Below are positions 1-64,000 of a DNA stretch of 64,000 bases, piece by piece. Every line of letters starts with the position of its first letter. The first letter of the stretch is position 1. A program made the position numbers and the translations under genes. Source of the stretch: an uncultured Rhodospirillales bacterium (GTDB lineage: Bacteria; Pseudomonadota; Alphaproteobacteria; Acetobacterales; Acetobacteraceae); NCBI GenBank assembly GCA_903865895.1, contig CAIPLM010000096.1:1-64000 (forward strand), given 5' to 3'. The notes beneath the pieces were generated by a model that worked only from the letters and a program-made list of their open reading frames with translations, ran no database searches and was not told the origin of the DNA.

Positions 1-20
1 CCTCATGCATTTGAAGGAAT

Positions 21-92
21 GGTTTGGAATGAGGGAGGGGGCCAACTCGATGGTTGCAGCATCGGAGTAGGCCCCCTCCCTCATTCCAAACC
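21..92. repeat. Perfect 23-bp inverted repeat (long hairpin)
   Basis: Bases 21-43 and 70-92 are exact reverse complements (23 bp, no mismatch), separated by a 26-base loop. The arms begin GGTTTGGAATGAGGG. No coding sequence fits here. It lies downstream of the minus-strand dehydrogenase gene, so it could end that transcript, but there is no T-tract. A stem this long and exact looks more like a dispersed palindromic element or the end of a small non-autonomous mobile element. No second copy was seen in this window. Confidence 0.85.
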
Positions 93-100
93 CTCTTAAA

Positions 101-160
101 CGGATGCGGGTCTGGGGGCTCCAGCCCCCAGCGGGGTCCAGGGGCAGCGCCCCTGGCCTT
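101..160. repeat. GC-rich double-hairpin intergenic repeat
   Basis: Two adjacent short inverted repeats: CTGGGGGCT (112-120) with AGCCCCCAG (123-131), and CCAGGGGC (138-145) with GCCCCTGG (149-156). The motif resembles dispersed GC-rich intergenic repeats seen in many alphaproteobacterial genomes; that family assignment is from memory and was not checked. It sits between the long hairpin and the 3' end of the dehydrogenase gene and may act as a transcription end or mRNA stabiliser. Confidence 0.6.
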
Positions 161-202
161 CCTTCCCAACGCGCCAACTCAGCGCGTGGCGGTATTAGCC
201 GA

Positions 203-982
203 TCACATCGCCACCGTCAGCCCGCCGTCGACGTAGAGGACGTGGCCGTTGACGTAGGAGGCGGCGTCGGAGGCGAGGAACACGGCGGCGCCGGCGATTT
301 CGCCGGGATCGCCCCAGCGCCCCACCGGGGTTCGGCCGGAGATCCAGGCGGTGAATTCGGGGTTGGCGACCAGGGCCGAGTTCAGCTCGGTGCCGAAGAA
401 GCCGGGCGCAATGGCGTTCACCGTGATGCCCTTGGGGCCAAGCTCGACGGCGAGCGCGCGGGTCAGTGCATCGAGCGCCCCCTTGGCGGCGGCGTAGCCA
501 GGCACGGTCGGGCGGGCGACGCGGGGGCCCATGATGGAGGTGGTGAAGATGATCCGCCCCTTGCCCTGCGCCAGCATCGGCCGCGCCACATCGCGGGCGA
601 GGGCGAAATGGCTGGTCAGATGGGTGGTGAGGATGCGGGTGAAATCCGCGGTCTCCCATTCCACCAGCGGCTTGCGGTGTTGAATCCCGGCATTGCCCAC
701 GAAAATATCGATCCGCCCGTGGCGCGCCAGGATATCGGCTATCGCCGCCTGGGCGGCCGCCTCGTCGGTCACGTCGAACGCGGCCGCCTCGGCGCTGAAC
801 CCGGCCTCGGTGATGGCGCCGACGGCCTCGGCCAGCGCCGCCTCGTCCCGCCCGTTCAGGATGACATGGGCGCCGACCCGGGCCATCGCCTCGGCCATAC
901 TGCGGCCGAGCCCGCGGGAGGCGCCGGTGAGCAAGGCGACGCGGCCTGCGAGCGAGAAACTGGCGAGCGAGAACGGGGCCAT
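203..982 (-). CDS. SDR family oxidoreductase (gluconate 5-dehydrogenase-like)
   Basis: A 259-residue classical short-chain dehydrogenase/reductase, probably cytosolic and NAD(P)-dependent. The cofactor motif TGASRGLG is at residues 19-26, NAG at 97-99, the catalytic Ser at about 149, and the Tyr-x3-Lys pair at Y163/K167 (YAAAK). The C-terminus ends with the usual NGHVLYVDGG motif. The start at 982 is chosen because family N-termini begin about 12 residues before the Rossmann strand; a much longer open frame upstream is only GC-driven read-through. It diverges from the amino-acid-type ABC importer, so it may act on a product of the imported compound. Gluconate 5-dehydrogenases and related sugar or sugar-acid dehydrogenases look closest; the substrate is unknown. 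Confidence 0.92.
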   Translation of the reverse strand: MAPFSLASFSLAGRVALLTGASRGLGRSMAEAMARVGAHVILNGRDEAALAEAVGAITEAGFSAEAAAFDVTDEAAAQAAIADILARHGRIDIFVGNAGIQHRKPLVEWETADFTRILTTHLTSHFALARDVARPMLAQGKGRIIFTTSIMGPRVARPTVPGYAAAKGALDALTRALAVELGPKGITVNAIAPGFFGTELNSALVANPEFTAWISGRTPVGRWGDPGEIAGAAVFLASDAASYVNGHVLYVDGGLTVAM

Positions 983-1121
983 GGTGGTTTCCTCCAATTT
1001 ACCGTGATGATGATCCATCCCGGCGCGATGATCCACCGCCCGCCGCACCCTTGACCCGCCCTCCGCCGCATGCCCCACTTGCCGCCTGTGGCGCCGCCAG
1101 AGTGCCGAGGGGAGAGCGTGG

Positions 1122-1184
1122 ATGGCCGAACGCCTGAAGCAGTCCAGCAATGCGCCGGTGCCCGGCAGGGGGCGGGCCGGGTGA
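1122..1184 (+). CDS. Possible 20-codon upstream ORF coupled to the ABC permease
   Basis: ATG at 1122 follows a good ribosome-binding sequence (AGGGGAG, about 1108-1114). It opens a 20-codon frame, MAERLKQSS...GRAG, whose TGA (1182-1184) overlaps the GTG start (1181-1183) of the first permease as GTGA. This is the geometry of translational coupling. The peptide matches nothing I recognise. It could be a leader that gates permease translation, or chance. Only the placement of the ribosome-binding site and the overlap support it. Confidence 0.35.
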   Translation: MAERLKQSSNAPVPGRGRAG

Positions 1185-1852
1185 TTTCGTACACCTTCCA
1201 GTTCGGCGCCGTCTTCGCCGCCTTCGATACGCTGCTGTTGGGCGCCTGGCTCACCATCCGCCTCACCGCGCTCTCCGTGCTGCTCGGCCTCGCCATCGCC
1301 GTGCTCTGCGCCTATGCGCGGATGAACGGGCCGCGCTGGGCCGGGCTGCTGGTGCGGGTCTATGTCGAGCTGATCCGCAACACGCCTTTGCTGGTGCAGC
1401 TGTTCTTCGTGTTCTTCGCCCTCCCCATGGCCGGCGTTCGCTTCACGCCAGACGAAGCGGCGCTGCTGACGATGGCGACCAATCTCGGCGCCTATGCCAG
1501 CGAAATCCTCCGCGCCGGGGTGGAGGCGGTTCCCCGCGCGCAGATCGAGGCCGGTGAAGCGCTCGGGCTGCGGCCGGTGCAGGTCTTCCGCTTCATCATC
1601 TTCCGCCCGGCGCTGCGCACCGTCTTCCCTGCCCTCGCCAGCCAGTTCGTGCTGTTGCTGCTCGGCTCGGCCGTGGTCTCGGCCGTCTCGGCGGAGGAGC
1701 TGACCTCGGCCGCCAACGTGCTGCAATCCCGCACCTTCCGCGCCTTCGAGGTCTACGCGGTGGTGCTGGGGATCTATCTGGTGATGGCGACCCTGTTCCG
1801 CCTCGCCTTCCGCGTCGCCTATCACGCGCTGTTCGAACGCGGGCGGGCCTGA
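1181..1852 (+). CDS. ABC transporter permease, polar amino acid type (subunit 1)
   Basis: A 223-residue inner-membrane permease of the His/Gln/Glu/Arg/opine importer family with about five hydrophobic segments. The EAA loop that contacts the ATPase is visible in the C-terminal half (EAGEALGLRP...FRPALR). GTG at 1181 is preferred because the protein then begins VISYTFQFGAVF, as in relatives. A GTG at 1118 in the same frame would add 21 untypical residues. The next permease starts immediately after this stop (TGAATG), and a binding protein follows. No ATP-binding subunit is encoded nearby, so the complex must borrow one from elsewhere. The substrate is probably an amino acid or small amine. Confidence 0.9.
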   Translation: MISYTFQFGAVFAAFDTLLLGAWLTIRLTALSVLLGLAIAVLCAYARMNGPRWAGLLVRVYVELIRNTPLLVQLFFVFFALPMAGVRFTPDEAALLTMATNLGAYASEILRAGVEAVPRAQIEAGEALGLRPVQVFRFIIFRPALRTVFPALASQFVLLLLGSAVVSAVSAEELTSAANVLQSRTFRAFEVYAVVLGIYLVMATLFRLAFRVAYHALFERGRA

Positions 1853-2524
1853 ATGCGTCCGTTCGGCCCAACCGAGCTGTTCTTCATCATCGCCGCCCTG
1901 CGCTGGACGGCGGCCCTTTCCCTCGGCGCCCTGCTGCTCGGCGGCATCGGCGGGGTGCTCGTGGCGGTCGCCCGCGTGCAGCCTGCCCGCTGGCTGCGCT
2001 GGATCGCGATCGGCTTCATCGAGCTGTTCCAGGACACGCCACTCCTGCTGCAGCTCTTCGTCGCCTTCTTCGGCCTCGGCATCATCGGCATCAACGTCGA
2101 TGCCTGGACGGCGGCGATGATCGCGCTGAGCCTCCACACCGCCGCCTTCCTCGGCGAGATCTGGCGCGGGTCGCTCGAAGCCATCCCCGCCACCCAATGG
2201 GAAGCCTCCCGCGCGCTCTCGCTCACCTGGGTGCAGACCTTGCGCCTGGTGATCATGCCCCAGGCGGCGCGGATCTCGGTGGCCCCCACGGTTGGCTTCC
2301 TGGTGCAGCTGATCAAGGGCACCTCGGTGACCGCGCTGATCGGCTTCCTCGAAATCACCCGCGCCGGGCAGCTTGTCTCCAACGTCACGCTTCAGCCCTT
2401 CACCGTCTACTCGGTGGTGGCCGGGCTCTACGTGCTGCTGTGCTGGCCGCTCTCGTTTGCGAGCCAGCGCCTCGAATCCCGCCTCTCCATCTCCACACGG
2501 CGCACCGAACCACGCGCCGCCTGA
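1853..2524 (+). CDS. ABC transporter permease, polar amino acid type (subunit 2)
   Basis: A 223-residue membrane permease, the same length as its upstream partner and likely the other half of a heterodimeric channel. It has about five transmembrane segments and the EAA-type loop EASRALSLTWVQTLRLVIMPQA near the C-terminal third. The ATG directly follows the TGA of the first permease, so translation is probably coupled. The order permease-permease-binding protein is normal for polar amino acid importers, except that the ATPase gene is absent. The substrate cannot be predicted from the sequence. Confidence 0.9.
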   Translation: MRPFGPTELFFIIAALRWTAALSLGALLLGGIGGVLVAVARVQPARWLRWIAIGFIELFQDTPLLLQLFVAFFGLGIIGINVDAWTAAMIALSLHTAAFLGEIWRGSLEAIPATQWEASRALSLTWVQTLRLVIMPQAARISVAPTVGFLVQLIKGTSVTALIGFLEITRAGQLVSNVTLQPFTVYSVVAGLYVLLCWPLSFASQRLESRLSISTRRTEPRAA

Positions 2525-2554
2525 CCTGCCGAAACAACCACCAAGGAGGACACC

Positions 2555-3328
2555 ATGTTCAGACGCCTGCTGCTCGCCGCCTCGCTGGCCTGCCTGTTCG
2601 CCGCCGGCGCCCAAGCCCAGACCATCGACGACATTCTCAAGAAGGGGAAACTGGTGGTCGGGATCGACGTCACCAACCCGCCCTATGGCAATATGGGCAA
2701 GACGATGGAACCCGAGGGGCTCGACGTCGATGTCGCCAAGGCGATGGCCAAGCGCCTCGGCGTGGCGCTCGAGATCGTCCAGGTCACCGGCCCGAGCCGC
2801 ATCCCGACCCTGCTCAACAACCGGGCCGACGTGATGATCGCCACCTTCGCGCCCACCCCGGAGCGGGCTTTGCAGGTCTCCTTCAGCAGCGTCTATTCCG
2901 ACGTGCAGCAGGTGATCCTCGCCCCCGAATCCCGCGCCATCAAGAAGGTCGCCGATACCGCCGGGCTCAAGATCGGCGTCGTCCGTGGCAATACGCAGGA
3001 CGTCGCCTTCACCCCCATGGCCCCCCCCGGCTGCACCATCCTGCGCTTCGATGACGACGCGGGGGTGATGCAGGCGCTGCTCTCCGGCCAGGTCGACGGC
3101 ATCGTCACCGGCAGCGTCACCTCCGCCGTGATCTCCAAGCAGAACCCGGACAAGAAGCTCGAAATCAAGCTCGCCATCCGCGACAACCCGCTGACCATCG
3201 GCGTACGGCGCGGCCAGCAGGACCTGCTGAACTGGATCAACACCTTCATCTTCTACATGAAGTATTCCGGTGAGTTGGAGGCCCTGCACAAGAAATACGA
3301 CATTCCCTACGCGCTCCCCGTCCTCTAG
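2555..3328 (+). CDS. Periplasmic amino-acid-type ABC substrate-binding protein
   Basis: A 257-residue family 3 solute-binding protein. A signal peptide covers residues 1-21, with cleavage expected after AQA. The mature N-terminus (TIDDILKKGKLVVGIDVTNPPYG) is the typical start of lobe 1. A ribosome-binding site (AAGGAGG) precedes the ATG. It captures the ligand in the periplasm for the two permeases just upstream, with a 30-base gap. The ligand is probably an amino acid or related organic acid/amine; the neighbouring hydroxy-acid oxidase and hydantoinase subunit hint at a modified amino acid, which is inference. Confidence 0.9.
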   Translation: MFRRLLLAASLACLFAAGAQAQTIDDILKKGKLVVGIDVTNPPYGNMGKTMEPEGLDVDVAKAMAKRLGVALEIVQVTGPSRIPTLLNNRADVMIATFAPTPERALQVSFSSVYSDVQQVILAPESRAIKKVADTAGLKIGVVRGNTQDVAFTPMAPPGCTILRFDDDAGVMQALLSGQVDGIVTGSVTSAVISKQNPDKKLEIKLAIRDNPLTIGVRRGQQDLLNWINTFIFYMKYSGELEALHKKYDIPYALPVL

Positions 3329-3332
3329 ACCT

Positions 3333-3383
3333 TGATCGCGTGATTCACGCTTTCCGGCCTTCGGCCTCAAGCGATCACGCTCT
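3333..3383. repeat. Nested palindromic intergenic element
   Basis: A stacked hairpin in the 87-base gap after the binding-protein gene: GCGTGAT (3338-3344) pairs with ATCACGC (3374-3380), CGCTT (3348-3352) with AAGCG (3369-3373), and GGCC (3356-3359) with GGCC (3363-3366) around a TTC loop. It looks like a dispersed alphaproteobacterial palindrome. Its position could make it a processing or attenuation site between the importer and the oxidase gene. No T-run follows it. Confidence 0.6.
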
Positions 3384-3415
3384 AACCTCGGCACACCGCT
3401 CCCGGAGATTCCGCC

Positions 3416-4570
3416 ATGGCCGCCCTGGATGACTGCTACAACATCGCCGATATCCGCCGGGCGGCGAAGCGGCGCCTGCCGAAATCGCTGTTCGAGTTCA
3501 TCGACCGGGCAACCGAGGATGAGCTCGCCATGCGCAACAACCGCGAAGGGTTCGAGCGGTGGCGGGTAATGCCCCGCGCGCCGCTCGATGTCTCCAAGCG
3601 GGACCTCAGCACCACGCTGTTCGGCAAGCCGATGGGCATGCCCATGGCCATCGCCCCCACCGGGGCGGCCGGGCTGATGTGGTACGAGGCGGAACTCTGC
3701 CTCGCCCGCGCGGCCAAGGCGGCCGGCATTCCCTACACCATGGCCACCGGCTCCATGGTCGCCTTCGAGCGGGTGGCCAAGGAGGTCGGCGGCCGGCTGT
3801 GGTTCCAGCTCTATGTCTGGCCGGACCGGCAGATCACCTATGATCTCGTCCGTCGCGTGGCGGATGCCGGGGCGGAGGTGCTGCAAGTCACCGTCGATAC
3901 CCCGGTCGCGCCCAACCGCGAATACAACACCCGCAACGGCTTCGGCCTGCCCTTCCGGCCGACCGTCGCGAACGTGACGGATATTTCTCTCCATCCGCGC
4001 TGGCTGCTCGGCACGCTGCTGAAATATCTGCTGGATGGCGGCATGCCGAAACTGCGCAACCACCCCGCCGAATTCAACGACGCCAGCACACGGGCCGCCA
4101 TTGCCCCCCGGCTCACTTTGTCCGACTCGGTGGACCTCCCGGAAATCCGCCGCCTGCGCGCGATCTTCCCCGGCAAGCTGCTGGTGAAGGGCATCATGCA
4201 CCCCGATGACGCGGTGGCCTGCATGGAGGCCGGCGCGGATGGCGTGGTGGTGTCCAATCATGGTGGCCGCAACCTCGATGCCGCCATGGCGACCATCGAC
4301 GCGCTGCCCGGCATCGCCCAGGCGATCGGCGGGCGCGGCACCATCATCCTCGATTCCGGCATCAGGCGCGGGCTCGATATCATGAAGGCCCTGGCCCTCG
4401 GCGCCAACGCGGTGCAGACCGGGCGCGCCACCTTGTGGGCCGCGGCCGCCGGCGGCGAACCCGGAGTTACCCGGGCGCTGGACCTGTTCCGCCACGAACT
4501 CAGCACCGCGATGGCGAATTCCGGGGCGCGCACCATCGGCGACATCTCGGCGGATCTCCTGGTCCGGTGA
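3416..4570 (+). CDS. FMN-dependent alpha-hydroxy-acid oxidase/dehydrogenase (LldD family)
   Basis: A 384-residue (beta/alpha)8 flavoprotein of the L-lactate/glycolate/mandelate oxidase family, which oxidises L-2-hydroxy acids to 2-keto acids. Visible family motifs are APTGAAGLMW, WFQLYVWPD, TVDTPVAPNRE, LLVKGI (FMN-contacting Lys) and SNHGGRNLD with the catalytic His at residue 282, followed by LDSGIRRG. The start follows a CGGAG ribosome-binding site. Its stop overlaps the next gene's GTG (GTGA), so the two are coupled. Membrane-linked quinone-reducing members and oxygen-reducing members cannot be separated by sight. The substrate is unknown; lactate itself is only one option. Confidence 0.93.
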   Translation: MAALDDCYNIADIRRAAKRRLPKSLFEFIDRATEDELAMRNNREGFERWRVMPRAPLDVSKRDLSTTLFGKPMGMPMAIAPTGAAGLMWYEAELCLARAAKAAGIPYTMATGSMVAFERVAKEVGGRLWFQLYVWPDRQITYDLVRRVADAGAEVLQVTVDTPVAPNREYNTRNGFGLPFRPTVANVTDISLHPRWLLGTLLKYLLDGGMPKLRNHPAEFNDASTRAAIAPRLTLSDSVDLPEIRRLRAIFPGKLLVKGIMHPDDAVACMEAGADGVVVSNHGGRNLDAAMATIDALPGIAQAIGGRGTIILDSGIRRGLDIMKALALGANAVQTGRATLWAAAAGGEPGVTRALDLFRHELSTAMANSGARTIGDISADLLVR

Positions 4571-6630
4571 GCGGCCTTCGCATCGGCGTCGATATCGGCG
4601 GCACCTTCACGGACCTTGTGGCGATCGGCGCGGATGGCACCATCCGCACCGTCAAAACCGAGTCCACCCCGCATGACTACAGCCTCGGCATCGCCAACGG
4701 CCTCGCCGACCTCCTGCGCGGGGAGGCCGTGGCCGAGGTCCTGCACGCCACCACCGTCGGCTCCAACACCATCCTCGAGGGCAAGGGCGCCAAGACCGGC
4801 CTGATCACCACAGAGGGTTTCCGCGACGTGCTGGAAATCCGCGACCTCCGGATGCCCCGGCTCTACGACATGCACTGGACCAAGCCGCCCGCTTTGGTTG
4901 AACGGCGGCTGCGCCTCGAAGTGCGCGAGAAAACCCGCTTCGATGGCAGCATCGCAATCCCGCTCGATCGCCCGAGCCTCGATCCCTGCATCGCCCGGCT
5001 CCGCGCCGAGGGGGTGGAATCGGTCGCCGTCTGCCTGCTCCATTCCTACGCCAACCCCGAGCATGAGCGGCAGGTCGCGGCGATCCTGCGCGCTTCCCTG
5101 CCCGGCGTCGCGATCTCGGTCAGCCACGAGATCCTGCCGGAAATCAAGGAATACCCGCGCACCAGCACCACCGTGGTGAACGCCTATGTGCAGCCCGTCG
5201 TGCGGGCCTATCTCACCGCGCTCACCGCCCGGCTCCAGGCGCTCGGGATCACCGCCCCGCTCCATCTCATGCAGTCCAATGGCGGCCTCGCCTCCGCCAC
5301 CACCGCGGCCGATTTCCCCGTCCGCATCATCGAAAGCGGCCCGGCCGCCGGGGTGGTCGGCGCGGGCGCCATGGCGAGCGCGCTGGGCGAGGCCGCCCTC
5401 GTCACCTTCGACATGGGGGGCACCACCGCCAAGGCCGGGCTGGTCGAGGGCGGCGAGGTCCTGCGCGCCGAAGCGATGGAGGTCGGCGGCGGCGTGCTCG
5501 CCGGGGCACGCCTGCTCGTCGGCGCCGGCTACATCCTGAAACTCCCGGCGATCGATCTCGCCGAGGTCGGCGCCGGCGGCGGCTCGATCTGCCATCTCGA
5601 CGCGGCCGGCGCCCCCAAGGTCGGCCCCCGCTCGGCCGGCGCCGATCCCGGCCCGGTCTGCTACGGCCGCGGCGGCAGCGAACCCACCATCACCGATTGC
5701 AACCTGGCGCTCGGCTATCTCGACCCCGCCGGCCTCGCCGGCGGATCCCTCCCCCTCGATCGCGCGGCTTCCGTGGCCGCCATCCGCGACCGCCTCGCCA
5801 ACCCCCTCGGCATCGGCGTCGAGGAAGCCGCCCACGGCATGTTGCGGCTCGCCGCCTCGACCATGATGCGCGCCATCCGCGCTGTCTCGGTCGAGCGCGG
5901 GCGCGATGTCCGGGCCGCCACCCTCTTCGCCTTCGGCGGTAACGGCCCGCTCTTCGCCGCCGGCATCGCCGCCGAACTCGGAATGGCCCGCGTTCTGGTC
6001 CCCCCCATGCCCGGCCTGTTCAGCGCCTTCGGCCTGCTGGTCGCCGATACTGAGCACCACCTCTCCCGCTCCGTCCGCGCGCTGGGCACCGACGCCCCCC
6101 AGATCCAGGCGGTGGTCGACGAATTGCGCGCGGAGGCCACGTCCCTCCTCGCCCGCGACGGCTTCGCCCCCGAGGCGATCCGCCTCAACCTCGGCGCCAA
6201 GGCCCGCTATGCCGGCCAATCCAGCGAAATCGCCGTCCCCCTCGCCAGCACCAACGCCGCCGAAATCCTCACCGGCCTGCCCGAGGACTTCGCCCGCGCC
6301 CATCTCGCCACCTACGGCTTCCGCGCCCCGCCCGGCGAGGCGGTGGAATTGATCGACCTCACACTCATCGCCCGCGGCATCCCCCCCAGCCCCCGCATGC
6401 CCGCCCGCATCCCCCCCGCCGTCAATCCGGTGGCCGGCACCCGCGACGCCTGGTTCCCCACCATCGGCTGGACGCCAACACCGGTGATCGACCGCTCGGG
6501 GCTCGGCGCGCAACCCATCGCCGGGCCGCTGATCATCGGGGAATATGACGCGACCTGCCTGGTTCCCCCCGGCGCAACCGCGGCCCTGGATGATTTCGGC
6601 AATATCGAAATCCGGATCAGCCCGGGCTGA
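4567..6630 (+). CDS. Hydantoinase/oxoprolinase A subunit (HyuA family)
   Basis: A 687-residue ATP-dependent amidohydrolase subunit of the hydantoinase A / 5-oxoprolinase family. The N-terminal actin-fold phosphate motif DIGGTFTD is at about residues 9-16. The central domain carries the second nucleotide motif TFDMGGTTAKAGL and the glycine-rich stretches typical of HydantoinaseA. GTG at 4567 is used because it overlaps the previous stop (GTGA) and puts the DIGGT motif at the usual distance. Family members generally need a B subunit; none follows here, so the partner must lie elsewhere. The role may be opening a cyclic amide or carboxylating a ketone (the acetone/acetophenone carboxylase branch is related). 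Confidence 0.9.
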   Translation: MSGLRIGVDIGGTFTDLVAIGADGTIRTVKTESTPHDYSLGIANGLADLLRGEAVAEVLHATTVGSNTILEGKGAKTGLITTEGFRDVLEIRDLRMPRLYDMHWTKPPALVERRLRLEVREKTRFDGSIAIPLDRPSLDPCIARLRAEGVESVAVCLLHSYANPEHERQVAAILRASLPGVAISVSHEILPEIKEYPRTSTTVVNAYVQPVVRAYLTALTARLQALGITAPLHLMQSNGGLASATTAADFPVRIIESGPAAGVVGAGAMASALGEAALVTFDMGGTTAKAGLVEGGEVLRAEAMEVGGGVLAGARLLVGAGYILKLPAIDLAEVGAGGGSICHLDAAGAPKVGPRSAGADPGPVCYGRGGSEPTITDCNLALGYLDPAGLAGGSLPLDRAASVAAIRDRLANPLGIGVEEAAHGMLRLAASTMMRAIRAVSVERGRDVRAATLFAFGGNGPLFAAGIAAELGMARVLVPPMPGLFSAFGLLVADTEHHLSRSVRALGTDAPQIQAVVDELRAEATSLLARDGFAPEAIRLNLGAKARYAGQSSEIAVPLASTNAAEILTGLPEDFARAHLATYGFRAPPGEAVELIDLTLIARGIPPSPRMPARIPPAVNPVAGTRDAWFPTIGWTPTPVIDRSGLGAQPIAGPLIIGEYDATCLVPPGATAALDDFGNIEIRISPG

Positions 6631-6631
6631 A

Positions 6632-6668
6632 TGCGTTTATATTACTATATCGGAACAAAATAGACGCA
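6632..6668. terminator. AT-rich inverted repeat after hyuA-like gene
   Basis: TGCGTTTAT (6632-6640) pairs with ATAGACGCA (6660-6668) with one mismatch around an AT-rich loop. It directly follows the stop of the hydantoinase subunit gene and separates it from the convergent unknown gene. The low GC contrasts with the surroundings. A terminator role is inferred; no clean T-run is present. Confidence 0.4.
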
Positions 6669-6684
6669 CCTCTCCCAACCCCGC

Positions 6685-7320
6685 CTAATCCCTCGGCAGA
6701 CGTTTCGGCAGCAGCTTCATCGGCGTTCCCTCGGAGTTCGGGTACCACAGGATCGCCTCCCGCTCCTTCCGCGTCAGGCGCGGCACCTTCTCCGGTCGAG
6801 CCTTCACCGGCCGCTTCGCCCGCTGGCGGCGCGGCAATGCCGGAAGCGCGGGCGTATGGAGGTTCAACGCGTGGCACAGCGGCCGCAACAGGCGCAGCGC
6901 CTGCGGGCTCGCCGCGATCAATCGCGCCACCTCCGGATCATTCAGCAGCAACTCCACATGCCCGCCGAAATTACGCCCGAACGAGCCGATCTCATCGGCC
7001 AGCCAGCCCCGGCGGCGCGGCAGACACAGACGCGGCTTGGCGCGCACGGGCGTCTCTCCGCCCTCCGCCACCTCCACCACCTTGCGCGGCTTGCGCACGC
7101 GCGGCACCGCGCCGGCGAGCAAGCGCGGCCACAGCTTGAGGAACCGATTACGCAGCCGCAGCAGATAGCCCCACAGCAGCAGGCCAGGCATCGGCGGCTT
7201 CGGATGCACATTGAACGCCCGCCCGGTCGCCTCAATCAACCCGGCGATCGCCCATGCGAACCGGAACGCCACCTCATGGGTGCCGGCGGGCAGGCTCGGA
7301 CGGTGAATCGGCGCGATCAT
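6685..7320 (-). CDS. Hypothetical basic protein (211 aa)
   Basis: I do not recognise this 211-residue protein. Its composition is rich in Arg, Lys, Leu and Pro. It has a mildly hydrophobic helix near residues 20-55 and a strongly basic C-terminal third (PRRQRAKRPVKARPEKVPRL). There is no signal peptide or known catalytic motif. It is flanked on both sides by AT-rich spacers (6631-6684 and 7321-7397) unusual for this window, which may mean it was acquired as a unit. A promoter-like pair lies right at its start codon. DNA- or RNA-binding is possible from the charge but is not shown. Confidence 0.65.
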   Translation of the reverse strand: MIAPIHRPSLPAGTHEVAFRFAWAIAGLIEATGRAFNVHPKPPMPGLLLWGYLLRLRNRFLKLWPRLLAGAVPRVRKPRKVVEVAEGGETPVRAKPRLCLPRRRGWLADEIGSFGRNFGGHVELLLNDPEVARLIAASPQALRLLRPLCHALNLHTPALPALPRRQRAKRPVKARPEKVPRLTRKEREAILWYPNSEGTPMKLLPKRLPRD

Positions 7321-7328
7321 GTCGCACT

Positions 7329-7356
7329 TTATAACGGCCTACGTTAGTCTATGCAA
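7329..7356 (-). promoter_or_regulatory. Putative sigma70 promoter of the 211-aa gene
   Basis: Read on the minus strand: TTGCAT (7356-7351), 16-base spacer, TTATAA (7334-7329). Transcription would start near 7322, only about two bases before the ATG at 7320, so the mRNA would be nearly leaderless. The 7321-7397 gap is AT-rich and holds nothing else recognisable. Confidence 0.4.
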
Positions 7357-7397
7357 GGACTATTTGCACGGAAAACGTCTTTTTTCTCCACTCACCC

Positions 7398-9443
7398 TCA
7401 GCGGCACCCTTCCTGCAAGCCCGGCAGCCCCGGCGGCGGGCGGCGGAACTGTGTCGCCTGCTCGAAGGCGTAGGCAATCCGCAGCAGCGTCGCCTCACTC
7501 CAGGCCCGGCCGGTGAAGGTCGCACCAAGCGGAAACGGCGGCGTCTCCCGCCCATTCACCTCGGCGATAAACCCGGCCGGCACCTGCACGCTGGGATAAC
7601 CGGCCTTGGCCGCGATCGCCGCCCCCGCGGTGCCCGGAAACAGCACGGCATCGAGGCGGTTCTCGTCCATATAGGTGTCGAGCCCCTGGCTCCGCGACGC
7701 GCGCAAATCGTTCTGCCGCGCCGCGATATATTCCAGTTCCTTCAGATCGCCCCGCGTATTTTGCGCCGCGAGGAAAATGTCCTGCCCGAAGCGCAGCGCC
7801 TTGTCGCCATGGGTGAAGTTGAAATTCACGATATCGCCCAGGCTCTGGATCGCCGTGCCGCGCGCCCAGTCCTTCAGATAGGCGTTCATGTCGTGCTTCA
7901 GCTCATAAACGAACACGATCGGCAGCCGTGCCACCTTGTTGCGGTCGGGGCTCTCCGGGTTGGTATTGAGGATCGCCATGTCCGTCCCCGGCCCGCCAAT
8001 CCAGCCGGAGGTCGGGATGTTCTCCCGCACGATCACCGCCCCCGCATCCTGCAACGCGGTGATCACCTCCTCCATCACCACGCGGCCCTTGGGCGACAAG
8101 GTGCGCCAATAGACGTCATTGCCTGGGTCATTCGGGTCGGACGGCACGCCGATCCTCGCCCCGCGCAAGCCGTCGCGATCGAGTGACTTCAGGTAATCCA
8201 CCGGCTTCGGCGCCGCCGATGTCGCGGGGTCCAGCGGGTCCGGCCCGATCATCGCGTTCAACAGCAGCGCAGCATCCTGCACCGTGCGGGTCATCGGCCC
8301 GGCCGTGTCCTGGCTCGCGGCGATCGGGATGATGCCGGCGCGGCTGATCAGCCCCACCGTCGGCTTCACCGTCACCAAGCCGGACTGGCTGGCCGGCGAC
8401 AGCAGGGAGCCCGAGGTCTCCGTCCCAATCGCCGCCGCCGCCAGCCCCGCCGCGACAGCAACGCCGGAACCGGCGCTCGATCCACCGGGCGGCACGATCG
8501 GCACCCCCTTGGCATCCACCTCCGGCGCATAGGCATTGCGCACCTGGCCGCCCAGCGAGGAGTAGCCGGAGGGCATGCCAACGGCCAGAATATTGGCGAA
8601 TTCCGTGAGATTGGCCTTTCCAAGCACAATCGCGCCGGCCTTGCGCAGCCGCGCCGCCACTGTCGCATCGCGCTTGGCAAAGGCATCGGCAAGCGCGAGC
8701 GAACCGGCGGTAGTGTGCATCTCATCCGCGGTCGCGATGTTGTCCTTGAGCAGGATCGGAATGCCCTGCAGCGGCGGCCGCTTCCCCTTGGCAAAGCGCG
8801 CAGCATCGCTCGCCGCGGCCAACGACGCCGCCGCCGGGTTGACCTCACGCACCGAATTCAACCCCGGCCCGGCCCGATCATAGGCGGCGATGCGTGCGAG
8901 ATACGCCTTCACCAGCGTGGCGGCGGTGGTCTTGCCGTCCGACAGCGCCTGCTGGAGATCGGCGATCGAGGTATCCTCAACGCAAACGTCAGGCTTAGGG
9001 TTCGGCATCGCCGGTCGCTCCAGTGCGGGGGGTGGTTTGGCCACTGTGACGGCAGCCGGAGGAGGTGGAACCGGCGCCGGCGCCGCGGGAGCGGGCACCG
9101 GTGCCGGCGCGGCTTCGGCCACGGGCGGCGGCGCAGCGGCCGGCGCAGCTGCGGCCGCCAACGGCGCGGCAGGCGCGGCCTCGGTAACCGGCGCGACGGC
9201 AGGCGCTTCAACAGCGGGCGTCGCGGTCGCGTCCTCCATCACCGCAAGCGGCGGTGGTGGCGGCGGCAGCGGGATCACCTTGTAGCGCTGCTTCGGCGCC
9301 TCCGCTGCCTTGGCAGCCTTGGGAGCAGAGGATTTCGGCGCCACCGCGCGGTTCTGCTCGCCCTGCGCCCATGCCGGCGCCGCCCCCAGCAGCAGCGCCG
9401 CCAGCCCGGCGGCCAGCCCGGCGCCTATGCGGCGCTCAGCCAT
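7398..9443 (-). CDS. Secreted amidase (amidase signature family) with Pro/Ala-rich linker
   Basis: A 681-residue exported amidase. A signal peptide spans residues 1-27 (APAWAQ). A low-complexity Pro/Ala/Val linker runs from about 55 to 150. The amidase-signature domain fills 155-681. The Lys-cisSer-Ser triad is K233 (ILLKDNIA), S322 (GGSSAGSG) and S346 (TSGS); the 24-residue spacing between the two Ser matches fatty acid amide hydrolase. It hydrolyses an amide, substrate unknown, in the periplasm or at the envelope. The linker may cross peptidoglycan or tether the domain. The ATG lies inside the end of the upstream ammonia-lyase gene (8-base overlap), so the two are co-translated. Confidence 0.9.
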   Translation of the reverse strand: MAERRIGAGLAAGLAALLLGAAPAWAQGEQNRAVAPKSSAPKAAKAAEAPKQRYKVIPLPPPPPPLAVMEDATATPAVEAPAVAPVTEAAPAAPLAAAAAPAAAPPPVAEAAPAPVPAPAAPAPVPPPPAAVTVAKPPPALERPAMPNPKPDVCVEDTSIADLQQALSDGKTTAATLVKAYLARIAAYDRAGPGLNSVREVNPAAASLAAASDAARFAKGKRPPLQGIPILLKDNIATADEMHTTAGSLALADAFAKRDATVAARLRKAGAIVLGKANLTEFANILAVGMPSGYSSLGGQVRNAYAPEVDAKGVPIVPPGGSSAGSGVAVAAGLAAAAIGTETSGSLLSPASQSGLVTVKPTVGLISRAGIIPIAASQDTAGPMTRTVQDAALLLNAMIGPDPLDPATSAAPKPVDYLKSLDRDGLRGARIGVPSDPNDPGNDVYWRTLSPKGRVVMEEVITALQDAGAVIVRENIPTSGWIGGPGTDMAILNTNPESPDRNKVARLPIVFVYELKHDMNAYLKDWARGTAIQSLGDIVNFNFTHGDKALRFGQDIFLAAQNTRGDLKELEYIAARQNDLRASRSQGLDTYMDENRLDAVLFPGTAGAAIAAKAGYPSVQVPAGFIAEVNGRETPPFPLGATFTGRAWSEATLLRIAYAFEQATQFRRPPPGLPGLQEGCR

Positions 9444-10596
9444 TCCCGACCAATGCGCGATAAAGCTCCGGGTCCGTCGCCCCCTCGGTGCTGAACAGCA
9501 GCACGCGGCTCTCCGCGGTCAGCCCCAACGCCGCGCGGGCCGCGGGGTCGGCGGCGGCAAGCAGCAGCCCGGCGAGCCCAGCCACCCCCGATTCGCCGGC
9601 GACCATGCCAAGCCCGGCCAGCAGCCGCATACATTCCACCGCCGCCTCATCCGGCACCGCCATGAAGGCCGCAGCCCCCCGCGCCAGCTCCTGCCAGGCC
9701 AGCAGGCTCGGCTCACCACAGGCCAGCCCCGCCATCAGCGTATCGAGATCGCCGGGAATCGCGGTCGGCGTCCCCAATTCGGCGCTCACAAGCAGGCAGG
9801 CCGCCCGATCCGGCTCCACCACCACGATGGACGGGCCGGGGCGAAACCGCGCCCGCATCTGCACCGATACCGCCGCCGCCACCCCGCCAACGCCACCCTG
9901 GATGAACACGTGGGTCGGCGCCGGGCCGGACCACTGGTTGGCCGCCTCATCGGCCATCAGCCGATAACCCTGCATCACGTCGACCGGCACCTGGGTATAC
10001 CCCTCCCAGGACGTATCGGAGACCACGAACCAGCCATTGGCCGCGGCCGCCTCGGCCGCCGCCCGCACCGCGTCGTCATAGGTCCCGGGCACCCGGCGCA
10101 CCTCGGCGCCATAGGCGGCGATCGCGTCGACTCGGCCCTGGCTCACCGTCTCATGGACGTAGATCACACAGGCACAGCCGAATCGCTGCGCGCCCCAGGC
10201 GACCGAGCGGCCGTGATTGCCATCCGTCGCGCAGGTCACCGTGATCGCCCGCGTCGCCGCAGCATGGCTCCCGGCTACCAAATCGCGGGACGTGGCATTG
10301 CCCGTCACCCCGCGCCGCGCCAACTCGGCCGAGAGCACCTGCGCCACCGCATAGGCGCCGCCGAGCGCCTTGAAACTGCCCAATCCAAAGCGCGGGGCTT
10401 CATCCTTGATGCAGAGATCGGCGATCCCGGCCGCCTGCGCGATCGACGGGAAATCCCGCAGCGGCGTCGGGGCATAGCCCGGCCAGGAGGTGATTTCTGC
10501 CCGCGCACGCCGGTAGCCGCCATCGGGCAGCACCACCGTGCCGGGCGTCCCGGCGGCGGGATTGACGAACAGGCGGAACGGATGCGGGCTCAACAT
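9436..10596 (-). CDS. dpaL: Diaminopropionate ammonia-lyase
   Basis: A 386-residue fold-type II PLP enzyme that converts 2,3-diaminopropionate to pyruvate and ammonia. The PLP Lys is K76 in GLGSFKALGG. CATDGNHGRSVAWGA and the phosphate-binding loop GGVGGVAAAV are typical of this subgroup, as are the N-terminal FVNPAAG and WPGYAPTPLRD stretches. The length agrees with the E. coli YgeX enzyme. It is the first gene of a two-gene minus-strand operon with the secreted amidase, which suggests an amide-linked amino acid is released outside and deaminated inside (inference). Threonine dehydratase-like enzymes are the main alternative, but the N-terminus fits DAPAL better. Confidence 0.9.
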   Translation of the reverse strand: MLSPHPFRLFVNPAAGTPGTVVLPDGGYRRARAEITSWPGYAPTPLRDFPSIAQAAGIADLCIKDEAPRFGLGSFKALGGAYAVAQVLSAELARRGVTGNATSRDLVAGSHAAATRAITVTCATDGNHGRSVAWGAQRFGCACVIYVHETVSQGRVDAIAAYGAEVRRVPGTYDDAVRAAAEAAAANGWFVVSDTSWEGYTQVPVDVMQGYRLMADEAANQWSGPAPTHVFIQGGVGGVAAAVSVQMRARFRPGPSIVVVEPDRAACLLVSAELGTPTAIPGDLDTLMAGLACGEPSLLAWQELARGAAAFMAVPDEAAVECMRLLAGLGMVAGESGVAGLAGLLLAAADPAARAALGLTAESRVLLFSTEGATDPELYRALVGNG

Positions 10597-10676
10597 ACCG
10601 CCATCGTCCTTCGTCGCGCGCCGCGCCGCAAGATTGCCGATGCGCCGCCATCGGTTTCCGTCCGCCTACGCACCAT

Positions 10677-10690
10677 TTGATCTCCATCAA
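10677..10690. promoter_or_regulatory. FNR/FixK-type anaerobox TTGATCTCCATCAA
   Basis: A perfect TTGAT-N4-ATCAA palindrome, the consensus of FNR-family regulators. Its centre is 64 bases before the ATG of the 50-residue membrane protein. If the site sits at -41.5 (class II activation), transcription would begin near 10725, leaving a leader of about 23 bases with its ribosome-binding site. It also lies 81 bases upstream of divergent dpaL and could affect that gene. Confidence 0.75.
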
Positions 10691-10747
10691 TGTGCGCCCC
10701 CGAACCCCGGCGCCAGATTTCACCATCCGAAACCGGAGGAACAGGAC

Positions 10748-10900
10748 ATGACGACCAGTGAGACTGCCTACATGGTGATGGTGCTCGCGACCTTTGCTGT
10801 TTTCAGCGTGTCGCTGCTGGCCGCCACCTGGCGCTACGAGCGCAGCCGCCCGGCCGCCAAGGCGCAGAGCGAAGCCCAGGGCCAACCCGCGCACGCCTGA
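10748..10900 (+). CDS. Small single-span membrane protein (50 aa)
   Basis: A 50-residue protein with one transmembrane helix (about residues 8-28, MVMVLATFAVFSVSLLAAT) and a charged cytosolic tail (WRYERSRPAAKAQSE). A clear ribosome-binding site (GGAGGA, 10735-10740) decides the ATG at 10748; a longer frame upstream has no coding look. It sits alone behind a perfect anaerobox, so expression under low oxygen is expected. The form resembles small accessory subunits of terminal oxidases or other respiratory complexes, but there is no specific motif and no such complex in the window. Confidence 0.7.
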   Translation: MTTSETAYMVMVLATFAVFSVSLLAATWRYERSRPAAKAQSEAQGQPAHA

Positions 10901-10945
10901 TCGGCGACGCCACCCCGCACGCGCCCCCCTTCCGCTTGCCGGGCT

Positions 10946-10963
10946 CCCCGGTCTATTCCGGGG
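10946..10963. terminator. Short hairpin after the small membrane protein gene
   Basis: CCCCGG (10946-10951), loop TCTATT, CCGGGG (10958-10963). It lies in the 85-base gap before the DenD-like gene, whose ribosome-binding site (AGGAGGGCG) follows at about 10976. There is no T-run, so any terminator role is uncertain. Confidence 0.3.
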
Positions 10964-10985
10964 GCCTACGATCTAGGAGGGCGCG

Positions 10986-11960
10986 ATGCGGATCACTATT
11001 CTCGGCGGCGGCGGGTTTCTCGGCCGCAAGCTGGCATTGCGGCTGGCCGAGGAAGGCACGCTCGGCGGCCGCCCCATCACGGCGATGACGCTGTTTGACC
11101 TCGCCGCCCCCGCCCCCTTCCCCGCTCCTTTCCCGCTGACCTGCCTCGGCGGTGACATCGCCGAACTGCCGGAAGCCGCGATCCCGTCCGGCACCGACGT
11201 GATCTTCCACCTCGCCGCCGTCGTCAGCGCCGCCGCCGAAGCCGATTACGACCTCGGCCGCCGCGTCAATCTGCGCGGCACGGATGCGGTGATCGACGCC
11301 TGCCGTCGCCTCGCCGCCCCGCCCCGCGTGGTGTTCACCAGCTCCATCGCCACCTTCTCCGGCGGCCAGGGCAGCATCCTCGATGACGGCGCGCGGCAGA
11401 TTCCCGCCAATTCCTACGGCACCCAAAAGGCCGCCGCCGAAATGCTGCTGGCGGACGCCACGCGCCGCGGCTTCATGGATGCGGTGTGCCTCCGCCTGCC
11501 CACCATCATCGTCCGCCCCGGCCGCCCCAACAAAGCCGCCAGCTCCTTCTTCTCCGCCATCGTCCGCGAACCGATGCTGGGGCTGGAGACCGAACTGCCG
11601 GTGCCCGACGATTTCGCGGTGTGGGTGGCGAGCCCGCGCAGCGCGGTCGGCTGGCTGATCCACGCCGCCGCGATGGATACCGCCCCCCTTGGGCTCGACC
11701 GCTCGCTCAACCTGCCGGGCATGAGCGTCAAAGTCGGCGAGATCCTCGCCGCGATGGACCAGGTGCGCCAGGGCGCCAGCTCGCTGGTGAAGCGCGTGGC
11801 AGACCCAGTGATCGCCGGCATCGTCGGCGGCTGGCCCCCCGGCTTCCGCGCCGAACGCGCCCCGGCCAACGGCTTCGCCCGCCACGAACCGCTGATCGAC
11901 GTGATCCGCGCCTTCGTCGCCGATGACCTGGAAGCAACGCGACTCGATCGCGGACTCTGA
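10986..11960 (+). CDS. denD: NAD-dependent epimerase/dehydratase, D-erythronate dehydrogenase-like
   Basis: A 324-residue extended SDR. The NAD motif GGGGFLG is at about residues 7-13, with FHLAAVVSAAAE in the cofactor-binding region and FTSSIATF before the catalytic pair Y144/K148 (YGTQK). The sequence VCLRLPTIIVRPGRPNKAASSFFSAIVREP is characteristic of the DenD group, which oxidises D-erythronate to 2-oxo-tetronate. The usual partners (Otn kinase, isomerase, aldolase) are absent here, so the physiological substrate is less certain. A strong ribosome-binding site (AGGAGG) precedes the ATG. Confidence 0.85.
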   Translation: MRITILGGGGFLGRKLALRLAEEGTLGGRPITAMTLFDLAAPAPFPAPFPLTCLGGDIAELPEAAIPSGTDVIFHLAAVVSAAAEADYDLGRRVNLRGTDAVIDACRRLAAPPRVVFTSSIATFSGGQGSILDDGARQIPANSYGTQKAAAEMLLADATRRGFMDAVCLRLPTIIVRPGRPNKAASSFFSAIVREPMLGLETELPVPDDFAVWVASPRSAVGWLIHAAAMDTAPLGLDRSLNLPGMSVKVGEILAAMDQVRQGASSLVKRVADPVIAGIVGGWPPGFRAERAPANGFARHEPLIDVIRAFVADDLEATRLDRGL

Positions 11961-12149
11961 GCGCAAGCGCGCATATCGCCTTGATTGCGCCCGATTGCGG
12001 GTTCACAAGGCATCAGGCCGCGCGCCGCCGGAGGTTTCTCCGGCGCGGATGGGTCGGCCGCTGGGGTGGATGAGACACGACTGCATCTCGCCGGATCGGA
12101 TGACGGGCACGAAGCGGGCAATAGCCCGGCTTCGGAGGCGCCGCTGAGC

Positions 12150-13928
12150 GTGTCCTCCTCCAGCACCCGCCGCCGCGCCATCGGCGAATTCGTCCTCCAT
12201 GCCCCGCAAATGCTGCGCGCTCTGGTGCGCGCCGACGAGGCCTGGCTGGTGGCACTCTCCGCCGTCGTCGGCATCATCGCCGGAATCTGCGTCACCGCGA
12301 TCAGCCTGGTCACCCAGTTCATGCACCGCCTGCTGTTCCAACTCGGCCCGCATCAGCGGCTGAGCGGGCAGGTCGAGGTACCCCCGCTGAATACCGTGCT
12401 GGCCCTCACCATCGGCGGGCTGCTGGTTGGCCTCGCCGGCCTCGCGATCGCCCGCTGGTGGCCCCGCCGCGCGGTGGACCCGATCGAGGCCAACGCCCTC
12501 TACGGCGGACGAATGTCCCTCAATGACAGTCTGTTGGTGGTTGGCCAGACCATGCTCTCCAACGGCGTCGGCGCCTCGGTCGGGCTGGAAGCCGCCTACA
12601 CCCAGATCGGCGCGGCGCTCGCCAGCCGCTTCGGCCGCATGTTCCGCCTCCGCCGCAATGATCTCCGCCTGCTCGTCGGCTGCGGCACCGCCGGCGCCAT
12701 CGCGGCGGCCTTCAACGCCCCGCTCTGCGGCGCCTTTTACGCCTTCGAACTGGTGATCGGCACCTACGCGGTCGCCAACCTCGCCCCGGTCGGCATGGCC
12801 GCGATCTCGGCCGTTACGGTGGTCCGCTTGCTGATCCCCGACGAATACGGCTTCGAGCTGCGCGTGCCGACGGCGATCGAGCCGGTAAGCTACCTGCCCA
12901 TCCTCGCACTCGGCATCATCTGCGCCTTCGCCGGCATCGCCATCATGCGCGGCGTGACGCTCACCGAAACGCTGTTCCGCCGCAGCGGCGTACCCACCTG
13001 GGCGCGCCCGGCGATCGGCGGCCTGGTGGTGGGGCTACTCGCCCTGGTCTCCCCCCAGGTGCTCTCCTCCGGCCACGCCGCCCTGCAAGTCGGCCTCGAC
13101 GCACCCTACGGACTCGGCCAGATCGCGACCCTCATCGTCCTGAAATCCGTCGCCTCCGCGGTCTCGCTCGGCTCGGGCTTCCGCGGCGGGCTGTTCTTCG
13201 CCTCGCTCTTCCTCGGCGCCCTCGTCGGCAAACTCTTCGCCGCCGCCCTCGGCGCCTTCGCCTTCATGGCCGCCGTGCCGACGGTGGTATGCGCCCTGGT
13301 AGGCATGAGCGCGCTCGCGGTGGCCATCGTCGGCGGGCCGCTGACCATGACCTTCCTCGCCCTCGAAAGCACCGGCAGCTTCCCGCTGACCGTCGCGGTG
13401 ATCGCCGCCAGCGTGGTCTCGGCGCTCACCGTGCGGCGCGCCTTCGGCTACTCCTTCGCCACCTGGCGCTTTCATCTCCGCGGCGAGGCGATTCGCAGCG
13501 CGGTCGATATCGGCTGGATGCGCAGCCTCACCGTCGGGCGGATGATGCGGCGCGAAGTGCGCACCGCCCGTGTCGACACCAGCCTCGCCGCCTTCCGGCG
13601 TGACGTTCCGCTCGGCTCCACCGCCCGCGTGGTGGCGGTGGATGCGGCGAATAAATACGCCGGCATCGTTTTGGTCGCCGAAGTCCACGCGCTGGCGAGC
13701 CGGCAGGGCACACTGGCCGACCTGCTGCACTACCAGCGTGACGTGCTGACGCCGCAAATGAGCATCAAGGACGCCGTCGCCCTTTTCGAGGCCGCGGAGG
13801 CTGACGCGCTCGCGGTGGTGGAAAGTGCGGAAACACGCCGCGTGGTCGGCGTGCTGACCGAGCAATACGCGCTCCGCCGCTACAGCGAGGAACTCGAGCG
13901 CCGGCGCCGCGAATTGTCCGGCGAATAG
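12150..13928 (+). CDS. ClC-family chloride channel/transporter
   Basis: An approximately 592-residue membrane protein of the voltage-gated chloride channel family with about ten or more hydrophobic segments. The filter region GASVGLEAAYTQIGAAL keeps the gating Glu of the GREGP motif, and GSGFRGGLFFASLFLGALVGK matches the GxFxP region. The C-terminal cytosolic part includes a CBS-like repeat (SIKDAVALFEAAEADALAVVES...GVLTEQYALRRY). The start is unclear: GTG 12150 has GGAGG 11 bases upstream and is preferred; GTG 12066 or TTG 11985 would add up to 55 residues of low-complexity N-terminus. It carries Cl- or exchanges Cl-/H+, as in acid resistance; which of the two cannot be read here. Confidence 0.88.
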   Translation: MSSSSTRRRAIGEFVLHAPQMLRALVRADEAWLVALSAVVGIIAGICVTAISLVTQFMHRLLFQLGPHQRLSGQVEVPPLNTVLALTIGGLLVGLAGLAIARWWPRRAVDPIEANALYGGRMSLNDSLLVVGQTMLSNGVGASVGLEAAYTQIGAALASRFGRMFRLRRNDLRLLVGCGTAGAIAAAFNAPLCGAFYAFELVIGTYAVANLAPVGMAAISAVTVVRLLIPDEYGFELRVPTAIEPVSYLPILALGIICAFAGIAIMRGVTLTETLFRRSGVPTWARPAIGGLVVGLLALVSPQVLSSGHAALQVGLDAPYGLGQIATLIVLKSVASAVSLGSGFRGGLFFASLFLGALVGKLFAAALGAFAFMAAVPTVVCALVGMSALAVAIVGGPLTMTFLALESTGSFPLTVAVIAASVVSALTVRRAFGYSFATWRFHLRGEAIRSAVDIGWMRSLTVGRMMRREVRTARVDTSLAAFRRDVPLGSTARVVAVDAANKYAGIVLVAEVHALASRQGTLADLLHYQRDVLTPQMSIKDAVALFEAAEADALAVVESAETRRVVGVLTEQYALRRYSEELERRRRELSGE

Positions 13929-13930
13929 CG

Positions 13931-13974
13931 CACAAGCCCGGACACGTACCGATTGCGTCCGGCTCGCGCTTGTG
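13931..13974. terminator. Two-part hairpin after the ClC gene
   Basis: CACAAGC (13931-13937) pairs with GCTTGTG (13968-13974), with an inner stem CCGGAC (13938-13943) to GTCCGG (13957-13962). It begins two bases after the ClC stop and probably ends or protects that transcript. No T-tract follows. Confidence 0.45.
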
Positions 13975-14193
13975 CCTAACCTAGCTCAACGGGCCGAAAA
14001 GGCGCGGTAAAAACAGCATTTGCCTTAGGCAATGCCGGGAAGGAAAGCCACCGTCCGCCTTAATGGACATCAGCACTTTTCCGGCAGGCACGGGCAGGTC
14101 ATGACTGGGACATGACCTTCTCGATCGTCTCGACGCCGAAGGCGTGCGTGAGAGGTGCCGGTAACGTCCGGCGGTTCAGGGAGGCGACAAAAA
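13975..14193. promoter_or_regulatory. Leader region of the first sugar ABC operon with two inverted repeats
   Basis: No gene is seen in this 219-base gap. It contains TTGCCTTAGGCAA (14020-14032; arms TTGCC/GGCAA) and GGTCATG (14097-14103) paired with CATGACC (14111-14117) around a 7-base loop. Either could bind a regulator. The ribosome-binding site of the binding-protein gene is AGGGAGG at about 14178-14184. I could not place a convincing -35/-10 pair. Confidence 0.4.
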
Positions 14194-15534
14194 ATGAGCA
14201 CGACACGTGTCACACGCCGTACTGCCCTCAAAATCGGAGCCGCAACCGCGGCTCTCCCCCTGGTGCATATCCGCACCGCCGGGGCAGCGGGCAAGGTCTC
14301 GATTTTCTTCTGGGACCACTGGGTCCCCGCCGGCAACGACGTCATCAAGAAACAGGTCGCGGCCTGGTCCGAAAAAAACAAAGTCGACGTGCAGGCCGAC
14401 TTCATCACCTCTATGGGCAATCAGACCCTGCTCACCATCAACGCCGAGGCGCAGGCCAAGCGCGGCCATGATGTGATCACCATCGGCAACTGGCTGGTGC
14501 GCGATCAGGCGGATCTGCTGGAGCCCGTCGATGACATCGTCGGGCGGCTCGAGAAGCAGTACGGCCCGGCCAACCGGGTGGCCAATTACTTCGGCAAGGC
14601 CAAGAACAAATGGGCCGCGGTCCCCTCCTCCTGGGGCACGCAGAACAAGGGCCCCGCCGGGCGCATCTCACTCCTGAAGCAGCACGCCGGCATCGACATC
14701 CAGAAAATGTATCCCGCCGCCGATGGCGCGGAGACGCCCGAGGCCAAGGCCTGGACGCTGGATGCCATGCTCAAGGCCGCCGAAGCCATGCACAAGGCGG
14801 GCTTCCCCTTCGGTATCGGCCTCGGCACCACCGCCGACAACGTCGATACCGCGGGCTCGATCTTTGCGTCCTTCGGCGCAGAGCTGGTGGATGCGGACGG
14901 CAAGATCCAGATCAAATCTGCAGCCGTCCGCCAGGCGCTCGAATATTGCCAGAAGCTGGTCAAGTTCCTGCCGGACGACGCGCAGTCCTGGGACGACGCC
15001 TCCAACAACCGCGCCCTGATCTCGGGGAAGTCCGCGCTGATCTACAACCCGCCATCGGCCTGGGCGGTTGCCGTCCGCGACGCCCCGGACGTCGCGAAGG
15101 ATTGCTGGCACTTCCCGGTGCCCGCCGGCCCCAAGGGCCGCTTCGTGCCGCATAACATCAACTTCTGGGGCATCTGGCAGTTCGCCCAGAACAAGTCCGC
15201 CGCCAAGGATCTGGTCGAATATCTGATGCAGATCGAGAACGTCGACGCCCGCTCGCTCGCGGTGCTCGGCTACGACCTGCCGCCGTTCCAGAAGATGAAC
15301 GAGTCGAAAGTGTGGGACAACATCGGCCCGCCCACCGGCTCGGTCTATAACTATCCCGTGCGCAAGCAGCACAACGCCATCGAACACGTCGCGCATATGC
15401 CGGCGCCGGCCGATATTGCAGTGCAGATCTATAATCGCGGCACCCTGCCGACGATGCTCGCCAAGCTGAAGAGCGGCGAGTCGATCGACGCTGTGATCAA
15501 CTGGGGTACCAAGGAACTCGAGGGCTTCCTCTGA
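14194..15534 (+). CDS. Sugar ABC transporter substrate-binding protein (family 1)
   Basis: A 446-residue periplasmic binding protein. The N-terminus has a twin-arginine-type signal (TRRTALKIGAATAALPL), so it is likely exported folded by Tat. The ATG at 14194 follows AGGGAGG; an in-frame start 13 codons earlier lacks such a site. The mature part begins AAGKVSIFFWDHWVP, typical of family 1 extracellular solute-binding proteins of carbohydrates. It is first in an operon with two permeases and an ATPase. Trp and aromatic residues are frequent, as in sugar-stacking sites, but the ligand cannot be named. Confidence 0.9.
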   Translation: MSTTRVTRRTALKIGAATAALPLVHIRTAGAAGKVSIFFWDHWVPAGNDVIKKQVAAWSEKNKVDVQADFITSMGNQTLLTINAEAQAKRGHDVITIGNWLVRDQADLLEPVDDIVGRLEKQYGPANRVANYFGKAKNKWAAVPSSWGTQNKGPAGRISLLKQHAGIDIQKMYPAADGAETPEAKAWTLDAMLKAAEAMHKAGFPFGIGLGTTADNVDTAGSIFASFGAELVDADGKIQIKSAAVRQALEYCQKLVKFLPDDAQSWDDASNNRALISGKSALIYNPPSAWAVAVRDAPDVAKDCWHFPVPAGPKGRFVPHNINFWGIWQFAQNKSAAKDLVEYLMQIENVDARSLAVLGYDLPPFQKMNESKVWDNIGPPTGSVYNYPVRKQHNAIEHVAHMPAPADIAVQIYNRGTLPTMLAKLKSGESIDAVINWGTKELEGFL

Positions 15535-15542
15535 GTTTCCTG

Positions 15543-15573
15543 GCCGCGCCGGGGGCTTGCCCTCCGGCGCGGC
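15543..15573 (+). terminator. Intercistronic stem-loop after the binding-protein gene
   Basis: GCCGCGCCGG (15543-15552) pairs perfectly with CCGGCGCGGC (15564-15573), with an inner GGGC-TT-GCCC stem. A short T-run (CATTTTC) follows about six bases later. It lies between the binding protein and the permeases. Such structures commonly act as partial terminators or 3' stabilisers so that the binding protein is made in excess. Confidence 0.7.
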
Positions 15574-15636
15574 GCCTCATTTTCGGCCCCGCCCAAAGCG
15601 GCGGCGCGACACGGCTAGCCGCTACGGGAGGCAGGC

Positions 15637-16587
15637 ATGGCGGACGGTAATTCCATCGGCTACGGCGAAACGGCGCTGGTCAGCACGCCGCGGCCGCGCG
15701 TCGGTTCCATGCGCCGATTTGCGCGCAGGCGCTCGTTGTTTGCGATCTTACTCTGTTCGCCCCTCATCGCGCTCGTGGTCGGCCTGCAATTCTATCCGGC
15801 GGGATATGCGTTCTACTTGAGCATGCTCAACCGGAAGATGACCGGGTTCGTCCTGTTCGACAATTTCACCTTCCTGATGGGCCAGGATTCGTTCCAGCTC
15901 GTGGTGTTCCAGTCCTGCCTGTTCGCCGTCTCCGCAGTGGTCTTCAAGGCCTTGCTCGGCTTCATCCTCGCCCATCTCATGCACAACATCCGCGGCCAAA
16001 ACCAGCGCATCTGGCGCGGCCTGCTGCTGATCCCCTGGGTTATCCCGCTGGCCCTCTCCACGCTCACCTGGTGGTGGCTGTTCGACCCTGCCTATTCCGC
16101 GCTGAACTGGACGCTGAAGTGGTTCGGCCTGCCCTCCATCCCCTTCCTCGGCACGGTGTGGAACGCCCGCATCTCCGTCATCGTGGTCAACGTCTGGTTC
16201 GGCGCGCCGTTCTTCATGATCATGTATCTGGCAGCGCTGAAATCGGTCCCCGAGCAGCTCTATGAGGCCGCGGCGATCGACGGCGCCGGGGCGGTGCAGC
16301 GGCTGTTCTTCATCACCCTGCCGATGATGCGCAACATCATCCTGATCACCGTGCTGTACTCCCTGATCGTCACCTTCGCCGACTTCGACATCGTACGCAT
16401 CCTCACCAATGGCGGCCCGCAGGACGGCACGCATCTCTTCGCCACATACGCCTTCCAGGTCGGCATCCAGTCCGGCAACATCCCCCGCGGCGCCGCGGTC
16501 AGCCTCTTCATGTTCCCGATCCTCGCGGCACTGGCCTTCTTCGTGCTGCGCGATGTGATCAAGCGCAACAAGGAGATCACGGCATGA
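15637..16587 (+). CDS. Sugar ABC transporter permease (MalF/UgpA type)
   Basis: A 316-residue inner-membrane permease with about six transmembrane segments after a basic cytosolic N-terminus. The EAA loop QLYEAAAIDGAGAVQRLFFITLPMM contacts the ATPase. A GGGAGG ribosome-binding site precedes the ATG. It pairs with the next gene (4-base ATGA overlap) to form the channel of the first sugar importer. It is separated from its binding protein by a strong stem-loop, which likely lowers its expression relative to that protein. Confidence 0.92.
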   Translation: MADGNSIGYGETALVSTPRPRVGSMRRFARRRSLFAILLCSPLIALVVGLQFYPAGYAFYLSMLNRKMTGFVLFDNFTFLMGQDSFQLVVFQSCLFAVSAVVFKALLGFILAHLMHNIRGQNQRIWRGLLLIPWVIPLALSTLTWWWLFDPAYSALNWTLKWFGLPSIPFLGTVWNARISVIVVNVWFGAPFFMIMYLAALKSVPEQLYEAAAIDGAGAVQRLFFITLPMMRNIILITVLYSLIVTFADFDIVRILTNGGPQDGTHLFATYAFQVGIQSGNIPRGAAVSLFMFPILAALAFFVLRDVIKRNKEITA

Positions 16588-17453
16588 GTGCCACCATCGC
16601 GCGGCCTGGCAGCCTGCACCGCCAGCGCCAATGGACCTTGTGGGGCAGCTACACGGCGCTGAGTTTCTTCGTCGTCGTCTTCCTTGTGCCGCCCTTCTAC
16701 ATGCTGATGACCAGCCTGAAGTCCTCGGCCGAGATTTCCGCCGAAGCCGGCAATCCCTGGTATCCGCACAGCCCGACGCTGGCGAACTACATGACGCTGC
16801 TCGGCAGCGACTCGTTCATGCGCTACTTCTTCAACTCCGTCTGGGTCACCGCCGTCGTGGTGGTGGTCTCGATGGTGATATCCATCCTCTCGGCGTTCGC
16901 ACTATCGCGCATGGGCTTCAAGGGCGCTCAGGTGCTGTCCACCGGGGTGTTCCTCACCTACCTCATCCCGCCCTCGCTGCTGTTCATCCCGCTGTTCCAG
17001 ATCGTCGGCTGGCTCGGCCTCATCAACAGCACCTGGGTGCTGGTCCTGCTGTTCCCGACGCTGGCGGTGCCCTTCGCCACATGGATCATGATCGGCTATT
17101 TCAGCTCGATCCCGAAGGAGCTTGACGAGGCGGCCCTGATCGATGGCGCCTCGTATATGCAGATCCTGGTGCAGATCTTCATCCCCGTCGCGCTGCCCGG
17201 CATCATCGCCGCCACGATATTCGCCTTCACCATCAGCTGGGGCGCTTTCCTGTATCCTCTGGCCTATCTCTACAGTGCCGATCAGGTGACGCTGACCGTC
17301 GGGATCGTGCGCGACCTCATCCGCGGTGACGTTTTCGCCTGGGGCATGATCATGGCGGCTTGCGTGATCGGCGCCGCTCCGCCAATCATCATTTATACTT
17401 TCCTCATGGACTACTATGTGGCCGGCCTGACCGCTGGCTCAACGAAGGGGTAG
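16584..17453 (+). CDS. Sugar ABC transporter permease (MalG/UgpE type)
   Basis: A 289-residue membrane permease with about six hydrophobic segments and the EAA loop [28 protein letters not shown]. It starts inside the stop of its partner (ATGA) and ends seven bases before the ATPase gene, so the three are co-translated. MalG-type subunits end with a short cytosolic tail, as here. The substrate is unknown; the carbohydrate uptake class 1 family covers di- and oligosaccharides, polyols and glycerol phosphates. Confidence 0.92.
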
Positions 17454-17460
17454 ACGTTCA

Positions 17461-18558
17461 ATGGCTCAGGTTTCCATCCGCAAGGTCGTCAAGGCCTATG
17501 AGGGCAACGTCCAGGCGGTCAAAGGCATCGATCTGGAGATTGCCGATGAGGAGTTCGTCGTGCTCGTCGGCCCGTCCGGCTGCGGCAAGTCGACCACGCT
17601 GCGCATGATCGCCGGTCTCGAGGAAATCACCTCGGGTGACATCGCGATCGGCGGGGAGGTCGTGAACGACGTGCCGCCGCGCGATCGTGACATCGCGATG
17701 GTGTTCCAGAACTACGCGCTCTATCCGCACATGTCCGTCTTCGACAACATGGCCTTCGGCCTGAAACTGCGGAAATTCCCCAAGGAAGAGATCAAGAAGC
17801 GCGTCGATGATGCCGCCAAGATGCTCGACATCGCCATGCTGCTGGATCGCAAGCCCAAGGCCCTTTCGGGCGGCCAGCGCCAGCGCGTCGCCATGGGCCG
17901 CGCCATCGTGCGCAACCCGAAGGTGTTCCTGTTCGACGAGCCGCTCTCCAACCTCGACGCCAAGCTGCGCGTGCAGATGCGCACCGAGATCAAGAAGGTG
18001 CACCAGCTCGTCCCCACCACGACGGTCTACGTGACGCACGATCAGATCGAGGCGATGACCCTGGCGGACCGCGTGGTGGTGATGAACCACGGCATCATCG
18101 AGCAGGTCGGCGCGCCGCAGGAGCTGTACCACAATCCCGCCACCCGCTTCGTCGCCGGCTTCATCGGCTCGCCCGCCATGAACTTCCTCACCGTGAAGCT
18201 GGTGAGCGACAACGGCCTCTATGTCGAACTCGCCGACGGCACCCGCCTTGCGGTCAACCCGGCCCGCATCGATCGCTACAAGCCCCATGCCGGCAAGACG
18301 ATGACCCTCGGCCTGCGCCCCGAGCATCTCACCGAGACCCACACCAACGAGAAGCCCGGCACCGCCTATCTCGACGCCACCGTTGACGTGACGGAGCCGA
18401 TGGGCATGGAGACGATGGTCCACTTCTTCATCAAGGGTGAGCCGGTCTGCGCCCGCGTCGACCCGCTGACGGTGGCCATTCCCGGCCAGATCCTGCGGCT
18501 GGCGGCCGACATGTCGAACATGCACCTGATCGACAACGACACCAACAAGGTCGTCTGA
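17461..18558 (+). CDS. Sugar ABC transporter ATP-binding protein (UgpC/MsmK type)
   Basis: A 365-residue ATPase that powers the two permeases just upstream. Visible are Walker [10 protein letters not shown] (about residues 37-45), the Q-loop in [14 protein letters not shown], the signature [15 protein letters not shown], Walker [16 protein letters not shown], and the switch His in [15 protein letters not shown]. The C-terminal 130 residues form the OB-like regulatory domain of the MalK group (GLRPEHL). A bidirectional terminator follows the stop. MalK-type ATPases are often shared by several importers. Confidence 0.94.
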
Positions 18559-18576
18559 TCCAGGGCTTACCACGGG

Positions 18577-18607
18577 AAAAGGCGGCGCGGATCGGCGCCG
18601 CCTTTTT
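18577..18607. terminator. Bidirectional rho-independent terminator
   Basis: AAAA, GGCGGCGC (18581-18588), loop GGATCG, GCGCCGCC (18595-18602), TTTTT (18603-18607). The 8-bp GC stem is perfect and flanked by A and T runs, so it can stop both the plus-strand ATPase transcript and the convergent cupin transcript. Confidence 0.9.
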
Positions 18608-18969
18608 CATGTCCGGCCGTACTGGTCCTCCAGCCGCTCGATATCACCCTCATCGAGCGTGGCGCCCATCTGCACCTCGATGAATACCACCGGCTCGGCG
18701 CCGTGATTGGCGATGCGGTGGACCTGCCCGAGCCCGATCTCCACCACCTCGCCGGCCATGGCGGCAAAGGTCTCGCTCCCCAGCGTCACCTCCGCCACCC
18801 CCGCGACGATCGTCCAGCATTCGGCGCGGTAGCGGTGGCGCTGCAGCGAGAGCACACCGCCCGGGGCCACGGTGATCCGCTTCACCGCGAAGCCCGGCCC
18901 GGCATCCACCACCACCCAGGTGCCCCAAGGCCGCGTATCGCTCACCCCTATCGTGTAGCTGTTCGCCAT
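18607..18969 (-). CDS. Cupin protein, type II phosphomannose isomerase domain-like
   Basis: A 120-residue single-domain cupin resembling the C-terminal isomerase domain of ManC/AlgA-type bifunctional enzymes. SLQRHRYRAECW and HRIANHGAEPVVFIEVQMG...DIERLEDQYGR match that domain's metal-site and C-terminal signatures. It may interconvert mannose- and fructose-6-phosphate, or be a sugar-binding relative. The ATG at 18969 has an ideal AGGAGG five bases upstream; an in-frame GTG eight codons earlier has none. It diverges from lacI across a palindromic operator, so it is probably in the same regulon as the GH63 operon. Confidence 0.85.
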   Translation of the reverse strand: MANSYTIGVSDTRPWGTWVVVDAGPGFAVKRITVAPGGVLSLQRHRYRAECWTIVAGVAEVTLGSETFAAMAGEVVEIGLGQVHRIANHGAEPVVFIEVQMGATLDEGDIERLEDQYGRT

Positions 18970-18982
18970 CCCCGCCTCCTGA

Positions 18983-19011
18983 TTGACGTCCAAATCGATT
19001 TGGAATACCGC
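18983..19011 (+). promoter_or_regulatory. lacI-operon promoter with LacI-type operator palindrome
   Basis: TTGACG (18983-18988) and TACCGC (19006-19011) are 17 bases apart. The spacer holds the perfect 16-bp palindrome TCCAAATCGATTTGGA (18989-19004), whose central CG is typical of LacI/GalR operators. A repressor bound there would block RNA polymerase. The site also lies 20 bases upstream of the cupin start, so one operator could control both directions. The -10 match is weak. Confidence 0.75.
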
Positions 19012-19049
19012 TTACAGCATAAGAAAACGTTTGGGATCGTCCAGCCCCC

Positions 19050-20099
19050 GTGTCGCTCGCCCGCATCGCCCGCGCCCTCGGCATCTCGGTCACCACCGTC
19101 TCCCGCGCGCTCGCGGGCTACGACGACGTGGCGCCGGCCACCCGCGCTCTGGTGATCGCCGAGGCGGACCGCATCGCTTATCGCCCCAACGAGGCCGCCC
19201 GCCGCCTGCGCCGCGGCCGCGCGGAGGCCATCGGCGTGGTGCTGCCCTCCGGCCCCGGCCAGTTCGACGATCCGTTCTTCCTGCGCATGCTCTCCGCCAT
19301 CGGCCCGGCGCTGGAGGCCGAGAATCTCGATCTGCTCGTCACCACCGCCCGCCCCGGCGCCGACGCGCTGCGCGCCTATCGCCACCTCGTGGAGAACCGC
19401 AAGGTCGACGGCATCATCCTCGCCCGCACCAGGCAGCACGACGAGCGCATCGGCTACCTGCTCGATCGCGATTTCCCCTTCGTCGCCCATGGCCGCTCAC
19501 TCGAGTCGCGCCCCTTCGCCTATGTCGATATCGACGGCGAGGCCGCCTGCCGTGCGGCGACCGAGCGGCTCCTCGGCTTTGGCCACACGAGAATCGCGCT
19601 CATCAACGCCCTGCCGCTCTACATGTTCGCCCATCACCGCAAGGCCGGCTGGCTGGCCGCACTCGGGACGCCCGGCCCTCTGCGCGAGGTCGAACCCACC
19701 GAGGAAAACGGCTTCCGGGCCATGCAGGACCTGCTCACACACGAACGCCCCACCGCCGTGCTCTGCGCCACTGACCGTATCGCGGTCGGCGCCATGCACG
19801 CACTCGCCCATGCCGGGCTGCGCGCCGGGCGCGACGTCGCGCTGATCGGCTACGACGACCTGCCCCTCGCCACCTATACCGATCCGCCGCTCACCACCAT
19901 CGCCCAACCGATCGAGCGCGCGGCGCGGCGCATGGTCGAGATGCTGCTCGCCCGCATCGGCGGCGCCCCCGCCGAGGGGATGCAGGAAATCTGGCCCGCC
20001 CGCCTCATCGCCCGCCAATCCGACGGCCCGCCCGCCGGGACCGACACGCCAAGAAACCACCAGGGAGACTCCCGCCATGAACCGACGCTCCACCCTTAG
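19050..20099 (+). CDS. LacI family transcriptional regulator
   Basis: A 349-residue repressor. The N-terminal helix-turn-helix (LARIARALGISVTTVSRALAG) and hinge helix (YRPNEAARRLRRG) are followed by a periplasmic-binding-protein-like sensor domain with VDGIILARTR, FVAHGR, YVDIDGEAACRAATERLLGFGH and ALIGYDDLPLA. It likely binds the palindrome upstream and is released by an imported sugar or glycoside. The start is GTG with a weak ribosome-binding site. The 3' end overlaps the next gene by 23 bases. Being first in the transport operon implies autoregulation. Confidence 0.93.
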   Translation: MSLARIARALGISVTTVSRALAGYDDVAPATRALVIAEADRIAYRPNEAARRLRRGRAEAIGVVLPSGPGQFDDPFFLRMLSAIGPALEAENLDLLVTTARPGADALRAYRHLVENRKVDGIILARTRQHDERIGYLLDRDFPFVAHGRSLESRPFAYVDIDGEAACRAATERLLGFGHTRIALINALPLYMFAHHRKAGWLAALGTPGPLREVEPTEENGFRAMQDLLTHERPTAVLCATDRIAVGAMHALAHAGLRAGRDVALIGYDDLPLATYTDPPLTTIAQPIERAARRMVEMLLARIGGAPAEGMQEIWPARLIARQSDGPPAGTDTPRNHQGDSRHEPTLHP

Positions 20100-21375
20100 A
20101 CTCGGTGCGGCACTGCTCGCCGCCGCGCTCGCAGGCCCCCCCCTTGTCAGCAGCGCCCTCGCGGCCGACCTGATCTTCTCCTCCGGCGCCCTCGGCCCGG
20201 TGCAGGAGGCGCAGAAGATGCGCACCGTTATCCTCAAGGACTACAAGGGCAAGGTGACCTTCCTGCCCGACGAGCCGCCGGCGCTGCTGACGCGCCTCAA
20301 GGCGGAACTGCAAGGCGGCGCTCGCGTCACCAGCCTGATCGGCGGCAATGACGGCGACCTCGCCGTGCTCGCCGCCGGCGGCGTGCTGGCCCCGGTGGAT
20401 GATGTGGCGGCCTCGCTCGCCAGCCGCGGCTTCGCGCCGGACCTGCTGGCCATGGGCAAGCTCGGCACCGACAAGCAGATGTACATCCCGTGGATGCAGG
20501 CGACCTATTTCATGGTCGCCAACAAGAAGGCCCTGCCCTACCTCCCCGCCGGCGCCGACATCAACGCGCTCACCTTCGAGCAGCTGCGCGCCTGGGGCGA
20601 AGCGGCGCAGAAGGCCACCGGCAAGCGCGTCGTCGGCTTCCCCGCCGGGCCGAACGGGCTGATGCACCGCTTCTTCCAGGGCTTCCTCCTCCCCTCCTAC
20701 ACCGGCGGCGTGGTCACCACCTTCAAGTCGCCCGAGGCCGAGAAGGCCTGGACCGAGTTCGCCGCCCTGTGGAAAACCGTCACGCCGAACTCCACCTCCA
20801 TCAACTTCATGCAGGAGAGCCTGCTCAGCGAGGACGTGTGGATCGGCTTCGACCACGTCGCCCGCCTGCTCAACGCGCTCGAGCAGAAGCCCAATGATTT
20901 CGTCGCCTTCCCCGCCCCCTCCGGCCCCAAGGGCCGCGGCTGGATGCCCGTCGTGGTCGGCCTGGGCATCATGAAGGACGCGCCCGACGCCGCCGGCGCC
21001 AAGGACCTGATCTCCTACCTCACCACCGACAGCACCCAGCTAGTCACCGCCCGCGAGGTCGGCTTCTTCCCCACCGTGCGCGCCACCCTCCCGCCTGACC
21101 TCTCGCCCGGCCTGAAAATGGCGGTCTCCGCCATCCAGGGCACCGGCCAGGCCAAGGACAGCCTCGCCGCCATGCTTCCCTCCGGCCTCGGCGCCAAGGG
21201 CGGCGAGTTCAACAAGGTCTTCCTCGACACCTTCCAGCGCGTCGTGCTGCGCGGCGAGCCGGTGAAGGACGTGCTGGCCCGCCAGGGCGAGACACTTCAG
21301 CGCATTATGACCGAAGCCAATGCCCCGTGCTGGAAGCCCGATCCGGCCAGCACCGGCGTGTGTCAGGTGAAGTAA
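20077..21375 (+). CDS. ABC transporter substrate-binding protein (family 1)
   Basis: A 432-residue periplasmic binding protein with a signal peptide (about residues 1-30, cleavage near ALA-AD); the N-terminus NRRSTLRLG is also compatible with Tat. The mature sequence ends in a Cys-containing tail (NAPCWKPDPASTGVCQVK) that may form a disulfide. It starts inside the end of lacI with a GGGAGA ribosome-binding site. It serves the two permeases and ATPase that follow. With a GH63-like hydrolase in the same operon, the ligand is probably a small glycoside (inference). Confidence 0.9.
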   Translation: MNRRSTLRLGAALLAAALAGPPLVSSALAADLIFSSGALGPVQEAQKMRTVILKDYKGKVTFLPDEPPALLTRLKAELQGGARVTSLIGGNDGDLAVLAAGGVLAPVDDVAASLASRGFAPDLLAMGKLGTDKQMYIPWMQATYFMVANKKALPYLPAGADINALTFEQLRAWGEAAQKATGKRVVGFPAGPNGLMHRFFQGFLLPSYTGGVVTTFKSPEAEKAWTEFAALWKTVTPNSTSINFMQESLLSEDVWIGFDHVARLLNALEQKPNDFVAFPAPSGPKGRGWMPVVVGLGIMKDAPDAAGAKDLISYLTTDSTQLVTAREVGFFPTVRATLPPDLSPGLKMAVSAIQGTGQAKDSLAAMLPSGLGAKGGEFNKVFLDTFQRVVLRGEPVKDVLARQGETLQRIMTEANAPCWKPDPASTGVCQVK

Positions 21376-21397
21376 GAAAGGGGCAGGTGAAGTAAGA
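21364..21397 (+). repeat. 14-bp direct repeat at a gene junction
   Basis: CAGGTGAAGTAAGA occurs at 21364-21377 and 21384-21397. The first copy carries the stop codon of the binding-protein gene, and the second supplies the spacer and first base of the permease ATG. It looks like a recent short tandem duplication that set the intergenic distance. Confidence 0.85.
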
Positions 21398-22242
21398 TGC
21401 GCGGACGTGCCCTCCCCTATTTGCTGGTCGCGCCCGCCGTCATCTTTCTGACGGTGCTGTTCTTCGTGCCCTTGGTGCAGACCATCGCACTGGCCTTCCA
21501 GACGACGAACGGCACCGGCTTCGGCAATTTCGCCCGCATGGCGGACGATCTCAATTTCCACGACGCGGTGGTGAACACCTTCCGCTTCGTCGGCCTCGCC
21601 GTGCCCCTGCAACTCGCGGCCGCCATGGGCATGGCGATGATGCTGCGCCATCTCGGCCGCGGACGGGACACGGTGCTGTGGATCTGGACCATCCCGTTGG
21701 GGCTGTCGGACCTCGCGGCCGGCCTGATCTGGCTCGCGATGCTGAATGACCGCGGCTATCTCGCCAGCCTGCTGTTCCATCTCGGCTTGGTTTCCGAGCC
21801 GCAATCCTGGCTGACCTACGAATCGCCCATGGCCCTCTTCATCGCCGTGGTGATCGCCGAGTTCTGGCGGGCGACCGCGATCGTGGTGGTCATTCTGGTC
21901 GCCGGGCTGCAACTGGTGCCGAAGGAATACGCCGAGGCCGCCTCGGTGTTCGGTGCCTCGCCCTGGCGCATCTTCACCCGCATCACCTTGCCGCTGATGA
22001 AACCGTCCATCCAGTCCGCGTTGATCCTGCGCACCGTGCTGGCCTTCGAGGCCTTCGCGGTGGTGATCGCCATTGGTGGGCGGAACTTCCCGGTGCTGGT
22101 GAGCGAGGCCTATAATTGGCAGAACTTCAACCAGGAACCCGCCGTCGCCGCCGCCTATGCGGTGGTCGTGATGGTGCTCTCTTTGGTCGCCACCGTGGTG
22201 TGGCTGCGCGTGCTGCGCACCCCTGAGGAGCAGCGGGCATGA
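21397..22242 (+). CDS. ABC transporter permease (MalF type)
   Basis: A 281-residue permease of the second sugar importer with about six transmembrane segments. The EAA loop EYAEAASVFGASPWRIFTRITLPLMKPS is near residue 170-195. It overlaps its partner permease by four bases (ATGA). The start follows GGGGCAGGTGAAG within a direct repeat. It forms the transmembrane pore with the next gene product; the substrate is as for the operon. Confidence 0.92.
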   Translation: MRGRALPYLLVAPAVIFLTVLFFVPLVQTIALAFQTTNGTGFGNFARMADDLNFHDAVVNTFRFVGLAVPLQLAAAMGMAMMLRHLGRGRDTVLWIWTIPLGLSDLAAGLIWLAMLNDRGYLASLLFHLGLVSEPQSWLTYESPMALFIAVVIAEFWRATAIVVVILVAGLQLVPKEYAEAASVFGASPWRIFTRITLPLMKPSIQSALILRTVLAFEAFAVVIAIGGRNFPVLVSEAYNWQNFNQEPAVAAAYAVVVMVLSLVATVVWLRVLRTPEEQRA

Positions 22243-23042
22243 CCGGCCGCCGCGCCCTCTATTTCGCCGGCGTCGTGGCGATCTGCGCCTGGGTGCTGGT
22301 GCCGATGTGGCTGCTCGCGGCCAATGCGCTGGGCGGCCAGCCCGTCATCGCCGCCTGGCCGAAACCCTGGCTGCCGCTGTCGATCTCGTTTGCGACCCTC
22401 GCGGAATTCCTCGCCATCGAGGGCGTGTTCCGCGCCATGCTGATCGGCTTCGAGGTCGCGGTGCTCTGCACCCTGTTCTCCGTCGCCCTCGGCCTGCCCG
22501 CCGGCTACGCGCTCGCCCGCTACAGCTTCCGCGGCGCCAACGCCTTCCGCCTGATGGTGCTGCTCACCCGCGCCTTCCCGGTCGGCATCCTCGCTTTGCC
22601 GCTCACTGTCGGCTTCATCCGCCTCGGCCTCTACGACACACCGCTCGGCATCGCGCTGATGCACACCGCCCTCGCTTTGCCCTTCGCCGTGCTGGTCTCC
22701 GCCAGCCTGTTCCAGGCCATCCCGCGCGAGTTGGAAGAGGCCGCCTGGGTGTTCGGCTGCTCGCCCTTGCAGGCGGCCTGGCGCGTGGTGATGCCGCTCG
22801 CTTTGCCCGGCGTCTCCGCGGTGGCGATCTTCGCCTTCGTGATCTCGTGGAACGAGGTCTTCGCCGCCTCGGTGCTCTCGGCGCGCAACCGCACGCTGAC
22901 CGCCTATCTGCTCGCCATGCTCTCGGAAAGCCCGCTCTCCTACCAGTTCGCCGGCGGGCTGCTGCTGATCGCGCCGAGCGTGTTGTTCATCTTCCTGGTG
23001 CGCCGGCATCTCTTCGCCATGTGGGGCATTGCAAGCCGATGA
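22239..23042 (+). CDS. ABC transporter permease (MalG type)
   Basis: A 267-residue partner permease with about six hydrophobic segments and the EAA loop ELEEAAWVFGCSPLQAAWRVVMPLALPG. It overlaps the upstream permease by four bases and is 12 bases from the ATPase gene. Together with its neighbours it completes a binding protein-permease-permease-ATPase set, so this importer should be self-sufficient. Confidence 0.92.
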   Translation: MTGRRALYFAGVVAICAWVLVPMWLLAANALGGQPVIAAWPKPWLPLSISFATLAEFLAIEGVFRAMLIGFEVAVLCTLFSVALGLPAGYALARYSFRGANAFRLMVLLTRAFPVGILALPLTVGFIRLGLYDTPLGIALMHTALALPFAVLVSASLFQAIPRELEEAAWVFGCSPLQAAWRVVMPLALPGVSAVAIFAFVISWNEVFAASVLSARNRTLTAYLLAMLSESPLSYQFAGGLLLIAPSVLFIFLVRRHLFAMWGIASR

Positions 23043-23054
23043 GAGAGGACTGAC

Positions 23055-24059
23055 ATGGCCGGCATCACCATCGAGGGCATCCGTAAATCCTTCGGCACCA
23101 CCACCACCGCGCTCGAAGCCGTCAATCTTGACGTCGCGGACCGCGAATTCGTCGCCCTGCTCGGCCCCTCCGGCTGCGGCAAAACCACGCTGCTGCGCAT
23201 CATCGCCGGGCTCGAAACCCAAACCGCCGGCCGCGTGCTGATCGGCGGGCGGGACATCTCTTCCCTCCCCCCCCGCGCCCGCGGGCTCGCCATGGTCTTC
23301 CAGAACTACGCCGTGTTCCCCCACCTGAAGGTGCGCGACAACATCGCCTTCGGCCTCAAGATGCACGGCGCCGACGCTGCCCGCATCGCTCGCCAGGTGG
23401 TACGCACCGCCTCCCTCCTGCGGCTGGAACCGCTGCTCGACCGTTACCCCGCCCAACTCTCCGGCGGCCAGCGCCAGCGCGTCGCCGTCGCCCGGGCGCT
23501 CGCGGTGGAACCAGCCGTGCTGCTGATGGATGAGCCGCTCTCCAATCTCGACGCCCTGCTGCGCCTCGATATGCGCGCCGAGCTCAAGGAAATCCTCAGC
23601 GAGGCCGGCACCACCACCCTCTACGTCACTCATGACCAGACCGAGGCGATGGCGCTGGCCGATCGCATCGCGGTGCTGCATGCCGGCCGCGTCGAGCAGG
23701 TCGGCACGCCGTCCGAGATCTACCACTGGCCGGCCACCCGCTTCGTCGGCGGCTTCGTCGGCTCGCCGCCGATGAACTTCCTGCCGCGCGACGGCGCCAT
23801 CCTCGGCATCAGGCCGGAGGATATCGACCTCGTCGGCCCCGGCGAGGGCATCGCCTTCCGCGTCAACGTGGTGGAGCCGCTCGGCGCCCAAACGCTGCTG
23901 ACCGGCATCGCCGAATCCCACCTTCTGCGCGTCGCGCTCAACGGCGAGCACCGCATCGCCGCCGGCAGCGACCTCCATATCCGCCCCCGCCCCGATCGCA
24001 TCCGCTGGATGGATGCCGCCACCGGACGCGCCACGACAAGGACCGAGACCAGCCCATGA
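23055..24059 (+). CDS. ABC transporter ATP-binding protein (MalK/UgpC type)
   Basis: A 334-residue ATPase of the second importer: Walker A GPSGCGKTT, Q-loop MVFQNYAVFPHLKV, signature [15 protein letters not shown], Walker [16 protein letters not shown], switch His in YVTHDQTEAMALADR. The C-terminal regulatory domain is shorter than in the first importer's ATPase (GIRPEDIDL onward). It overlaps the glycosidase gene by four bases (ATGA), which ties uptake to hydrolysis. Confidence 0.94.
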   Translation: MAGITIEGIRKSFGTTTTALEAVNLDVADREFVALLGPSGCGKTTLLRIIAGLETQTAGRVLIGGRDISSLPPRARGLAMVFQNYAVFPHLKVRDNIAFGLKMHGADAARIARQVVRTASLLRLEPLLDRYPAQLSGGQRQRVAVARALAVEPAVLLMDEPLSNLDALLRLDMRAELKEILSEAGTTTLYVTHDQTEAMALADRIAVLHAGRVEQVGTPSEIYHWPATRFVGGFVGSPPMNFLPRDGAILGIRPEDIDLVGPGEGIAFRVNVVEPLGAQTLLTGIAESHLLRVALNGEHRIAAGSDLHIRPRPDRIRWMDAATGRATTRTETSP

Positions 24060-25321
24060 CGACCGATCGCATTGAAGCCGCACACGCGACCCTCCGCGCC
24101 AATGACCGTGGCGGCTACACCGTGCCCAATCCGCGCATCTATCCCTTCCAGTGGAACTGGGATTCCGCCTTCGTCGCCATGGGCTTCGGCACCTTCGACA
24201 TGTCGCGGGCCTTCGACGAGATCGACCTGCTGCTGAAGGGCCAGTGGGATAACGGGCTCGTACCACACATCGTCTTCCACGCCCCGGCCGACAACTATTT
24301 CCCCGGACCTGCGGTGTGGGGCACCAATCAGCCCACCCCCTCCTCCGGCATCACCCAAAGCCCGGTGCTCGCCTCCGCCGCACGGCATCTCTGGGAGGCG
24401 ACCAAAGGCCAGCCCGAGGCCGAGGCCCGCCTCGCCCGCATCTATCCCGGCCTCGTGCGCTACCATGACTGGTGGCACACCACGCGCGACCCCAAGGGTA
24501 CCGGCCTCGTCACCACCCTCCACCCATGGGAAACCGGCGGCGACAACTCGCCGGCCTGGGACCAGCCGCTGGAACGGGTGCCGAGCGAGACCGTCACCCC
24601 GGTCGTCCGCCGCGATGACAAGGTGGTCGATCCCTCGATGCGCCCGCTCGCGATCGACTACCAGCGCTACATCCATCTCGTCGACACCTACCGCGCCACG
24701 GGGTGGGACCCCGCGAAGATGCTGGCCGTCTCCCCCTTCCGCGTCGCCGACATCGGCACCAACGCCATCCTGCACCGCGCCGAACTGGACCTGCTGGCGA
24801 TGTCCCACCGCTTCGGCACCCCGGCCGAGCGCGCCCGCATCGTCGAGCGCATCCCGGCGATGGGCGCCGCCATCGGCCGGCAATGGGATGCGGCTGACGG
24901 GCATTTCTACTCGCGGGACCTGATTTCTGACACGCCCATCAAGGTGGCGACCTCCGGCGGCTTCCTGCCGCTCTGGGCCGGCTGCGCCAGCGCCGCCCAG
25001 GCCGGCGCACTCGAGTCCACGCTGATGGGCTGGCTGCGCCAGGTGCGCTACGCGGTCCCCTCCACCAACCCCGCTGACCCCCGCTACGAGCCGCGGCGCT
25101 ACTGGCGCGGGCCGATCTGGTCGGTGGTCAACTGGATGATCGCCGAGGGCTTCGCCGGCTACGGCTACACCGACATCGCCGGCCGCATCCGCGCCGATAC
25201 GCGGGCCTTGGTGACCAAGAACGGGTTCTGGGAATACTTCGATCCCCGCGACGGCACCGGCCTCGGCGGCCCCGATTTCTCCTGGACGGCGGCGATCGAC
25301 CTGTTGCTGACACCCGCCTGA
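24056..25321 (+). CDS. GH63-like glycoside hydrolase (mannosyl-/glucosylglycerate hydrolase-like)
   Basis: A 421-residue cytosolic (alpha/alpha)6-barrel glycosidase. FQWNWDSAF carries the likely general acid D36, WETGGDNSPAWD is a substrate-loop motif, YWRGPIWSVVNW is a barrel signature, and FWEYFDPRDGTGLGGPDFSW carries the likely base E393. This layout matches the short bacterial GH63 group containing mannosylglycerate and glucosylglycerate hydrolases. No signal peptide, so it acts on imported substrate. It is coupled to the importer ATPase (ATGA). Trehalase-like or other exo-alpha-glycosidase activity is the alternative. Confidence 0.85.
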   Translation: MTTDRIEAAHATLRANDRGGYTVPNPRIYPFQWNWDSAFVAMGFGTFDMSRAFDEIDLLLKGQWDNGLVPHIVFHAPADNYFPGPAVWGTNQPTPSSGITQSPVLASAARHLWEATKGQPEAEARLARIYPGLVRYHDWWHTTRDPKGTGLVTTLHPWETGGDNSPAWDQPLERVPSETVTPVVRRDDKVVDPSMRPLAIDYQRYIHLVDTYRATGWDPAKMLAVSPFRVADIGTNAILHRAELDLLAMSHRFGTPAERARIVERIPAMGAAIGRQWDAADGHFYSRDLISDTPIKVATSGGFLPLWAGCASAAQAGALESTLMGWLRQVRYAVPSTNPADPRYEPRRYWRGPIWSVVNWMIAEGFAGYGYTDIAGRIRADTRALVTKNGFWEYFDPRDGTGLGGPDFSWTAAIDLLLTPA

Positions 25322-25357
25322 TCCCGTCATTCTGCCGCCGACGCGGCGGAGCGGCGC

Positions 25358-26515
25358 ATGATCCTGGTGTTCGAGATGAACTGGTCCGGCACGGTCCACG
25401 CACCGGGCAATGCTGCGACCATCCAGGCCATCGCCGCCGGCTGCCCGGAGCAGGAAATCCGCGTCTTCGCCGAGCCCGGCCATCTTCGGGAGTTGCGGCT
25501 GGACGGCATCGCCGGCCACCCGATCGCGCTCTATCCCCATTTCCAGGGCCGCCCCGGCATCGTCGCCTGGGGCCGCCTGCGCCACGAGTTCGCCCTGCTC
25601 CGCGCCGCGCTCGCCGGCGTGCCGCGCGATGAACCCTGCCTGCTGATGCTGCTCTCCACCACCTCCACCGCCATCTTCGCCGCCGCCCTCGCCGCCCGGC
25701 TGCGGCCCGGCACGCGGGTGCAGATCGGGCTGCACGGCGATCTCAACGAGCTCACCGGCGGCCGCTCGCGCCACCCGCTGCGCCGCGCATTCGATCTCCA
25801 CGCCGCGATGGCTCGCCCCTGGCGGCATCTCCGCTTCCTCGTGCTGGAGGACGCCATCCGCGACGAACTCGCCCGCCTCGCGCCAGCCGCCCTGCCCCGC
25901 ACCGACGTGCTGCCACTGCCGATCAACGCCACCGAGCTACCCGCCGAGTCAGCCGCCACGCTCGCACCACCGATCCGCTTCGGCTTCGTCGGCCAAGCCA
26001 CCGAGGCCAAGGGCATCGGCAGCTTCCTCGCCATCGCCCGCGCGATGAAGGCGCGGCACGGCGCAGCAGCGGAGTTCGACGTGATCGGTCGCGGAGACCC
26101 GCGCCGGAAACCGCCGGATGCCACCGACCTCATCGCCTCGGTCGGCACCGACTACCTCTCGCGCGCCGAATTCACCCGACGCCTCGCCTCCCTGCACTAC
26201 GTCATACTGCCCTTGCAGGGCGCCTATTACCGCCTCGCCGCCAGCGGCGCGCTGCTCGATGCCGTCACCTGGCTGAAACCGGTGATCGCCGGACGGGTGC
26301 CCATCGTCGAACCCTGGTTCGTCCATGGCGACGTCGGCCATCTCTGCATCGACGAGGCGGACATGCTGACGGCTATAGACGCCATCCTCACCCGGCCTGA
26401 ACCGACCCGCTACGCCACCCAGACCACCACACTGCGCATCGCACGGGACGCCCGCTCCCCCGCTGCCACCGGCCAGCGCTACGCAGCGCTCATGCGCGGC
26501 TTCTTCCCGCCCTGA
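25358..26515 (+). CDS. Glycosyltransferase-like protein (GT4/GT-B type)
   Basis: A 385-residue protein with a GT-B look. The C-terminal domain begins IRFGFVGQATEAKGIGSFLAIARAM, the usual start of a GT4 nucleotide-sugar domain, and includes a strand-loop ending HYVILPLQGAYYRLAASGALLDAVTWLKPVIA, which resembles the donor site. The canonical E-x7-E is not obvious. The ATG follows GGCGGAG, 36 bases after the hydrolase gene, so it is the last gene of the LacI operon. A transferase co-expressed with a glycosidase could rebuild a glycoside or glycosylate an envelope lipid; the role is unknown. Confidence 0.75.
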   Translation: MILVFEMNWSGTVHAPGNAATIQAIAAGCPEQEIRVFAEPGHLRELRLDGIAGHPIALYPHFQGRPGIVAWGRLRHEFALLRAALAGVPRDEPCLLMLLSTTSTAIFAAALAARLRPGTRVQIGLHGDLNELTGGRSRHPLRRAFDLHAAMARPWRHLRFLVLEDAIRDELARLAPAALPRTDVLPLPINATELPAESAATLAPPIRFGFVGQATEAKGIGSFLAIARAMKARHGAAAEFDVIGRGDPRRKPPDATDLIASVGTDYLSRAEFTRRLASLHYVILPLQGAYYRLAASGALLDAVTWLKPVIAGRVPIVEPWFVHGDVGHLCIDEADMLTAIDAILTRPEPTRYATQTTTLRIARDARSPAATGQRYAALMRGFFPP

Positions 26516-26516
26516 C

Positions 26517-27875
26517 TCAGGCCTTCGCCCGCGGCCGGGCGACGCTGGCGATGCCAGCTATCACGCAGAAGGCCGCCGCCAGCCCGAGCGTCACCTTGGT
26601 CGCGCCGCTGGTGAGCACCGCGAACAGCACGCCGACGATGGCCGTCCCGATGGTCTGCCCCATCAGCCGCGCGGTGGCCTGCATGCCGCTCGCGCCGCCG
26701 CTGCGGGCAGCCGGGGCGGAGGTTATGATCGCGCGGTTGTTCGGCGAGTTGAACAGCCCGAAGCCGACGCCGGCGAAGCTCATCCGCCACCCGATTTCCC
26801 AAAGCCCGGCATGCTCAGGCAGGAACAGCAGCAGCAGCATGCCGATGAACATCACCGCCTGGCCGGTGGTGCCGACCAGCGCCGCCGAGAAGCGGTCGGA
26901 CAGCCGCCCGGCGATCGGCGCCACGAAGGCGACCGTGAGGGGCCAGGGCGTCATCAACATCCCGGTCTCCCCGCGCGTCAGCCCCAGCACATCCTCGAAG
27001 TAGAAGGGCAGGCAGACCCACACCATCCCTTGCGCCGCGAAGGAGAAGGTGGAGGCAGTGACCGAGAGGGCAAACACTGGCCGAGCCATGAGATCGACCG
27101 GCAGCAGCGGGTTCGGCCGGCTCAACTGGCGGCGCAGCAGCAGCACGAAAGCCGTTGCTGCTACGGCAAATATCCCAAGTGCGAGGCGTCGCTCCTCCGC
27201 GACCCCGGCACCGTCGATAGCGATGATGAAGCCGCCGAAGGCCACCGCGTTCAGCACCGCGCTCCACATGTCGAACGCATGCCCGGCACGCGGGCTATCG
27301 GGCAGCATCTTGAGGCCGAGCAGCAGGCCGGCGATGCCAAAGGGGATATTGAGCGCGAACAGCCACTCCCACGGCGCCACCGAGAGCACCGCCGAGGCCA
27401 CTGACGGCCCCAACGCCCCGGTGGTGGAGCCGATCATCGCGTTGTAGCCGAAGCCGCGGCCGAGGGTGCGGCGCGGATAGATATAGCGGAGCAGCGCCGA
27501 ATTCACGCTCATCACCCCGGAAGCACCGATGCCCTGGGCGATGCGCGCGGCGATCAACAGCGGCAAATTATCGGCCAAGGCGCAGGCCAGGGAGGCGACG
27601 GTGAAAATCGCCAGCCCGATCAGATAGATCCTCCGGAAGCCGAAAATCTCGCCCAGAGCCGCCAGCGGCAACAGCGTCATCGTCACCGAGAGCTGGTAGG
27701 CGTTGACCACCCATATCGCCGAGGAGGGTGAAATCGCGAAATCCCGCGCGATGGTCGGCAAAGCGATATTGGCGATGGTACCGGTCAGCACCGCCATGAT
27801 GAGGCCGAGCCCGGTGGCGAACACCGCCCAGAACTGGCGCGGCTGCGGCAGCCCATCCGGCGGCTGATCGCTCAC
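26517..27875 (-). CDS. MFS transporter, DHA2-like (14 TM)
   Basis: A 452-residue major facilitator with about 14 hydrophobic helices. The motif GEIFGFRRIYLIGLAIF lies between helices 2 and 3, and motif C-like ALGPSVASAVLSVAPWEWLFALNIPFG near helix 5-6 is typical of drug/H+ antiporters. Its start overlaps the stop of the NanE-NanK gene (ATGA), so it belongs to that operon. It may import or export the amino sugar handled by that enzyme, or be a drug exporter carried along. Convergent with the glycosyltransferase gene with a one-base gap. Confidence 0.88.
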   Translation of the reverse strand: MSDQPPDGLPQPRQFWAVFATGLGLIMAVLTGTIANIALPTIARDFAISPSSAIWVVNAYQLSVTMTLLPLAALGEIFGFRRIYLIGLAIFTVASLACALADNLPLLIAARIAQGIGASGVMSVNSALLRYIYPRRTLGRGFGYNAMIGSTTGALGPSVASAVLSVAPWEWLFALNIPFGIAGLLLGLKMLPDSPRAGHAFDMWSAVLNAVAFGGFIIAIDGAGVAEERRLALGIFAVAATAFVLLLRRQLSRPNPLLPVDLMARPVFALSVTASTFSFAAQGMVWVCLPFYFEDVLGLTRGETGMLMTPWPLTVAFVAPIAGRLSDRFSAALVGTTGQAVMFIGMLLLLFLPEHAGLWEIGWRMSFAGVGFGLFNSPNNRAIITSAPAARSGGASGMQATARLMGQTIGTAIVGVLFAVLTSGATKVTLGLAAAFCVIAGIASVARPRAKA

Positions 27876-29362
27876 GCGTCCATCCCGTGCAAATCCGCCA
27901 CACCAATCAACCCAGCATCGGCGCCGAGCGCGGCCGGCACCAGGTTCGGCCGCAGGGCGGCGGGGTGGTCCTGCACGGCCGCGCGCAACCGCTCCAGCAC
28001 GCCCTCCGCGAGCCCGAAGCCGCCGCCCACCACGATCACCTCGGGGTCGGCGATCGCCTGCAAGGTGACCAGACCACGCGCCAGCGCCGCGATGCCCGCC
28101 TCCACCGCCGCTCCGCCCTGCGCCAGGGCTGCCGCCGCATCCGCCGCGCCGGCATTGCGCGCGATGCCGAAGCCGGAGGCGTCATCCTCCAGCCGCGCGC
28201 CGGGGAAAGGGATCTGCCCGATATGCCCGCCCAGCCCGTGCCTGCCACGCAGCAGCCGCCCGCCCAGCACCAGCCCGCCGCCGACGCCGCTGGAGACGGT
28301 GACGAAGGCCATGTCGCGCCCCGCCCCGGCGCCGAAGCGATACTCCCCCCAGGCCGCCGCCTGCGCGTCATTCACCGCGCTGGCCGCCACGCCAAAACGC
28401 TCGCGTAACTCCGCCTCCAGCGGGAACCCCTCCGGGACCGGCAGCGTGGCCGGATTGACGGCCGACCACATGCCGTCTCGCACCACCCCGCTGACCGCGG
28501 CGGCCACCCCCGTATAGCCCCAGCCGCGCGTCGCCGCCGCCATCGCCGCCAGCCAGCGCGCCGGCCCTTCGGTGCGCGGGGTGGGCAGCACGATCCGCTC
28601 GCCAATCCGGCCCTGCGCCACGAGCGCGGCGCTCGATTTGGTGCCGCCGATATCGAGCGCCAGCACCGGCCGCGCATCCGTCGCGGCGGCGATCGCGGTC
28701 GCATACCAGGTGGTGATGTTCTCCGGCCGGGTAATCGCGGAGCCCGCCACCACCGCAAACGCCCCCGCCCGCGCCGCCTCGCCCGCCAGCTCCGGCGTGT
28801 TGAACCGCCCCTCCGCGAACACCGGCAGCCCAAGCGCCGCCGCCGCGCGCACGAAGGCGAGATCCGGCCCGCGCGGCACGGTCCCGCCGGTATAGCCGGA
28901 CATCGTGGTGCCGATGATATCCGCCCCCGCCGCCTGCGCCGCGACGGCATCCCCGATATCCGCGCAATCCGCCATCGCCAGACGCCCGCGCGCGTGGATT
29001 GCCGCGATCAAATCCGCCACCGGCACCGGCCGCTGCCGCCGCGTGGCATCCACCGCGATGATCGGCGCGCCGGCATCCGCGAGCGCCGCCACATCCTCCA
29101 GCAGCGCGGTGATGCGCACCGGATAATCGTCGAAATCCCGCTTCAGGAGCGCGATCACCGGCAGATCGCACGCCGCGCATACCGCGGCCACATTGGCAGC
29201 CCCCTGGATCCGCAGCCCCTTGGCCCCGCCATCCCGCGCCGCCAGCGCAAACCCCACGACAAAAGCCACGCTATCGGTCGGGCCATCCGGCACCGGCTGG
29301 CAGGAGACGATGATTCCATGGCGCATTCGCTCGATCGTCGGGTGCGGCATATCTCTCTTCAC
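27872..29362 (-). CDS. Fused N-acylmannosamine-6-phosphate 2-epimerase / ROK kinase (NanE-NanK)
   Basis: A 496-residue fusion. Residues 1-230 are a NanE-type (beta/alpha)8 epimerase (GIIVSCQP, LPVIALLKRDF, IIAVDATRRQRP, GTTMSGYTGGT, FAEGRFNTPE). Residues 231-496 are a ROK sugar kinase beginning LALDIGGTKSSAALV, with VNDAQAAAWGEYRFGAG (catalytic Asp) and SSGVGGGLVL. The cysteine-rich ROK zinc site normally following GxxGHIG is missing: the chain runs GGHIGQIPFPGARLEDDASGFG. It would phosphorylate N-acylmannosamine and epimerise the product to the glucosamine form. It starts at GTG (29362) or ATG 29350, and diverges from an aldolase gene. Confidence 0.88.
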   Translation of the reverse strand: MKRDMPHPTIERMRHGIIVSCQPVPDGPTDSVAFVVGFALAARDGGAKGLRIQGAANVAAVCAACDLPVIALLKRDFDDYPVRITALLEDVAALADAGAPIIAVDATRRQRPVPVADLIAAIHARGRLAMADCADIGDAVAAQAAGADIIGTTMSGYTGGTVPRGPDLAFVRAAAALGLPVFAEGRFNTPELAGEAARAGAFAVVAGSAITRPENITTWYATAIAAATDARPVLALDIGGTKSSAALVAQGRIGERIVLPTPRTEGPARWLAAMAAATRGWGYTGVAAAVSGVVRDGMWSAVNPATLPVPEGFPLEAELRERFGVAASAVNDAQAAAWGEYRFGAGAGRDMAFVTVSSGVGGGLVLGGRLLRGRHGLGGHIGQIPFPGARLEDDASGFGIARNAGAADAAAALAQGGAAVEAGIAALARGLVTLQAIADPEVIVVGGGFGLAEGVLERLRAAVQDHPAALRPNLVPAALGADAGLIGVADLHGMDA

Positions 29363-29371
29363 TCAGTGGAA

Positions 29372-29399
29372 TTGACGGCGCGGCGTTATCCCCTACCCT
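29372..29399 (+). promoter_or_regulatory. Putative promoter of the NanA/DapA-like gene
   Basis: TTGACG (29372-29377), 16-base spacer, TACCCT (29394-29399), in the 99-base gap between divergent nanEK and the aldolase gene. No clear operator palindrome was found in this gap. Confidence 0.45.
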
Positions 29400-29461
29400 C
29401 GCCCTTCAATTGCGCGCGGGCAAGCCATGGAGGCGCCCGGCGCCGGGAAAAGGAACGCTCC

Positions 29462-30391
29462 GTGCCCAAAGATCTCGCCGGCCTCAAGGGGATCGTCCCC
29501 CCCGTGGTGACACCGCTGAACACCGACTATACCGTCGACTACCCCTCCTTCACCCGGGTGATCGAGCATCTCCTCGCCGGCGGCGTGCATGGGCTGTTCT
29601 TCCTCGGCTCCACCAGCGAGGTGGTGTTCCATGACGAGGCGACCCGCCGCCAAATCCTCGAACACGCGGTGAAAATCACCAACGGCCGCGTGCCCGTCCT
29701 CGCCGGCGTGGTGGACCCCACGACCGACCGCGTGATCGGCCACGCCAAATCCGCCGCCGCCATCGGCGTGGACGGCGTGGTGGTCACCGCCCCCTTCTAC
29801 ACCCGCACCAGCCAGGCCGAGACGATCGACCATTTCCGCTACGTGCGCGACGGCGCCGGCGTGCCGGTAATCGCCTATGACCTGCCGGTCTGCGTCCACA
29901 TCAAGCTCGAACGCAATACCGTCGTCACCCTCGGCCGCGAGGGTACCGTGGTCGGCCTCAAGGACTCCAGCGGCGATGACGGCGGCTTCCGCTACGTCAT
30001 GTCCGACATGGCGGACCGGCCGGACTTCTTCTGCATGACCGGCGGCGAACTCGGCGTTGACGGCATCCTCCTCGCCGGTGCCCACGGCGCCGTTCCCGGC
30101 CTCGGCAACGTCGACCCCGCCGGCTACGTCCGCCTCTATGACGCCGCCCGTCGCGGCGACTGGGCCGCGGCCAAGGCCGAACAGGAACGCCTTTGCCGCC
30201 TGTTCGAGATCGTCTGGTGCGGCACACCCCGCACCAGCGCAGGCGCCTCCGGCGTCGGCGGCTTCAAAACCTCCATGCGCGCCATGGGGATCATCGAGAC
30301 GAACATTATGGCCCGCCCCCAACGCAGCCTCAACGCCGAGGAATCGTCCCGGATTGAAGCCATCCTCCGCGGGGTCGGGCTCCTCGCCTGA
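29462..30391 (+). CDS. Dihydrodipicolinate synthase/N-acetylneuraminate lyase family aldolase
   Basis: A 309-residue (beta/alpha)8 class I aldolase. The Schiff-base Lys is K167 (VVGLKDSSGD) and the proton-relay Tyr Y139 (IAYDLP). The keto-acid-binding loop is GSTSE rather than the GTTGE of true DapA, which argues against a lysine-pathway enzyme. Divergent neighbours encode a NanE-NanK fusion and an MFS carrier, so a sialate-lyase-like reaction giving pyruvate plus N-acylmannosamine is plausible. Other keto-deoxy sugar acid aldolases remain possible. GTG start with AGGA upstream. Confidence 0.85.
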   Translation: MPKDLAGLKGIVPPVVTPLNTDYTVDYPSFTRVIEHLLAGGVHGLFFLGSTSEVVFHDEATRRQILEHAVKITNGRVPVLAGVVDPTTDRVIGHAKSAAAIGVDGVVVTAPFYTRTSQAETIDHFRYVRDGAGVPVIAYDLPVCVHIKLERNTVVTLGREGTVVGLKDSSGDDGGFRYVMSDMADRPDFFCMTGGELGVDGILLAGAHGAVPGLGNVDPAGYVRLYDAARRGDWAAAKAEQERLCRLFEIVWCGTPRTSAGASGVGGFKTSMRAMGIIETNIMARPQRSLNAEESSRIEAILRGVGLLA

Positions 30392-30403
30392 CCTTCGCGG
30401 GCG

Positions 30404-33058
30404 TCACATCCCCCAGCGGCGCACGAACCACGACTTAACCGTGTGGGTCAGCGCCGCGTAGGCCATCATCATCGCCAGCAGACAAGGCCAATAAAGCGCC
30501 GGCAATGGCTTGAAGCCCAGCGTCGCGCCGAGCGGGGTGTAGGGGATGGCGGCGCCGATGGCGCAGATGATGATGGTGGTGGCGATGAGGGGCGCACTGG
30601 CGCGGCTTTGCAGGAAGGGGATGCGGGCCGTGCGGATGATGTGGATGATGAGGGTTTGCGTCATCAGGGATTCGACGAACCAACCGGCCTGGAACAGCCC
30701 TGGGTCAGTCCAGGCGCCGAAGCCGTAGAGCATCAGCCCGAAGGTCGCGTAGTCGAAGATCGAGCTGATCGGGCCGATCAGGAGGACGAAGCGGGTGAGG
30801 TTGCCGATATCCCAGCGGCGCGGCACCGCGAGGTATTCGGGGTCCACGTTGTCGGTGGGGATGGTGGTTTGCGAGAAATCGTAGAGCAGGTTGTTGGTCA
30901 GCACCTGAATCGGTGCCATGGGCAGGAAGGGTAGGAACAGCGAGGCGCCGAGCACGCTGAACATGTTCCCGAAATTCGAGCTGGCACCCATTTTGATGTA
31001 TTTGGTGATATTGGCGAAGATGCGCCGCCCTTCGATCACACCCTCGCATAATACCATCAGGCTTTTCTCGAGCAGGATGATGTCGGCCGATTCCTTGGCG
31101 ATATCGACGGCGGTATCGACGGAAACGCCCACATCGGCGGCTTTGAGAGCGGGGCCGTCATTGATGCCGTCGCCCATGAAGCCGACGACGTGGCCGTTGG
31201 CGCGAAGGGCCGCGATCACCTCGGCCTTCTGCGCCGGGGCGAGCTTGGCGAAGACGTCCGTCGTCTCCCCCGCGGCGGCGAGGGCGGCGGGCGTCATCGC
31301 CGCGATCTCGTGGCCGAGCAGGATGCGGTCGGCGGGCAGGCCGACCTGGCGGCAGATGGTGCGGGTGATGGTGCCGTTATCGCCGGTGAGGATCTTTGTG
31401 CGCACGCCGGCGGCGGCGAGCTCCTTCAGGGCGGCGGGCACCGACTCCTTGGGCGGGTCGAGGAAGGCGACGTAGCCGAGCAGCGTCATACCCGCCTCGT
31501 CGGCCACCGTGTAGCGCGCCTGTGCGGCGGCCATCTCACGGAAGGCGACGGCGACGACCCGGAAACCCTGGCCGTTGAGGCGTTCCATCTCGGCCTTGGC
31601 GTCCTCGAAATGCTTGGGATCGAGCACGCCGCCGCTGGCGCCGAGCACGTAGTGGTCGCAGACCGTGAAGATCTCCTCCACCGCCCCCTTGGTGATGATG
31701 AGCTGGCTGCCATCCGGCCGCGCCAGCACGACGGACATGCGGCGGCGTTGGAAATCGAACGGGATTTCATCGACCTTCACGTAATCGGCCTTGAGCGCGG
31801 CATGCTCGGGACGCTGCGCGTGCTGGACGATCGCGTCATCCAGCAGATTGCGCAGGCCAGACTGGAAGCGGCTGTTGAGCCAGGCGTATTCCAGCGTGCG
31901 CTGGCTCTCCTCTCCCTCAAAATCAAGATGATACTGCAGGATGATGCGGTCTTGCGTGAGGGTGCCGGTCTTGTCGGTGCACAGCACATCCATGGCGCCG
32001 AAGTTCTGAATGGAGTTCAGACGCTTCACGATCACCCGCTTGGCCGCCATCGCCATGGCGCCCTTGGCGAGATTGACGGTGACGATCATCGGCAGCATCT
32101 CGGGCGTTAGGCCGACCGCGACGGCCAGGGCGAACAGCACCGCCTCCAGCCAGTTTCCCTTGGTCAGCCCGTTGGCCAGCAGCACCGCCGGCACCATGAT
32201 CGCCATCAGGCCGAGCATGAGGTAGGTGAACTGCGCGATCCCACGGTCGAAATCGGTCTGCGGGCGGGCGCCTTCCATGCTGCCGGCGAGTTGCCCGAAG
32301 GCGGTGGTGGCACCGGTGCGCAGGATCAGCGCGGTGCCGGACCCGCTCAGCACGTTGCTGCCCATGAAGGCGAGGTTCGGCAGGTCGAACGCCTCCTGCG
32401 GCCCGGCGGCGGGGATGGTCGCTTCCTTGGCCACCGGCATGGCTTCGCCGGTGAGGGCGGATTGGTTGATGTGGAGGTCCTTGGTCTCGAGCAGGCGCAC
32501 GTCACCGGGCACCAGGTCACCGGCGGCGAGGCGCACGACGTCGCCGGGCACCAGGGTATCGAGCGGCACCTCGCGCACCGCCGAGGCCCCGTCGGCACCG
32601 ATCCGTTGCACGGAGGCATGCGTCTTCACGAGCGCCCGTAACTGCGCCGCGGCCCGGTTGGAGCGGTGCTCCTGGACGAAGGACAGGCCGACGCTGAGGA
32701 CCACCATGAAGATGATCACGATCGCCGCCCGCAGGTCTCCGGTGAGCCAGGAGATGGTGGCGAGGGCGGCGAGCAGGAAGTTCAGCGGGTTCTTCGCGCG
32801 GCCGAGGAGTTCCTGGAACACCGACAAATGCTTCTCGGTCGCCACTTGATTGGGGCCGACGCGGCGCAGGCGCTCCACTGCTTCCGCCTCGGTGAGGCCG
32901 GACGCGCTGGTGGAGATCGCCGCGAGGAGCGCCGGCATGTCCTGCCGGGCGGAACGGAGCAGCCCGTCATCCACAGAGGCCAAACGATGGGCCGCCTGCG
33001 CCGGCACCGGCACGCCGATGGCCCGGATGCGATCGAGCAAAGGCCGTAATGCCGCCAT
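30404..33058 (-). CDS. mgtA: Magnesium-translocating P-type ATPase
   Basis: An 884-residue P3B-type ATPase that imports Mg2+ down its gradient at the cost of ATP. The phosphorylation motif DKTGTLT is at about residue 361, with TGEAMPV in the actuator domain, GDGINDGPALKAADVGVSVD in the hinge, and about ten membrane helices. The C-terminal block QVLTNNLLYDFSQTTIPTDNVD is a strong MgtA/MgtB signature. The leader between the upstream stop and the ATG is only 83 bases, too short for an M-box or a long mgtL-type leader unless these overlap the upstream gene. It is convergent with the aldolase gene (12-base gap). Confidence 0.95.
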   Translation of the reverse strand: MAALRPLLDRIRAIGVPVPAQAAHRLASVDDGLLRSARQDMPALLAAISTSASGLTEAEAVERLRRVGPNQVATEKHLSVFQELLGRAKNPLNFLLAALATISWLTGDLRAAIVIIFMVVLSVGLSFVQEHRSNRAAAQLRALVKTHASVQRIGADGASAVREVPLDTLVPGDVVRLAAGDLVPGDVRLLETKDLHINQSALTGEAMPVAKEATIPAAGPQEAFDLPNLAFMGSNVLSGSGTALILRTGATTAFGQLAGSMEGARPQTDFDRGIAQFTYLMLGLMAIMVPAVLLANGLTKGNWLEAVLFALAVAVGLTPEMLPMIVTVNLAKGAMAMAAKRVIVKRLNSIQNFGAMDVLCTDKTGTLTQDRIILQYHLDFEGEESQRTLEYAWLNSRFQSGLRNLLDDAIVQHAQRPEHAALKADYVKVDEIPFDFQRRRMSVVLARPDGSQLIITKGAVEEIFTVCDHYVLGASGGVLDPKHFEDAKAEMERLNGQGFRVVAVAFREMAAAQARYTVADEAGMTLLGYVAFLDPPKESVPAALKELAAAGVRTKILTGDNGTITRTICRQVGLPADRILLGHEIAAMTPAALAAAGETTDVFAKLAPAQKAEVIAALRANGHVVGFMGDGINDGPALKAADVGVSVDTAVDIAKESADIILLEKSLMVLCEGVIEGRRIFANITKYIKMGASSNFGNMFSVLGASLFLPFLPMAPIQVLTNNLLYDFSQTTIPTDNVDPEYLAVPRRWDIGNLTRFVLLIGPISSIFDYATFGLMLYGFGAWTDPGLFQAGWFVESLMTQTLIIHIIRTARIPFLQSRASAPLIATTIIICAIGAAIPYTPLGATLGFKPLPALYWPCLLAMMMAYAALTHTVKSWFVRRWGM

Positions 33059-33141
33059 GCCAACTCCTGTCAGTCCGGCAACAGCTTACCCCCCTGCGAA
33101 CGGCGCCGGAAGCGCGTTCCTGGGAGGCCTGCCGGCGCCGG

Positions 33142-34110
33142 TCAGCCGGCGGGCGGCACGCGGCGGAACTTGTGGAGCGAGCGGAGGTCGGCCGGGCGGG
33201 GCTGGTCGGGATACATGGTCGGCCAATTGGTCCAAGAGACCTCCCCGACATAGAGATCGCCGTGGCTGTCGACGGCGATGCCGTGCGGGGCCATGAACTC
33301 GCCAGGGCCGGTGCCGGGATGCAGCCCGCCGATACGGCCGAGGCGCTTGCCCGTCATGTCCGTGATGGTCACGCGGGGGCCGAGATTGGGCATGTGGCGG
33401 TTGACCGGCATGCCGGGGCCGAGCTCGCCGATGTAGCAGACCGGGCAGGCGCCGGGGGACATGAACAAGGCGCAGGGGCGGTGGAGGTTGTTCCACTGGC
33501 CCTGGTAGCGCCCCTCGCCATCGAACACCTGCACCCGGTGATTCTCACGGTCCGCCACGTAGAGCATCCCGGCGTCATCGCAGACCAAATTGTGCACGAT
33601 GTTGAACTCGCCGGGGTCGGTACCCGGACTACCCCATGATTTCAACAACTTGCCGTTCGGCGCGAACTTATGGACGCAGGAATTGCCGTAACCGTCGGTG
33701 ACGTAGATGTCCCCGTGCGGCGACAGCACGGTATGGGTGCAGCGATGGAACGGCAGGCCGCTCATATAGGCGGAGGGGCGGCCGGGGATTCCCAGCGTCA
33801 TCAATAGCTTGCCGTCCAATGTGCATTGCTTGACGGAATGGTCACCATCATCGGTCAGCCAGATCGTGTCATCCGGCCCCATGTGCAGGCCGTGAGCGCG
33901 GGGGAACATCCCCTCACCCCAGCTTTTGAGGAAATTCCCGTCGCGGTCGAACACGATCATCGGGTGCTCGCCACGGTTGAAAACGTAGACCCGATCCTGC
34001 CGGTCTACCCCCACCGCGCCGATTTCCTTGAAGGACCATCCCGGCGGCAATTTTGCCCAATTTTCAATGACTTCGTAGGTGTAGTCGCCACTGCCGATGA
34101 AGTTCGCCAT
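33142..34110 (-). CDS. NHL-repeat six-bladed beta-propeller protein
   Basis: A 322-residue propeller built of NHL repeats (for example GVDRQDRVYVFNRGEHPMIVFD and VCDDAGMLYVADRENHRVQVFD). It resembles the lyase domain of peptidylglycine amidating enzymes and similar bacterial proteins. No signal peptide is evident with the chosen ATG (34110), which follows GGAGGCGGAG; a 62-codon extension upstream has no coding look. Functions in this fold range from lyase/lactonase to protein binding, so none is assigned. It diverges from the CBS gene across an anaerobox. Confidence 0.85.
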   Translation of the reverse strand: MANFIGSGDYTYEVIENWAKLPPGWSFKEIGAVGVDRQDRVYVFNRGEHPMIVFDRDGNFLKSWGEGMFPRAHGLHMGPDDTIWLTDDGDHSVKQCTLDGKLLMTLGIPGRPSAYMSGLPFHRCTHTVLSPHGDIYVTDGYGNSCVHKFAPNGKLLKSWGSPGTDPGEFNIVHNLVCDDAGMLYVADRENHRVQVFDGEGRYQGQWNNLHRPCALFMSPGACPVCYIGELGPGMPVNRHMPNLGPRVTITDMTGKRLGRIGGLHPGTGPGEFMAPHGIAVDSHGDLYVGEVSWTNWPTMYPDQPRPADLRSLHKFRRVPPAG

Positions 34111-34129
34111 CTCCGCCTCCCCGAGCCCG

Positions 34130-34143
34130 TTGATTTGCGTCAA
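34130..34143. promoter_or_regulatory. FNR/FixK-type anaerobox TTGATTTGCGTCAA
   Basis: TTGAT-N4-GTCAA fits the alphaproteobacterial FNR/FixK consensus TTGAY-N4-RTCAA. Its centre is 61 bases before the ATG of the CBS-domain gene, nearly the same as the 64 bases for the other anaerobox in this window. It is also 20 bases upstream of the divergent NHL gene start, so it could repress or activate that gene. Confidence 0.7.
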
Positions 34144-34197
34144 TGATGTGACAGCCCGACGCGCACACAGTGTGCCGCACGTTCGGGGAGAACGACC

Positions 34198-34614
34198 ATG
34201 CCACATCGGCGCATGTCCGACATCATTCGCCGCCGCCCGGTGACGCTGGGTGGCGGGGCCACGGTGCAGGAGGCCTGCCGCCTCATGCATGAGCACCGCA
34301 TCGGCGCCATTTTGGTGACCGAGCCATCAGACAAACTTGTCGGCATATTCACCGGACGCGATGTCGTGCGCCTGCTGGCCGAAGGGCGCAATCCCGCCCA
34401 CACCCACCTCCACGCCGTGATGACCCGGGAGCCCACGCACCTGCCGCCGGAGCATACCGCAATCGATGCCCTGCGCCTGATGCACGACGGCGGGTTTCGC
34501 CATGTGCCGGTGGTGGCGCATGGCAAGCTGGTCGGCGTGGTCTCGGTGGGCGATTTCCGCCAGTTCGAACATGCCCGGCTCGATGACGAGACGGGCATCT
34601 GGGAGCGGATGTAG
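34198..34614 (+). CDS. Two-CBS-domain protein
   Basis: A 138-residue protein made of a tandem CBS pair (TVQEACRLMHEHRIGAILV...GIFTGRDVVR and TAIDALRLMHDGGFRHVPVV...GVVSVGDFRQ). Such stand-alone pairs bind adenine nucleotides and act as energy or redox sensors. The ATG at 34198 follows CGGGGAG. With an anaerobox 61 bases upstream, induction under low oxygen is expected; small CBS proteins are common in FNR/FixK regulons. Its target is unknown. Confidence 0.9.
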   Translation: MPHRRMSDIIRRRPVTLGGGATVQEACRLMHEHRIGAILVTEPSDKLVGIFTGRDVVRLLAEGRNPAHTHLHAVMTREPTHLPPEHTAIDALRLMHDGGFRHVPVVAHGKLVGVVSVGDFRQFEHARLDDETGIWERM

Positions 34615-34617
34615 CGG

Positions 34618-35418
34618 TTAGTCCCGCCTGAACGGGAAAGCGAGTTGGCCCGTGAGGGTCTCGGGCACCTTGGTGTCGGTGCCGTATTCCGCCGGCCAAG
34701 CTTTGGGCAGATGATGGGTGCCGAACAGACGGTCGATCCAGGGCAGCACGGTCGCGTAGTTGTGGTCGACGTGGTCGTGCCGGCTGTGGTGCCAGTGGTG
34801 GAAGGCCGGCGTTACCAGCAGATGCTCGAACCAGCCGAAGCGAGCGCGCAAATTGGCGTGGATGAGGAAGGACCAGATCCGCCCGGTCACCACGAAACCC
34901 ATCATCGCGGGATCGGGCGCGGTGGCGAGCGGCTGGAGCAGGCCGAGCGCGTAGAGCGGGACATAGCCGCAGATGCGGGTGAACATGAGGTCGAGCGGAT
35001 GGGCCCGGCAGTTCACCATGAAGTCGATCTCCTCGGCGCTATGGTGCACGGCATGAAACCGCCACAGCGCGGGGATTTCGTGCAGCCAGCGATGGCCCCA
35101 ATAGCCGCCGATCTCCCCCACCACGAGCGCCACGGCAAAGCGCGCGGGCACCGGCAGGCCGGTGAAGATTGCCTGCGCCGAGGCCGGCATAACCTGCGCG
35201 AGCAGCCAGGCCACCACTGAGAGCGGCAGGGCCAGGAACAGGGTGAGCACAGTGCTGTTGAGGAAATAATAGGCGACATCCAAGGCCAGCGACTTGCGCC
35301 GCACATTCTGCTTGCGAAGCGCCCAGAGCCGCTCAAGCGGGATGAAGATCACCGACAGCAGGACGAGCCAAGCGCAGAGCGCCAAGGTCTCGCGCAGGAT
35401 ACTTTGTGCCAGCGCCAT
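34618..35418 (-). CDS. Fatty acid hydroxylase/sterol desaturase superfamily protein
   Basis: A 266-residue membrane di-iron enzyme with about four hydrophobic helices. The histidine boxes are HRWLHE, FHAVHHS and HHWHHSRHDHVDHN, plus GTHHLP near the C-terminus. It would hydroxylate or desaturate a lipid, hopanoid, carotenoid or ether chain. Convergent with the CBS gene (3-base gap) and 19 bases downstream of the PEP-CTERM gene. The substrate cannot be told. Confidence 0.88.
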   Translation of the reverse strand: MALAQSILRETLALCAWLVLLSVIFIPLERLWALRKQNVRRKSLALDVAYYFLNSTVLTLFLALPLSVVAWLLAQVMPASAQAIFTGLPVPARFAVALVVGEIGGYWGHRWLHEIPALWRFHAVHHSAEEIDFMVNCRAHPLDLMFTRICGYVPLYALGLLQPLATAPDPAMMGFVVTGRIWSFLIHANLRARFGWFEHLLVTPAFHHWHHSRHDHVDHNYATVLPWIDRLFGTHHLPKAWPAEYGTDTKVPETLTGQLAFPFRRD

Positions 35419-35437
35419 CAGCGCGGCCGAGTGAGGA

Positions 35438-36265
35438 TTAGCGGCGCGCCCGCATGCGCCGCGCGCCGAAGAGGCCGGCGACGGCCGAGCCGAGCAGCAG
35501 CATCGCGGTGGGCTCCGGCACCGCCGTGCTGGCGTTCTTGGTCAGGGACACGCCATCGAGCATCGCGAAGGGCGGCTGTCCGGCATTGAGGCTGCTGGAA
35601 GCGAAGAACTGCAGCGTCATCGAAGCGGTGGTCGCCACGACGGCCATCGTCACCTGCGTCCAGCCGGTAAAGGAATGGTTGGCAACGTTCATGCCCGCGG
35701 CGTTCTGGTTGAGATCGACTTGATTGTTCGAGTCGGTCGCCTTCACGTTCCAGGTGTTGGTGAAGCCGCTGAACGCATCAAAGCCCTTCTGCTGGCCAGC
35801 GGCCTGATAGAAGGAGAGGGTGTAGGTGGAGCCGACAATCAGGCCGGTCACCGTCGTGGTCAGCACGCCAGTGGTGGTCGGGTAGATCGGGTCCGTCGTG
35901 AAGAAACTGCCGCCATCGGGGCTGGCGGTAATGGCAACGCTGCCGGACCCGCCGTTGCCGGTCACGCCCGTTCCGTTGGGGCTCCAGAGCTGTAGGAACC
36001 CGGACGGGCCGTTGAACCCATTGATCGCCTGGTTCGGCGTCACAATAAAGCCGTAGCCCGAAGTGGTTGACCAGCCGCTATAGGCGGTGCCGGTGCCGCC
36101 GGTTTGCAAGAGTTGCTGCGAGCTCAGGTTGGCGCCGGCGAAATTCTCGAAGGAGCCGTTGGTGATCAGGTTCTGTGCCTGTGCGGACGACGCCATGGAC
36201 AGACCTGCCACGGTCGCAGCGATCGCGAAGAGCCGCGCCAGGGAGATTTTGCAGCTGCCAAACAT
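35438..36265 (-). CDS. PEP-CTERM sorting domain protein
   Basis: A 275-residue exported protein. A signal peptide ends at about SSAQA (residue 30). The mature part is rich in Gly, Ser, Thr and Asn and begins NLITNGSFENF, a beta-sandwich start often seen in carbohydrate-binding-like exported proteins. The C-terminus VPEPTAMLLLGSAVAGLFGARRMRARR is a complete PEP-CTERM tripartite signal (motif, helix, basic tail), recognised by an exosortase. No exosortase or exopolysaccharide gene is in the window. It is likely surface-bound or released into a matrix. The ATG at 36265 gives the best signal peptide. Confidence 0.88.
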   Translation of the reverse strand: MFGSCKISLARLFAIAATVAGLSMASSAQAQNLITNGSFENFAGANLSSQQLLQTGGTGTAYSGWSTTSGYGFIVTPNQAINGFNGPSGFLQLWSPNGTGVTGNGGSGSVAITASPDGGSFFTTDPIYPTTTGVLTTTVTGLIVGSTYTLSFYQAAGQQKGFDAFSGFTNTWNVKATDSNNQVDLNQNAAGMNVANHSFTGWTQVTMAVVATTASMTLQFFASSSLNAGQPPFAMLDGVSLTKNASTAVPEPTAMLLLGSAVAGLFGARRMRARR

Positions 36266-36357
36266 ATTCACCACCCGCTCTATCCCCTGCCGCGCGTCAC
36301 TTTGCATTTTGCACCGTTCAGCTGGCCGAGGAAACACTCTATCCGTTAACCCACTTG

Positions 36358-36370
36358 TCGCAAATTGCGA
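36358..36370. promoter_or_regulatory. Palindrome TCGCAAATTGCGA in an AT-rich spacer
   Basis: 6-bp arms TCGCAA/TTGCGA around one base, 93 bases upstream of the PEP-CTERM start. The 36266-36423 gap is unusually AT-rich, and CAAATTGC recurs at about 36397 with a near-palindrome ATTGCAAGCAAT. Probably a regulator site for the PEP-CTERM gene; the binding protein is unknown. Confidence 0.45.
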
Positions 36371-36423
36371 TGGCGAAGGCAAGCGAAAGTTCGTCTCAAA
36401 TTGCAAGCAATTGCTAGAAAAGA

Positions 36424-37335
36424 TCACGTTTTCGGGTGCGTCGCCGCCCAATGCCGCGCGATATCCAGCCGGTTGCAGACCCACACACCGGTATGGCTGC
36501 GCACGTAGTGGAGAAAATTGCGCAAACCCTCGGAGCGGCCAGGGCGGCCGGCGATGCGCATGTGCAGTCCGATCGACATCATCGCCCCACCCTCCAGGCT
36601 CTCCCGGTACAGGCAATCGAAGGTTTGCCGGAGGTAGTCGTAGAAATCGACGCCGGTGCTGAAGCCTGCGGGGTTGGTCAGCTTCGAATCGTTGACGTCC
36701 ATCGTATAGGGGATCACCAGATGCGACCGGCCGTGGCGCGTGTCCCAATAGGGCAGATCGTCGTTATAGGCGTCGCTGTCGTAGAGGAAGCCGCCCTCCT
36801 CCACCAGCAGCCGCCGCGTATTCACCGAGGCGCCGGTGCGGCAATACCAGCCGAGCGGGCGTTTGCCGATGGTCTTCTCGAGAGAGGCGACGGCGCGGCG
36901 GATATGGTCGCGCTCCTCCGCCTCGGAGAGCAGCCAATGCTTTTCCCAGCGCCAGCCATGGCAGCAAATGTCATGCCCGGCATCCACGATCGCCTTCGCC
37001 GCCTCCGGGTTGCGCTCCAGCGCCAGGGCGCAGGCAAACACGGTCAACGGCAGGTCGAAATCGCGGAACAGCTTCATCAGCCGCCAGAAACCCACGCGGC
37101 TGCCGTACTCGTAGAGGCTCTCGGCATTCATATCCCGCATGCCGGCCGGCACGCCGGTGGCGCCCTCCAGCAGCCCGGTCTCGGGCCCCGGATCGCCATC
37201 GAGGATGCTCGCCTCGGAGCCCTCCTCGTAGTTCATCACGAAATTCACGGCGAGGCGCGCGCCGTCCGGCCATTTCGGGTTGGGCCGGTTGGCGCCGTAG
37301 CCGACGAGATCGCGGGGGTAGGCGGGGTCGGTCAT
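36424..37335 (-). CDS. puuE: PuuE-type allantoinase (polysaccharide deacetylase family)
   Basis: A 303-residue member of the NodB/polysaccharide deacetylase superfamily that matches the cofactor-independent PuuE allantoinase group: an N-terminal PRDLVGYGANRPNPKWPDGARLAVNFVMNYEEGSE-type block (seen across residues 5-40), then FWRLMKLFRDFDLPLTVF, HDICCHGWRWEKHW and IGLHMRIAGRPGR. It would open the allantoin ring in purine breakdown. Other purine genes are not adjacent. Related enzymes act on other N-acyl substrates. It is last in a minus-strand run of hydrolases. Confidence 0.85.
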   Translation of the reverse strand: MTDPAYPRDLVGYGANRPNPKWPDGARLAVNFVMNYEEGSEASILDGDPGPETGLLEGATGVPAGMRDMNAESLYEYGSRVGFWRLMKLFRDFDLPLTVFACALALERNPEAAKAIVDAGHDICCHGWRWEKHWLLSEAEERDHIRRAVASLEKTIGKRPLGWYCRTGASVNTRRLLVEEGGFLYDSDAYNDDLPYWDTRHGRSHLVIPYTMDVNDSKLTNPAGFSTGVDFYDYLRQTFDCLYRESLEGGAMMSIGLHMRIAGRPGRSEGLRNFLHYVRSHTGVWVCNRLDIARHWAATHPKT

Positions 37336-37399
37336 GCGCAAGCTCCGTTTCGCCGCCTATTGGTGCCACCCGGCCCCAGCCGCGACAAGGGCCACAAGA

Positions 37400-38269
37400 T
37401 CACGCCGCCGCCCGGGCCTTCGCGCGCTCGCGTTCGCGGTGGATCGTGTAGAGTCCGCTGGCGACGATGATCGCCGCCCCGACCAGGGTCTGCGCATCGG
37501 GCAGGGTGTCGAACACCAGGTAGCCCGCCGTGGTCGCCCAGATCAGCTGGATGTAGCTGAACGGCGCCAGCAGCGAGGCGCCCGCATAGCGGTAGGCCTG
37601 GATCATCCAGTATTGCCCCACCGTCGCCAGCACGCCGAGCGCGATATTGAGGGCCAGTAGGCTCATGCTTGGCACCACGAAATCGAACGGCACCGCGATG
37701 CTCAGCATCACCAGGCCGATCACCCCGGTCCATAGCATCGTCGCCGAGGTGTCTTCGCGCCCTGCAATGCGGCGGGTGAAAATGCTCGCGAAGGCCCAGG
37801 CCAGCGAGGAGCCCAGCACCAGAAACGCCGCCGGCTGGAAGGCGCCGGTGCCCGGCCGGATCACGATCAACACGCCGACGAAGCCGACAATGATGGCCGC
37901 CCAGCGCCGGATCCCCACCACCTCGCCCAGCATCGGCACCGAAAGCGCGGTGATCAGCAGCGGCGAGACGAAGCCGACCGAGGCCGCATCGGCCAGCGGC
38001 AGATAGCGCAGCGCCAGCACGAACAACAGCATCGAGGCCACCATCATCACGCCCCGCGCCACCTGCACGCCCGGATACTTGACCCGCACGCGCATCCGGC
38101 CCTCCCGCAGATTCACCAGCAAAACCGCGACCAGGAACGTGATGTAGCGAATCCAGCCGATCTCGATCACCGGGATGTGGTTGCCGAGAAACTTCGCCAT
38201 GACATCGGTGATGGAAAAGCAGAGCGTTGCTGACAACAGCAGCAAAACGCCCCGCATCGGGTTATCCAT
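37400..38269 (-). CDS. DMT superfamily transporter (EamA)
   Basis: A 289-residue membrane protein with ten predicted helices in two EamA repeats (residues about 5-140 and 150-280). The start MDNPMRGVLLLLSATLCFSITDVMAKFL is typical. These proteins usually export amino acids or other metabolites. It lies between gamma-glutamyltransferase and PuuE genes on the same strand, 64 bases upstream of the latter, so it may move an intermediate of that run. Confidence 0.9.
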   Translation of the reverse strand: MDNPMRGVLLLLSATLCFSITDVMAKFLGNHIPVIEIGWIRYITFLVAVLLVNLREGRMRVRVKYPGVQVARGVMMVASMLLFVLALRYLPLADAASVGFVSPLLITALSVPMLGEVVGIRRWAAIIVGFVGVLIVIRPGTGAFQPAAFLVLGSSLAWAFASIFTRRIAGREDTSATMLWTGVIGLVMLSIAVPFDFVVPSMSLLALNIALGVLATVGQYWMIQAYRYAGASLLAPFSYIQLIWATTAGYLVFDTLPDAQTLVGAAIIVASGLYTIHRERERAKARAAA

Positions 38270-38385
38270 GGGTAGGTCTCGGCATCGGGGAGACCGACTA
38301 GAAGCGCCATGCGATGGCGCACCGCAAGCGCAGGGTTCGGAACGCAGGCATGCGGGCGGCCCGCTGGGGAGCCGCCCGGTTGGCC

Positions 38386-39984
38386 TCAGGGCGTGGCGAC
38401 GTAGCTGTCACGGCGGGGATCCGCCGCGCCGGTTTTGGCTGATGTATCGGGGTTGATGGCGATGCCCTGCATGCCGCCCACCGACATCGTCCAGGCCGGC
38501 GTGTCTTCGATGCCGTGGCCGCGGGCCTTCAACTGCGCCAGCACAGCGGGGTCGAAGCGGGATTCCGGCTGCACGCGGGTGCCGTCCCACAGGCGGGCGC
38601 GGGGGGCTTCGATGGCGTCTTGCAGGCCGAGGCCGAAGTCCTTGAACTGAACCATCGCCTGCGCCTGGGTCTGGCAGATGCCGTAGCTGCCGGGGGTGCC
38701 GAGGGCGAGGACGGGCTTGCCGTCGGCGCGGGTGGAGACGGTGGGGGCGGTGCAGATGGCGAGTTCGACGCCGGGGGTCAGCGGGTTGGTGGCGCCCGGG
38801 GTGATTTCGCCCCAGTAGAGGAAGTTGTTCATGCACACGCCGGTGCCGGGGATCACCACGCCGCAGCCGAACAGGCCGCCGAGCGACTGGGTGATGCAGA
38901 TCACGTTGCCCTCGGCATCGGCGATGGAGAGCGAGGTGGTGTGCTCGCGGTCCGGGTTGGGCTCGGTGGGCAACCACTGCTCGGTGAGGCCGACGATCGG
39001 CTTGCCGTCGCGCACGCGGGCGCGCTGGGCGTCGATGTTCTCGTCGGACAGCAGCCAGGCGAGCTTCTCCGGCGCCGGCTTGTTGTGGGCGATGCGCTGG
39101 CCGGCGGCGAGGCGGATGGCGCGCCAGACCGTGTCGAGGTGCTCGACGCCATTGCGCTCCATGGAAGCCAGGTTGAAGCCATCGAGGATGCGCATGGTCA
39201 GCAGGAACTGGAAGGCTTCGGCCGGGGGTGGCAGGGTGTGGACGGTCATATCGCGGTATTTGGCCTTCGCCGGCTCCTGCCAGCGCGGCTGCACCGCCTC
39301 GAGGTCCGCCATGGTGAAGCTGCCGCCGATCTTGGAGAGGTGATCGACCATTTTGCGGCCGAGCGGGCCGCCGTAGAGGTAGCCCGGCCCGTTCACGGCG
39401 ATCGCCTCGAGGGTCTCGGCGAGTTCGGGCTGCTTGAGGATATCGCCCATCTTCATCTTGCCGCGGCCGCGCGTGTAGTTGTGCAGCCAGTCGCCATAGA
39501 AGGAGAGGTGCTTCAGCCCGTCGACCGCCTGGTTGATGCCGTCGGTGTTGAACTCGATGATGGGGAAGCCGTCCCGCGCCAGGGCGATGGCGGGGGCAAA
39601 GACTTCGGCTAGGGATTTGCGGCCGTAGGTCTTAACCAGTTCGCACCAGCCGGCGAGGTTGCCGGGGGTGGCGGCGGCGGCGGGGTGACGGGCGGTTTCC
39701 TCGCGATCCTTGAACTGGCCGACGGGGAATTGCGAGGGCACCCTTGTGATGTAGTCGAGGCAGCGGATGCGCTGCTCCTTGGCGATGTAGCAGGTCGCCA
39801 TCCCCAGGCCGGAGAGGCCGGACATGAAGGGCTCGGTGACGTTGAGCGCGGCGGCGGTGGCGGCCGCGGCATCGAAGGCGTTGCCGCCCTGGCTCAGGAT
39901 TCGCGCGCCGGCGGCGGCGGCCAGGGGGTGGGCGGCGGCGACGATGCCATGGACCGACGAGACGGTCGGGCGTTTTCCGTTCAT
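38386..39984 (-). CDS. ggt: Gamma-glutamyltransferase family protein
   Basis: A 532-residue Ntn-hydrolase precursor. The autoprocessing/catalytic Thr is T349 in EHTTSLSIAD, which matches the TT pair of E. coli GGT. GGNAFDAAAATAAAL near the N-terminus and GLSGLGMATCYI are family motifs. There is no signal peptide, so it is probably cytosolic, unlike classical periplasmic GGT, and may act on gamma-glutamyl amides or a cephalosporin-acylase-like substrate. Its ATG overlaps the stop of the kinase gene (ATGA). Confidence 0.9.
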   Translation of the reverse strand: MNGKRPTVSSVHGIVAAAHPLAAAAGARILSQGGNAFDAAAATAAALNVTEPFMSGLSGLGMATCYIAKEQRIRCLDYITRVPSQFPVGQFKDREETARHPAAAATPGNLAGWCELVKTYGRKSLAEVFAPAIALARDGFPIIEFNTDGINQAVDGLKHLSFYGDWLHNYTRGRGKMKMGDILKQPELAETLEAIAVNGPGYLYGGPLGRKMVDHLSKIGGSFTMADLEAVQPRWQEPAKAKYRDMTVHTLPPPAEAFQFLLTMRILDGFNLASMERNGVEHLDTVWRAIRLAAGQRIAHNKPAPEKLAWLLSDENIDAQRARVRDGKPIVGLTEQWLPTEPNPDREHTTSLSIADAEGNVICITQSLGGLFGCGVVIPGTGVCMNNFLYWGEITPGATNPLTPGVELAICTAPTVSTRADGKPVLALGTPGSYGICQTQAQAMVQFKDFGLGLQDAIEAPRARLWDGTRVQPESRFDPAVLAQLKARGHGIEDTPAWTMSVGGMQGIAINPDTSAKTGAADPRRDSYVATP

Positions 39985-40904
39985 GATGTTTCCTCCTCGG
40001 GCGACGGCAGATCGGTAGCCTGGACGGCATCGGCGCCGGCTGCAAGATGGGCGGCAGCCAGTGCGGCATCGGGGCGGCGGCGCACATAGCTGAGCGCGCG
40101 GCCGGCGTGGCGGAAGGCGGCCATGTACTGCGGATGGAGGTCCGGCACCTGGCCCAGCACGGCGACGGTGCGATCGCCGGCGCGGTGCACCAAGGCCTCG
40201 GCGAGCCTGGCGAGGGCACCACCGGCATGGCGCATGGCGCGGCGCACCCAGGGATCATCCGCGGCGGCAATGGCGGGGGCGAGCTGGGCCACCGCGTTGC
40301 GCCCGCCGCCATAGACATAGGCGCGATGGACGTCCCAGTCGGCGCTGCCGATCACCCCGTCCACCGCATCGGAGAGCGGGGAGCGGAAGGCCGGATCATC
40401 GTCGCGGCACTGCCAGACATGGGCGAGCGCGCCCTGCCCGATCGCGAAGGCGGAGCCGGCGTCGTCGATCAGCGGCCCGCGTCCGCCGACGCGGACGATG
40501 CTGCCATCGGCGGCGATGTGCATGCCGATGGAGCCGGTGCCGGCGTAGACGACATGGCCTTCGCCGGGGCGAAACACCGCGTGATAGGCGATCCACAGAT
40601 CGTCCCGGATGGCCACGTCGGCGGGCGGAACGGCGAAGGCGGCGGCGATGATGTCGCGCGCCACGCCGGCGGCCGGGGTGCCGGCGCCGAGACCGGTGAT
40701 GCCGGCCAGGATGCCTTGGGGGTGCCCGGGCATGGCGGCCGCGATGGCGGCGGCGGCCTCGCGCGCCCGCGAAACCGCCGCCTCATCGAATAAATGGCCG
40801 GAGATCGGCGGGCCGGCGCCGCGGGCGAGGCAGGCGCCGGTGCGATCGACCAGCGCCCAGCGCGTGGCCGATCCCCCGGCGTCCAGCCCCAGCCAAGCCG
40901 CCAT
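39981..40904 (-). CDS. BadF/BadG-type (N-acetylglucosamine kinase-like) kinase
   Basis: A 307-residue ASKHA-fold kinase. LGLDAGGSATRWAL is the phosphate-1 loop, VYAGTGSIGMHI the phosphate-2 loop and GGRGPLIDDAGSAFAIGQGAL the adjoining region typical of GlcNAc/MurNAc-type kinases. The ATG at 40904 overlaps the stop of the upstream amidohydrolase gene (TGATG), and its own stop overlaps the GGT start. This places a sugar kinase tightly between peptidase-like hydrolases, as in scavenging of N-acetylated or peptidoglycan-like compounds (inference). Confidence 0.87.
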   Translation of the reverse strand: MAAWLGLDAGGSATRWALVDRTGACLARGAGPPISGHLFDEAAVSRAREAAAAIAAAMPGHPQGILAGITGLGAGTPAAGVARDIIAAAFAVPPADVAIRDDLWIAYHAVFRPGEGHVVYAGTGSIGMHIAADGSIVRVGGRGPLIDDAGSAFAIGQGALAHVWQCRDDDPAFRSPLSDAVDGVIGSADWDVHRAYVYGGGRNAVAQLAPAIAAADDPWVRRAMRHAGGALARLAEALVHRAGDRTVAVLGQVPDLHPQYMAAFRHAGRALSYVRRRPDAALAAAHLAAGADAVQATDLPSPEEETS

Positions 40905-42058
40905 CAGCGCGCCAGCTTCTGCTCCGCGATGGTGGCGAGCAGCGCCGCGCCGTAGGGCGTGCACGCGTCATTGTAGTTATAGGCGGGGTTGTGCAACTGG
41001 GCGCTTTCGCCGTTGCCGACCTGGATATAGGCGCCCGGCACCTTCTCCATCATGAAGGAGAAATCCTCCGAGCCCATGCCGGGCGGCTTGGTGCGATCGA
41101 CGCCGTCTTCGCCCACCAGCGAGGCCGCCGCATCGGCGATGGCGTCGGTCTGCTCGGCGTCGTTGATGAGGGGGGCGAAGATCACGCGGAAATCAACCTC
41201 GGCGGTGGCGCCGAACGCCTCGGCGACGCCCTTGGCGATACGCGTCATGTTGTCTTCCATCAGCTTCATCACGGCGGGGCTGAAGGCCCGCGCGGTGCCG
41301 GCGATGGTGGCGGTTTCGGGCACCACGTTATAGGCGTCACCGCCGTTGATCTTGGTGACCGAGAGCACCGCAGTATCGGCCGGCGGCACGTTGCGGGCGA
41401 CGATGGATTGCAGGGCGGTGACGATGTGGCTCGCCACCAGCACCGGGTCGATCCCCACCTCCGGCCGCGCGCCATGGGTGCCGCGACCGGTCACCTTGAT
41501 GTCGAAGAAGGCGCCGCCGGCGGCGGAGGGGCCCTTGGAGATGGCGAACTTGCCGATATCCATGCCCGGGCGGTTATGCAGGGCGAAGATCGCGTCGCAG
41601 GGGAAGCGCTCGAACAGCCCGTCATTCAGCATGGCGAGCGCGCCGCCGATGCCCTCCTCGCCGGGTTGAAAAATCAGGTTCACCGTGCCGTCGAAATCGG
41701 CCTGCGCGAGGTAGCGGGCGGCGCCGAGCAGCATGGTGGTGTGCCCGTCATGCCCGCAGGCGTGCATCTTGCCGGCGGCGGTGCTGCGATAGGGCAGATT
41801 GGTCTGCTCCTCCATCGGCAGGCAGTCCATATCGGCGCGCAGGCCGATGCGGGTCTTGCCCGAGCCCTTGCGGATGACGCCGACCACGCCGGTGACGCCG
41901 ACGCCGCGATGCACCTCGATGCCCCAGCTTTCGAGCTTCTGGGCCACGATATCGGCGGTGCGGAATTCCTCGAGGCCGAGCTCGGGGTGGGCGTGGAAGT
42001 CCCGGCGGATTTCGGTCAGCTCATCCGCGAAGGACTGGATTTTTTCGAGTGCGCTCAT
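40904..42058 (-). CDS. M20 family amidohydrolase (hippurate hydrolase-like)
   Basis: A 384-residue metal-dependent amidohydrolase. The metal ligands are in CGHDGHTTM and FQPGEEG, with a dimerisation lid domain in the middle and GSEDFSFM at the end. It removes an acyl group from an N-acyl amino acid or similar amide. About 60 percent of its residues look shared with the next gene upstream, so the two are a tandem duplication. Coupled to the downstream kinase. Confidence 0.92.
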   Translation of the reverse strand: MSALEKIQSFADELTEIRRDFHAHPELGLEEFRTADIVAQKLESWGIEVHRGVGVTGVVGVIRKGSGKTRIGLRADMDCLPMEEQTNLPYRSTAAGKMHACGHDGHTTMLLGAARYLAQADFDGTVNLIFQPGEEGIGGALAMLNDGLFERFPCDAIFALHNRPGMDIGKFAISKGPSAAGGAFFDIKVTGRGTHGARPEVGIDPVLVASHIVTALQSIVARNVPPADTAVLSVTKINGGDAYNVVPETATIAGTARAFSPAVMKLMEDNMTRIAKGVAEAFGATAEVDFRVIFAPLINDAEQTDAIADAAASLVGEDGVDRTKPPGMGSEDFSFMMEKVPGAYIQVGNGESAQLHNPAYNYNDACTPYGAALLATIAEQKLAR

Positions 42059-42078
42059 GGGGGGTCTCCTCGGATGGG

Positions 42079-43251
42079 TCAGTCGACGGCGCCGCGCGGG
42101 AGCTTCTGCTCCACCAGCGTCGCCCAGGCGGCGACGCCGAGCGGGATCGCCGCGTCGTTGAAATCGTAGGATTGGTTGTGCACGGGGGCGGAGTTCTCGC
42201 CATTGCCGATGTTGATGAAGGCGCCCGGGGCGGCCTCCAGCATGAAGCTGAAATCCTCCGATGCCATCACCTGCGGCCCCATCGGGTCCACATTGGCCGC
42301 GCCCGCCACGGTCTCCGCCGCGCCGACCCAGGCGGCCGTCTCGGCGCCGTCATTCACCAGGGGCGCGAACAGGAAGCGGAAATCGACCTCAGCGGTGGCG
42401 CCGAAGGCGGCGGCGGTGCCGTTCGCGATGCGCTTCATGTTGCCTTCCACCAGGTCCATCGTGGAGCGCAGCATCGTCCGCGCCGTGCCGCGCAAAAACG
42501 CGGTCTGCGGGATGACGTTGAACGCGTCGCCGCCCTCGATGCGGGTGACGCTGAGCACGGCCGTCTGCATCGGGGCCACGTTGCGCGAGACAATGGTTTG
42601 CAGCGCGGTGTGCATTTGCGCCGCCACCACCACCGGGTCGATGCTGCCCTCCGGACGCGCGCCATGGGCGCCACGGCCGTTGATGGCGATATCAAAGAAC
42701 GCGCCGCCGGCCATCATGGTGCCCGGGCGGATGGCGAACTTGCCGACCTCCAGGCCGGGCCGGTTATGCATGCCATAGACGAAACTGCAGGGGAATTTCT
42801 GGAACAGCCCGTCCTTGATCATCGCCTCGGCGCCGCCGAGGCCTTCCTCGGCGGGCTGGAAGATGAAGTTGACGGTGCCGTTGAAGTCGCCGCTCTCGGC
42901 GAGGTAGCGCGCGGCGCCGAGCAGCATCGTGGTGTGGCCATCATGCCCGCAGGCGTGCATGCGGCCGGGGATGGTGCTGCGATGGGCGAAGTCATTGACC
43001 TCCTCCATCGGCAGGCAGTCCATGTCTGCCCGCAGACCCACGGCGGTCTGCCCGTTGCCGCGCCGGAGCACGCCGACGACGCCGGTGCCGCCGATGTTGC
43101 GATGCACCTCGATGCCCCATTCCGCGAGCTTGGCCGCCACGATGTCGGACGTGCGGTGTTCCTCGAAGCCGATTTCGGGATGGGCGTGGATGTCGCGGCG
43201 TATCGCCGTCAACTCGTCGTGGTAGGTCTTGATCCGGTCGATATCGGCCAT
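42079..43251 (-). CDS. M20 family amidohydrolase (tandem paralogue)
   Basis: A 390-residue paralogue of the preceding entry with the same metal motifs (CGHDGHTTM, FQPAEEG, SEDFSFM) and layout. The gap between the two is 20 bases. It ends with a different tail (VAAWATLVEQKLPRGAVD). Differences in the lid domain suggest separate substrates. Hippurate hydrolase, IAA-amino acid hydrolase and aminoacylase activities all occur in this family. Confidence 0.92.
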   Translation of the reverse strand: MADIDRIKTYHDELTAIRRDIHAHPEIGFEEHRTSDIVAAKLAEWGIEVHRNIGGTGVVGVLRRGNGQTAVGLRADMDCLPMEEVNDFAHRSTIPGRMHACGHDGHTTMLLGAARYLAESGDFNGTVNFIFQPAEEGLGGAEAMIKDGLFQKFPCSFVYGMHNRPGLEVGKFAIRPGTMMAGGAFFDIAINGRGAHGARPEGSIDPVVVAAQMHTALQTIVSRNVAPMQTAVLSVTRIEGGDAFNVIPQTAFLRGTARTMLRSTMDLVEGNMKRIANGTAAAFGATAEVDFRFLFAPLVNDGAETAAWVGAAETVAGAANVDPMGPQVMASEDFSFMLEAAPGAFINIGNGENSAPVHNQSYDFNDAAIPLGVAAWATLVEQKLPRGAVD

Positions 43252-43284
43252 GTCAGCTGTTTCCCTGATTCTGATCGCCGCAGC

Positions 43285-44430
43285 CTAACCGGCCGCCTTG
43301 CCAATCCCAAGCGCCGCGTTGCCGTCCCCGAGCCGCGGGGCGACGCCGCTGATCCGCGGGCGGGCGCCGTCGATGGTCATCGGCATGGCGGTGAGGGTGA
43401 AATCCTCGCCTGGCACGGTCTGGAACATGCCGAGCGCCTGCACCTGCGGCTGGGCGAGCGCCTCGGGGAGGGTGTGGATTTGCGCCGAGGGCACGCCGGC
43501 GGCCTCCATACGCTCGATCCACTCGGCGCGCGGACGGGTCGACAGCACCGGGTTCATCAGGGCGAAGAGTTCGGCCTTGTTGACGAGGCGGTCGCGATTG
43601 CCGGCGAAGCGCGGGTCGCGGCTCCATTCCGGGTGCTCCATCGCGGCGGCGAGCTTGGCGAACAGGCGGTCATTCCCGGCGCAGATCATGAACGGGCCGT
43701 CGGCGGCCTCGAAGGCCTCGTAGGGCACCATCACCGGGTGGCCGGAGCGGTGGCGGGCCGGCATTTCGCCGGTGCCGAGGTAGGCATCGATCTTCTGGCC
43801 GGACCACATCAACGCCGCTTCCAGCAGCGACGTCTCGAGGATGCCGCCACGGCCGGTGGCGGCGCGGCGATGCAGCATCGAGAGCACGCCGATCACCGCC
43901 CACATCGCGCTGCCCTGGTCGCACAGCGAGGCGCCGGCGCGCATCGGCGGGTCATCGGGGCCGCCATTGATGGAGGACAGGCCGGAATAGGCCTGGATCA
44001 GCGGCTCGAAGCCCGGCCGCATCGCCATCGGGCCGGTGTGGCCGAAGGCGGAAATGCCGCCGTAGATCAAGTGAGGATGCCGCGCAGTGAGGCTTGGGCC
44101 GTCGATGCCCATGGACTCTGGCACGCCCGGGCGGAGGTTGTGCACCACGATATCGGCGGTGGCGACCAGGCGCTCGAAATCCTCGCGGCCCTGCTCGCTC
44201 TTCATATCGAGCGCAGCCGAGACCTTGCCGCGGTTGAAGATATGGAAGGTCATCGCATCATCATGGCGGAAGGCCGCGCCCATGCGGCGCGCATCGTCAC
44301 CGCCCTCGACGCGCTCGATCTTGATCACCTCGGCGCCGAGATCGGCGAAAATCGCGCCGACAAAGGGGCCGGCGAGGATCTGGCCGAGTTCGATGACGCG
44401 CAAACCGGCGAGGACGCCTGGTGGATTCAT
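43285..44430 (-). CDS. CaiB/BaiF family III CoA transferase (Glu at usual Asp position)
   Basis: A 381-residue family III CoA transferase. LRVIELGQILAGPFVGAIFADLGAEVIKIE is the typical N-terminus and GISAFGHTGP a central motif. The catalytic Asp normally found in GxD is replaced by Glu at residue 142 (RPGFEPLIQA). The other CoA transferase in this window keeps Asp. It may still form the acyl-anhydride with Glu, or have altered activity. ATG 44430 follows GGGAGCC; a 24-codon extension looks non-coding. It is 33 bases upstream of the M20 pair and likely in the same operon. Confidence 0.88.
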   Translation of the reverse strand: MNPPGVLAGLRVIELGQILAGPFVGAIFADLGAEVIKIERVEGGDDARRMGAAFRHDDAMTFHIFNRGKVSAALDMKSEQGREDFERLVATADIVVHNLRPGVPESMGIDGPSLTARHPHLIYGGISAFGHTGPMAMRPGFEPLIQAYSGLSSINGGPDDPPMRAGASLCDQGSAMWAVIGVLSMLHRRAATGRGGILETSLLEAALMWSGQKIDAYLGTGEMPARHRSGHPVMVPYEAFEAADGPFMICAGNDRLFAKLAAAMEHPEWSRDPRFAGNRDRLVNKAELFALMNPVLSTRPRAEWIERMEAAGVPSAQIHTLPEALAQPQVQALGMFQTVPGEDFTLTAMPMTIDGARPRISGVAPRLGDGNAALGIGKAAG

Positions 44431-44516
44431 GGGTAAAGGCTCCCGCTGGAGGTGACACGGCACGACGACTGCGCGCACCATACTGACAGCAATCGGACGC
44501 ACAACCGGGGGATGCG

Positions 44517-45881
44517 ATGGATCAGCTGATCGGCGTGTTTGATCTTTTTCGCATTGGCCTCGGGCCGTCGTCGTCCCACACGGTCGGCCCGATGCGGGCG
44601 GCGAATCGCTTCGTCGAGAGCCGCCGCGGGGTGCGGGCGGCGCGGGTGGAAGTGACGCTGTTCGGCTCGCTGGCCTGGACCGGCAAGGGGCATGGCACCG
44701 AAGTCGCTGTCATGGCGGGGCTGGCGGGTATGCGGCCCGAGACGGCCTCGCCCGACGCGGTGCATCGCCTACCCGCCGAGATCGCGGCGGCGGGGGTGCT
44801 GGACCTGCCAGGCATCGGGCCCCTGCCCTTCGACGCCGCGCGGGACATCCTCTTCGATCGCACGACGCCGACGCCGGAGCATCCCAATACGCTGCGGCTG
44901 CGCCTGCTCGGGGGTGATGGCGCGGTGGTGACGGAGGAGACCTGGTTCTCCGTGGGTGGTGGCTTCGTGGTGCGCGAGGGGGAAGCGGACGTGCCGGGCA
45001 CGGCGGCGCCGCTGCGGTATCCCTTTCGCACCGCTGATGAGCTGCTCGCCTTGTGTGCCGCGCATGGGTTGACCATCGCAGAACTGCAATTCGCCAATGA
45101 ATGCACGCTGCGGGAGCCGGCGGCCGTGCGTGCCCATATCGCCGCGGTGGCCGATGCCATGGATGCCTGCATCGAGCGCGGGCTGGCGCAGGGGGGGGAA
45201 CTGCCGGGCGGGCTCAAGGTGCGTCGCCGCGCCGCCACGCTGGCCGCGCGGATCGAGGAGAAGCGCCGCCGCAATATCGGCGCCGCCACCGAGGCGATGG
45301 ACCGCGCCAGCCTGTGGGCGATCGCGGTGAATGAGGAGAACGCTGCCGGCGGGCGCGTGGTGACGGCGCCGACCAATGGGGCGGCCGGGGTGATCCCCGC
45401 CGTGCTGCGTTATTGGCGGACGTTCCATCCCGGCGCCGGGCAGGAGGGGGTGGAGGCGTTTCTGCTCTCCGCGGCCGCCGTCGGCGCGCTGGCCAAGACC
45501 AACGCCTCGATCTCCGGCGCCGAGGTGGGCTGCCAGGGCGAGGTGGGCGTCGCCTGCGCCATGGCGGCGGCGGGGCTGGCCGCGGCGCTGGGGGCCAGCC
45601 CGATGCAGGTGGAGAATGCCGCGGAAATCGGCCTCGAACACCATCTCGGCATGACCTGCGACCCGATCGGCGGGCTGGTGCAGATCCCCTGTATCGAGCG
45701 CAACGCCTTCGGCGCCATCAAGGCGATCAACGCGGCCTCACTGGCGATGGCCGGCGATGGCACGCACCATGTGAGCCTCGACCAGGTGATCGCGACGATG
45801 CGGCAGACCGGGTTGGATATGCATGACAAATACAAGGAGACGTCGCAGGGCGGGCTCGCGGTGCATGTGACGAATTGCTGA
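44517..45881 (+). CDS. sdaA: L-serine dehydratase (iron-sulfur, single-chain)
   Basis: A 454-residue enzyme that converts L-serine to pyruvate and ammonia using a 4Fe-4S cluster. The N-terminal beta domain begins [22 protein letters not shown]. The alpha domain has [14 protein letters not shown] and the cluster cysteines in [12 protein letters not shown] and [12 protein letters not shown]. Length agrees with E. coli SdaA/SdaB. It diverges from the CoA transferase gene. It is oxygen-sensitive in relatives. Confidence 0.95.
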
Positions 45882-45912
45882 ACCGACAGCCCCGCGTCGC
45901 CTAGCCTGCGGG

Positions 45913-46686
45913 CTATTTGCGCTTGGACGCCAGGAAATCCGCCATCATCCGAGCGGGTTCGGGGGAGCGCCAGCTTTCGACGAAGCACTCCACCCCCGCC
46001 TGCACCGCGCCGCCCGGCGGGAGGGACTCCCATTGCTGCATCAGGCGCTTTTGCAGGCGGATGGCGCGTGGGCCGCAGGCGAGGACGTCATCCAGCAGGC
46101 GGTTGATCGCGGCGTCCAGCTCGGCTTGTGGCACCACCTCTTCGACCAGGCCCCAGCGCTCCGCTTCCTTGGTGCCGAAGATTTCGCCGGTGAAGAGGAT
46201 GCGCCGTGTTGGACCCCAGCCTATCAGTTGCGGCAGAAGGGCGGCCTCGATCACGCTGGGGATGCCGATGCGGGTTTCCGGCATGCCGAAGCGGGCGCCT
46301 TCGGCGGCGATGCGCATGTCGCACGAAGCGGCGATTTCGAGTCCGCCGCCGAGGGTGTAGCCCTGCATGCGCGCGATCACCGGCACCGGGCAGGCGCGGA
46401 TGGCGACGCAGACGAGATGGAGGGTTTGGATCAGGGCGCGGGCGGATATCGGGTCGAGATTGGCCATCTCCGCGATATCGACGCCGCCGATGAAGGCTTT
46501 TTCGCCGGCGCCGGCGAGCACCACGGCGCGCAGGTCAGGGTTGGCCGAGACATCGCGCAGGGCGGTGGCCATCGCCTCCATGGCGGGCGTACCGATGACG
46601 TTGATTTTGCCGGGATTATCGATGGTGATGCGCGCGATGGTACCGCCTTTGCGGGCCTCGATCGTGGTGGTGATGGTGGCGGCCAT
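45913..46686 (-). CDS. Enoyl-CoA hydratase/isomerase family protein
   Basis: A 257-residue crotonase-fold protein. The oxyanion-hole region is GAGEKAFIGGVDIAEM and the second half-site MQGYTLGGGLEIAASCDMRIA; the catalytic Glu of the first site is not clearly present, and the second-site Glu lies in GMPETRIGIPSVIEAALLPQLIG. The ATG at 46686 follows AAGGAAA. Convergent with sdaA. It could hydrate an enoyl-CoA or act as an isomerase; the substrate is unknown. Confidence 0.9.
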   Translation of the reverse strand: MAATITTTIEARKGGTIARITIDNPGKINVIGTPAMEAMATALRDVSANPDLRAVVLAGAGEKAFIGGVDIAEMANLDPISARALIQTLHLVCVAIRACPVPVIARMQGYTLGGGLEIAASCDMRIAAEGARFGMPETRIGIPSVIEAALLPQLIGWGPTRRILFTGEIFGTKEAERWGLVEEVVPQAELDAAINRLLDDVLACGPRAIRLQKRLMQQWESLPPGGAVQAGVECFVESWRSPEPARMMADFLASKRK

Positions 46687-46766
46687 GGCGGATTTCCTTC
46701 TGCGCTCCCTGGACCGCGAGCAATACCGGCGCGACACTGGCCCGTAAACCAGGGGGAGGCCCACGC

Positions 46767-47693
46767 ATGCCGCACCAGATCGCCATCGTTGGACTTGGCG
46801 CCATCACGCAGAAAAGCCATCTGCCGTCGATTGCTGCCAATCCGGCGTTTCGTCTCGTTGCCGCCGCCAGCCTCGCCGGCGAGGCGCCGGGGGTGACGGT
46901 GTATCGCGATCACATGGCGATGTTGGCGGCGCATCCCGAGATCGAGGCGGTGATCATCAACACGCCGCCCGCCGCCCGGCTCGCCATTGCGGCTGACGTG
47001 ATCGCGGCGGGGAAGCATGTGATGCTGGAGAAGCCTCCAGCCGCGACGTTGGGTGGGGCCGAGCATCTCGTACGCCTCGCCGCCGCGGCCGGGGTGGTGC
47101 TGCATACCGCCTGGCACTCGCAGTATAATATCGCGGTCGATCGCGCCGCTGAATTGCTGGTGGGGAAGCGGATTGCCTCGCTGCATGTCGACTGGAAAGA
47201 GGATGTGCACAAATACCATCCCGGCCAAAAATGGATCTGGGGCGCCGGCGGGTTCGGCGTGTTCGACATGGCGATCAACGGGCTGTCGATCATGAGCCGG
47301 ATTTTCGACCCCGTCCCCTACGTCACATCGGCGGTGCTGAGGGTGCCGGCGGATGCATCGGTGCCGGTTTCGGCGGACGTGACCTTCTCGGACGGCGCGG
47401 GTGCGGTGATGACGGCGGCGTTCGACTGGGGCTGGCGAGGGGATGACAAGCGGGAGCTGACCATCGTGACCACCGAGGGGCAGCGGCTGGAGCTGACCCA
47501 TTCCGGCGGACGGCTGGTGGTGGATGGCGTGGAGGTGGTTGGTGCGACGCGCACGGAATACCGCGACATCTACGCCGACTTCGACCGGCTGCTCACCGAG
47601 CGCCGCTCCAGGATCGACCTTGCGCCGCTGCGCCTGGTGGCTGACGCGCTGCTGGTTGGGCGGCTCGACATTGTGGCGCCGGTGATGACGTAA
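46767..47693 (+). CDS. Gfo/Idh/MocA family oxidoreductase
   Basis: A 308-residue NAD(P)-dependent oxidoreductase. The Rossmann start is IAIVGLGAITQKSHLPSI and the catalytic-region motif EKPPAATLGGAEHL carries the EKP Lys. The C-terminal domain includes WKEDVHKYHPGQKWIWGAGGFGVFDMAIN, typical of the D-galactose/sugar dehydrogenase-like group. It probably oxidises a sugar or polyol. Divergent from the enoyl-CoA hydratase gene. Confidence 0.9.
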   Translation: MPHQIAIVGLGAITQKSHLPSIAANPAFRLVAAASLAGEAPGVTVYRDHMAMLAAHPEIEAVIINTPPAARLAIAADVIAAGKHVMLEKPPAATLGGAEHLVRLAAAAGVVLHTAWHSQYNIAVDRAAELLVGKRIASLHVDWKEDVHKYHPGQKWIWGAGGFGVFDMAINGLSIMSRIFDPVPYVTSAVLRVPADASVPVSADVTFSDGAGAVMTAAFDWGWRGDDKRELTIVTTEGQRLELTHSGGRLVVDGVEVVGATRTEYRDIYADFDRLLTERRSRIDLAPLRLVADALLVGRLDIVAPVMT

Positions 47694-47700
47694 CGGAGCC

Positions 47701-47717
47701 TGGACTTCCCAAGTCCA
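47701..47717. terminator. Hairpin after the Gfo/Idh gene
   Basis: TGGACTT (47701-47707), CCC loop, AAGTCCA (47711-47717), seven bases after the stop. No T-run follows, so termination is uncertain; TTGACC at 47734 could be the -35 of msrA. Confidence 0.45.
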
Positions 47718-47754
47718 TCCCCCACATTCAACTTGACCTAAGAGGAGTTCCGAT

Positions 47755-48303
47755 ATGGCCGAGACGAAATTAGCGACTTTGGGCGGCGGGTGCTTCTGGT
47801 GCCTGGAAGCCGTGTATCTGGACCTCGCCGGCGTGCTCGCCGTGAAATCGGGCTATGCCGGGGGGCACGTCGCCAACCCCACCTATGAGCAGGTCTGCGG
47901 CAAGATGACCGGGCATGCCGAGGTGGTGCAGATCGCCTATGATCCCGCGGTAGTCTCATACGATGACCTGCTGCGGATTTTCTTCACCATCCACGACCCC
48001 ACCACGCAGGACCGTCAGGGCAATGACGTCGGCCCGCAGTATCGCTCCATCATCATCACCCATGACGACGCCCAGCGCGCCAGTGCGGAGGCCGTGATGG
48101 CGGAGGTGACGGCGGCTGGCATCTGGGGTGCCCCGTTGGTGACCACGGTCGAGCCGCTCACCGTGTTCTGGCCGGCGGAGGTGGAGCATGACGACTATTT
48201 CAACCGCACCCCGTGGTCCGGCTATTGCCGGGTGGTGATTGCGCCGAAGGTCGCGAAGTTCCGCAAGATGTATGGGGACCGGCTGAAGCGGCCCGCCGCC
48301 TGA
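47755..48303 (+). CDS. msrA: Peptide methionine-S-sulfoxide reductase
   Basis: A 182-residue enzyme that repairs methionine S-sulfoxide in proteins. The GCFWC motif holds the nucleophilic Cys at residue 13, and GYAGGHVANPTYEQVCGKMTGHAEVVQIAYDP and GNDVGPQYRS are family blocks. The usual resolving Cys pair at the C-terminus is absent (tail DRLKRPAA), but C44 (QVCGK) or C16 could serve; this is inference. AGAGGAG precedes the ATG. Confidence 0.96.
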   Translation: MAETKLATLGGGCFWCLEAVYLDLAGVLAVKSGYAGGHVANPTYEQVCGKMTGHAEVVQIAYDPAVVSYDDLLRIFFTIHDPTTQDRQGNDVGPQYRSIIITHDDAQRASAEAVMAEVTAAGIWGAPLVTTVEPLTVFWPAEVEHDDYFNRTPWSGYCRVVIAPKVAKFRKMYGDRLKRPAA

Positions 48304-48311
48304 GCGGGGCC

Positions 48312-49595
48312 GTGATCACCGATTGCGATGTGGTGGTGGTCGGCGCCGGGGTGGCCGGGCTGGCCGCTGCCGCCGCCGTGCGTGCCGCCGGCCGGTCCTG
48401 CGTGCTGATCGAGGCGAGCGGGCGGATCGGCGGGCGGGCGCTTACCACCACGCCCCCGGGGTTTGGGGGCGCTTGGTTCGACCATGGCGCCACCTGGCTG
48501 CATGCCGCCGAGCGCAATCCGCTGGTCGGTATCGCGGAGGCCGCGGGCGAGACGGTGATTGATTCCGACAAGCACCGGAACTGGCGCCTGCAGATCGGCG
48601 AACGCGCGGCCACACCGGCCGAGGCCGCTGGGTTCGAGGCGTTTCGCGAGCGCTTCGAGGCGGTGGTGCGGCCGCGCGCGCGCGCCGAACCGGACATCGC
48701 CTTCGCGGAGGCGATGGCGCCGCTGCGCGACGACCCCTGGGCGGCGACGGTGGAGTTGTGGGAGGCCGCACAGATCGCCGCCGCCGACCCTGTCCGGTTC
48801 AGCCTGCGGGACTGGGATATCAATGACCTCGATGGCGGCAACCGCATCGTGGAGGGCGGCATTGGCGCCTTCATCGCCCGCCGGCTGGGCCCGGCGGCCG
48901 GGGCGGTGTCGCTTGAGACCAGGGCCGAGCGGATCGACTGGGCCGGCCCGATCCGGGTGGAGACGAACCGGGGGACCATTCGTGCCGAGGCCGCCATTGT
49001 CACGGTTTCGACCGGGGTGCTCGGCCGTATCGCGTTTGCACCGGCCTTGCCCGACGCGCATCAGGCCGCGCTCGATGGCCTGCCGATGGGGTTGCTGACC
49101 AAGATCGCCATCCCCGCGGTTTCGGCCGACCGGCTTGGCCTGCCGGATAATATCTCGCTGCGCCGACAGGCGGTGCGCGGGGTGCCGATGATGTCCTTCA
49201 TGGCCTGGCCGTTCGGGCGGCCCTATCTGCAAGGCTTCGTGGGTGGCCCTGCGGCCTGGGCGCTTGCGAAGGAGGGGGCGGCTGCCACCGCGGATTTCGC
49301 GCTTGCGCAGGTGCGCGCCCTCCTGGGCGCGGACGCGACGCGGTCCCTCGGTGCGCCGCTGGTGACGGGTTGGGCGGGGGATGCGAATTTCCTCGGCTCC
49401 TACGCCTACGCCACCGTCGGCAATGCCGGGGCGCGCGGGGCGCTGGGGACGCCATTCGCGGATGGCCGGATGATTATCGCCGGCGAGGCAGTATGCACCG
49501 ACGGGCTGGCCGGCACGCTGGGCGGGGCCTGGTTGAACGGGGTGCAGGCCGCACGGAATGCGATTGCGGCGCTACGGGCTGCCCCGCAGGGGTAG
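48312..49595 (+). CDS. FAD-dependent amine oxidase family protein
   Basis: A 427-residue flavoprotein. The FAD motif VVVVGAGVAGLAAAAAV and the GG motif ASGRIGGRA are near the N-terminus, and GRMIIAGEAVCTDGLAGTLGGAWLNGVQAA closes the FAD site at the C-terminus. It resembles flavin monoamine oxidases/polyamine oxidases. GTG 48312 is chosen just after the msrA stop, giving a standard N-terminus; extension into msrA is unlikely. The substrate amine is unknown. Confidence 0.9.
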   Translation: MITDCDVVVVGAGVAGLAAAAAVRAAGRSCVLIEASGRIGGRALTTTPPGFGGAWFDHGATWLHAAERNPLVGIAEAAGETVIDSDKHRNWRLQIGERAATPAEAAGFEAFRERFEAVVRPRARAEPDIAFAEAMAPLRDDPWAATVELWEAAQIAAADPVRFSLRDWDINDLDGGNRIVEGGIGAFIARRLGPAAGAVSLETRAERIDWAGPIRVETNRGTIRAEAAIVTVSTGVLGRIAFAPALPDAHQAALDGLPMGLLTKIAIPAVSADRLGLPDNISLRRQAVRGVPMMSFMAWPFGRPYLQGFVGGPAAWALAKEGAAATADFALAQVRALLGADATRSLGAPLVTGWAGDANFLGSYAYATVGNAGARGALGTPFADGRMIIAGEAVCTDGLAGTLGGAWLNGVQAARNAIAALRAAPQG

Positions 49596-49720
49596 TCACG
49601 CGTGGCCTTATCCTCGGGGGAAAAGAAAAAAACATCCTAAAATCCTATTTTGTTCTTGGCGGCTGACGGGGATAGAGGTAGTTTGTCCGCCCCTGTCACC
49701 CCGTTCGGAGCCCCCTCGCC

Positions 49721-50128
49721 ATGGTGCCGCTTCCCGCCTTCCTCCTCATCCTGCTGCGCCGCGTCGTGCTGCGCCTGCTGGGGTTGGCGGGCGCCGGCTT
49801 GGCGCGGCGGGAGGCGCGGCTGCGGCATAGTCTGGCGGCGATGGGCGCGCGGCATCGGCGGCGCAGCGGACTGGAGCGCGAACTGGCGAAGATCGCCCGG
49901 CTGCGGGCGGCGCTGGCGGATCCCGGTTTCTGGGAGGATGCGCGCTCGGCCGGGCTGGCGGCCACGGTGGCGCGCTGCGCCAATGATGCGGGACGGCGGG
50001 CGGTTGCGCGGCGCCGGGGTCTCGGGGGAGCGCGCAACCGCGGAATGCGGGGGCTCACCGGCGCGAAGCCACGCGCGCGGCGCCCGGCGGCCGAGCGATG
50101 TAGCAGCGCCATGGCAGGGCCGTGTTGA
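49721..50128 (+). CDS. Hypothetical protein (135 aa), uncertain
   Basis: A 135-residue frame beginning with a hydrophobic segment (PAFLLILLRRVVLRLLGLAGAGLA) followed by an Arg-rich helical region (GLERELAKIARLRAALADPGFWEDARSAGL). GGAG lies eight bases before the ATG. The spacer before it (49596-49720) is AT-rich and could hold a promoter. It resembles nothing I know, and the Arg-rich tail is what random GC-rich DNA also yields. If it is not real, 49596-50287 is a 690-base gene-free stretch. Confidence 0.4.
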   Translation: MVPLPAFLLILLRRVVLRLLGLAGAGLARREARLRHSLAAMGARHRRRSGLERELAKIARLRAALADPGFWEDARSAGLAATVARCANDAGRRAVARRRGLGGARNRGMRGLTGAKPRARRPAAERCSSAMAGPC

Positions 50129-50287
50129 CCGTCCGGGCGCATGGCGCGCGGGCGGGGCTTGCGCGTGTTCAAGCGATTGCCCTGCCCCGCGCTCCCCGCA
50201 TTTGACGCGGAGCCCCGGCCTCATGCAACGTTCGCTCTCCACCGGCGGAATGCCGGGCCGGACATCATTCGAACGAGGAAACATCCA

Positions 50288-51187
50288 ATGAGTCTTCTTT
50301 GCGAGGGGCGCGTCGCCATCGTCACCGGCGCTGGCCGCGGTATTGGCCGTGAGCATGCCCTGCTATTGGCCAAGCACGGCGCCAAAGTCGTCGTCAACGA
50401 TCTCGGCGGCTCCGCCGACGGCACCGGCTCGGACGAGACGCCGGCCCAGGAAGTCGTGCGCACCATCAAGGAGATGGGCGGCGAGGCCGTGGTGAACACC
50501 GACAACGTGGCCGATTTCAAGGCCGCCAAGCGGATGATCGACCAGGCGATCGACACCTTCGGCCGGCTTGACGTGCTGATCAACAACGCGGGCATCCTGC
50601 GCGATCGCGTGCTGGTCAACATGATGGAAGAGGAGTGGGACGCGGTTATCAACGTCCATCTCAAGGGCACCTTCGCCCCCTCGCGCCATGCCGCGGCCTA
50701 TTGGCGCAATAATTCCAAGGAGATCGATGGGCCGGTTTATGCCCGCATCATCAACACCTCCTCGGTCTCCGGCATCTACGGCAATACCGGGCAGACCAAC
50801 TATGGCGCTGCCAAGGCCGGCATCGCCGCTTTCACCGTGATCGCCGCGCGTGAGCTGAAGCGCTACGGCGTGACGGTGAATGCCGTCGCGCCCCAGGCGA
50901 TGACCCGCATGACGCTGGGCCTGCGCGAGCGCACACAGGAGCAGATCGACGCCGGGCATCCCCGCCGCGTGTCGCCTGCGATCGTGTGGATCGCCAGCAA
51001 GGAATCGCAGGATTTTACCGGCCGCATCGTCGAAGCCGGCGCCGGGCTGCTGGCGATCGCCGAGGGCTGGCATCGCGGCCCGACCGCGGAGCCGATCGAG
51101 GATCCGAGCCTGCTCGGCCCGACCATGATGGACCTGCAGGCCCGCGCCCGGATGAATGCCGGTATGAACGGCATGGACCTCGACTGA
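50288..51187 (+). CDS. SDR family oxidoreductase (MFE-2/3-hydroxyacyl-CoA dehydrogenase-like)
   Basis: A 299-residue short-chain dehydrogenase. TGAGRGIG is at residues 13-20, VNDLGGSADGTGSDETPAQEVV is the insertion typical of peroxisomal multifunctional-enzyme-2-type dehydrogenases, INNAGILRD follows, and the catalytic Ser-Tyr-Lys is in TSSVSGIYGNTGQTNYGAAK. It is likely a (3R)-hydroxyacyl-CoA dehydrogenase. ATG 50288; an in-frame extension of 49 codons is Arg-rich and non-coding in look. A CoA transferase gene follows in seven bases, so the two act on a CoA-bound substrate. Confidence 0.92.
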   Translation: MSLLCEGRVAIVTGAGRGIGREHALLLAKHGAKVVVNDLGGSADGTGSDETPAQEVVRTIKEMGGEAVVNTDNVADFKAAKRMIDQAIDTFGRLDVLINNAGILRDRVLVNMMEEEWDAVINVHLKGTFAPSRHAAAYWRNNSKEIDGPVYARIINTSSVSGIYGNTGQTNYGAAKAGIAAFTVIAARELKRYGVTVNAVAPQAMTRMTLGLRERTQEQIDAGHPRRVSPAIVWIASKESQDFTGRIVEAGAGLLAIAEGWHRGPTAEPIEDPSLLGPTMMDLQARARMNAGMNGMDLD

Positions 51188-51194
51188 CCCAGCC

Positions 51195-52430
51195 ATGAAA
51201 GATCCCCAACCCCAGATGGACGGCCCGCCGATCTTCGCCGGGCTCAAAGTCATCGACTGCGCCACGTATATCGCCGCCCCCACGGCCGCGACGGTGCTGG
51301 CCGATTTCGGCGCCGAGGTCATCAAGATCGAGGCGCCGGGGGATGGGGATCCCTGGCGGCATTTGCATCAGCGGCCCGGCTTGCCCAATTCGCCGCATAA
51401 CTACACCTGGCTGATGGATAACCGGAACAAGCTCGGCCTCGCGCTCGACCTCAAGAGCGAGGCCGGGCGGGCGGTGATGGAGCGGCTGGTCTCCCAGGCC
51501 GACGTGCTCATCACCAATCAGCCGCTGCCCGTCCGCGAGCGGCTGAAGCTGCGCTACAGCGATTTCGCCGAAAAATACCCCAGGCTGATCTATGCCTCCT
51601 TCACCGCGTACGGCGAGGAGGGCGAGGAATCCGGCAAGATCGGGTTCGATCTTACCGCCTTCTGGGCGCGCTCGGGCCTGATGGACCAGGTGCGCGCGGA
51701 TCGGGACACCATGCCGGCCCGCTCCGTGGGGGGGATGGGCGACCACCCGACCGGCATGTCCTTCTATGCCGGCATCCTCACCGCGCTGTGGCAGCGCGAG
51801 AGGACTGGAAAGGGGGCAGAAGTGCGCTCCTCGCTGATGGGCAATGGGTTGTTTTCCAACGCCATGCTGGTTCAGGCCGCCTTGTGCGGCGCCAGCATTC
51901 CCTCCCGCCCGCCGCGGAGCCAGACGACCAGCGCGCTTGGCGGCACCTACCGTACCTCCGATGACCGCTGGTTCCTGCTCGCCCTCTCCAACGAGGTGAA
52001 GCAATGGCCGGCGCTGATCCGCGCCATCGGCCGCGAGGATCTTGGCGCCGATCCGCGCTTTGCTGACGTGGACTCCAGGCGGACAAATGCGCCGATGCTG
52101 ATGGGCCTGCTCGATGGCGTGTTCGCCACGCGGACGCTGGCGGAATGGCGCCGGGCGCTCGATGCGGAGGGGCTCAATTTCGGCATCGTCAGCACCGTCG
52201 AGGAGGCGGCGAATGATCCGCAGGCCCATGCCGCCGGCATTTTGCGCCCCTACGCCGATACCGGGCTGATGACGATCGACAGCCCGTTCACCGTCAGCAC
52301 GGTGGCGAAGGTGCCGATCACCGAGGCACCGGACCATGGGCAGCACAGCGCGCAGATCCTGCGGGCCGCCGGGTATTCGGAGGACGAGGTGGCGCGCCTG
52401 CGCGCCGCCGGGGTGATCTCCGGGCCTTGA
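51195..52430 (+). CDS. CaiB/BaiF family III CoA transferase
   Basis: A 411-residue CoA transferase with FAGLKVIDCATYIAAPTAATVLADFGAEVIKIE at the N-terminus and the likely catalytic Asp D152 (KIGFDLTAFW). It follows the hydroxyacyl-CoA-type SDR by seven bases and precedes mobA by two, so all three share a transcript. It would activate a carboxylic acid by CoA exchange before the dehydrogenase step; the acid is unknown. Confidence 0.92.
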   Translation: MKDPQPQMDGPPIFAGLKVIDCATYIAAPTAATVLADFGAEVIKIEAPGDGDPWRHLHQRPGLPNSPHNYTWLMDNRNKLGLALDLKSEAGRAVMERLVSQADVLITNQPLPVRERLKLRYSDFAEKYPRLIYASFTAYGEEGEESGKIGFDLTAFWARSGLMDQVRADRDTMPARSVGGMGDHPTGMSFYAGILTALWQRERTGKGAEVRSSLMGNGLFSNAMLVQAALCGASIPSRPPRSQTTSALGGTYRTSDDRWFLLALSNEVKQWPALIRAIGREDLGADPRFADVDSRRTNAPMLMGLLDGVFATRTLAEWRRALDAEGLNFGIVSTVEEAANDPQAHAAGILRPYADTGLMTIDSPFTVSTVAKVPITEAPDHGQHSAQILRAAGYSEDEVARLRAAGVISGP

Positions 52431-52432
52431 GC

Positions 52433-53026
52433 ATGCCTCCGGTTGCCATTCTGCTCGCCGGGGGGCTGGCCCGCCGGATGGGCGGGGGTGACAAGCCGTT
52501 GCGCCAGCTCGCCGGGCGGACGCTGCTGGACCATGTGATCGTCCGCATTCGCCCGCAGGTGGCGGCGATGGCACTGAATGCCAATGGCGATCCGACGCGC
52601 TTCGCTGAGTGGGGGCTGGAGGTGATGCCGGACACGGTCGCCGAGACGCCGGGGCCGCTGGCAGGTATCCTCGCCGGGCTGCGATGGGCGGCGGCGCTGG
52701 GGGCGGAGACTCTGCTTTCGGTACCAACCGACACGCCCTTCCTGCCGCATGACCTCGCCGCCCGACTGGAAGCTACCCGCGCCGAGGCTGGGGTGCCGCT
52801 CGCCTGCGCCGCCTCGGGTGGATGGACCCATCCGGTGATCGGGCTGTGGCCGGTGGCGCTGGCCGATGCGCTGGAGGCGGATTTGCGCGGCGGAATGCGC
52901 AAGATCGACGCATGGACGGCCAAGCACGGGATCGCCCATGCGGATTTCCCGGAAATGCCCGACCCGTTCTTCAACGCCAACACGCCCGAGGATCTCGCGG
53001 AGGCCGAGCGGCTGTTAGCCTGCTAG
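52433..53026 (+). CDS. mobA: Molybdenum cofactor guanylyltransferase
   Basis: A 197-residue enzyme that adds GMP to molybdopterin. AILLAGGLARRMGGGDKPL is the nucleotidyltransferase signature and PTDTPFLPHDLA carries the metal-binding Asp region; FFNANTPEDLAEAE is the family C-terminus. ATG 52433 begins two bases after the CoA transferase stop. With fdhD 850 bases away on the other strand, it fits maturation of a bis-MGD enzyme such as formate dehydrogenase, whose structural genes are not in the window. Confidence 0.94.
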   Translation: MPPVAILLAGGLARRMGGGDKPLRQLAGRTLLDHVIVRIRPQVAAMALNANGDPTRFAEWGLEVMPDTVAETPGPLAGILAGLRWAAALGAETLLSVPTDTPFLPHDLAARLEATRAEAGVPLACAASGGWTHPVIGLWPVALADALEADLRGGMRKIDAWTAKHGIAHADFPEMPDPFFNANTPEDLAEAERLLAC

Positions 53027-53890
53027 GACGAGGACGACCCCGCCCACCGTCACCCCGACGCCGGCCAGCAACTGCGCATGCAACCGCTCGCCCCGGAGGA
53101 AGACGGCACTCAAGGCGAGGGTGAACAGCGGATAGCTGGCCACCAGTGGTGCCACCAGCCCCACCGCGCCCCGCGCCAACGCCGCATACATCAGCATCAC
53201 CGCCGAGGCGTTGCTCACGCCGACCACCATGAACATCGCCCGCTCCCGCGCCGATACGCGGGGCGCCCCCACCACCGCCCGCAGCGAGAGGATGACTGCG
53301 GAAGACACCGTGTAGCCCACCAGCGAGGCGGCGAAGGGGGCGTGCCAATAGCCGAGCCCGAGTTTCACGCCGGGCTGCACCACGCCGCGAATCACCGCCG
53401 ACAGCACCGGTAACCCGAGCGCCCATAGCGGCCAATCGCGCCGCACGCCGCCGCCGCCGAGGCTCAGCAGCACCACGCCCGCGATGATCGCCGCCGCCCC
53501 GGCCGCCCGTCCCGGCGTTACCGGCTCATCCAGCAACAGTGCCGCGAAACCGAGCGCGAACAAGGGCGTGGTGTTGGAGAGGGCGCCGGAGAGCGCCGGG
53601 CCCATCAGGCGGTTGGTGGCGAAGGAGAGCAGCGTCTGCCCGATCGGGAACAGCGCCCCGCATGCCGCGAAGATGCCGACCGCCCGCCAGTCGAACCCGC
53701 TCACATCCAGCGCCAAGGGGGCGGCCAGCCACATCAGCGCCGTCGCGGTGGGCACGCTGGTGGCGGCCGCCGCGATCACGCCGTGGCCTCGCAGCCCCAC
53801 CCGTGCCAGCACCAGCGCGATCGCCAGGCACAAGGCCGAGCCCAGCGCCAGGGCGGCCGCCGGGTCCGTCAGCCGCTCAATCGTCGTCAC
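53015..53890 (-). CDS. EamA/DMT family transporter
   Basis: A 291-residue membrane protein with about ten helices in two EamA repeats. The GTG start at 53890 overlaps the end of fdhD by 14 bases, so the two are co-translated. Its 3' end overlaps that of convergent mobA by 12 bases. The transported compound is unknown. A longer frame to 54001 lies inside fdhD and is not used. Confidence 0.87.
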   Translation of the reverse strand: MTTIERLTDPAAALALGSALCLAIALVLARVGLRGHGVIAAAATSVPTATALMWLAAPLALDVSGFDWRAVGIFAACGALFPIGQTLLSFATNRLMGPALSGALSNTTPLFALGFAALLLDEPVTPGRAAGAAAIIAGVVLLSLGGGGVRRDWPLWALGLPVLSAVIRGVVQPGVKLGLGYWHAPFAASLVGYTVSSAVILSLRAVVGAPRVSARERAMFMVVGVSNASAVMLMYAALARGAVGLVAPLVASYPLFTLALSAVFLRGERLHAQLLAGVGVTVGGVVLVLAG

Positions 53891-54755
53891 GCGCGCCTTT
53901 CCGCATTGCCCCCTCCGGCACGGTCTCCGCGGGGTCGGCATCGAAGCGCAGCCGCCCCTCGCCGGAGAGGCACAGGAAGCGCTTGCCCTTCGCCCGCCCA
54001 ACCATGGTGAGCCCGGCCTGCCGCGCCAATTGCACCCCGAGCGCGGTGAAACCGCTGCGGCTGATGACGATGGGGATCGCCATCTGCACGCATTTGATCA
54101 CCATCTCCGAGGTGAGCCGCCCCGTGGTGTAGAACAGCTTGCCGGCGGGCGAGACGTCGTTTAGCCGCATCCAGCCGGCGATCTTGTCGATCGCATTGTG
54201 CCGCCCGACATCCTCCATATAGACCAGCGGCCGGTCTTCCTCGCACAGCACGCAGCCATGGATGGCGCCGGCGGTGAGGTAGAGGCTCGGCCGCGTGTTG
54301 ATTTTGCGTGAGAGGGCATAGAGCCAGGAAGTGCGCAGGATCGCATCAGGGTCAAGCACCACGGTCTCGAAGCGCTCCATCATGTTGCCATAGGCGGTGC
54401 CCTGGGCGCAGCCGGAGGTCAGCACCCGCCGGCGCAGCTTGGCCTCGTAATTGGTGCGCCTTGCGGTGCGGACCACGACCACGCCCAGTTCGGCATCGAC
54501 GTCGATCGCCTTGATACGGTCCTCCGGCAGCAGCATGTTCTGGTTGAGCAGGTAGCCCACCGCGAGACAGTCCGGCCGGTCACCGATCGTCATCATGGTG
54601 ACGATCTCCTGCTCGTTGAGGAACAGGGTCAGCGCCCGCTCGGCAGGCACCCGTGTTGCCACGGTTGCGCCGGTGTGGTCGATGCCGATCACCTCCTCGG
54701 TCAGCGCCGTGTCGTCCGGATCGGGCGCCACCAGCCATTCCTGCCCGCTCGTCAT
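53877..54755 (-). CDS. fdhD: Formate dehydrogenase accessory sulfurtransferase
   Basis: A 292-residue FdhD-family protein that passes sulfur from a cysteine desulfurase to the molybdenum cofactor of formate dehydrogenase. VYMEDVGRHNAIDKIAG, TTGRLTSEMV and SRSGFTALGVQLA match the family. The Cys-x-x-Cys loop of E. coli FdhD (GCGVCG) is replaced by SGCAQGTAYG, so only C116 remains. A second CxxC occurs in HGCVLCEED. ATG 54755 follows GGGGAGGGG; upstream extension is not supported. Confidence 0.93.
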   Translation of the reverse strand: MTSGQEWLVAPDPDDTALTEEVIGIDHTGATVATRVPAERALTLFLNEQEIVTMMTIGDRPDCLAVGYLLNQNMLLPEDRIKAIDVDAELGVVVVRTARRTNYEAKLRRRVLTSGCAQGTAYGNMMERFETVVLDPDAILRTSWLYALSRKINTRPSLYLTAGAIHGCVLCEEDRPLVYMEDVGRHNAIDKIAGWMRLNDVSPAGKLFYTTGRLTSEMVIKCVQMAIPIVISRSGFTALGVQLARQAGLTMVGRAKGKRFLCLSGEGRLRFDADPAETVPEGAMRKGARDDD

Positions 54756-54809
54756 GGCCCCTCCCCTCGCCGCCGTGTATCCTGCGCATCCTACCTTACG
54801 GAGATGCCG

Positions 54810-55544
54810 ATGACCTGGTCCATCCTCGCCCACGACGCCGAAACCGGCGCCTTCGGCCTCGCGGTCGCCACCTGCAATTTCGCGGTGGGCGCCGGGGTGC
54901 CGTTCCTGCGCGCCGGGATCGGCGCCTGCGCCTCGCAAAGCTTCTCCAACCGCTATCTCGGCCCGCCGACGCTGGAGGGACTCGCCCGCGGCCTGTCGCC
55001 CGAACGGGCCGTGCTCTCCGCCATCGCCGGAGACGAAGGCGCCGGGCTACGGCAGATCCACGCGCTCGACCGCCACGGCGCCTCCTTCGCCTTCACTGGC
55101 GAGAACTGCGTCGCCTGGTGCGGCTCAGTGAGCGCGCCGGGCGTGAGCGTGGCCGGCAATATGCTGGCCAATGGCAATGTGGTCGCCGAGACCCTGGCCG
55201 CCTACCTCGCCACATCAGCCGGCATGCCGGAGCGGCTGATGACGGCGATGGAGGCCGGCGAGGCCGCGGGCGGGGACCGGCGGGGCCGGCAATCGGCGGC
55301 GATGTTCGTCATCACCACGGAGGATTTCCCCGACCTCAACATCCGCGTGGATGATGCGGCCGACCCGCTGCCCGAGCTGCGCCGGCTGCTCGGCCTGTGG
55401 AAGCGGGACCGCGAACCCGGCCTCAAGTTCGCCCCACGCCGGGCGGACCCGGCCGGGCGGATCGATCTCGACGTCATCGACGCCGGATTCGCCGCCTCCG
55501 GCAGCGCGCTCAGGGTCAGCCGGCCGCGCTCGGCAGGAGGCTGA
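54810..55544 (+). CDS. DUF1028 family protein
   Basis: A 244-residue protein of the DUF1028 family, which has an Ntn-hydrolase-like look. It starts MTWSILAHDAETGAFGLAVAT and contains GVPFLRAGIGACASQSFSN and FTGENCVAWCGS. The second ATG (54810) has CGGAG six bases upstream and is preferred to the ATG at 54804. It diverges from fdhD, and its 3' end overlaps that of convergent lpxB by 29 bases. Function is unknown; relatives occur near peptidase and amino acid catabolic genes. Confidence 0.88.
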   Translation: MTWSILAHDAETGAFGLAVATCNFAVGAGVPFLRAGIGACASQSFSNRYLGPPTLEGLARGLSPERAVLSAIAGDEGAGLRQIHALDRHGASFAFTGENCVAWCGSVSAPGVSVAGNMLANGNVVAETLAAYLATSAGMPERLMTAMEAGEAAGGDRRGRQSAAMFVITTEDFPDLNIRVDDAADPLPELRRLLGLWKRDREPGLKFAPRRADPAGRIDLDVIDAGFAASGSALRVSRPRSAGG

Positions 55545-56667
55545 GCACCTCCCGCGCCGCAGCGTCGGAGGGCAGGCCGTCGGACGCACACAGGGCGGCG
55601 ATCACCGCGCCGCTCGCCGATACCTGCCGTGCCGCTTCGGCAGCGTCGGCGAGCAGGCGGCCGAGTTCGGCGGCGAGACGGGCGGGCGTCGCGTCCTGCT
55701 GGATCAGCTCCGGCACCACAGCATCGTCCGCCAACAGATTGACGATGCAGACATATTTGAGCTTGATCAGCCGCCGCGCGACCCAGGCGGTCACCGGGTT
55801 CACCCGGTAGGACACCACCATCGGCACCCCCGCCATGGCCAGTTCCAACGTCGAAGTGCCGGATTTCGCCAGCGCCCCGGCAGCAGCGGCGAAGGCGTCG
55901 AACTTGTCAGCACTGTCCGTCACCACGATAGGCCGCACCCGCCATTGCGCCGCCCCCGCCCGCACGCTCTCCGCCACGGCGTCCGCCACCGGTACCACCG
56001 GCACGAGATCGGGGAAGCGTTGCAGCAGCAGGTCCAGCGTGGCGCCGAATACCGGCAGCAGCCGCCCCACCTCGCTGCGCCGGCTGCCGGGCATCACGAT
56101 CAGCAGGCGCGCCCCCTCGGCCACACCGTATTTCGTCCGGAACCGCGCCGCATCGCCGGCATCGGCGCCCGACTCGATCACGGGATGGCCGACGAATGCC
56201 GCCTCCAGCCCGTGGCGGCGGAAGAATGCGGGCTCGAAGGGCAGCAGGCAGAGCAGCCGGTCCCACAGCCCCGGAAAATGCTTCACCCGCCCTTCCCGCC
56301 AGGCCCAGACCTGCGGCGCCACATAGTGCACCCGCCGCAGCCCGGCGCCCTTGATGAGCTTCAGCAGGCGCAGCGTGAAGCCGGGGCTGTCGATCGTCAC
56401 CACCACATCCGGCCGTCGGGCGACAATCGTATCGGCGGTCTCGCGCAGGCGGCGGCGCAGCTGGAAGACCTTCGGCAGCACTTCAAGCAGCCCCATCACG
56501 GCGAGTTCACGCATGGGGAAAAGACTTTGAAAACCAAGCGCCTGCATGCGAATGCCGCCAACGCCGATGAACTCCGCATCCGGCCGCATCCGGCGCAGCG
56601 CGGTGATCAACCGGGCGCCCAGCGCATCCCCGCTCTCCTCGCCGGCGACGATGCAGATCAGCGTCAC
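55516..56667 (-). CDS. lpxB: Lipid-A-disaccharide synthase
   Basis: A 383-residue GT19 enzyme that joins UDP-diacylglucosamine and lipid X to form the lipid A disaccharide. CIVAGEESGDALGARLI is the N-terminal signature, YVAPQVWAWREGRVK the central motif and GTSTLELAMAGVPMVVSYR the donor-site block. GTG 56667 overlaps the stop of the upstream hydrolase gene (GTGA). It is separated from the usual lpxD-fabZ-lpxA cluster, and is instead third in a GNAT/C-N hydrolase operon. Confidence 0.94.
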   Translation of the reverse strand: MTLICIVAGEESGDALGARLITALRRMRPDAEFIGVGGIRMQALGFQSLFPMRELAVMGLLEVLPKVFQLRRRLRETADTIVARRPDVVVTIDSPGFTLRLLKLIKGAGLRRVHYVAPQVWAWREGRVKHFPGLWDRLLCLLPFEPAFFRRHGLEAAFVGHPVIESGADAGDAARFRTKYGVAEGARLLIVMPGSRRSEVGRLLPVFGATLDLLLQRFPDLVPVVPVADAVAESVRAGAAQWRVRPIVVTDSADKFDAFAAAAGALAKSGTSTLELAMAGVPMVVSYRVNPVTAWVARRLIKLKYVCIVNLLADDAVVPELIQQDATPARLAAELGRLLADAAEAARQVSASGAVIAALCASDGLPSDAAAREVLSLLPSAAG

Positions 56668-57533
56668 GCCGGCACCAGCACCGGGCAGGGCGGCGGATCT
56701 TGCGGCCAGCTCAAATGGTTGCGCACCTGCCCGTCCCGCCGCACCGATTCCAACGACGCGGAGTCGAGGTTCGCGAACACCCATTCCCCGGCATCGAGCG
56801 TCCCCTGCGCGATCACCCCGTCCTCCGGGAAGCCCTTGTCGATCGGGCCAAACACCGCCGCATGGCCGCGATTGGCATCCAGCGTGCCACACCACGGCGC
56901 CTCGCCGACGGTGGGGGCCATGGCGACGAAGCACTGGTTCTCCATCGCCCGCGCTGCCGACGCCACCCGAACCCGGTTGAAGCCGCGCAGAGTGTCGGTG
57001 CAGGAGGGCACCAGGATCAGCCAGGCGCCCGCCACCACCTGGGCGCGCACCAGGGCGGGAAACTCCGAGTCGAAGCAGATAGCGATGCCGATCCGCCCGA
57101 AATCGGTCTCGAACACCGACGGCGCGGCCCCGGGCGAGACGCCCCACTGCTCGGCCTCGAAGCGCGTCATCACGTGCTTGTCCTGGAACGCCACCCGCCC
57201 GTCCTGGGCGATCAGCGGCGCACGGTTCACCACCTGCCCGCCCCGGCGCATCGCGAGGCTGCCAGGCACCAGCCAAACTTGGTGGCGCATCGCCACCGCG
57301 CGCGCCGCCTCGAGCATCGCCTCGGCGCCATCGAGCGCCCGCACGAGCTCCCCCTCAAGGTCCGCCACCTCCCCGGCGGCGGCCTCCAGCGGGGCGTATT
57401 CCGGCATCACCAGGAGCCGCGCCCCCTGCCCGGCGGCATAGGCGACCTCACGCTCCAGCCGCGCTGCCCAGCCCGCGATGCCCGTGGGGGCACCGATCTT
57501 CCACTGGCAGAGACCGATGCGAATGGAGGTCAC
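56664..57533 (-). CDS. Carbon-nitrogen hydrolase (nitrilase superfamily)
   Basis: A 289-residue hydrolase with the Glu-Lys-Cys triad E45 (MPEYAP), K119 (FQDKHVMT) and C153 (AICFDSEFP). It hydrolyses an amide or nitrile in the cytosol. It overlaps the upstream GNAT gene (ATGA) and the downstream lpxB (GTGA). One branch of the nitrilase superfamily carries a fused RimI-like acetyltransferase; here the same two activities are on separate but overlapping genes. Confidence 0.92.
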   Translation of the reverse strand: MTSIRIGLCQWKIGAPTGIAGWAARLEREVAYAAGQGARLLVMPEYAPLEAAAGEVADLEGELVRALDGAEAMLEAARAVAMRHQVWLVPGSLAMRRGGQVVNRAPLIAQDGRVAFQDKHVMTRFEAEQWGVSPGAAPSVFETDFGRIGIAICFDSEFPALVRAQVVAGAWLILVPSCTDTLRGFNRVRVASAARAMENQCFVAMAPTVGEAPWCGTLDANRGHAAVFGPIDKGFPEDGVIAQGTLDAGEWVFANLDSASLESVRRDGQVRNHLSWPQDPPPCPVLVPA

Positions 57534-58138
57534 GGCAGTGGTTTCCCGTGCAAGGATTTGATCCAGAAAGATAAAGTGTGATCGATCTCATCGGCCATGC
57601 CGACCTCACGCCACATCATGTGGCACATGAGGCCGGGATAGGGAGTGAAGCCACGCCGCCGCCAAAAGGCGTCGAGCGGCACGTGACCGGGCGGCCGGAC
57701 CGGGTGGTCGTCCGGGCGCACCACCGCGCAGAACGCGGCGTAGTCGCAGTCCGACACCGCTCGGGCATGGGCCTCACGAGCGGCGAAAAAGGCCACGCCG
57801 ACGCCCTGGCCGCGATAGGCGGGCAGCAGGACCGATTCGCCGAAATAGAACACGCGGGAAGGATCGACTCCGATCGTGGCGAAGGGGCCGGTCAGCCCGG
57901 CATCTTCCTCGGCGAGGGCGACGCAGGTGGAGCAGCCCACCGGGTCACCGCCGTCAAACGCCACCACAAGCCCGGCGGAGGGGGCGCGGACGAAATCGGC
58001 GAGGTAATCCTCCTCAGCCGCGGGATCGCCCTCATAGAGGTAGGGCCAGGCGCGGAACACCGCCATGCGCAACCGGCTCAGCGCCGGGAGCATGGGGGAG
58101 AGGGCGGAACCGCTGAAGGTCTCGATGCGCAATGCCAT
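57530..58138 (-). CDS. GNAT family N-acetyltransferase
   Basis: A 202-residue acyltransferase. The acetyl-CoA-binding region is YFGESVLLPAYRGQGVGVAFFAAREAHA (R/Q-x-x-G-x-G/A). The N-terminus (LPALSRLRMAVFRAWPYLYEGD) and C-terminus (FWRRRGFTPYPG) match a GNAT subgroup found with nitrilase-type hydrolases. ATG 58138; a 13-codon extension is less likely. First gene of the three-gene operon with the C-N hydrolase and lpxB. Confidence 0.9.
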   Translation of the reverse strand: MALRIETFSGSALSPMLPALSRLRMAVFRAWPYLYEGDPAAEEDYLADFVRAPSAGLVVAFDGGDPVGCSTCVALAEEDAGLTGPFATIGVDPSRVFYFGESVLLPAYRGQGVGVAFFAAREAHARAVSDCDYAAFCAVVRPDDHPVRPPGHVPLDAFWRRRGFTPYPGLMCHMMWREVGMADEIDHTLSFWIKSLHGKPLP

Positions 58139-58176
58139 GGTGCCGGATCGGTAGCAGAGCCCCGGCGGGCGATCCA

Positions 58177-58338
58177 CTACCGATCCGGCACCTCCGGCTG
58201 GCGCGCGGCGGCGGCGATCGCCAGCAATCGCACCAATTCCGCCCGCGTCACGCCATCCCGATCCATCAGCAGATGGGTCAGTTCGTCGTCCAGCAGCATC
58301 TCATATGTCAGCCGGCACGCGGCTTCGGGACAGGCCAT
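58177..58338 (-). CDS. Small hypothetical protein (53 aa)
   Basis: A 53-residue acidic-to-neutral protein (MACPEAACRLTYEMLLDDELTH...LVRLLAIAAAAR) likely to form two helices. AGGAGA sits seven bases before the ATG at 58338, a good start; a 16-codon upstream extension is weaker. It lies 38 bases upstream of the GNAT gene on the same strand and may lead that operon. I recall similar small proteins in alphaproteobacteria but cannot name a family. Confidence 0.6.
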   Translation of the reverse strand: MACPEAACRLTYEMLLDDELTHLLMDRDGVTRAELVRLLAIAAAARQPEVPDR

Positions 58339-58466
58339 GCGGAACTCTCCTTCTTGCTCCCCCGAACAGAGCGGACCCCGCCTCACCCGGCCCTGGCGCT
58401 GACATTACAAAGAGGAGATGCACGCCGCCCTTGCGGTGGCGCCCCGGAGGCCCCAATGTTTCAACC

Positions 58467-59012
58467 ATGAGACCGATGATCGACGCCGCCATAGGGACGA
58501 TGGAGCCCACCCAGGGGCCGCGGATCGCACTGCGCGTGGCCGATCCCTGGCGTGCGCGCCAGCTCGAGGCGGTGCTGGACCGCGCCGAGGAGGAAGACGC
58601 CGACGTCCTGGTGCTTGACCTACCGGACGGCGCCACCCTGCCCGGCAACCTGCCGCGTACTCCGCTGCTGGTGCTGAGCGATGACGCCGCCTTGTCGGCT
58701 GACCACGGCATCGCCGGCGTGCTGCCGCGCGAGGCCTCCGCCGGCCGGGTGTTGGCCGCCGTGGGGGCGCTGGCCGAGGGGCTGCATGTCCGTATGCCGC
58801 CGCCCCGCCTGCCGAGCCTGCTGACCCCGCGCGAGGGTGAGATCCTCAACCACGTCGCCGAGGGCATGAGCAACAAGGTGATCGCCCGCCGCCTCGGCAT
58901 TTCCGCCCATACGGTGAAATACCACCTGGAGGCGGTATTCTCGAAGCTCGAGGTCAACAGCCGGGCCGAGGCGCTGAGCAAGGGCCTGCGTCGCGGGCTG
59001 GTCTCGCTCTAG
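58467..59012 (+). CDS. LuxR/NarL-type regulator with degenerate receiver domain
   Basis: An approximately 181-residue regulator. The C-terminal LuxR helix-turn-helix is complete (LTPREGEILNHVAEGMSNKVIARRLGISAHTVKYHLEAVFSKLEV). The N-terminal 105 residues have a receiver-like outline (DVLVLDLPDG, TPLLVLSDDAAL) but are short and lack a clear phosphorylation Asp pocket, so activation may be phosphorylation-independent. The start is uncertain: ATG 58467 has no near ribosome-binding site. Diverges from the 53-residue protein; photolyase follows in six bases. Confidence 0.85.
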   Translation: MRPMIDAAIGTMEPTQGPRIALRVADPWRARQLEAVLDRAEEEDADVLVLDLPDGATLPGNLPRTPLLVLSDDAALSADHGIAGVLPREASAGRVLAAVGALAEGLHVRMPPPRLPSLLTPREGEILNHVAEGMSNKVIARRLGISAHTVKYHLEAVFSKLEVNSRAEALSKGLRRGLVSL

Positions 59013-59018
59013 TCCATC

Positions 59019-60410
59019 GTGCCGCCGGTCATCCTGTGGTTCCGCCGCGATCTGCGGCTGGCCGATCATCCCGCGCTCGCCGCCGCCGTCGGCAGCGGGC
59101 AGCCGGTGCTCGCCGTCTATGTGCATGACGAGACCACGCCGGGCGCCTGGGCGCCGGGCGGAGCGTCACGCTGGTGGCTGCATCACGCGCTCGCCGCCCT
59201 CGCGGCCGATCTCGCGGCGATCGGCGGCCAACTCGTGCTGCGCCGCGGCCCCTATCCGGCGGTGATCCCGGCGCTGACCGCCGAATCCGGCGCGACGTCA
59301 GTGCACGCCAGCCTGCCGGTGGAGCCCTGGGCGCGACAGGCGATGCGTTCGGTGAAGGCGGCGCTGCCCGTGCCGCTGGTGGTGCATCCCGGCCCGCTGC
59401 TGCATCACCCCGATAAGATCCGCACCCAGGCCAGCCGGCATTTCGCCGTGTTCACCCCCTTCGCGCGGGCCTTCCACGCCCAGGGCGAGGTGCCGCCGCC
59501 GCAGCCCGCCCCCGCGCGCATCCAGGCCCACCCCGCCCCCTCCGAGGCGCTGGACGATTGGCGCCTGCTGCCACGCCGGCCGGACTGGGCGGGCGGGCTG
59601 CGCGCAGCCTGGCAGCCCGGTGAAGCCGGCGCCCAGGCCGCCCTCGCCGCCTTCATGGCCGGCCCCGCCCGCCACTACGCAACGCGGCGCGATTATCCCG
59701 GCGAGGTCTCGACCTCCCGCCTCTCCCCCCATCTCGCCTTCGGCAGCATCTCGCCCCGCCAGGCCTGGACCGCCGGTGGCGACAAATTCCGCGCCGAATT
59801 GCTGTGGCGCGAATTCTCCGCCCACCTCCTGTGGCACCACCAGGATCTGCCCGAGACCCCGCTGCGGCCGCAATTCGCCAACATGCCCTGGCGCGACGAC
59901 CCTGCCGCCCTCGCGGCCTGGCAGCGCGGCCGCACCGGCATCCCCATCGTCGATGCCGGCATGCGCGAGCTCTGGACCACCGGCTGGATGCACAACCGGG
60001 TGCGCATGATCGTCGCGAGCTTCCTCATCAAGCATTTGATGATCGACTGGCGGCACGGCGAGGCCTGGTTCTGGGACACGCTGGTGGACGCCGACCTCGC
60101 GGCCAATGCCGCCTCCTGGCAATGGGTCGCCGGCAGCGGCGCCGATGCCGCGCCCTATTTCCGCATCTTCAACCCCGTGCTCCAGGGGCTTAAGTTCGAC
60201 CCCGAGGGCAGCTATGTGCGCGCCCATGTGCCGGAACTGGCGGCGATGCCGAGCCGGCACGTCCACGCCCCCTGGGAGGCCCCGCCGGGCCTGCGGCCGG
60301 CGGGCTACCCAGCGCCCATCGTCGATCTCGCTGCCGGCCGCCAACGCGCTCTCGCGGCCTTTGCCGCCCTTGGCAACGGGGGCTTGGAAGTCCCGCCAGT
60401 TGAAGGCTAG
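59019..60410 (+). CDS. phrB: Deoxyribodipyrimidine photolyase (cryptochrome/photolyase family)
   Basis: A 463-residue DNA repair flavoprotein that splits UV-induced pyrimidine dimers with blue light. The N-terminal antenna domain starts PVILWFRRDLRLADHPAL. The FAD domain has TRLS-like STSRLSPHLAFGSISPR, WREFSAHLLWHHQD, GIPIVDAGMRELWTTGWMHNRVRM and WQWVAGSGADAAPYFRIFNP. GTG 59019 is six bases after the LuxR-type regulator, which may control it. Full length. Confidence 0.95.
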   Translation: MPPVILWFRRDLRLADHPALAAAVGSGQPVLAVYVHDETTPGAWAPGGASRWWLHHALAALAADLAAIGGQLVLRRGPYPAVIPALTAESGATSVHASLPVEPWARQAMRSVKAALPVPLVVHPGPLLHHPDKIRTQASRHFAVFTPFARAFHAQGEVPPPQPAPARIQAHPAPSEALDDWRLLPRRPDWAGGLRAAWQPGEAGAQAALAAFMAGPARHYATRRDYPGEVSTSRLSPHLAFGSISPRQAWTAGGDKFRAELLWREFSAHLLWHHQDLPETPLRPQFANMPWRDDPAALAAWQRGRTGIPIVDAGMRELWTTGWMHNRVRMIVASFLIKHLMIDWRHGEAWFWDTLVDADLAANAASWQWVAGSGADAAPYFRIFNPVLQGLKFDPEGSYVRAHVPELAAMPSRHVHAPWEAPPGLRPAGYPAPIVDLAAGRQRALAAFAALGNGGLEVPPVEG

Positions 60411-60460
60411 ATTTCGCTTCAAGGCGTCATCGAGACGTAACAAGAGGGAAGGCTGGAGCG

Positions 60461-61720
60461 GTGCCTGATGCATTGACTGGCGGGACCGGGCAGGAAACGG
60501 TCATTTTATCCGAAGGGGCCAAACCGAGGGATCGGCGGCTGCGCTTTCTCTTGCAGATGGCAAGCAAGCTGAGGGTCGGCACGCTCGAAATCGTGCTGCC
60601 CGACGGTTCGCGCCACCGCGCCATCGCCACCGAGGCGCCGCGCGCGGAAATCACCATCCACCACCCGAGCGCGGTCACCCGGCTTGCCACCGGTGGCAGC
60701 CTTGGCCTCGCCGAGGCCTATCTCGACGGGTTGTGGTCCAGCCCCGACATCCGCGCCATCATGGCGCTCGCCTCTATCAACGAGCAGGAATGGGAGGCGG
60801 ACCTCAACGGAAGGCGCCTCAAGCGGCTGATCGCCAAGTTCCTGCATATGCTTCGGCCCAATACGCGCAGCGGCTCCAAGCGCAACATCGTGGACCACTA
60901 CGATCTCGGGAATGAGTTCTATTCCGCCTGGCTCGACCCCACGATGTCCTACTCCTCCGCCTATTTCGGTGGCGATCTCGGCGTGTCGCTGGAGAAGGCG
61001 CAGCTCGAGAAGGTCCATCATCTCTGCCAGATGCTGCAGCTGACGCCGGGGATGCGGGTGTTGGAAATCGGCTGCGGCTGGGGCGGATTCGCCGAGGTGG
61101 CGGCGCGCGACTATGGCTGCAGCGTCGTCGGCATCACCCTGTCTCCGTCGCAGCTCGAATTCGCTCAGGCGCGCATGAAGGCCGCCGGGCTGGAGAAGCG
61201 CGTCGAGTTGCGGCTGCAAGACTACCGGGACGTGGCCGGGACGTTTGACCGCATCGCCTCGGTCGAAATGTTCGAGGCGGTCGGCGAGAAATTCTGGCCG
61301 ATCTATTTCGCCACCATCCGCGAACGGCTGCGGCCCAATGGCGTCGCCGGCCTACAGATCATCACCATCGCCGACCGGCTATTCGAGAACTACCGGAAAT
61401 CGGCCGATTTCATCCAGCGCCACGTCTTCCCCGGCGGCATGCTGCCCTCCAAGCGCCGCCTGATGCAGTCCATCCTGCGCGCCGGGCTGGCCTGGGGCGA
61501 GGAGCACTGGTTCGGGCTCGACTATGCCGAGACGCTGTCGCGCTGGCAGGATAGTTTCCAAGCCGCCTGGCCGCGCATCAAAGCCGACAGCGCGGTGCGC
61601 CGGCGGCCCTGCGACGAGCGCTTCAAGCGGCTGTGGGAATACTACCTCGCCTATTGCGAAACCGGCTTCCGCGCCGGCTGGACCGACGTCGGGCAAATCC
61701 TGATCGCCCGCAACCAGTAG
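60461..61720 (+). CDS. cfa: Cyclopropane-fatty-acyl-phospholipid synthase
   Basis: A 419-residue SAM-dependent methyltransferase that adds a methylene bridge to unsaturated membrane fatty acids. NIVDHYDLGNEFYSAWLDPTMSYSSAYF, the SAM motif VLEIGCGWGGFAEVAA and IASVEMFEAVGEKFW are typical, with the C-terminal CETGFRAGWTDVGQI. The start is GTG 60461. It follows phrB by 50 bases; both are stress-linked functions. Confidence 0.94.
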   Translation: MPDALTGGTGQETVILSEGAKPRDRRLRFLLQMASKLRVGTLEIVLPDGSRHRAIATEAPRAEITIHHPSAVTRLATGGSLGLAEAYLDGLWSSPDIRAIMALASINEQEWEADLNGRRLKRLIAKFLHMLRPNTRSGSKRNIVDHYDLGNEFYSAWLDPTMSYSSAYFGGDLGVSLEKAQLEKVHHLCQMLQLTPGMRVLEIGCGWGGFAEVAARDYGCSVVGITLSPSQLEFAQARMKAAGLEKRVELRLQDYRDVAGTFDRIASVEMFEAVGEKFWPIYFATIRERLRPNGVAGLQIITIADRLFENYRKSADFIQRHVFPGGMLPSKRRLMQSILRAGLAWGEEHWFGLDYAETLSRWQDSFQAAWPRIKADSAVRRRPCDERFKRLWEYYLAYCETGFRAGWTDVGQILIARNQ

Positions 61721-61726
61721 CCGGGC

Positions 61727-62806
61727 TCAGACGAAGGGCGGGCTGAGCCCCTCGGCCGCCAACGTGGCCGCGACGGCGGGGCGGACGAGCATGCGGGTGG
61801 CATGGGCGCCGATGGCGGGCAGGCTCGCCGGGCGGCGGGCCATGCGAGAGCCCCACATCACCAGCATCAGCAGGAAGAAATCGGCGGCGGAGACGGTGTC
61901 GCCGAGCAGATAGGGGCCAGCGCCCAATTCGGCCTCGATGAAATCAAACATCCCGTCGAGCCGGCGGAAGGCGGTGGCGCGCACGTCCTCCACCGCGTCG
62001 GGGTTGGTTACGTGGCGGTGCGGGTAGGCACGCTTGAGGTGCTCGGGCTGGAGCGTATTGGTGAGGTACATCATCCACTTGTAGAAATGCGCCCGTTCCG
62101 CGCTGCCCACGGGCGGGGCGAGACCGCATTCGGGATGGCGGTCAACCAGATGCAGCGCGATCGCCGCCGTCTCGGTGAGCACGAGATCGCCATCGACCAG
62201 CACCGGGATCTGGCCGAGCGGGTTGAGGCGGAGATATTCAGCGCTGTTATGCGCGTCGGACTTGCGATCGACCAGGCGCAATTCGAACGGCACGCCGAGT
62301 TCCCGCAGCAGCATGTGAATGAAAGTGCTGGCGTTATCCGGGTAGTAGTAGAGCGCGTACATGCCTGCCTCCTCGCCGATGGCCGTCCGGTAGGCGGCCC
62401 AGACGGCGCCGGGATCGAGCGCCGCCACCGAAGCGGCCTGCGCCGCGGTTTCCACCGCCTCTCCATTGTAGCAGCGGCGCGTCCAGCCGACGGGATCGGC
62501 ATGCCCGGCCATGCGAGCGAGGGCGGCGATGAAGGTGCCGGTGCGGCCGAAGCCGGCGCGGCAGCCGACATGCACGACGGCATCCCCCTGACGCCACGCC
62601 GCCAGCAGGGCCGCGAGCGCGCCGACCAGGGCTTCCTGGGTCGGCGCGGTGTAGTCCTCAACCGGCAGGTCGATGGTGGCCGAAGGGCGCAGCCGGGCGC
62701 CGGGATCGAGGCAGACGCCGATGCCCAGGCCATCCCAGGAATCGAAAGGACCGCCGGTGATCCGGCGGTCCTCCCCAAGCAGCCGCAGCGTGACGGCACC
62801 GTTCAT
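61727..62806 (-). CDS. Fusion of a dual-specificity-type phosphatase domain and glutathione S-transferase
   Basis: A 359-residue two-domain protein. Residues 1-148 carry the Cys-x5-Arg phosphatase loop VGCRAGFGRTG (C82, R88) of the PTP/dual-specificity fold, with Gly instead of the usual His before Cys. Residues 149-359 are a complete GST: MYALYYYPDNASTFIHMLLRELGVPFELRLVD thioredoxin-like start, GQIPVLVDGDLVLTETAAIALHL with the conserved cis-Pro and ES/T-type glutathione site, and an all-helical C-terminus. M149 (62362) is preceded by AGGAGG five bases upstream, so the GST may also be made alone. Convergent with cfa (6-base gap). Confidence 0.87.
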   Translation of the reverse strand: MNGAVTLRLLGEDRRITGGPFDSWDGLGIGVCLDPGARLRPSATIDLPVEDYTAPTQEALVGALAALLAAWRQGDAVVHVGCRAGFGRTGTFIAALARMAGHADPVGWTRRCYNGEAVETAAQAASVAALDPGAVWAAYRTAIGEEAGMYALYYYPDNASTFIHMLLRELGVPFELRLVDRKSDAHNSAEYLRLNPLGQIPVLVDGDLVLTETAAIALHLVDRHPECGLAPPVGSAERAHFYKWMMYLTNTLQPEHLKRAYPHRHVTNPDAVEDVRATAFRRLDGMFDFIEAELGAGPYLLGDTVSAADFFLLMLVMWGSRMARRPASLPAIGAHATRMLVRPAVAATLAAEGLSPPFV

Positions 62807-62814
62807 CTGGTCTC

Positions 62815-63558
62815 TCAGGCGTCGGCATCCACCTTCATCTCACCGAGATAGGCCTCGCGGATGAGCGGGTTGGCCTCCAGCTCGCGGGCATCGCCCTGTA
62901 GCACCACAACGCCGGTTTGCAGCACGTAGCCGCGATGGGCGATGGAGAGCGCCATCGAGGCGTTCTGTTCCACCATGAAAATGGTGGTGCCCTGCTTGTT
63001 GATCTCCTTGATGATGTCGAACACCATCTCGACGTAGAGCGGCGAGAGGCCCATCGAGGGCTCGTCCATGCACAGCAGGCGCGGTCGGGCCATCAGCGCG
63101 CGGCCGATCGCCACCATCTGCTGCTCGCCGCCCGAGAGGGTGCCGGAGATCTGGTTGCGGCGCTCTTTCACGCGGGGGAACAGCGAATAGACGCGCTCGA
63201 GGTCCTGGTCGTATTCCGGGCCCTTCTTGCGGGTATAGGCGCCCATTTCCAGGTTCTCGTAGACCGTCATGCGCGGGAACAGGCGCCGCGCCTCAAGCAC
63301 CGGTGCGATGCCGCGCATCACGCGCTGCGCCGGGGTGAGGCCGAGGATGTTCTCGCCATCGAAGGTCAACGTGCCGGTCGCCGGCTTCACCACGCCCATG
63401 ATGGTCTTCATGGTGGTGGACTTGCCGCAGGCATTGCCGCCGAGCAGCGCGATGATCTCGCCCTTCTGGATGGTGTAGCTGACATCCTTCAGGGCATGCA
63501 GGTCACCGTAGTAGGTGTTGATGCCGCGGAAATCGAGCAGCACTTCGGACTCAGCCAT
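62815..63558 (-). CDS. livF: Branched-chain amino acid ABC transporter ATP-binding protein LivF
   Basis: A 247-residue ATPase. Walker A reads GGNACGKST, the signature LSGGEQQMVAIGRAL, Walker B LLCMDEPSMGLSPLYV, and the C-terminus YVLQTGVVVLQGDARELEANPLIREAYLG is typical of LivF. The ATG at 63558 lies inside the stop region of the upstream livG-like gene (8-base overlap). It energises a LIV/HAAT-type importer whose other genes lie beyond the window edge. The phosphatase-GST gene follows in eight bases. Confidence 0.95.
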   Translation of the reverse strand: MAESEVLLDFRGINTYYGDLHALKDVSYTIQKGEIIALLGGNACGKSTTMKTIMGVVKPATGTLTFDGENILGLTPAQRVMRGIAPVLEARRLFPRMTVYENLEMGAYTRKKGPEYDQDLERVYSLFPRVKERRNQISGTLSGGEQQMVAIGRALMARPRLLCMDEPSMGLSPLYVEMVFDIIKEINKQGTTIFMVEQNASMALSIAHRGYVLQTGVVVLQGDARELEANPLIREAYLGEMKVDADA

Positions 63559-64000
63559 TGGCGTTCTCCCCAGCTGAAACGGCCTGGGCCGCGGCGTCCT
63601 GCGCTTCGATCTTGGCGCGATGCGCACGGCCGAGATAGGCGGTCAGCACCTCCTCGTTGCGCTGCACCTCGTCGGCCGTGCCCTCGGCGATGACATCGCC
63701 ATGGTCCAGCACGGTCACGCGGTTCGCCAGTCGGGTCACGACGTCGAGCTTGTGTTCAATGATCAGGATGGTGAGGCCCATGGCGTTCAGCTCACCGATC
63801 TGCTCGGCGAGTTCCAGGGTCTCGTTGGGGTTCATACCCGCGGTCGGCTCGTCGAGCAGCAGGATGCGCGGGCGGGAGGCGAGCGCACGGCTGATTTCAA
63901 CGCGGCGGCGGTTGGCGTAGGACAGCCCGGCCACCGCATGGTTGGCGCGCGGGGTGAGCCGGTTGCCAAACAGGCCGATGATGTCGAGCGCCTTTCGCAG
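63551..64000 (-). CDS. livG: Branched-chain amino acid ABC transporter ATP-binding protein LivG (partial, 5' end outside window)
   Basis: The C-terminal 149 residues of a LivG-type ATPase; the frame stays open to the window edge at 64000. Visible are the signature region AGLSYANRRRVEISRALAS, Walker B ILLLDEPTAGMNPNET, the switch region LTILIIEHKLDVV and the LivG tail GDVIAEGTADEVQRNEEVLTAYLGR. The Walker A half is missing because it lies outside. A frame starting at 63934 would be a false internal start. Confidence 0.92.
   Translation of the reverse strand: MRKALDIIGLFGNRLTPRANHAVAGLSYANRRRVEISRALASRPRILLLDEPTAGMNPNETLELAEQIGELNAMGLTILIIEHKLDVVTRLANRVTVLDHGDVIAEGTADEVQRNEEVLTAYLGRAHRAKIEAQDAAAQAVSAGENANG

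Follow-up and report, generated by a model that had tools for sequence, protein, structure and literature searches.

Small atypical dual-specificity phosphatases, of which Tk-PTP, SsoPTP and DUSP23 (VHZ) are the examples nearest to the protein described here, carry a Cys-x5-Arg loop, a DF..P acid loop and an AVET..Q segment. An excerpt of the report on Tk-PTP (PMC5965843) describes an enzyme that uses two acids, Asp 63 and Glu 132, and whose G95A variant has its P-loop in the active form. In beta-class glutathione S-transferases (GSTs), Cys 10 is catalytic, according to a title cited within PMC4138524.

The stretch of DNA analysed here, 64,000 nucleotides in length and called the window below, contains a gene in which a phosphatase resembling the first group is joined in one frame to a GST. 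Its phosphatase half shares the fold, the Cx5R loop, the acid loop and the AVET..Q segment with Tk-PTP, SsoPTP and DUSP23, at 16–27% identity, and like Tk-PTP it has both acid positions; unlike the three enzymes, it has Gly instead of His before the Cys, has a GST partner and falls below the cut-off of the DSPc profile. Its GST half resembles the beta-class enzymes in having the whole GST fold and most of the glutathione-site motifs, but it differs from them in having Ala at the Cys 10 position, in missing the GstA equivalog and in bearing an N-terminal phosphatase. The original prediction had held that this pairing was undescribed, and term searches of open papers likewise returned no natural phosphatase-GST fusion, although GST tags add noise to searches of this kind. 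Gene fusion between operon neighbours is a familiar type of event, and we consider it likely, taking the inferred fusion and functional steps together, that the locus encodes a bifunctional protein that arose by the joining of two neighbouring operon genes.

A single frame with two domains

The fused gene and its surroundings contain the following features.

61727..62806, minus strand: phosphatase-GST fused gene, 359 amino acids, ATG start, stop codon 61729-61727
62363..62806, minus strand: Cys-x5-Arg phosphatase domain and short junction, residues 1-148; PTP-SAK; DUSP23/Tk-PTP-like fold
62654..62656, minus strand: codon of D51, candidate general acid, invariant in 36/36 phosphatases and aligned with Tk-PTP Asp63
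62543..62563, minus strand: P-loop C82-R-A-G-F-G-R88, with Gly81 immediately before it; key residues invariant in 36/36
62450..62452, minus strand: codon of E119, candidate second general acid, invariant in 36/36 and aligned with Tk-PTP Glu132
62368..62373, minus strand: AGGAGG, Shine-Dalgarno-like, within the coding sequence; probably once the ribosome-binding site of gst
62360..62362, minus strand: internal ATG (M149), where free GST orthologues begin
61730..62362, minus strand: residues 149-359, GST fold with both N and C domains, resembling the beta class except for Ala in place of Cys10
62815..63627 (start uncertain), minus strand: livF-type ATPase gene, the next gene upstream, ending with its stop 8 bases ahead of the fusion ATG
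63551..64000, minus strand: 3' part of livMG, permease and ATPase in one frame, clipped at the window end

The main architectural claims of the original prediction hold. One open reading frame of 359 codons joins the Cys-x5-Arg phosphatase to the GST, on the minus strand, which the prediction had not given; C82 and R88 form the loop, with a Gly (G81) before the Cys as had been stated; and the GST methionine said to lie at 62362, five bases downstream of an AGGAGG, is residue 149, with a 5-nt spacer between the motif (62373-62368) and its codon (62362-62360).

Profile searches recovered both domains. Only two Pfam families were passed by residues 1-148 at the curated cut-offs, namely PTP-SAK (PF22784; 40.7 bits, cut-off 27), whose match spans just residues 44-112, and Tc-R-P (PF22785; 31.5 bits, cut-off 27), a match that might also fit a polymorphic-toxin phosphatase. 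The same residues failed DSPc (PF00782), scoring 16.3 bits against a curated cut-off of 33.5. Residues 149-359 passed GST_N (57.4 bits, cut-off 20.9) and GST_C_2 (33.4 bits, cut-off 24.9), and GST_N_2, GST_N_3 and GST_C were over their cut-offs as well. The domain check proposed with the prediction thus supports a phosphatase and a GST, the former through PTP-SAK and not through DSPc.

The full-length model has a pLDDT of 95.4 and a pTM of 0.92, the alignment behind it holding five fused rows among 27. Because of the high pTM, a fixed mutual orientation of the two domains is predicted, and the model suggests that phosphatase and GST are held in a set arrangement. All of the 50 top-ranking PDB matches to this model are too short to accommodate both domains.

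The phosphatase belongs to a subfamily that appears to be confined to the window's family. The order-level search recovered it from 55 of 299 genomes, all 55 of that family, a sample that says little about other families because the non-matching genomes listed also all belong to the window's family. The matches at class level (20 of 385) and phylum level (10 of 398) were distant only, apart from the window's own genome. The 36 phosphatases compared throughout are those with loci, 30 from the 55 matched genomes and six from other searches; alignment A1 holds 22 of them. Around 19 distant class-level phosphatase loci, frames of at least 80 amino acids within a flank of up to ~1.5 kb gave no GST match (hmmsearch, E 1e-4), and a plasmid collection contained neither a record covering 80% of the fusion nor a match to its phosphatase half.

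Origin of the fusion and the internal start

The two-domain frame runs without a stop in all five genomes of the window's genus. Three other genera have the phosphatase and, downstream of it, gst as separate genes, which overlap by 8 nt, counted from the gst ATG, in G067 and by 4 nt (ATGA) in G055 and G103. The phosphatase of G067 ends in Asn-Asn-Glu-Glu-Arg-Asp-Ala followed by a stop, its GAG GAG doubling as the ribosome-binding site of gst, and the junction in the window reads Gly-Glu-Glu-Ala-Gly-Met-Tyr, likewise with GAG GAG ahead of the gst ATG. Judged from this one outgroup and this short motif, a net two-base change between the GAG GAG site and the ATG would suffice to join the frames. 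We infer a single fusion in the common ancestor of the genus, brought about by one small indel where the genes overlap. All five fusion junctions align without gaps, which favours a single event.

A tree of six genes (LivK, LivH, LivMG, LivF, phosphatase and GST) from 14 genomes, of which G150 fills 23% of the columns and five lack GST, unites the five fusions as a clade (100/100) and makes the unfused G067 their closest neighbour (96/98). Inside the clade, the window's genome (G000) pairs with G150 (100/99), and G151 groups with G020 and G111 (99/99). A three-gene tree (phosphatase, GST and LivF) instead puts G151 with G000 and G150 at weak support (75/80), a topology that would require two losses of the internal start, or its regain. 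Both trees were rooted at the midpoint for drawing only.

The same two genes are also found in other arrangements. In G322 (locus L082, 6624-7681) the order is reversed, gst preceding the phosphatase with a 4-base overlap, so gst and phosphatase have seemingly been brought together in more than one way. GST orthologues with no phosphatase within 1.5 kb occur in G114, G084, G148, G134, G058 and G013.

Four free GSTs (L014, L015, L017 and L021) begin MYTLYYYP, and the corresponding Met-Tyr-Ala-Leu-Tyr-Tyr-Tyr-Pro lies inside the fusion of the window. Since the internal ATG is located where the free orthologues begin, it is most simply the old gst start. The AGGAGG-ATG signal itself is rare, not unique, and its position is the stronger argument: in a chance estimate restricted to the window and its 54 crudely called genes, AGGAGG stands 4-10 nt ahead of 2 of 384 in-frame internal ATGs, M149 being one of them. 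The sister species of the window's (G150, 85% protein identity) keeps both the ATG and the AGGAGG. The other three fused species (G151, G020 and G111) have neither an ATG nor a Shine-Dalgarno-like motif at the junction. G151 does have in-frame GTG codons, including one a codon downstream, again with no such motif, and G020 and G111 have no in-frame ATG, GTG or TTG from about 21 codons before the GST to 16 codons into it. With the first start codon of the latter two coming only at GST residue 17, at least two species must get by on the fused form, and the lack of ATG and motif in three makes a free GST optional and not a feature of the fusion.

The original prediction had proposed that the locus may make both the fusion and a free GST. 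Of this, a credible internal start survives in two of the five fused species; a dual product as a conserved property is rejected, because start and Shine-Dalgarno motif are not conserved across the fusions. Going by sequence, the window species may plausibly make a free GST; both there and in its sister the old start, AGGAGG-N5-ATG, would probably still give some of it.

A more demanding reading makes the dual start the point of the locus, with fusion and free GST both functional and internal initiation under selection. It draws on the coincidence of AGGAGG-N5-ATG with the start of free GSTs, on its retention in G150, on its rarity before internal ATGs and on the upstream sequence of the fusion's own ATG, which by eye is weak and GAGA-like with no good Shine-Dalgarno. 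We regard it as possible, though the evidence leans the other way. The signal is absent from the junction in three of five fused species, and it consists of two GAG codons, so that a neutral relic explains it as well. The DNA of G000 and G150 is identical at 36 of 45 positions over residues 136-150, within the range of other 15-codon blocks, and this local comparison gave no sign of selection on the internal site. Nor is a strong Shine-Dalgarno needed for starting here, since AGGAGG precedes only 2 of the window's 54 crude gene starts.

Operon context and possible substrates

In the window species the operon runs livK, livH, livMG (one frame), livF and the fusion. Translation would begin at the phosphatase ATG, probably in coupling with livF, and continue through the fused gene. 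LivF is the best NCBIfam match of the upstream gene, below its cut-off (253.3 versus 441 bits), and because the liv-type models, though the best matches, all stay below their curated cut-offs, we name no substrate for the transporter.

A second fusion of neighbours is seen in the same operon, where livM and livG form one frame of 691 amino acids (L069, 5552-7627). Single-frame livMG matches of at least 650 query residues, counted irrespective of stops, were found in 13 of 14 genomes, the contig of G150 ending before livMG. Both cases join adjacent genes of one operon in one frame. Apart from the different domain pair, the phosphatase-GST fusion is unlike livM-livG in that its intermediates are all visible: overlapping separate genes, a fusion with the old start and a fusion that lacks it. 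These allow one to test what is gained from joining operon neighbours, and whether a leftover internal start works.

Among the 36 phosphatase loci, livF lies beside the phosphatase gene in 14 and pssA and/or psd within ~1.5 kb of a stand-alone phosphatase in 15; one further locus has a c-type cytochrome gene alone, and six have no match to any probe. Nine of the 14 liv-type loci have a GST, fused in five and as a separate neighbour in four, and none of the 14, fusions included, gave a match to pssA or psd. The subfamily thus occurs in two diverging contexts, a liv-type transporter in the fused branch versus psd-pssA phospholipid synthesis for many stand-alone members. The gene calls behind these neighbourhoods, and behind the chance estimate above, follow a simple composition rule with leftmost starts, which misses some genes, the fusion in L070 among them, and produces some false frames.

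The second context comprises L084-L086, L088 and 11 more loci, in which psd (phosphatidylserine decarboxylase) and pssA (phosphatidylserine synthase) were named by reading the sequences. In several of these genomes the phosphatase directly follows pssA, and in others a c-type cytochrome gene lies between. At L083 (G352, ~6764-8550) the phosphatase directly follows a livK-type gene, with no livG or livF match in the 15-kb stretch, as if livHMGF had been deleted.

The neighbourhoods suggest a phospholipid-linked role for the psd/pssA branch. Extended to the subfamily as a whole, the phosphatase would act on a phospholipid or another small-molecule phosphate and not on proteins, and the liv-operon copies may derive from an older phospholipid-synthesis operon. 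We find this extension doubtful. The 15 loci in which the phosphatase lies near pssA or psd, often as the next gene, speak for it, but the 14 liv-type loci show no such association. The structural matches include PTPMT1 with PI(5)P, at Z 13.4 but only in 40th place. PgpA is retained in the window's genome, so the usual role of phosphatidylglycerophosphate phosphatase is filled, and the idea that the phosphatase replaces PgpA in that role is weakened. A literature search on the psd-pssA neighbourhood found no paper, and one on PTPMT1 in bacteria gave nothing decisive.

The pairing of the two domains in the fused branch suggests a shared pathway for this phosphatase subfamily and a glutathione-binding protein, which provides a lead for both proteins. 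The fusion guarantees that the two domains are present in equal amounts and in proximity.

Catalytic residues and conservation of the fusion

The model of the phosphatase domain (AF2; pLDDT 95.8, pTM 0.92) has the PTP/DSP fold. Its nearest solved structure is Tk-PTP (VIA-align Z 15.8, rmsd 2.1, 124 residues aligned), with which we count SsoPTP (Z 15.6) and DUSP23 (Z 15.2) as tied. Nineteen residues are invariant in all 36 phosphatases: G19, F21, C32, L33, A43, D51, P55, G81, C82, A84, G85, G87, R88, G90, G101, R110, Y113, E119 and Q123. They include the marks of the Cx5R superfamily, namely the Cys, the Arg and the P-loop glycines G85 and G87. D51 aligns with the acid loop of both 25xa and 5z5b, as expected of an upstream-loop Asp acting as general acid. 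In the alignment to 5z5b, with residues counted by hand, D51, E119 and A84 fall at the Tk-PTP positions Asp 63, Glu 132 and G95A.

The residue before the catalytic Cys is the main departure from the canonical HCx5R signature. It is Gly and never His in the 36 subfamily members, whereas His is found in all 25 distant relatives from other families (19 class-level loci, and six extra phylum-level loci read at their P-loops only). Being invariant, Gly81 is a trait of the subfamily. The original prediction took this residue as a possible sign of altered or lost phosphatase activity, which finds no support, as the Gly is invariant together with D51, C82, R88, E119 and Q123. Loss of activity is unlikely when the Gly is invariant and the other catalytic residues are kept, but since the distant relatives carry the canonical His, altered kinetics are possible and the activity may be weaker than assumed. 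From its sequence the domain is probably active, and it would work as a Cys-phosphatase of the DUSP23/Tk-PTP type, with C82 as the nucleophile, R88 binding the phosphate and D51 and E119 serving as acids.

Alternatively, the domain could be a pseudophosphatase, which has kept the fold to bind phosphate or to serve as a scaffold and has lost most of its catalysis with the change of His to Gly. The uniform split between Gly in the subfamily and His in the distant relatives fits this idea, but we think it improbable: invariance of the active-site Cys, Arg, Asp, Glu and Gln is unexpected if catalysis has been lost, and Ala84 occupies the position at which G95A keeps Tk-PTP in the active P-loop form, according to the excerpt of PMC5965843.

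The GST half finds its best relatives, by sequence and by structure, among bacterial beta-class GSTs. It matches 3uap at 107.8 bits, and 4g9h, 2dsa (BphK) and 1a0f (E. coli GST) are also among these relatives; by fold it matches 4gf0 (TMt 0.92). We take these five structures to be of the beta class, and 6m1t is assigned to it by its entry title. The original prediction spoke of a full GST, which is right for the fold, as this is complete, but the position of the beta-class catalytic Cys 10 is Ala in the alignments to 3uap, 4g9h and 2dsa. NAS occupies this place in 17 of 19 GST rows of alignment A2; the row of L022 reads RAS and that of L025 ACS, as in beta-class enzymes. The E. coli GstA equivalog (NF007831) was missed, at 102.5 bits against a cut-off of 198. 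By eye, the glutathione-site motifs around IPxL and E-T/S-A-A are mostly retained. Judged on these motifs and the fold, the half is a GST-fold protein that probably binds glutathione, though not strictly a beta-class enzyme, and it would bind its ligand without the Cys 10 chemistry.

A GST half with no beta-class Cys of its own fits a helper role as well as it fits a different transferase chemistry. One such role is a self-reducing phosphatase, in which glutathione held by the GST beside the phosphatase, in keeping with the predicted fixed orientation of the domains, resolves an oxidised or glutathionylated Cys82 and the activity follows the glutathione state of the cell. We consider this a long shot. 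Should glutathione indeed act on the phosphatase through the GST half, a bacterial phosphatase would carry its redox switch within one polypeptide. That glutathione status is tied to a phosphorylated substrate, as the original prediction raised, is speculation.

Both halves of the fusion evolve under constraint. For the ten species pairs, NG86 dN/dS lies at 0.13-0.41 in the phosphatase half and 0.11-0.25 in the GST half, ratios that are rough because several pairwise dS values exceed 1, and such low values indicate that both halves are held by purifying selection. Each of the five genomes of the genus has a single match at E 1e-15, and thus no second copy of the fusion at that threshold; loosening the threshold to E 1e-3 brings up other matches in the window's genome, none of them more than 30% identical. 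A sequencing or assembly error masking a stop between two genes, a reading for which the unfused neighbours in other genera could be cited, is refuted by the stop-free frames and gap-free junctions of all five genomes, the other four fusions being 63-86% identical to the window protein. Two of the five fused genomes also appear as MAG records, from Lake Pavin (L007) and Alinen (L008).

On the other side of the fused gene, at 59019-61720 of the window and on the opposite strand, a photolyase-like gene (named by reading its sequence) and a cyclopropane-fatty-acid-synthase-like gene (assigned below the cut-off) converge on the fusion. No match to this pair was found beside the fusion in three of the fused species, and G150 has the neighbourhood in common with the window.
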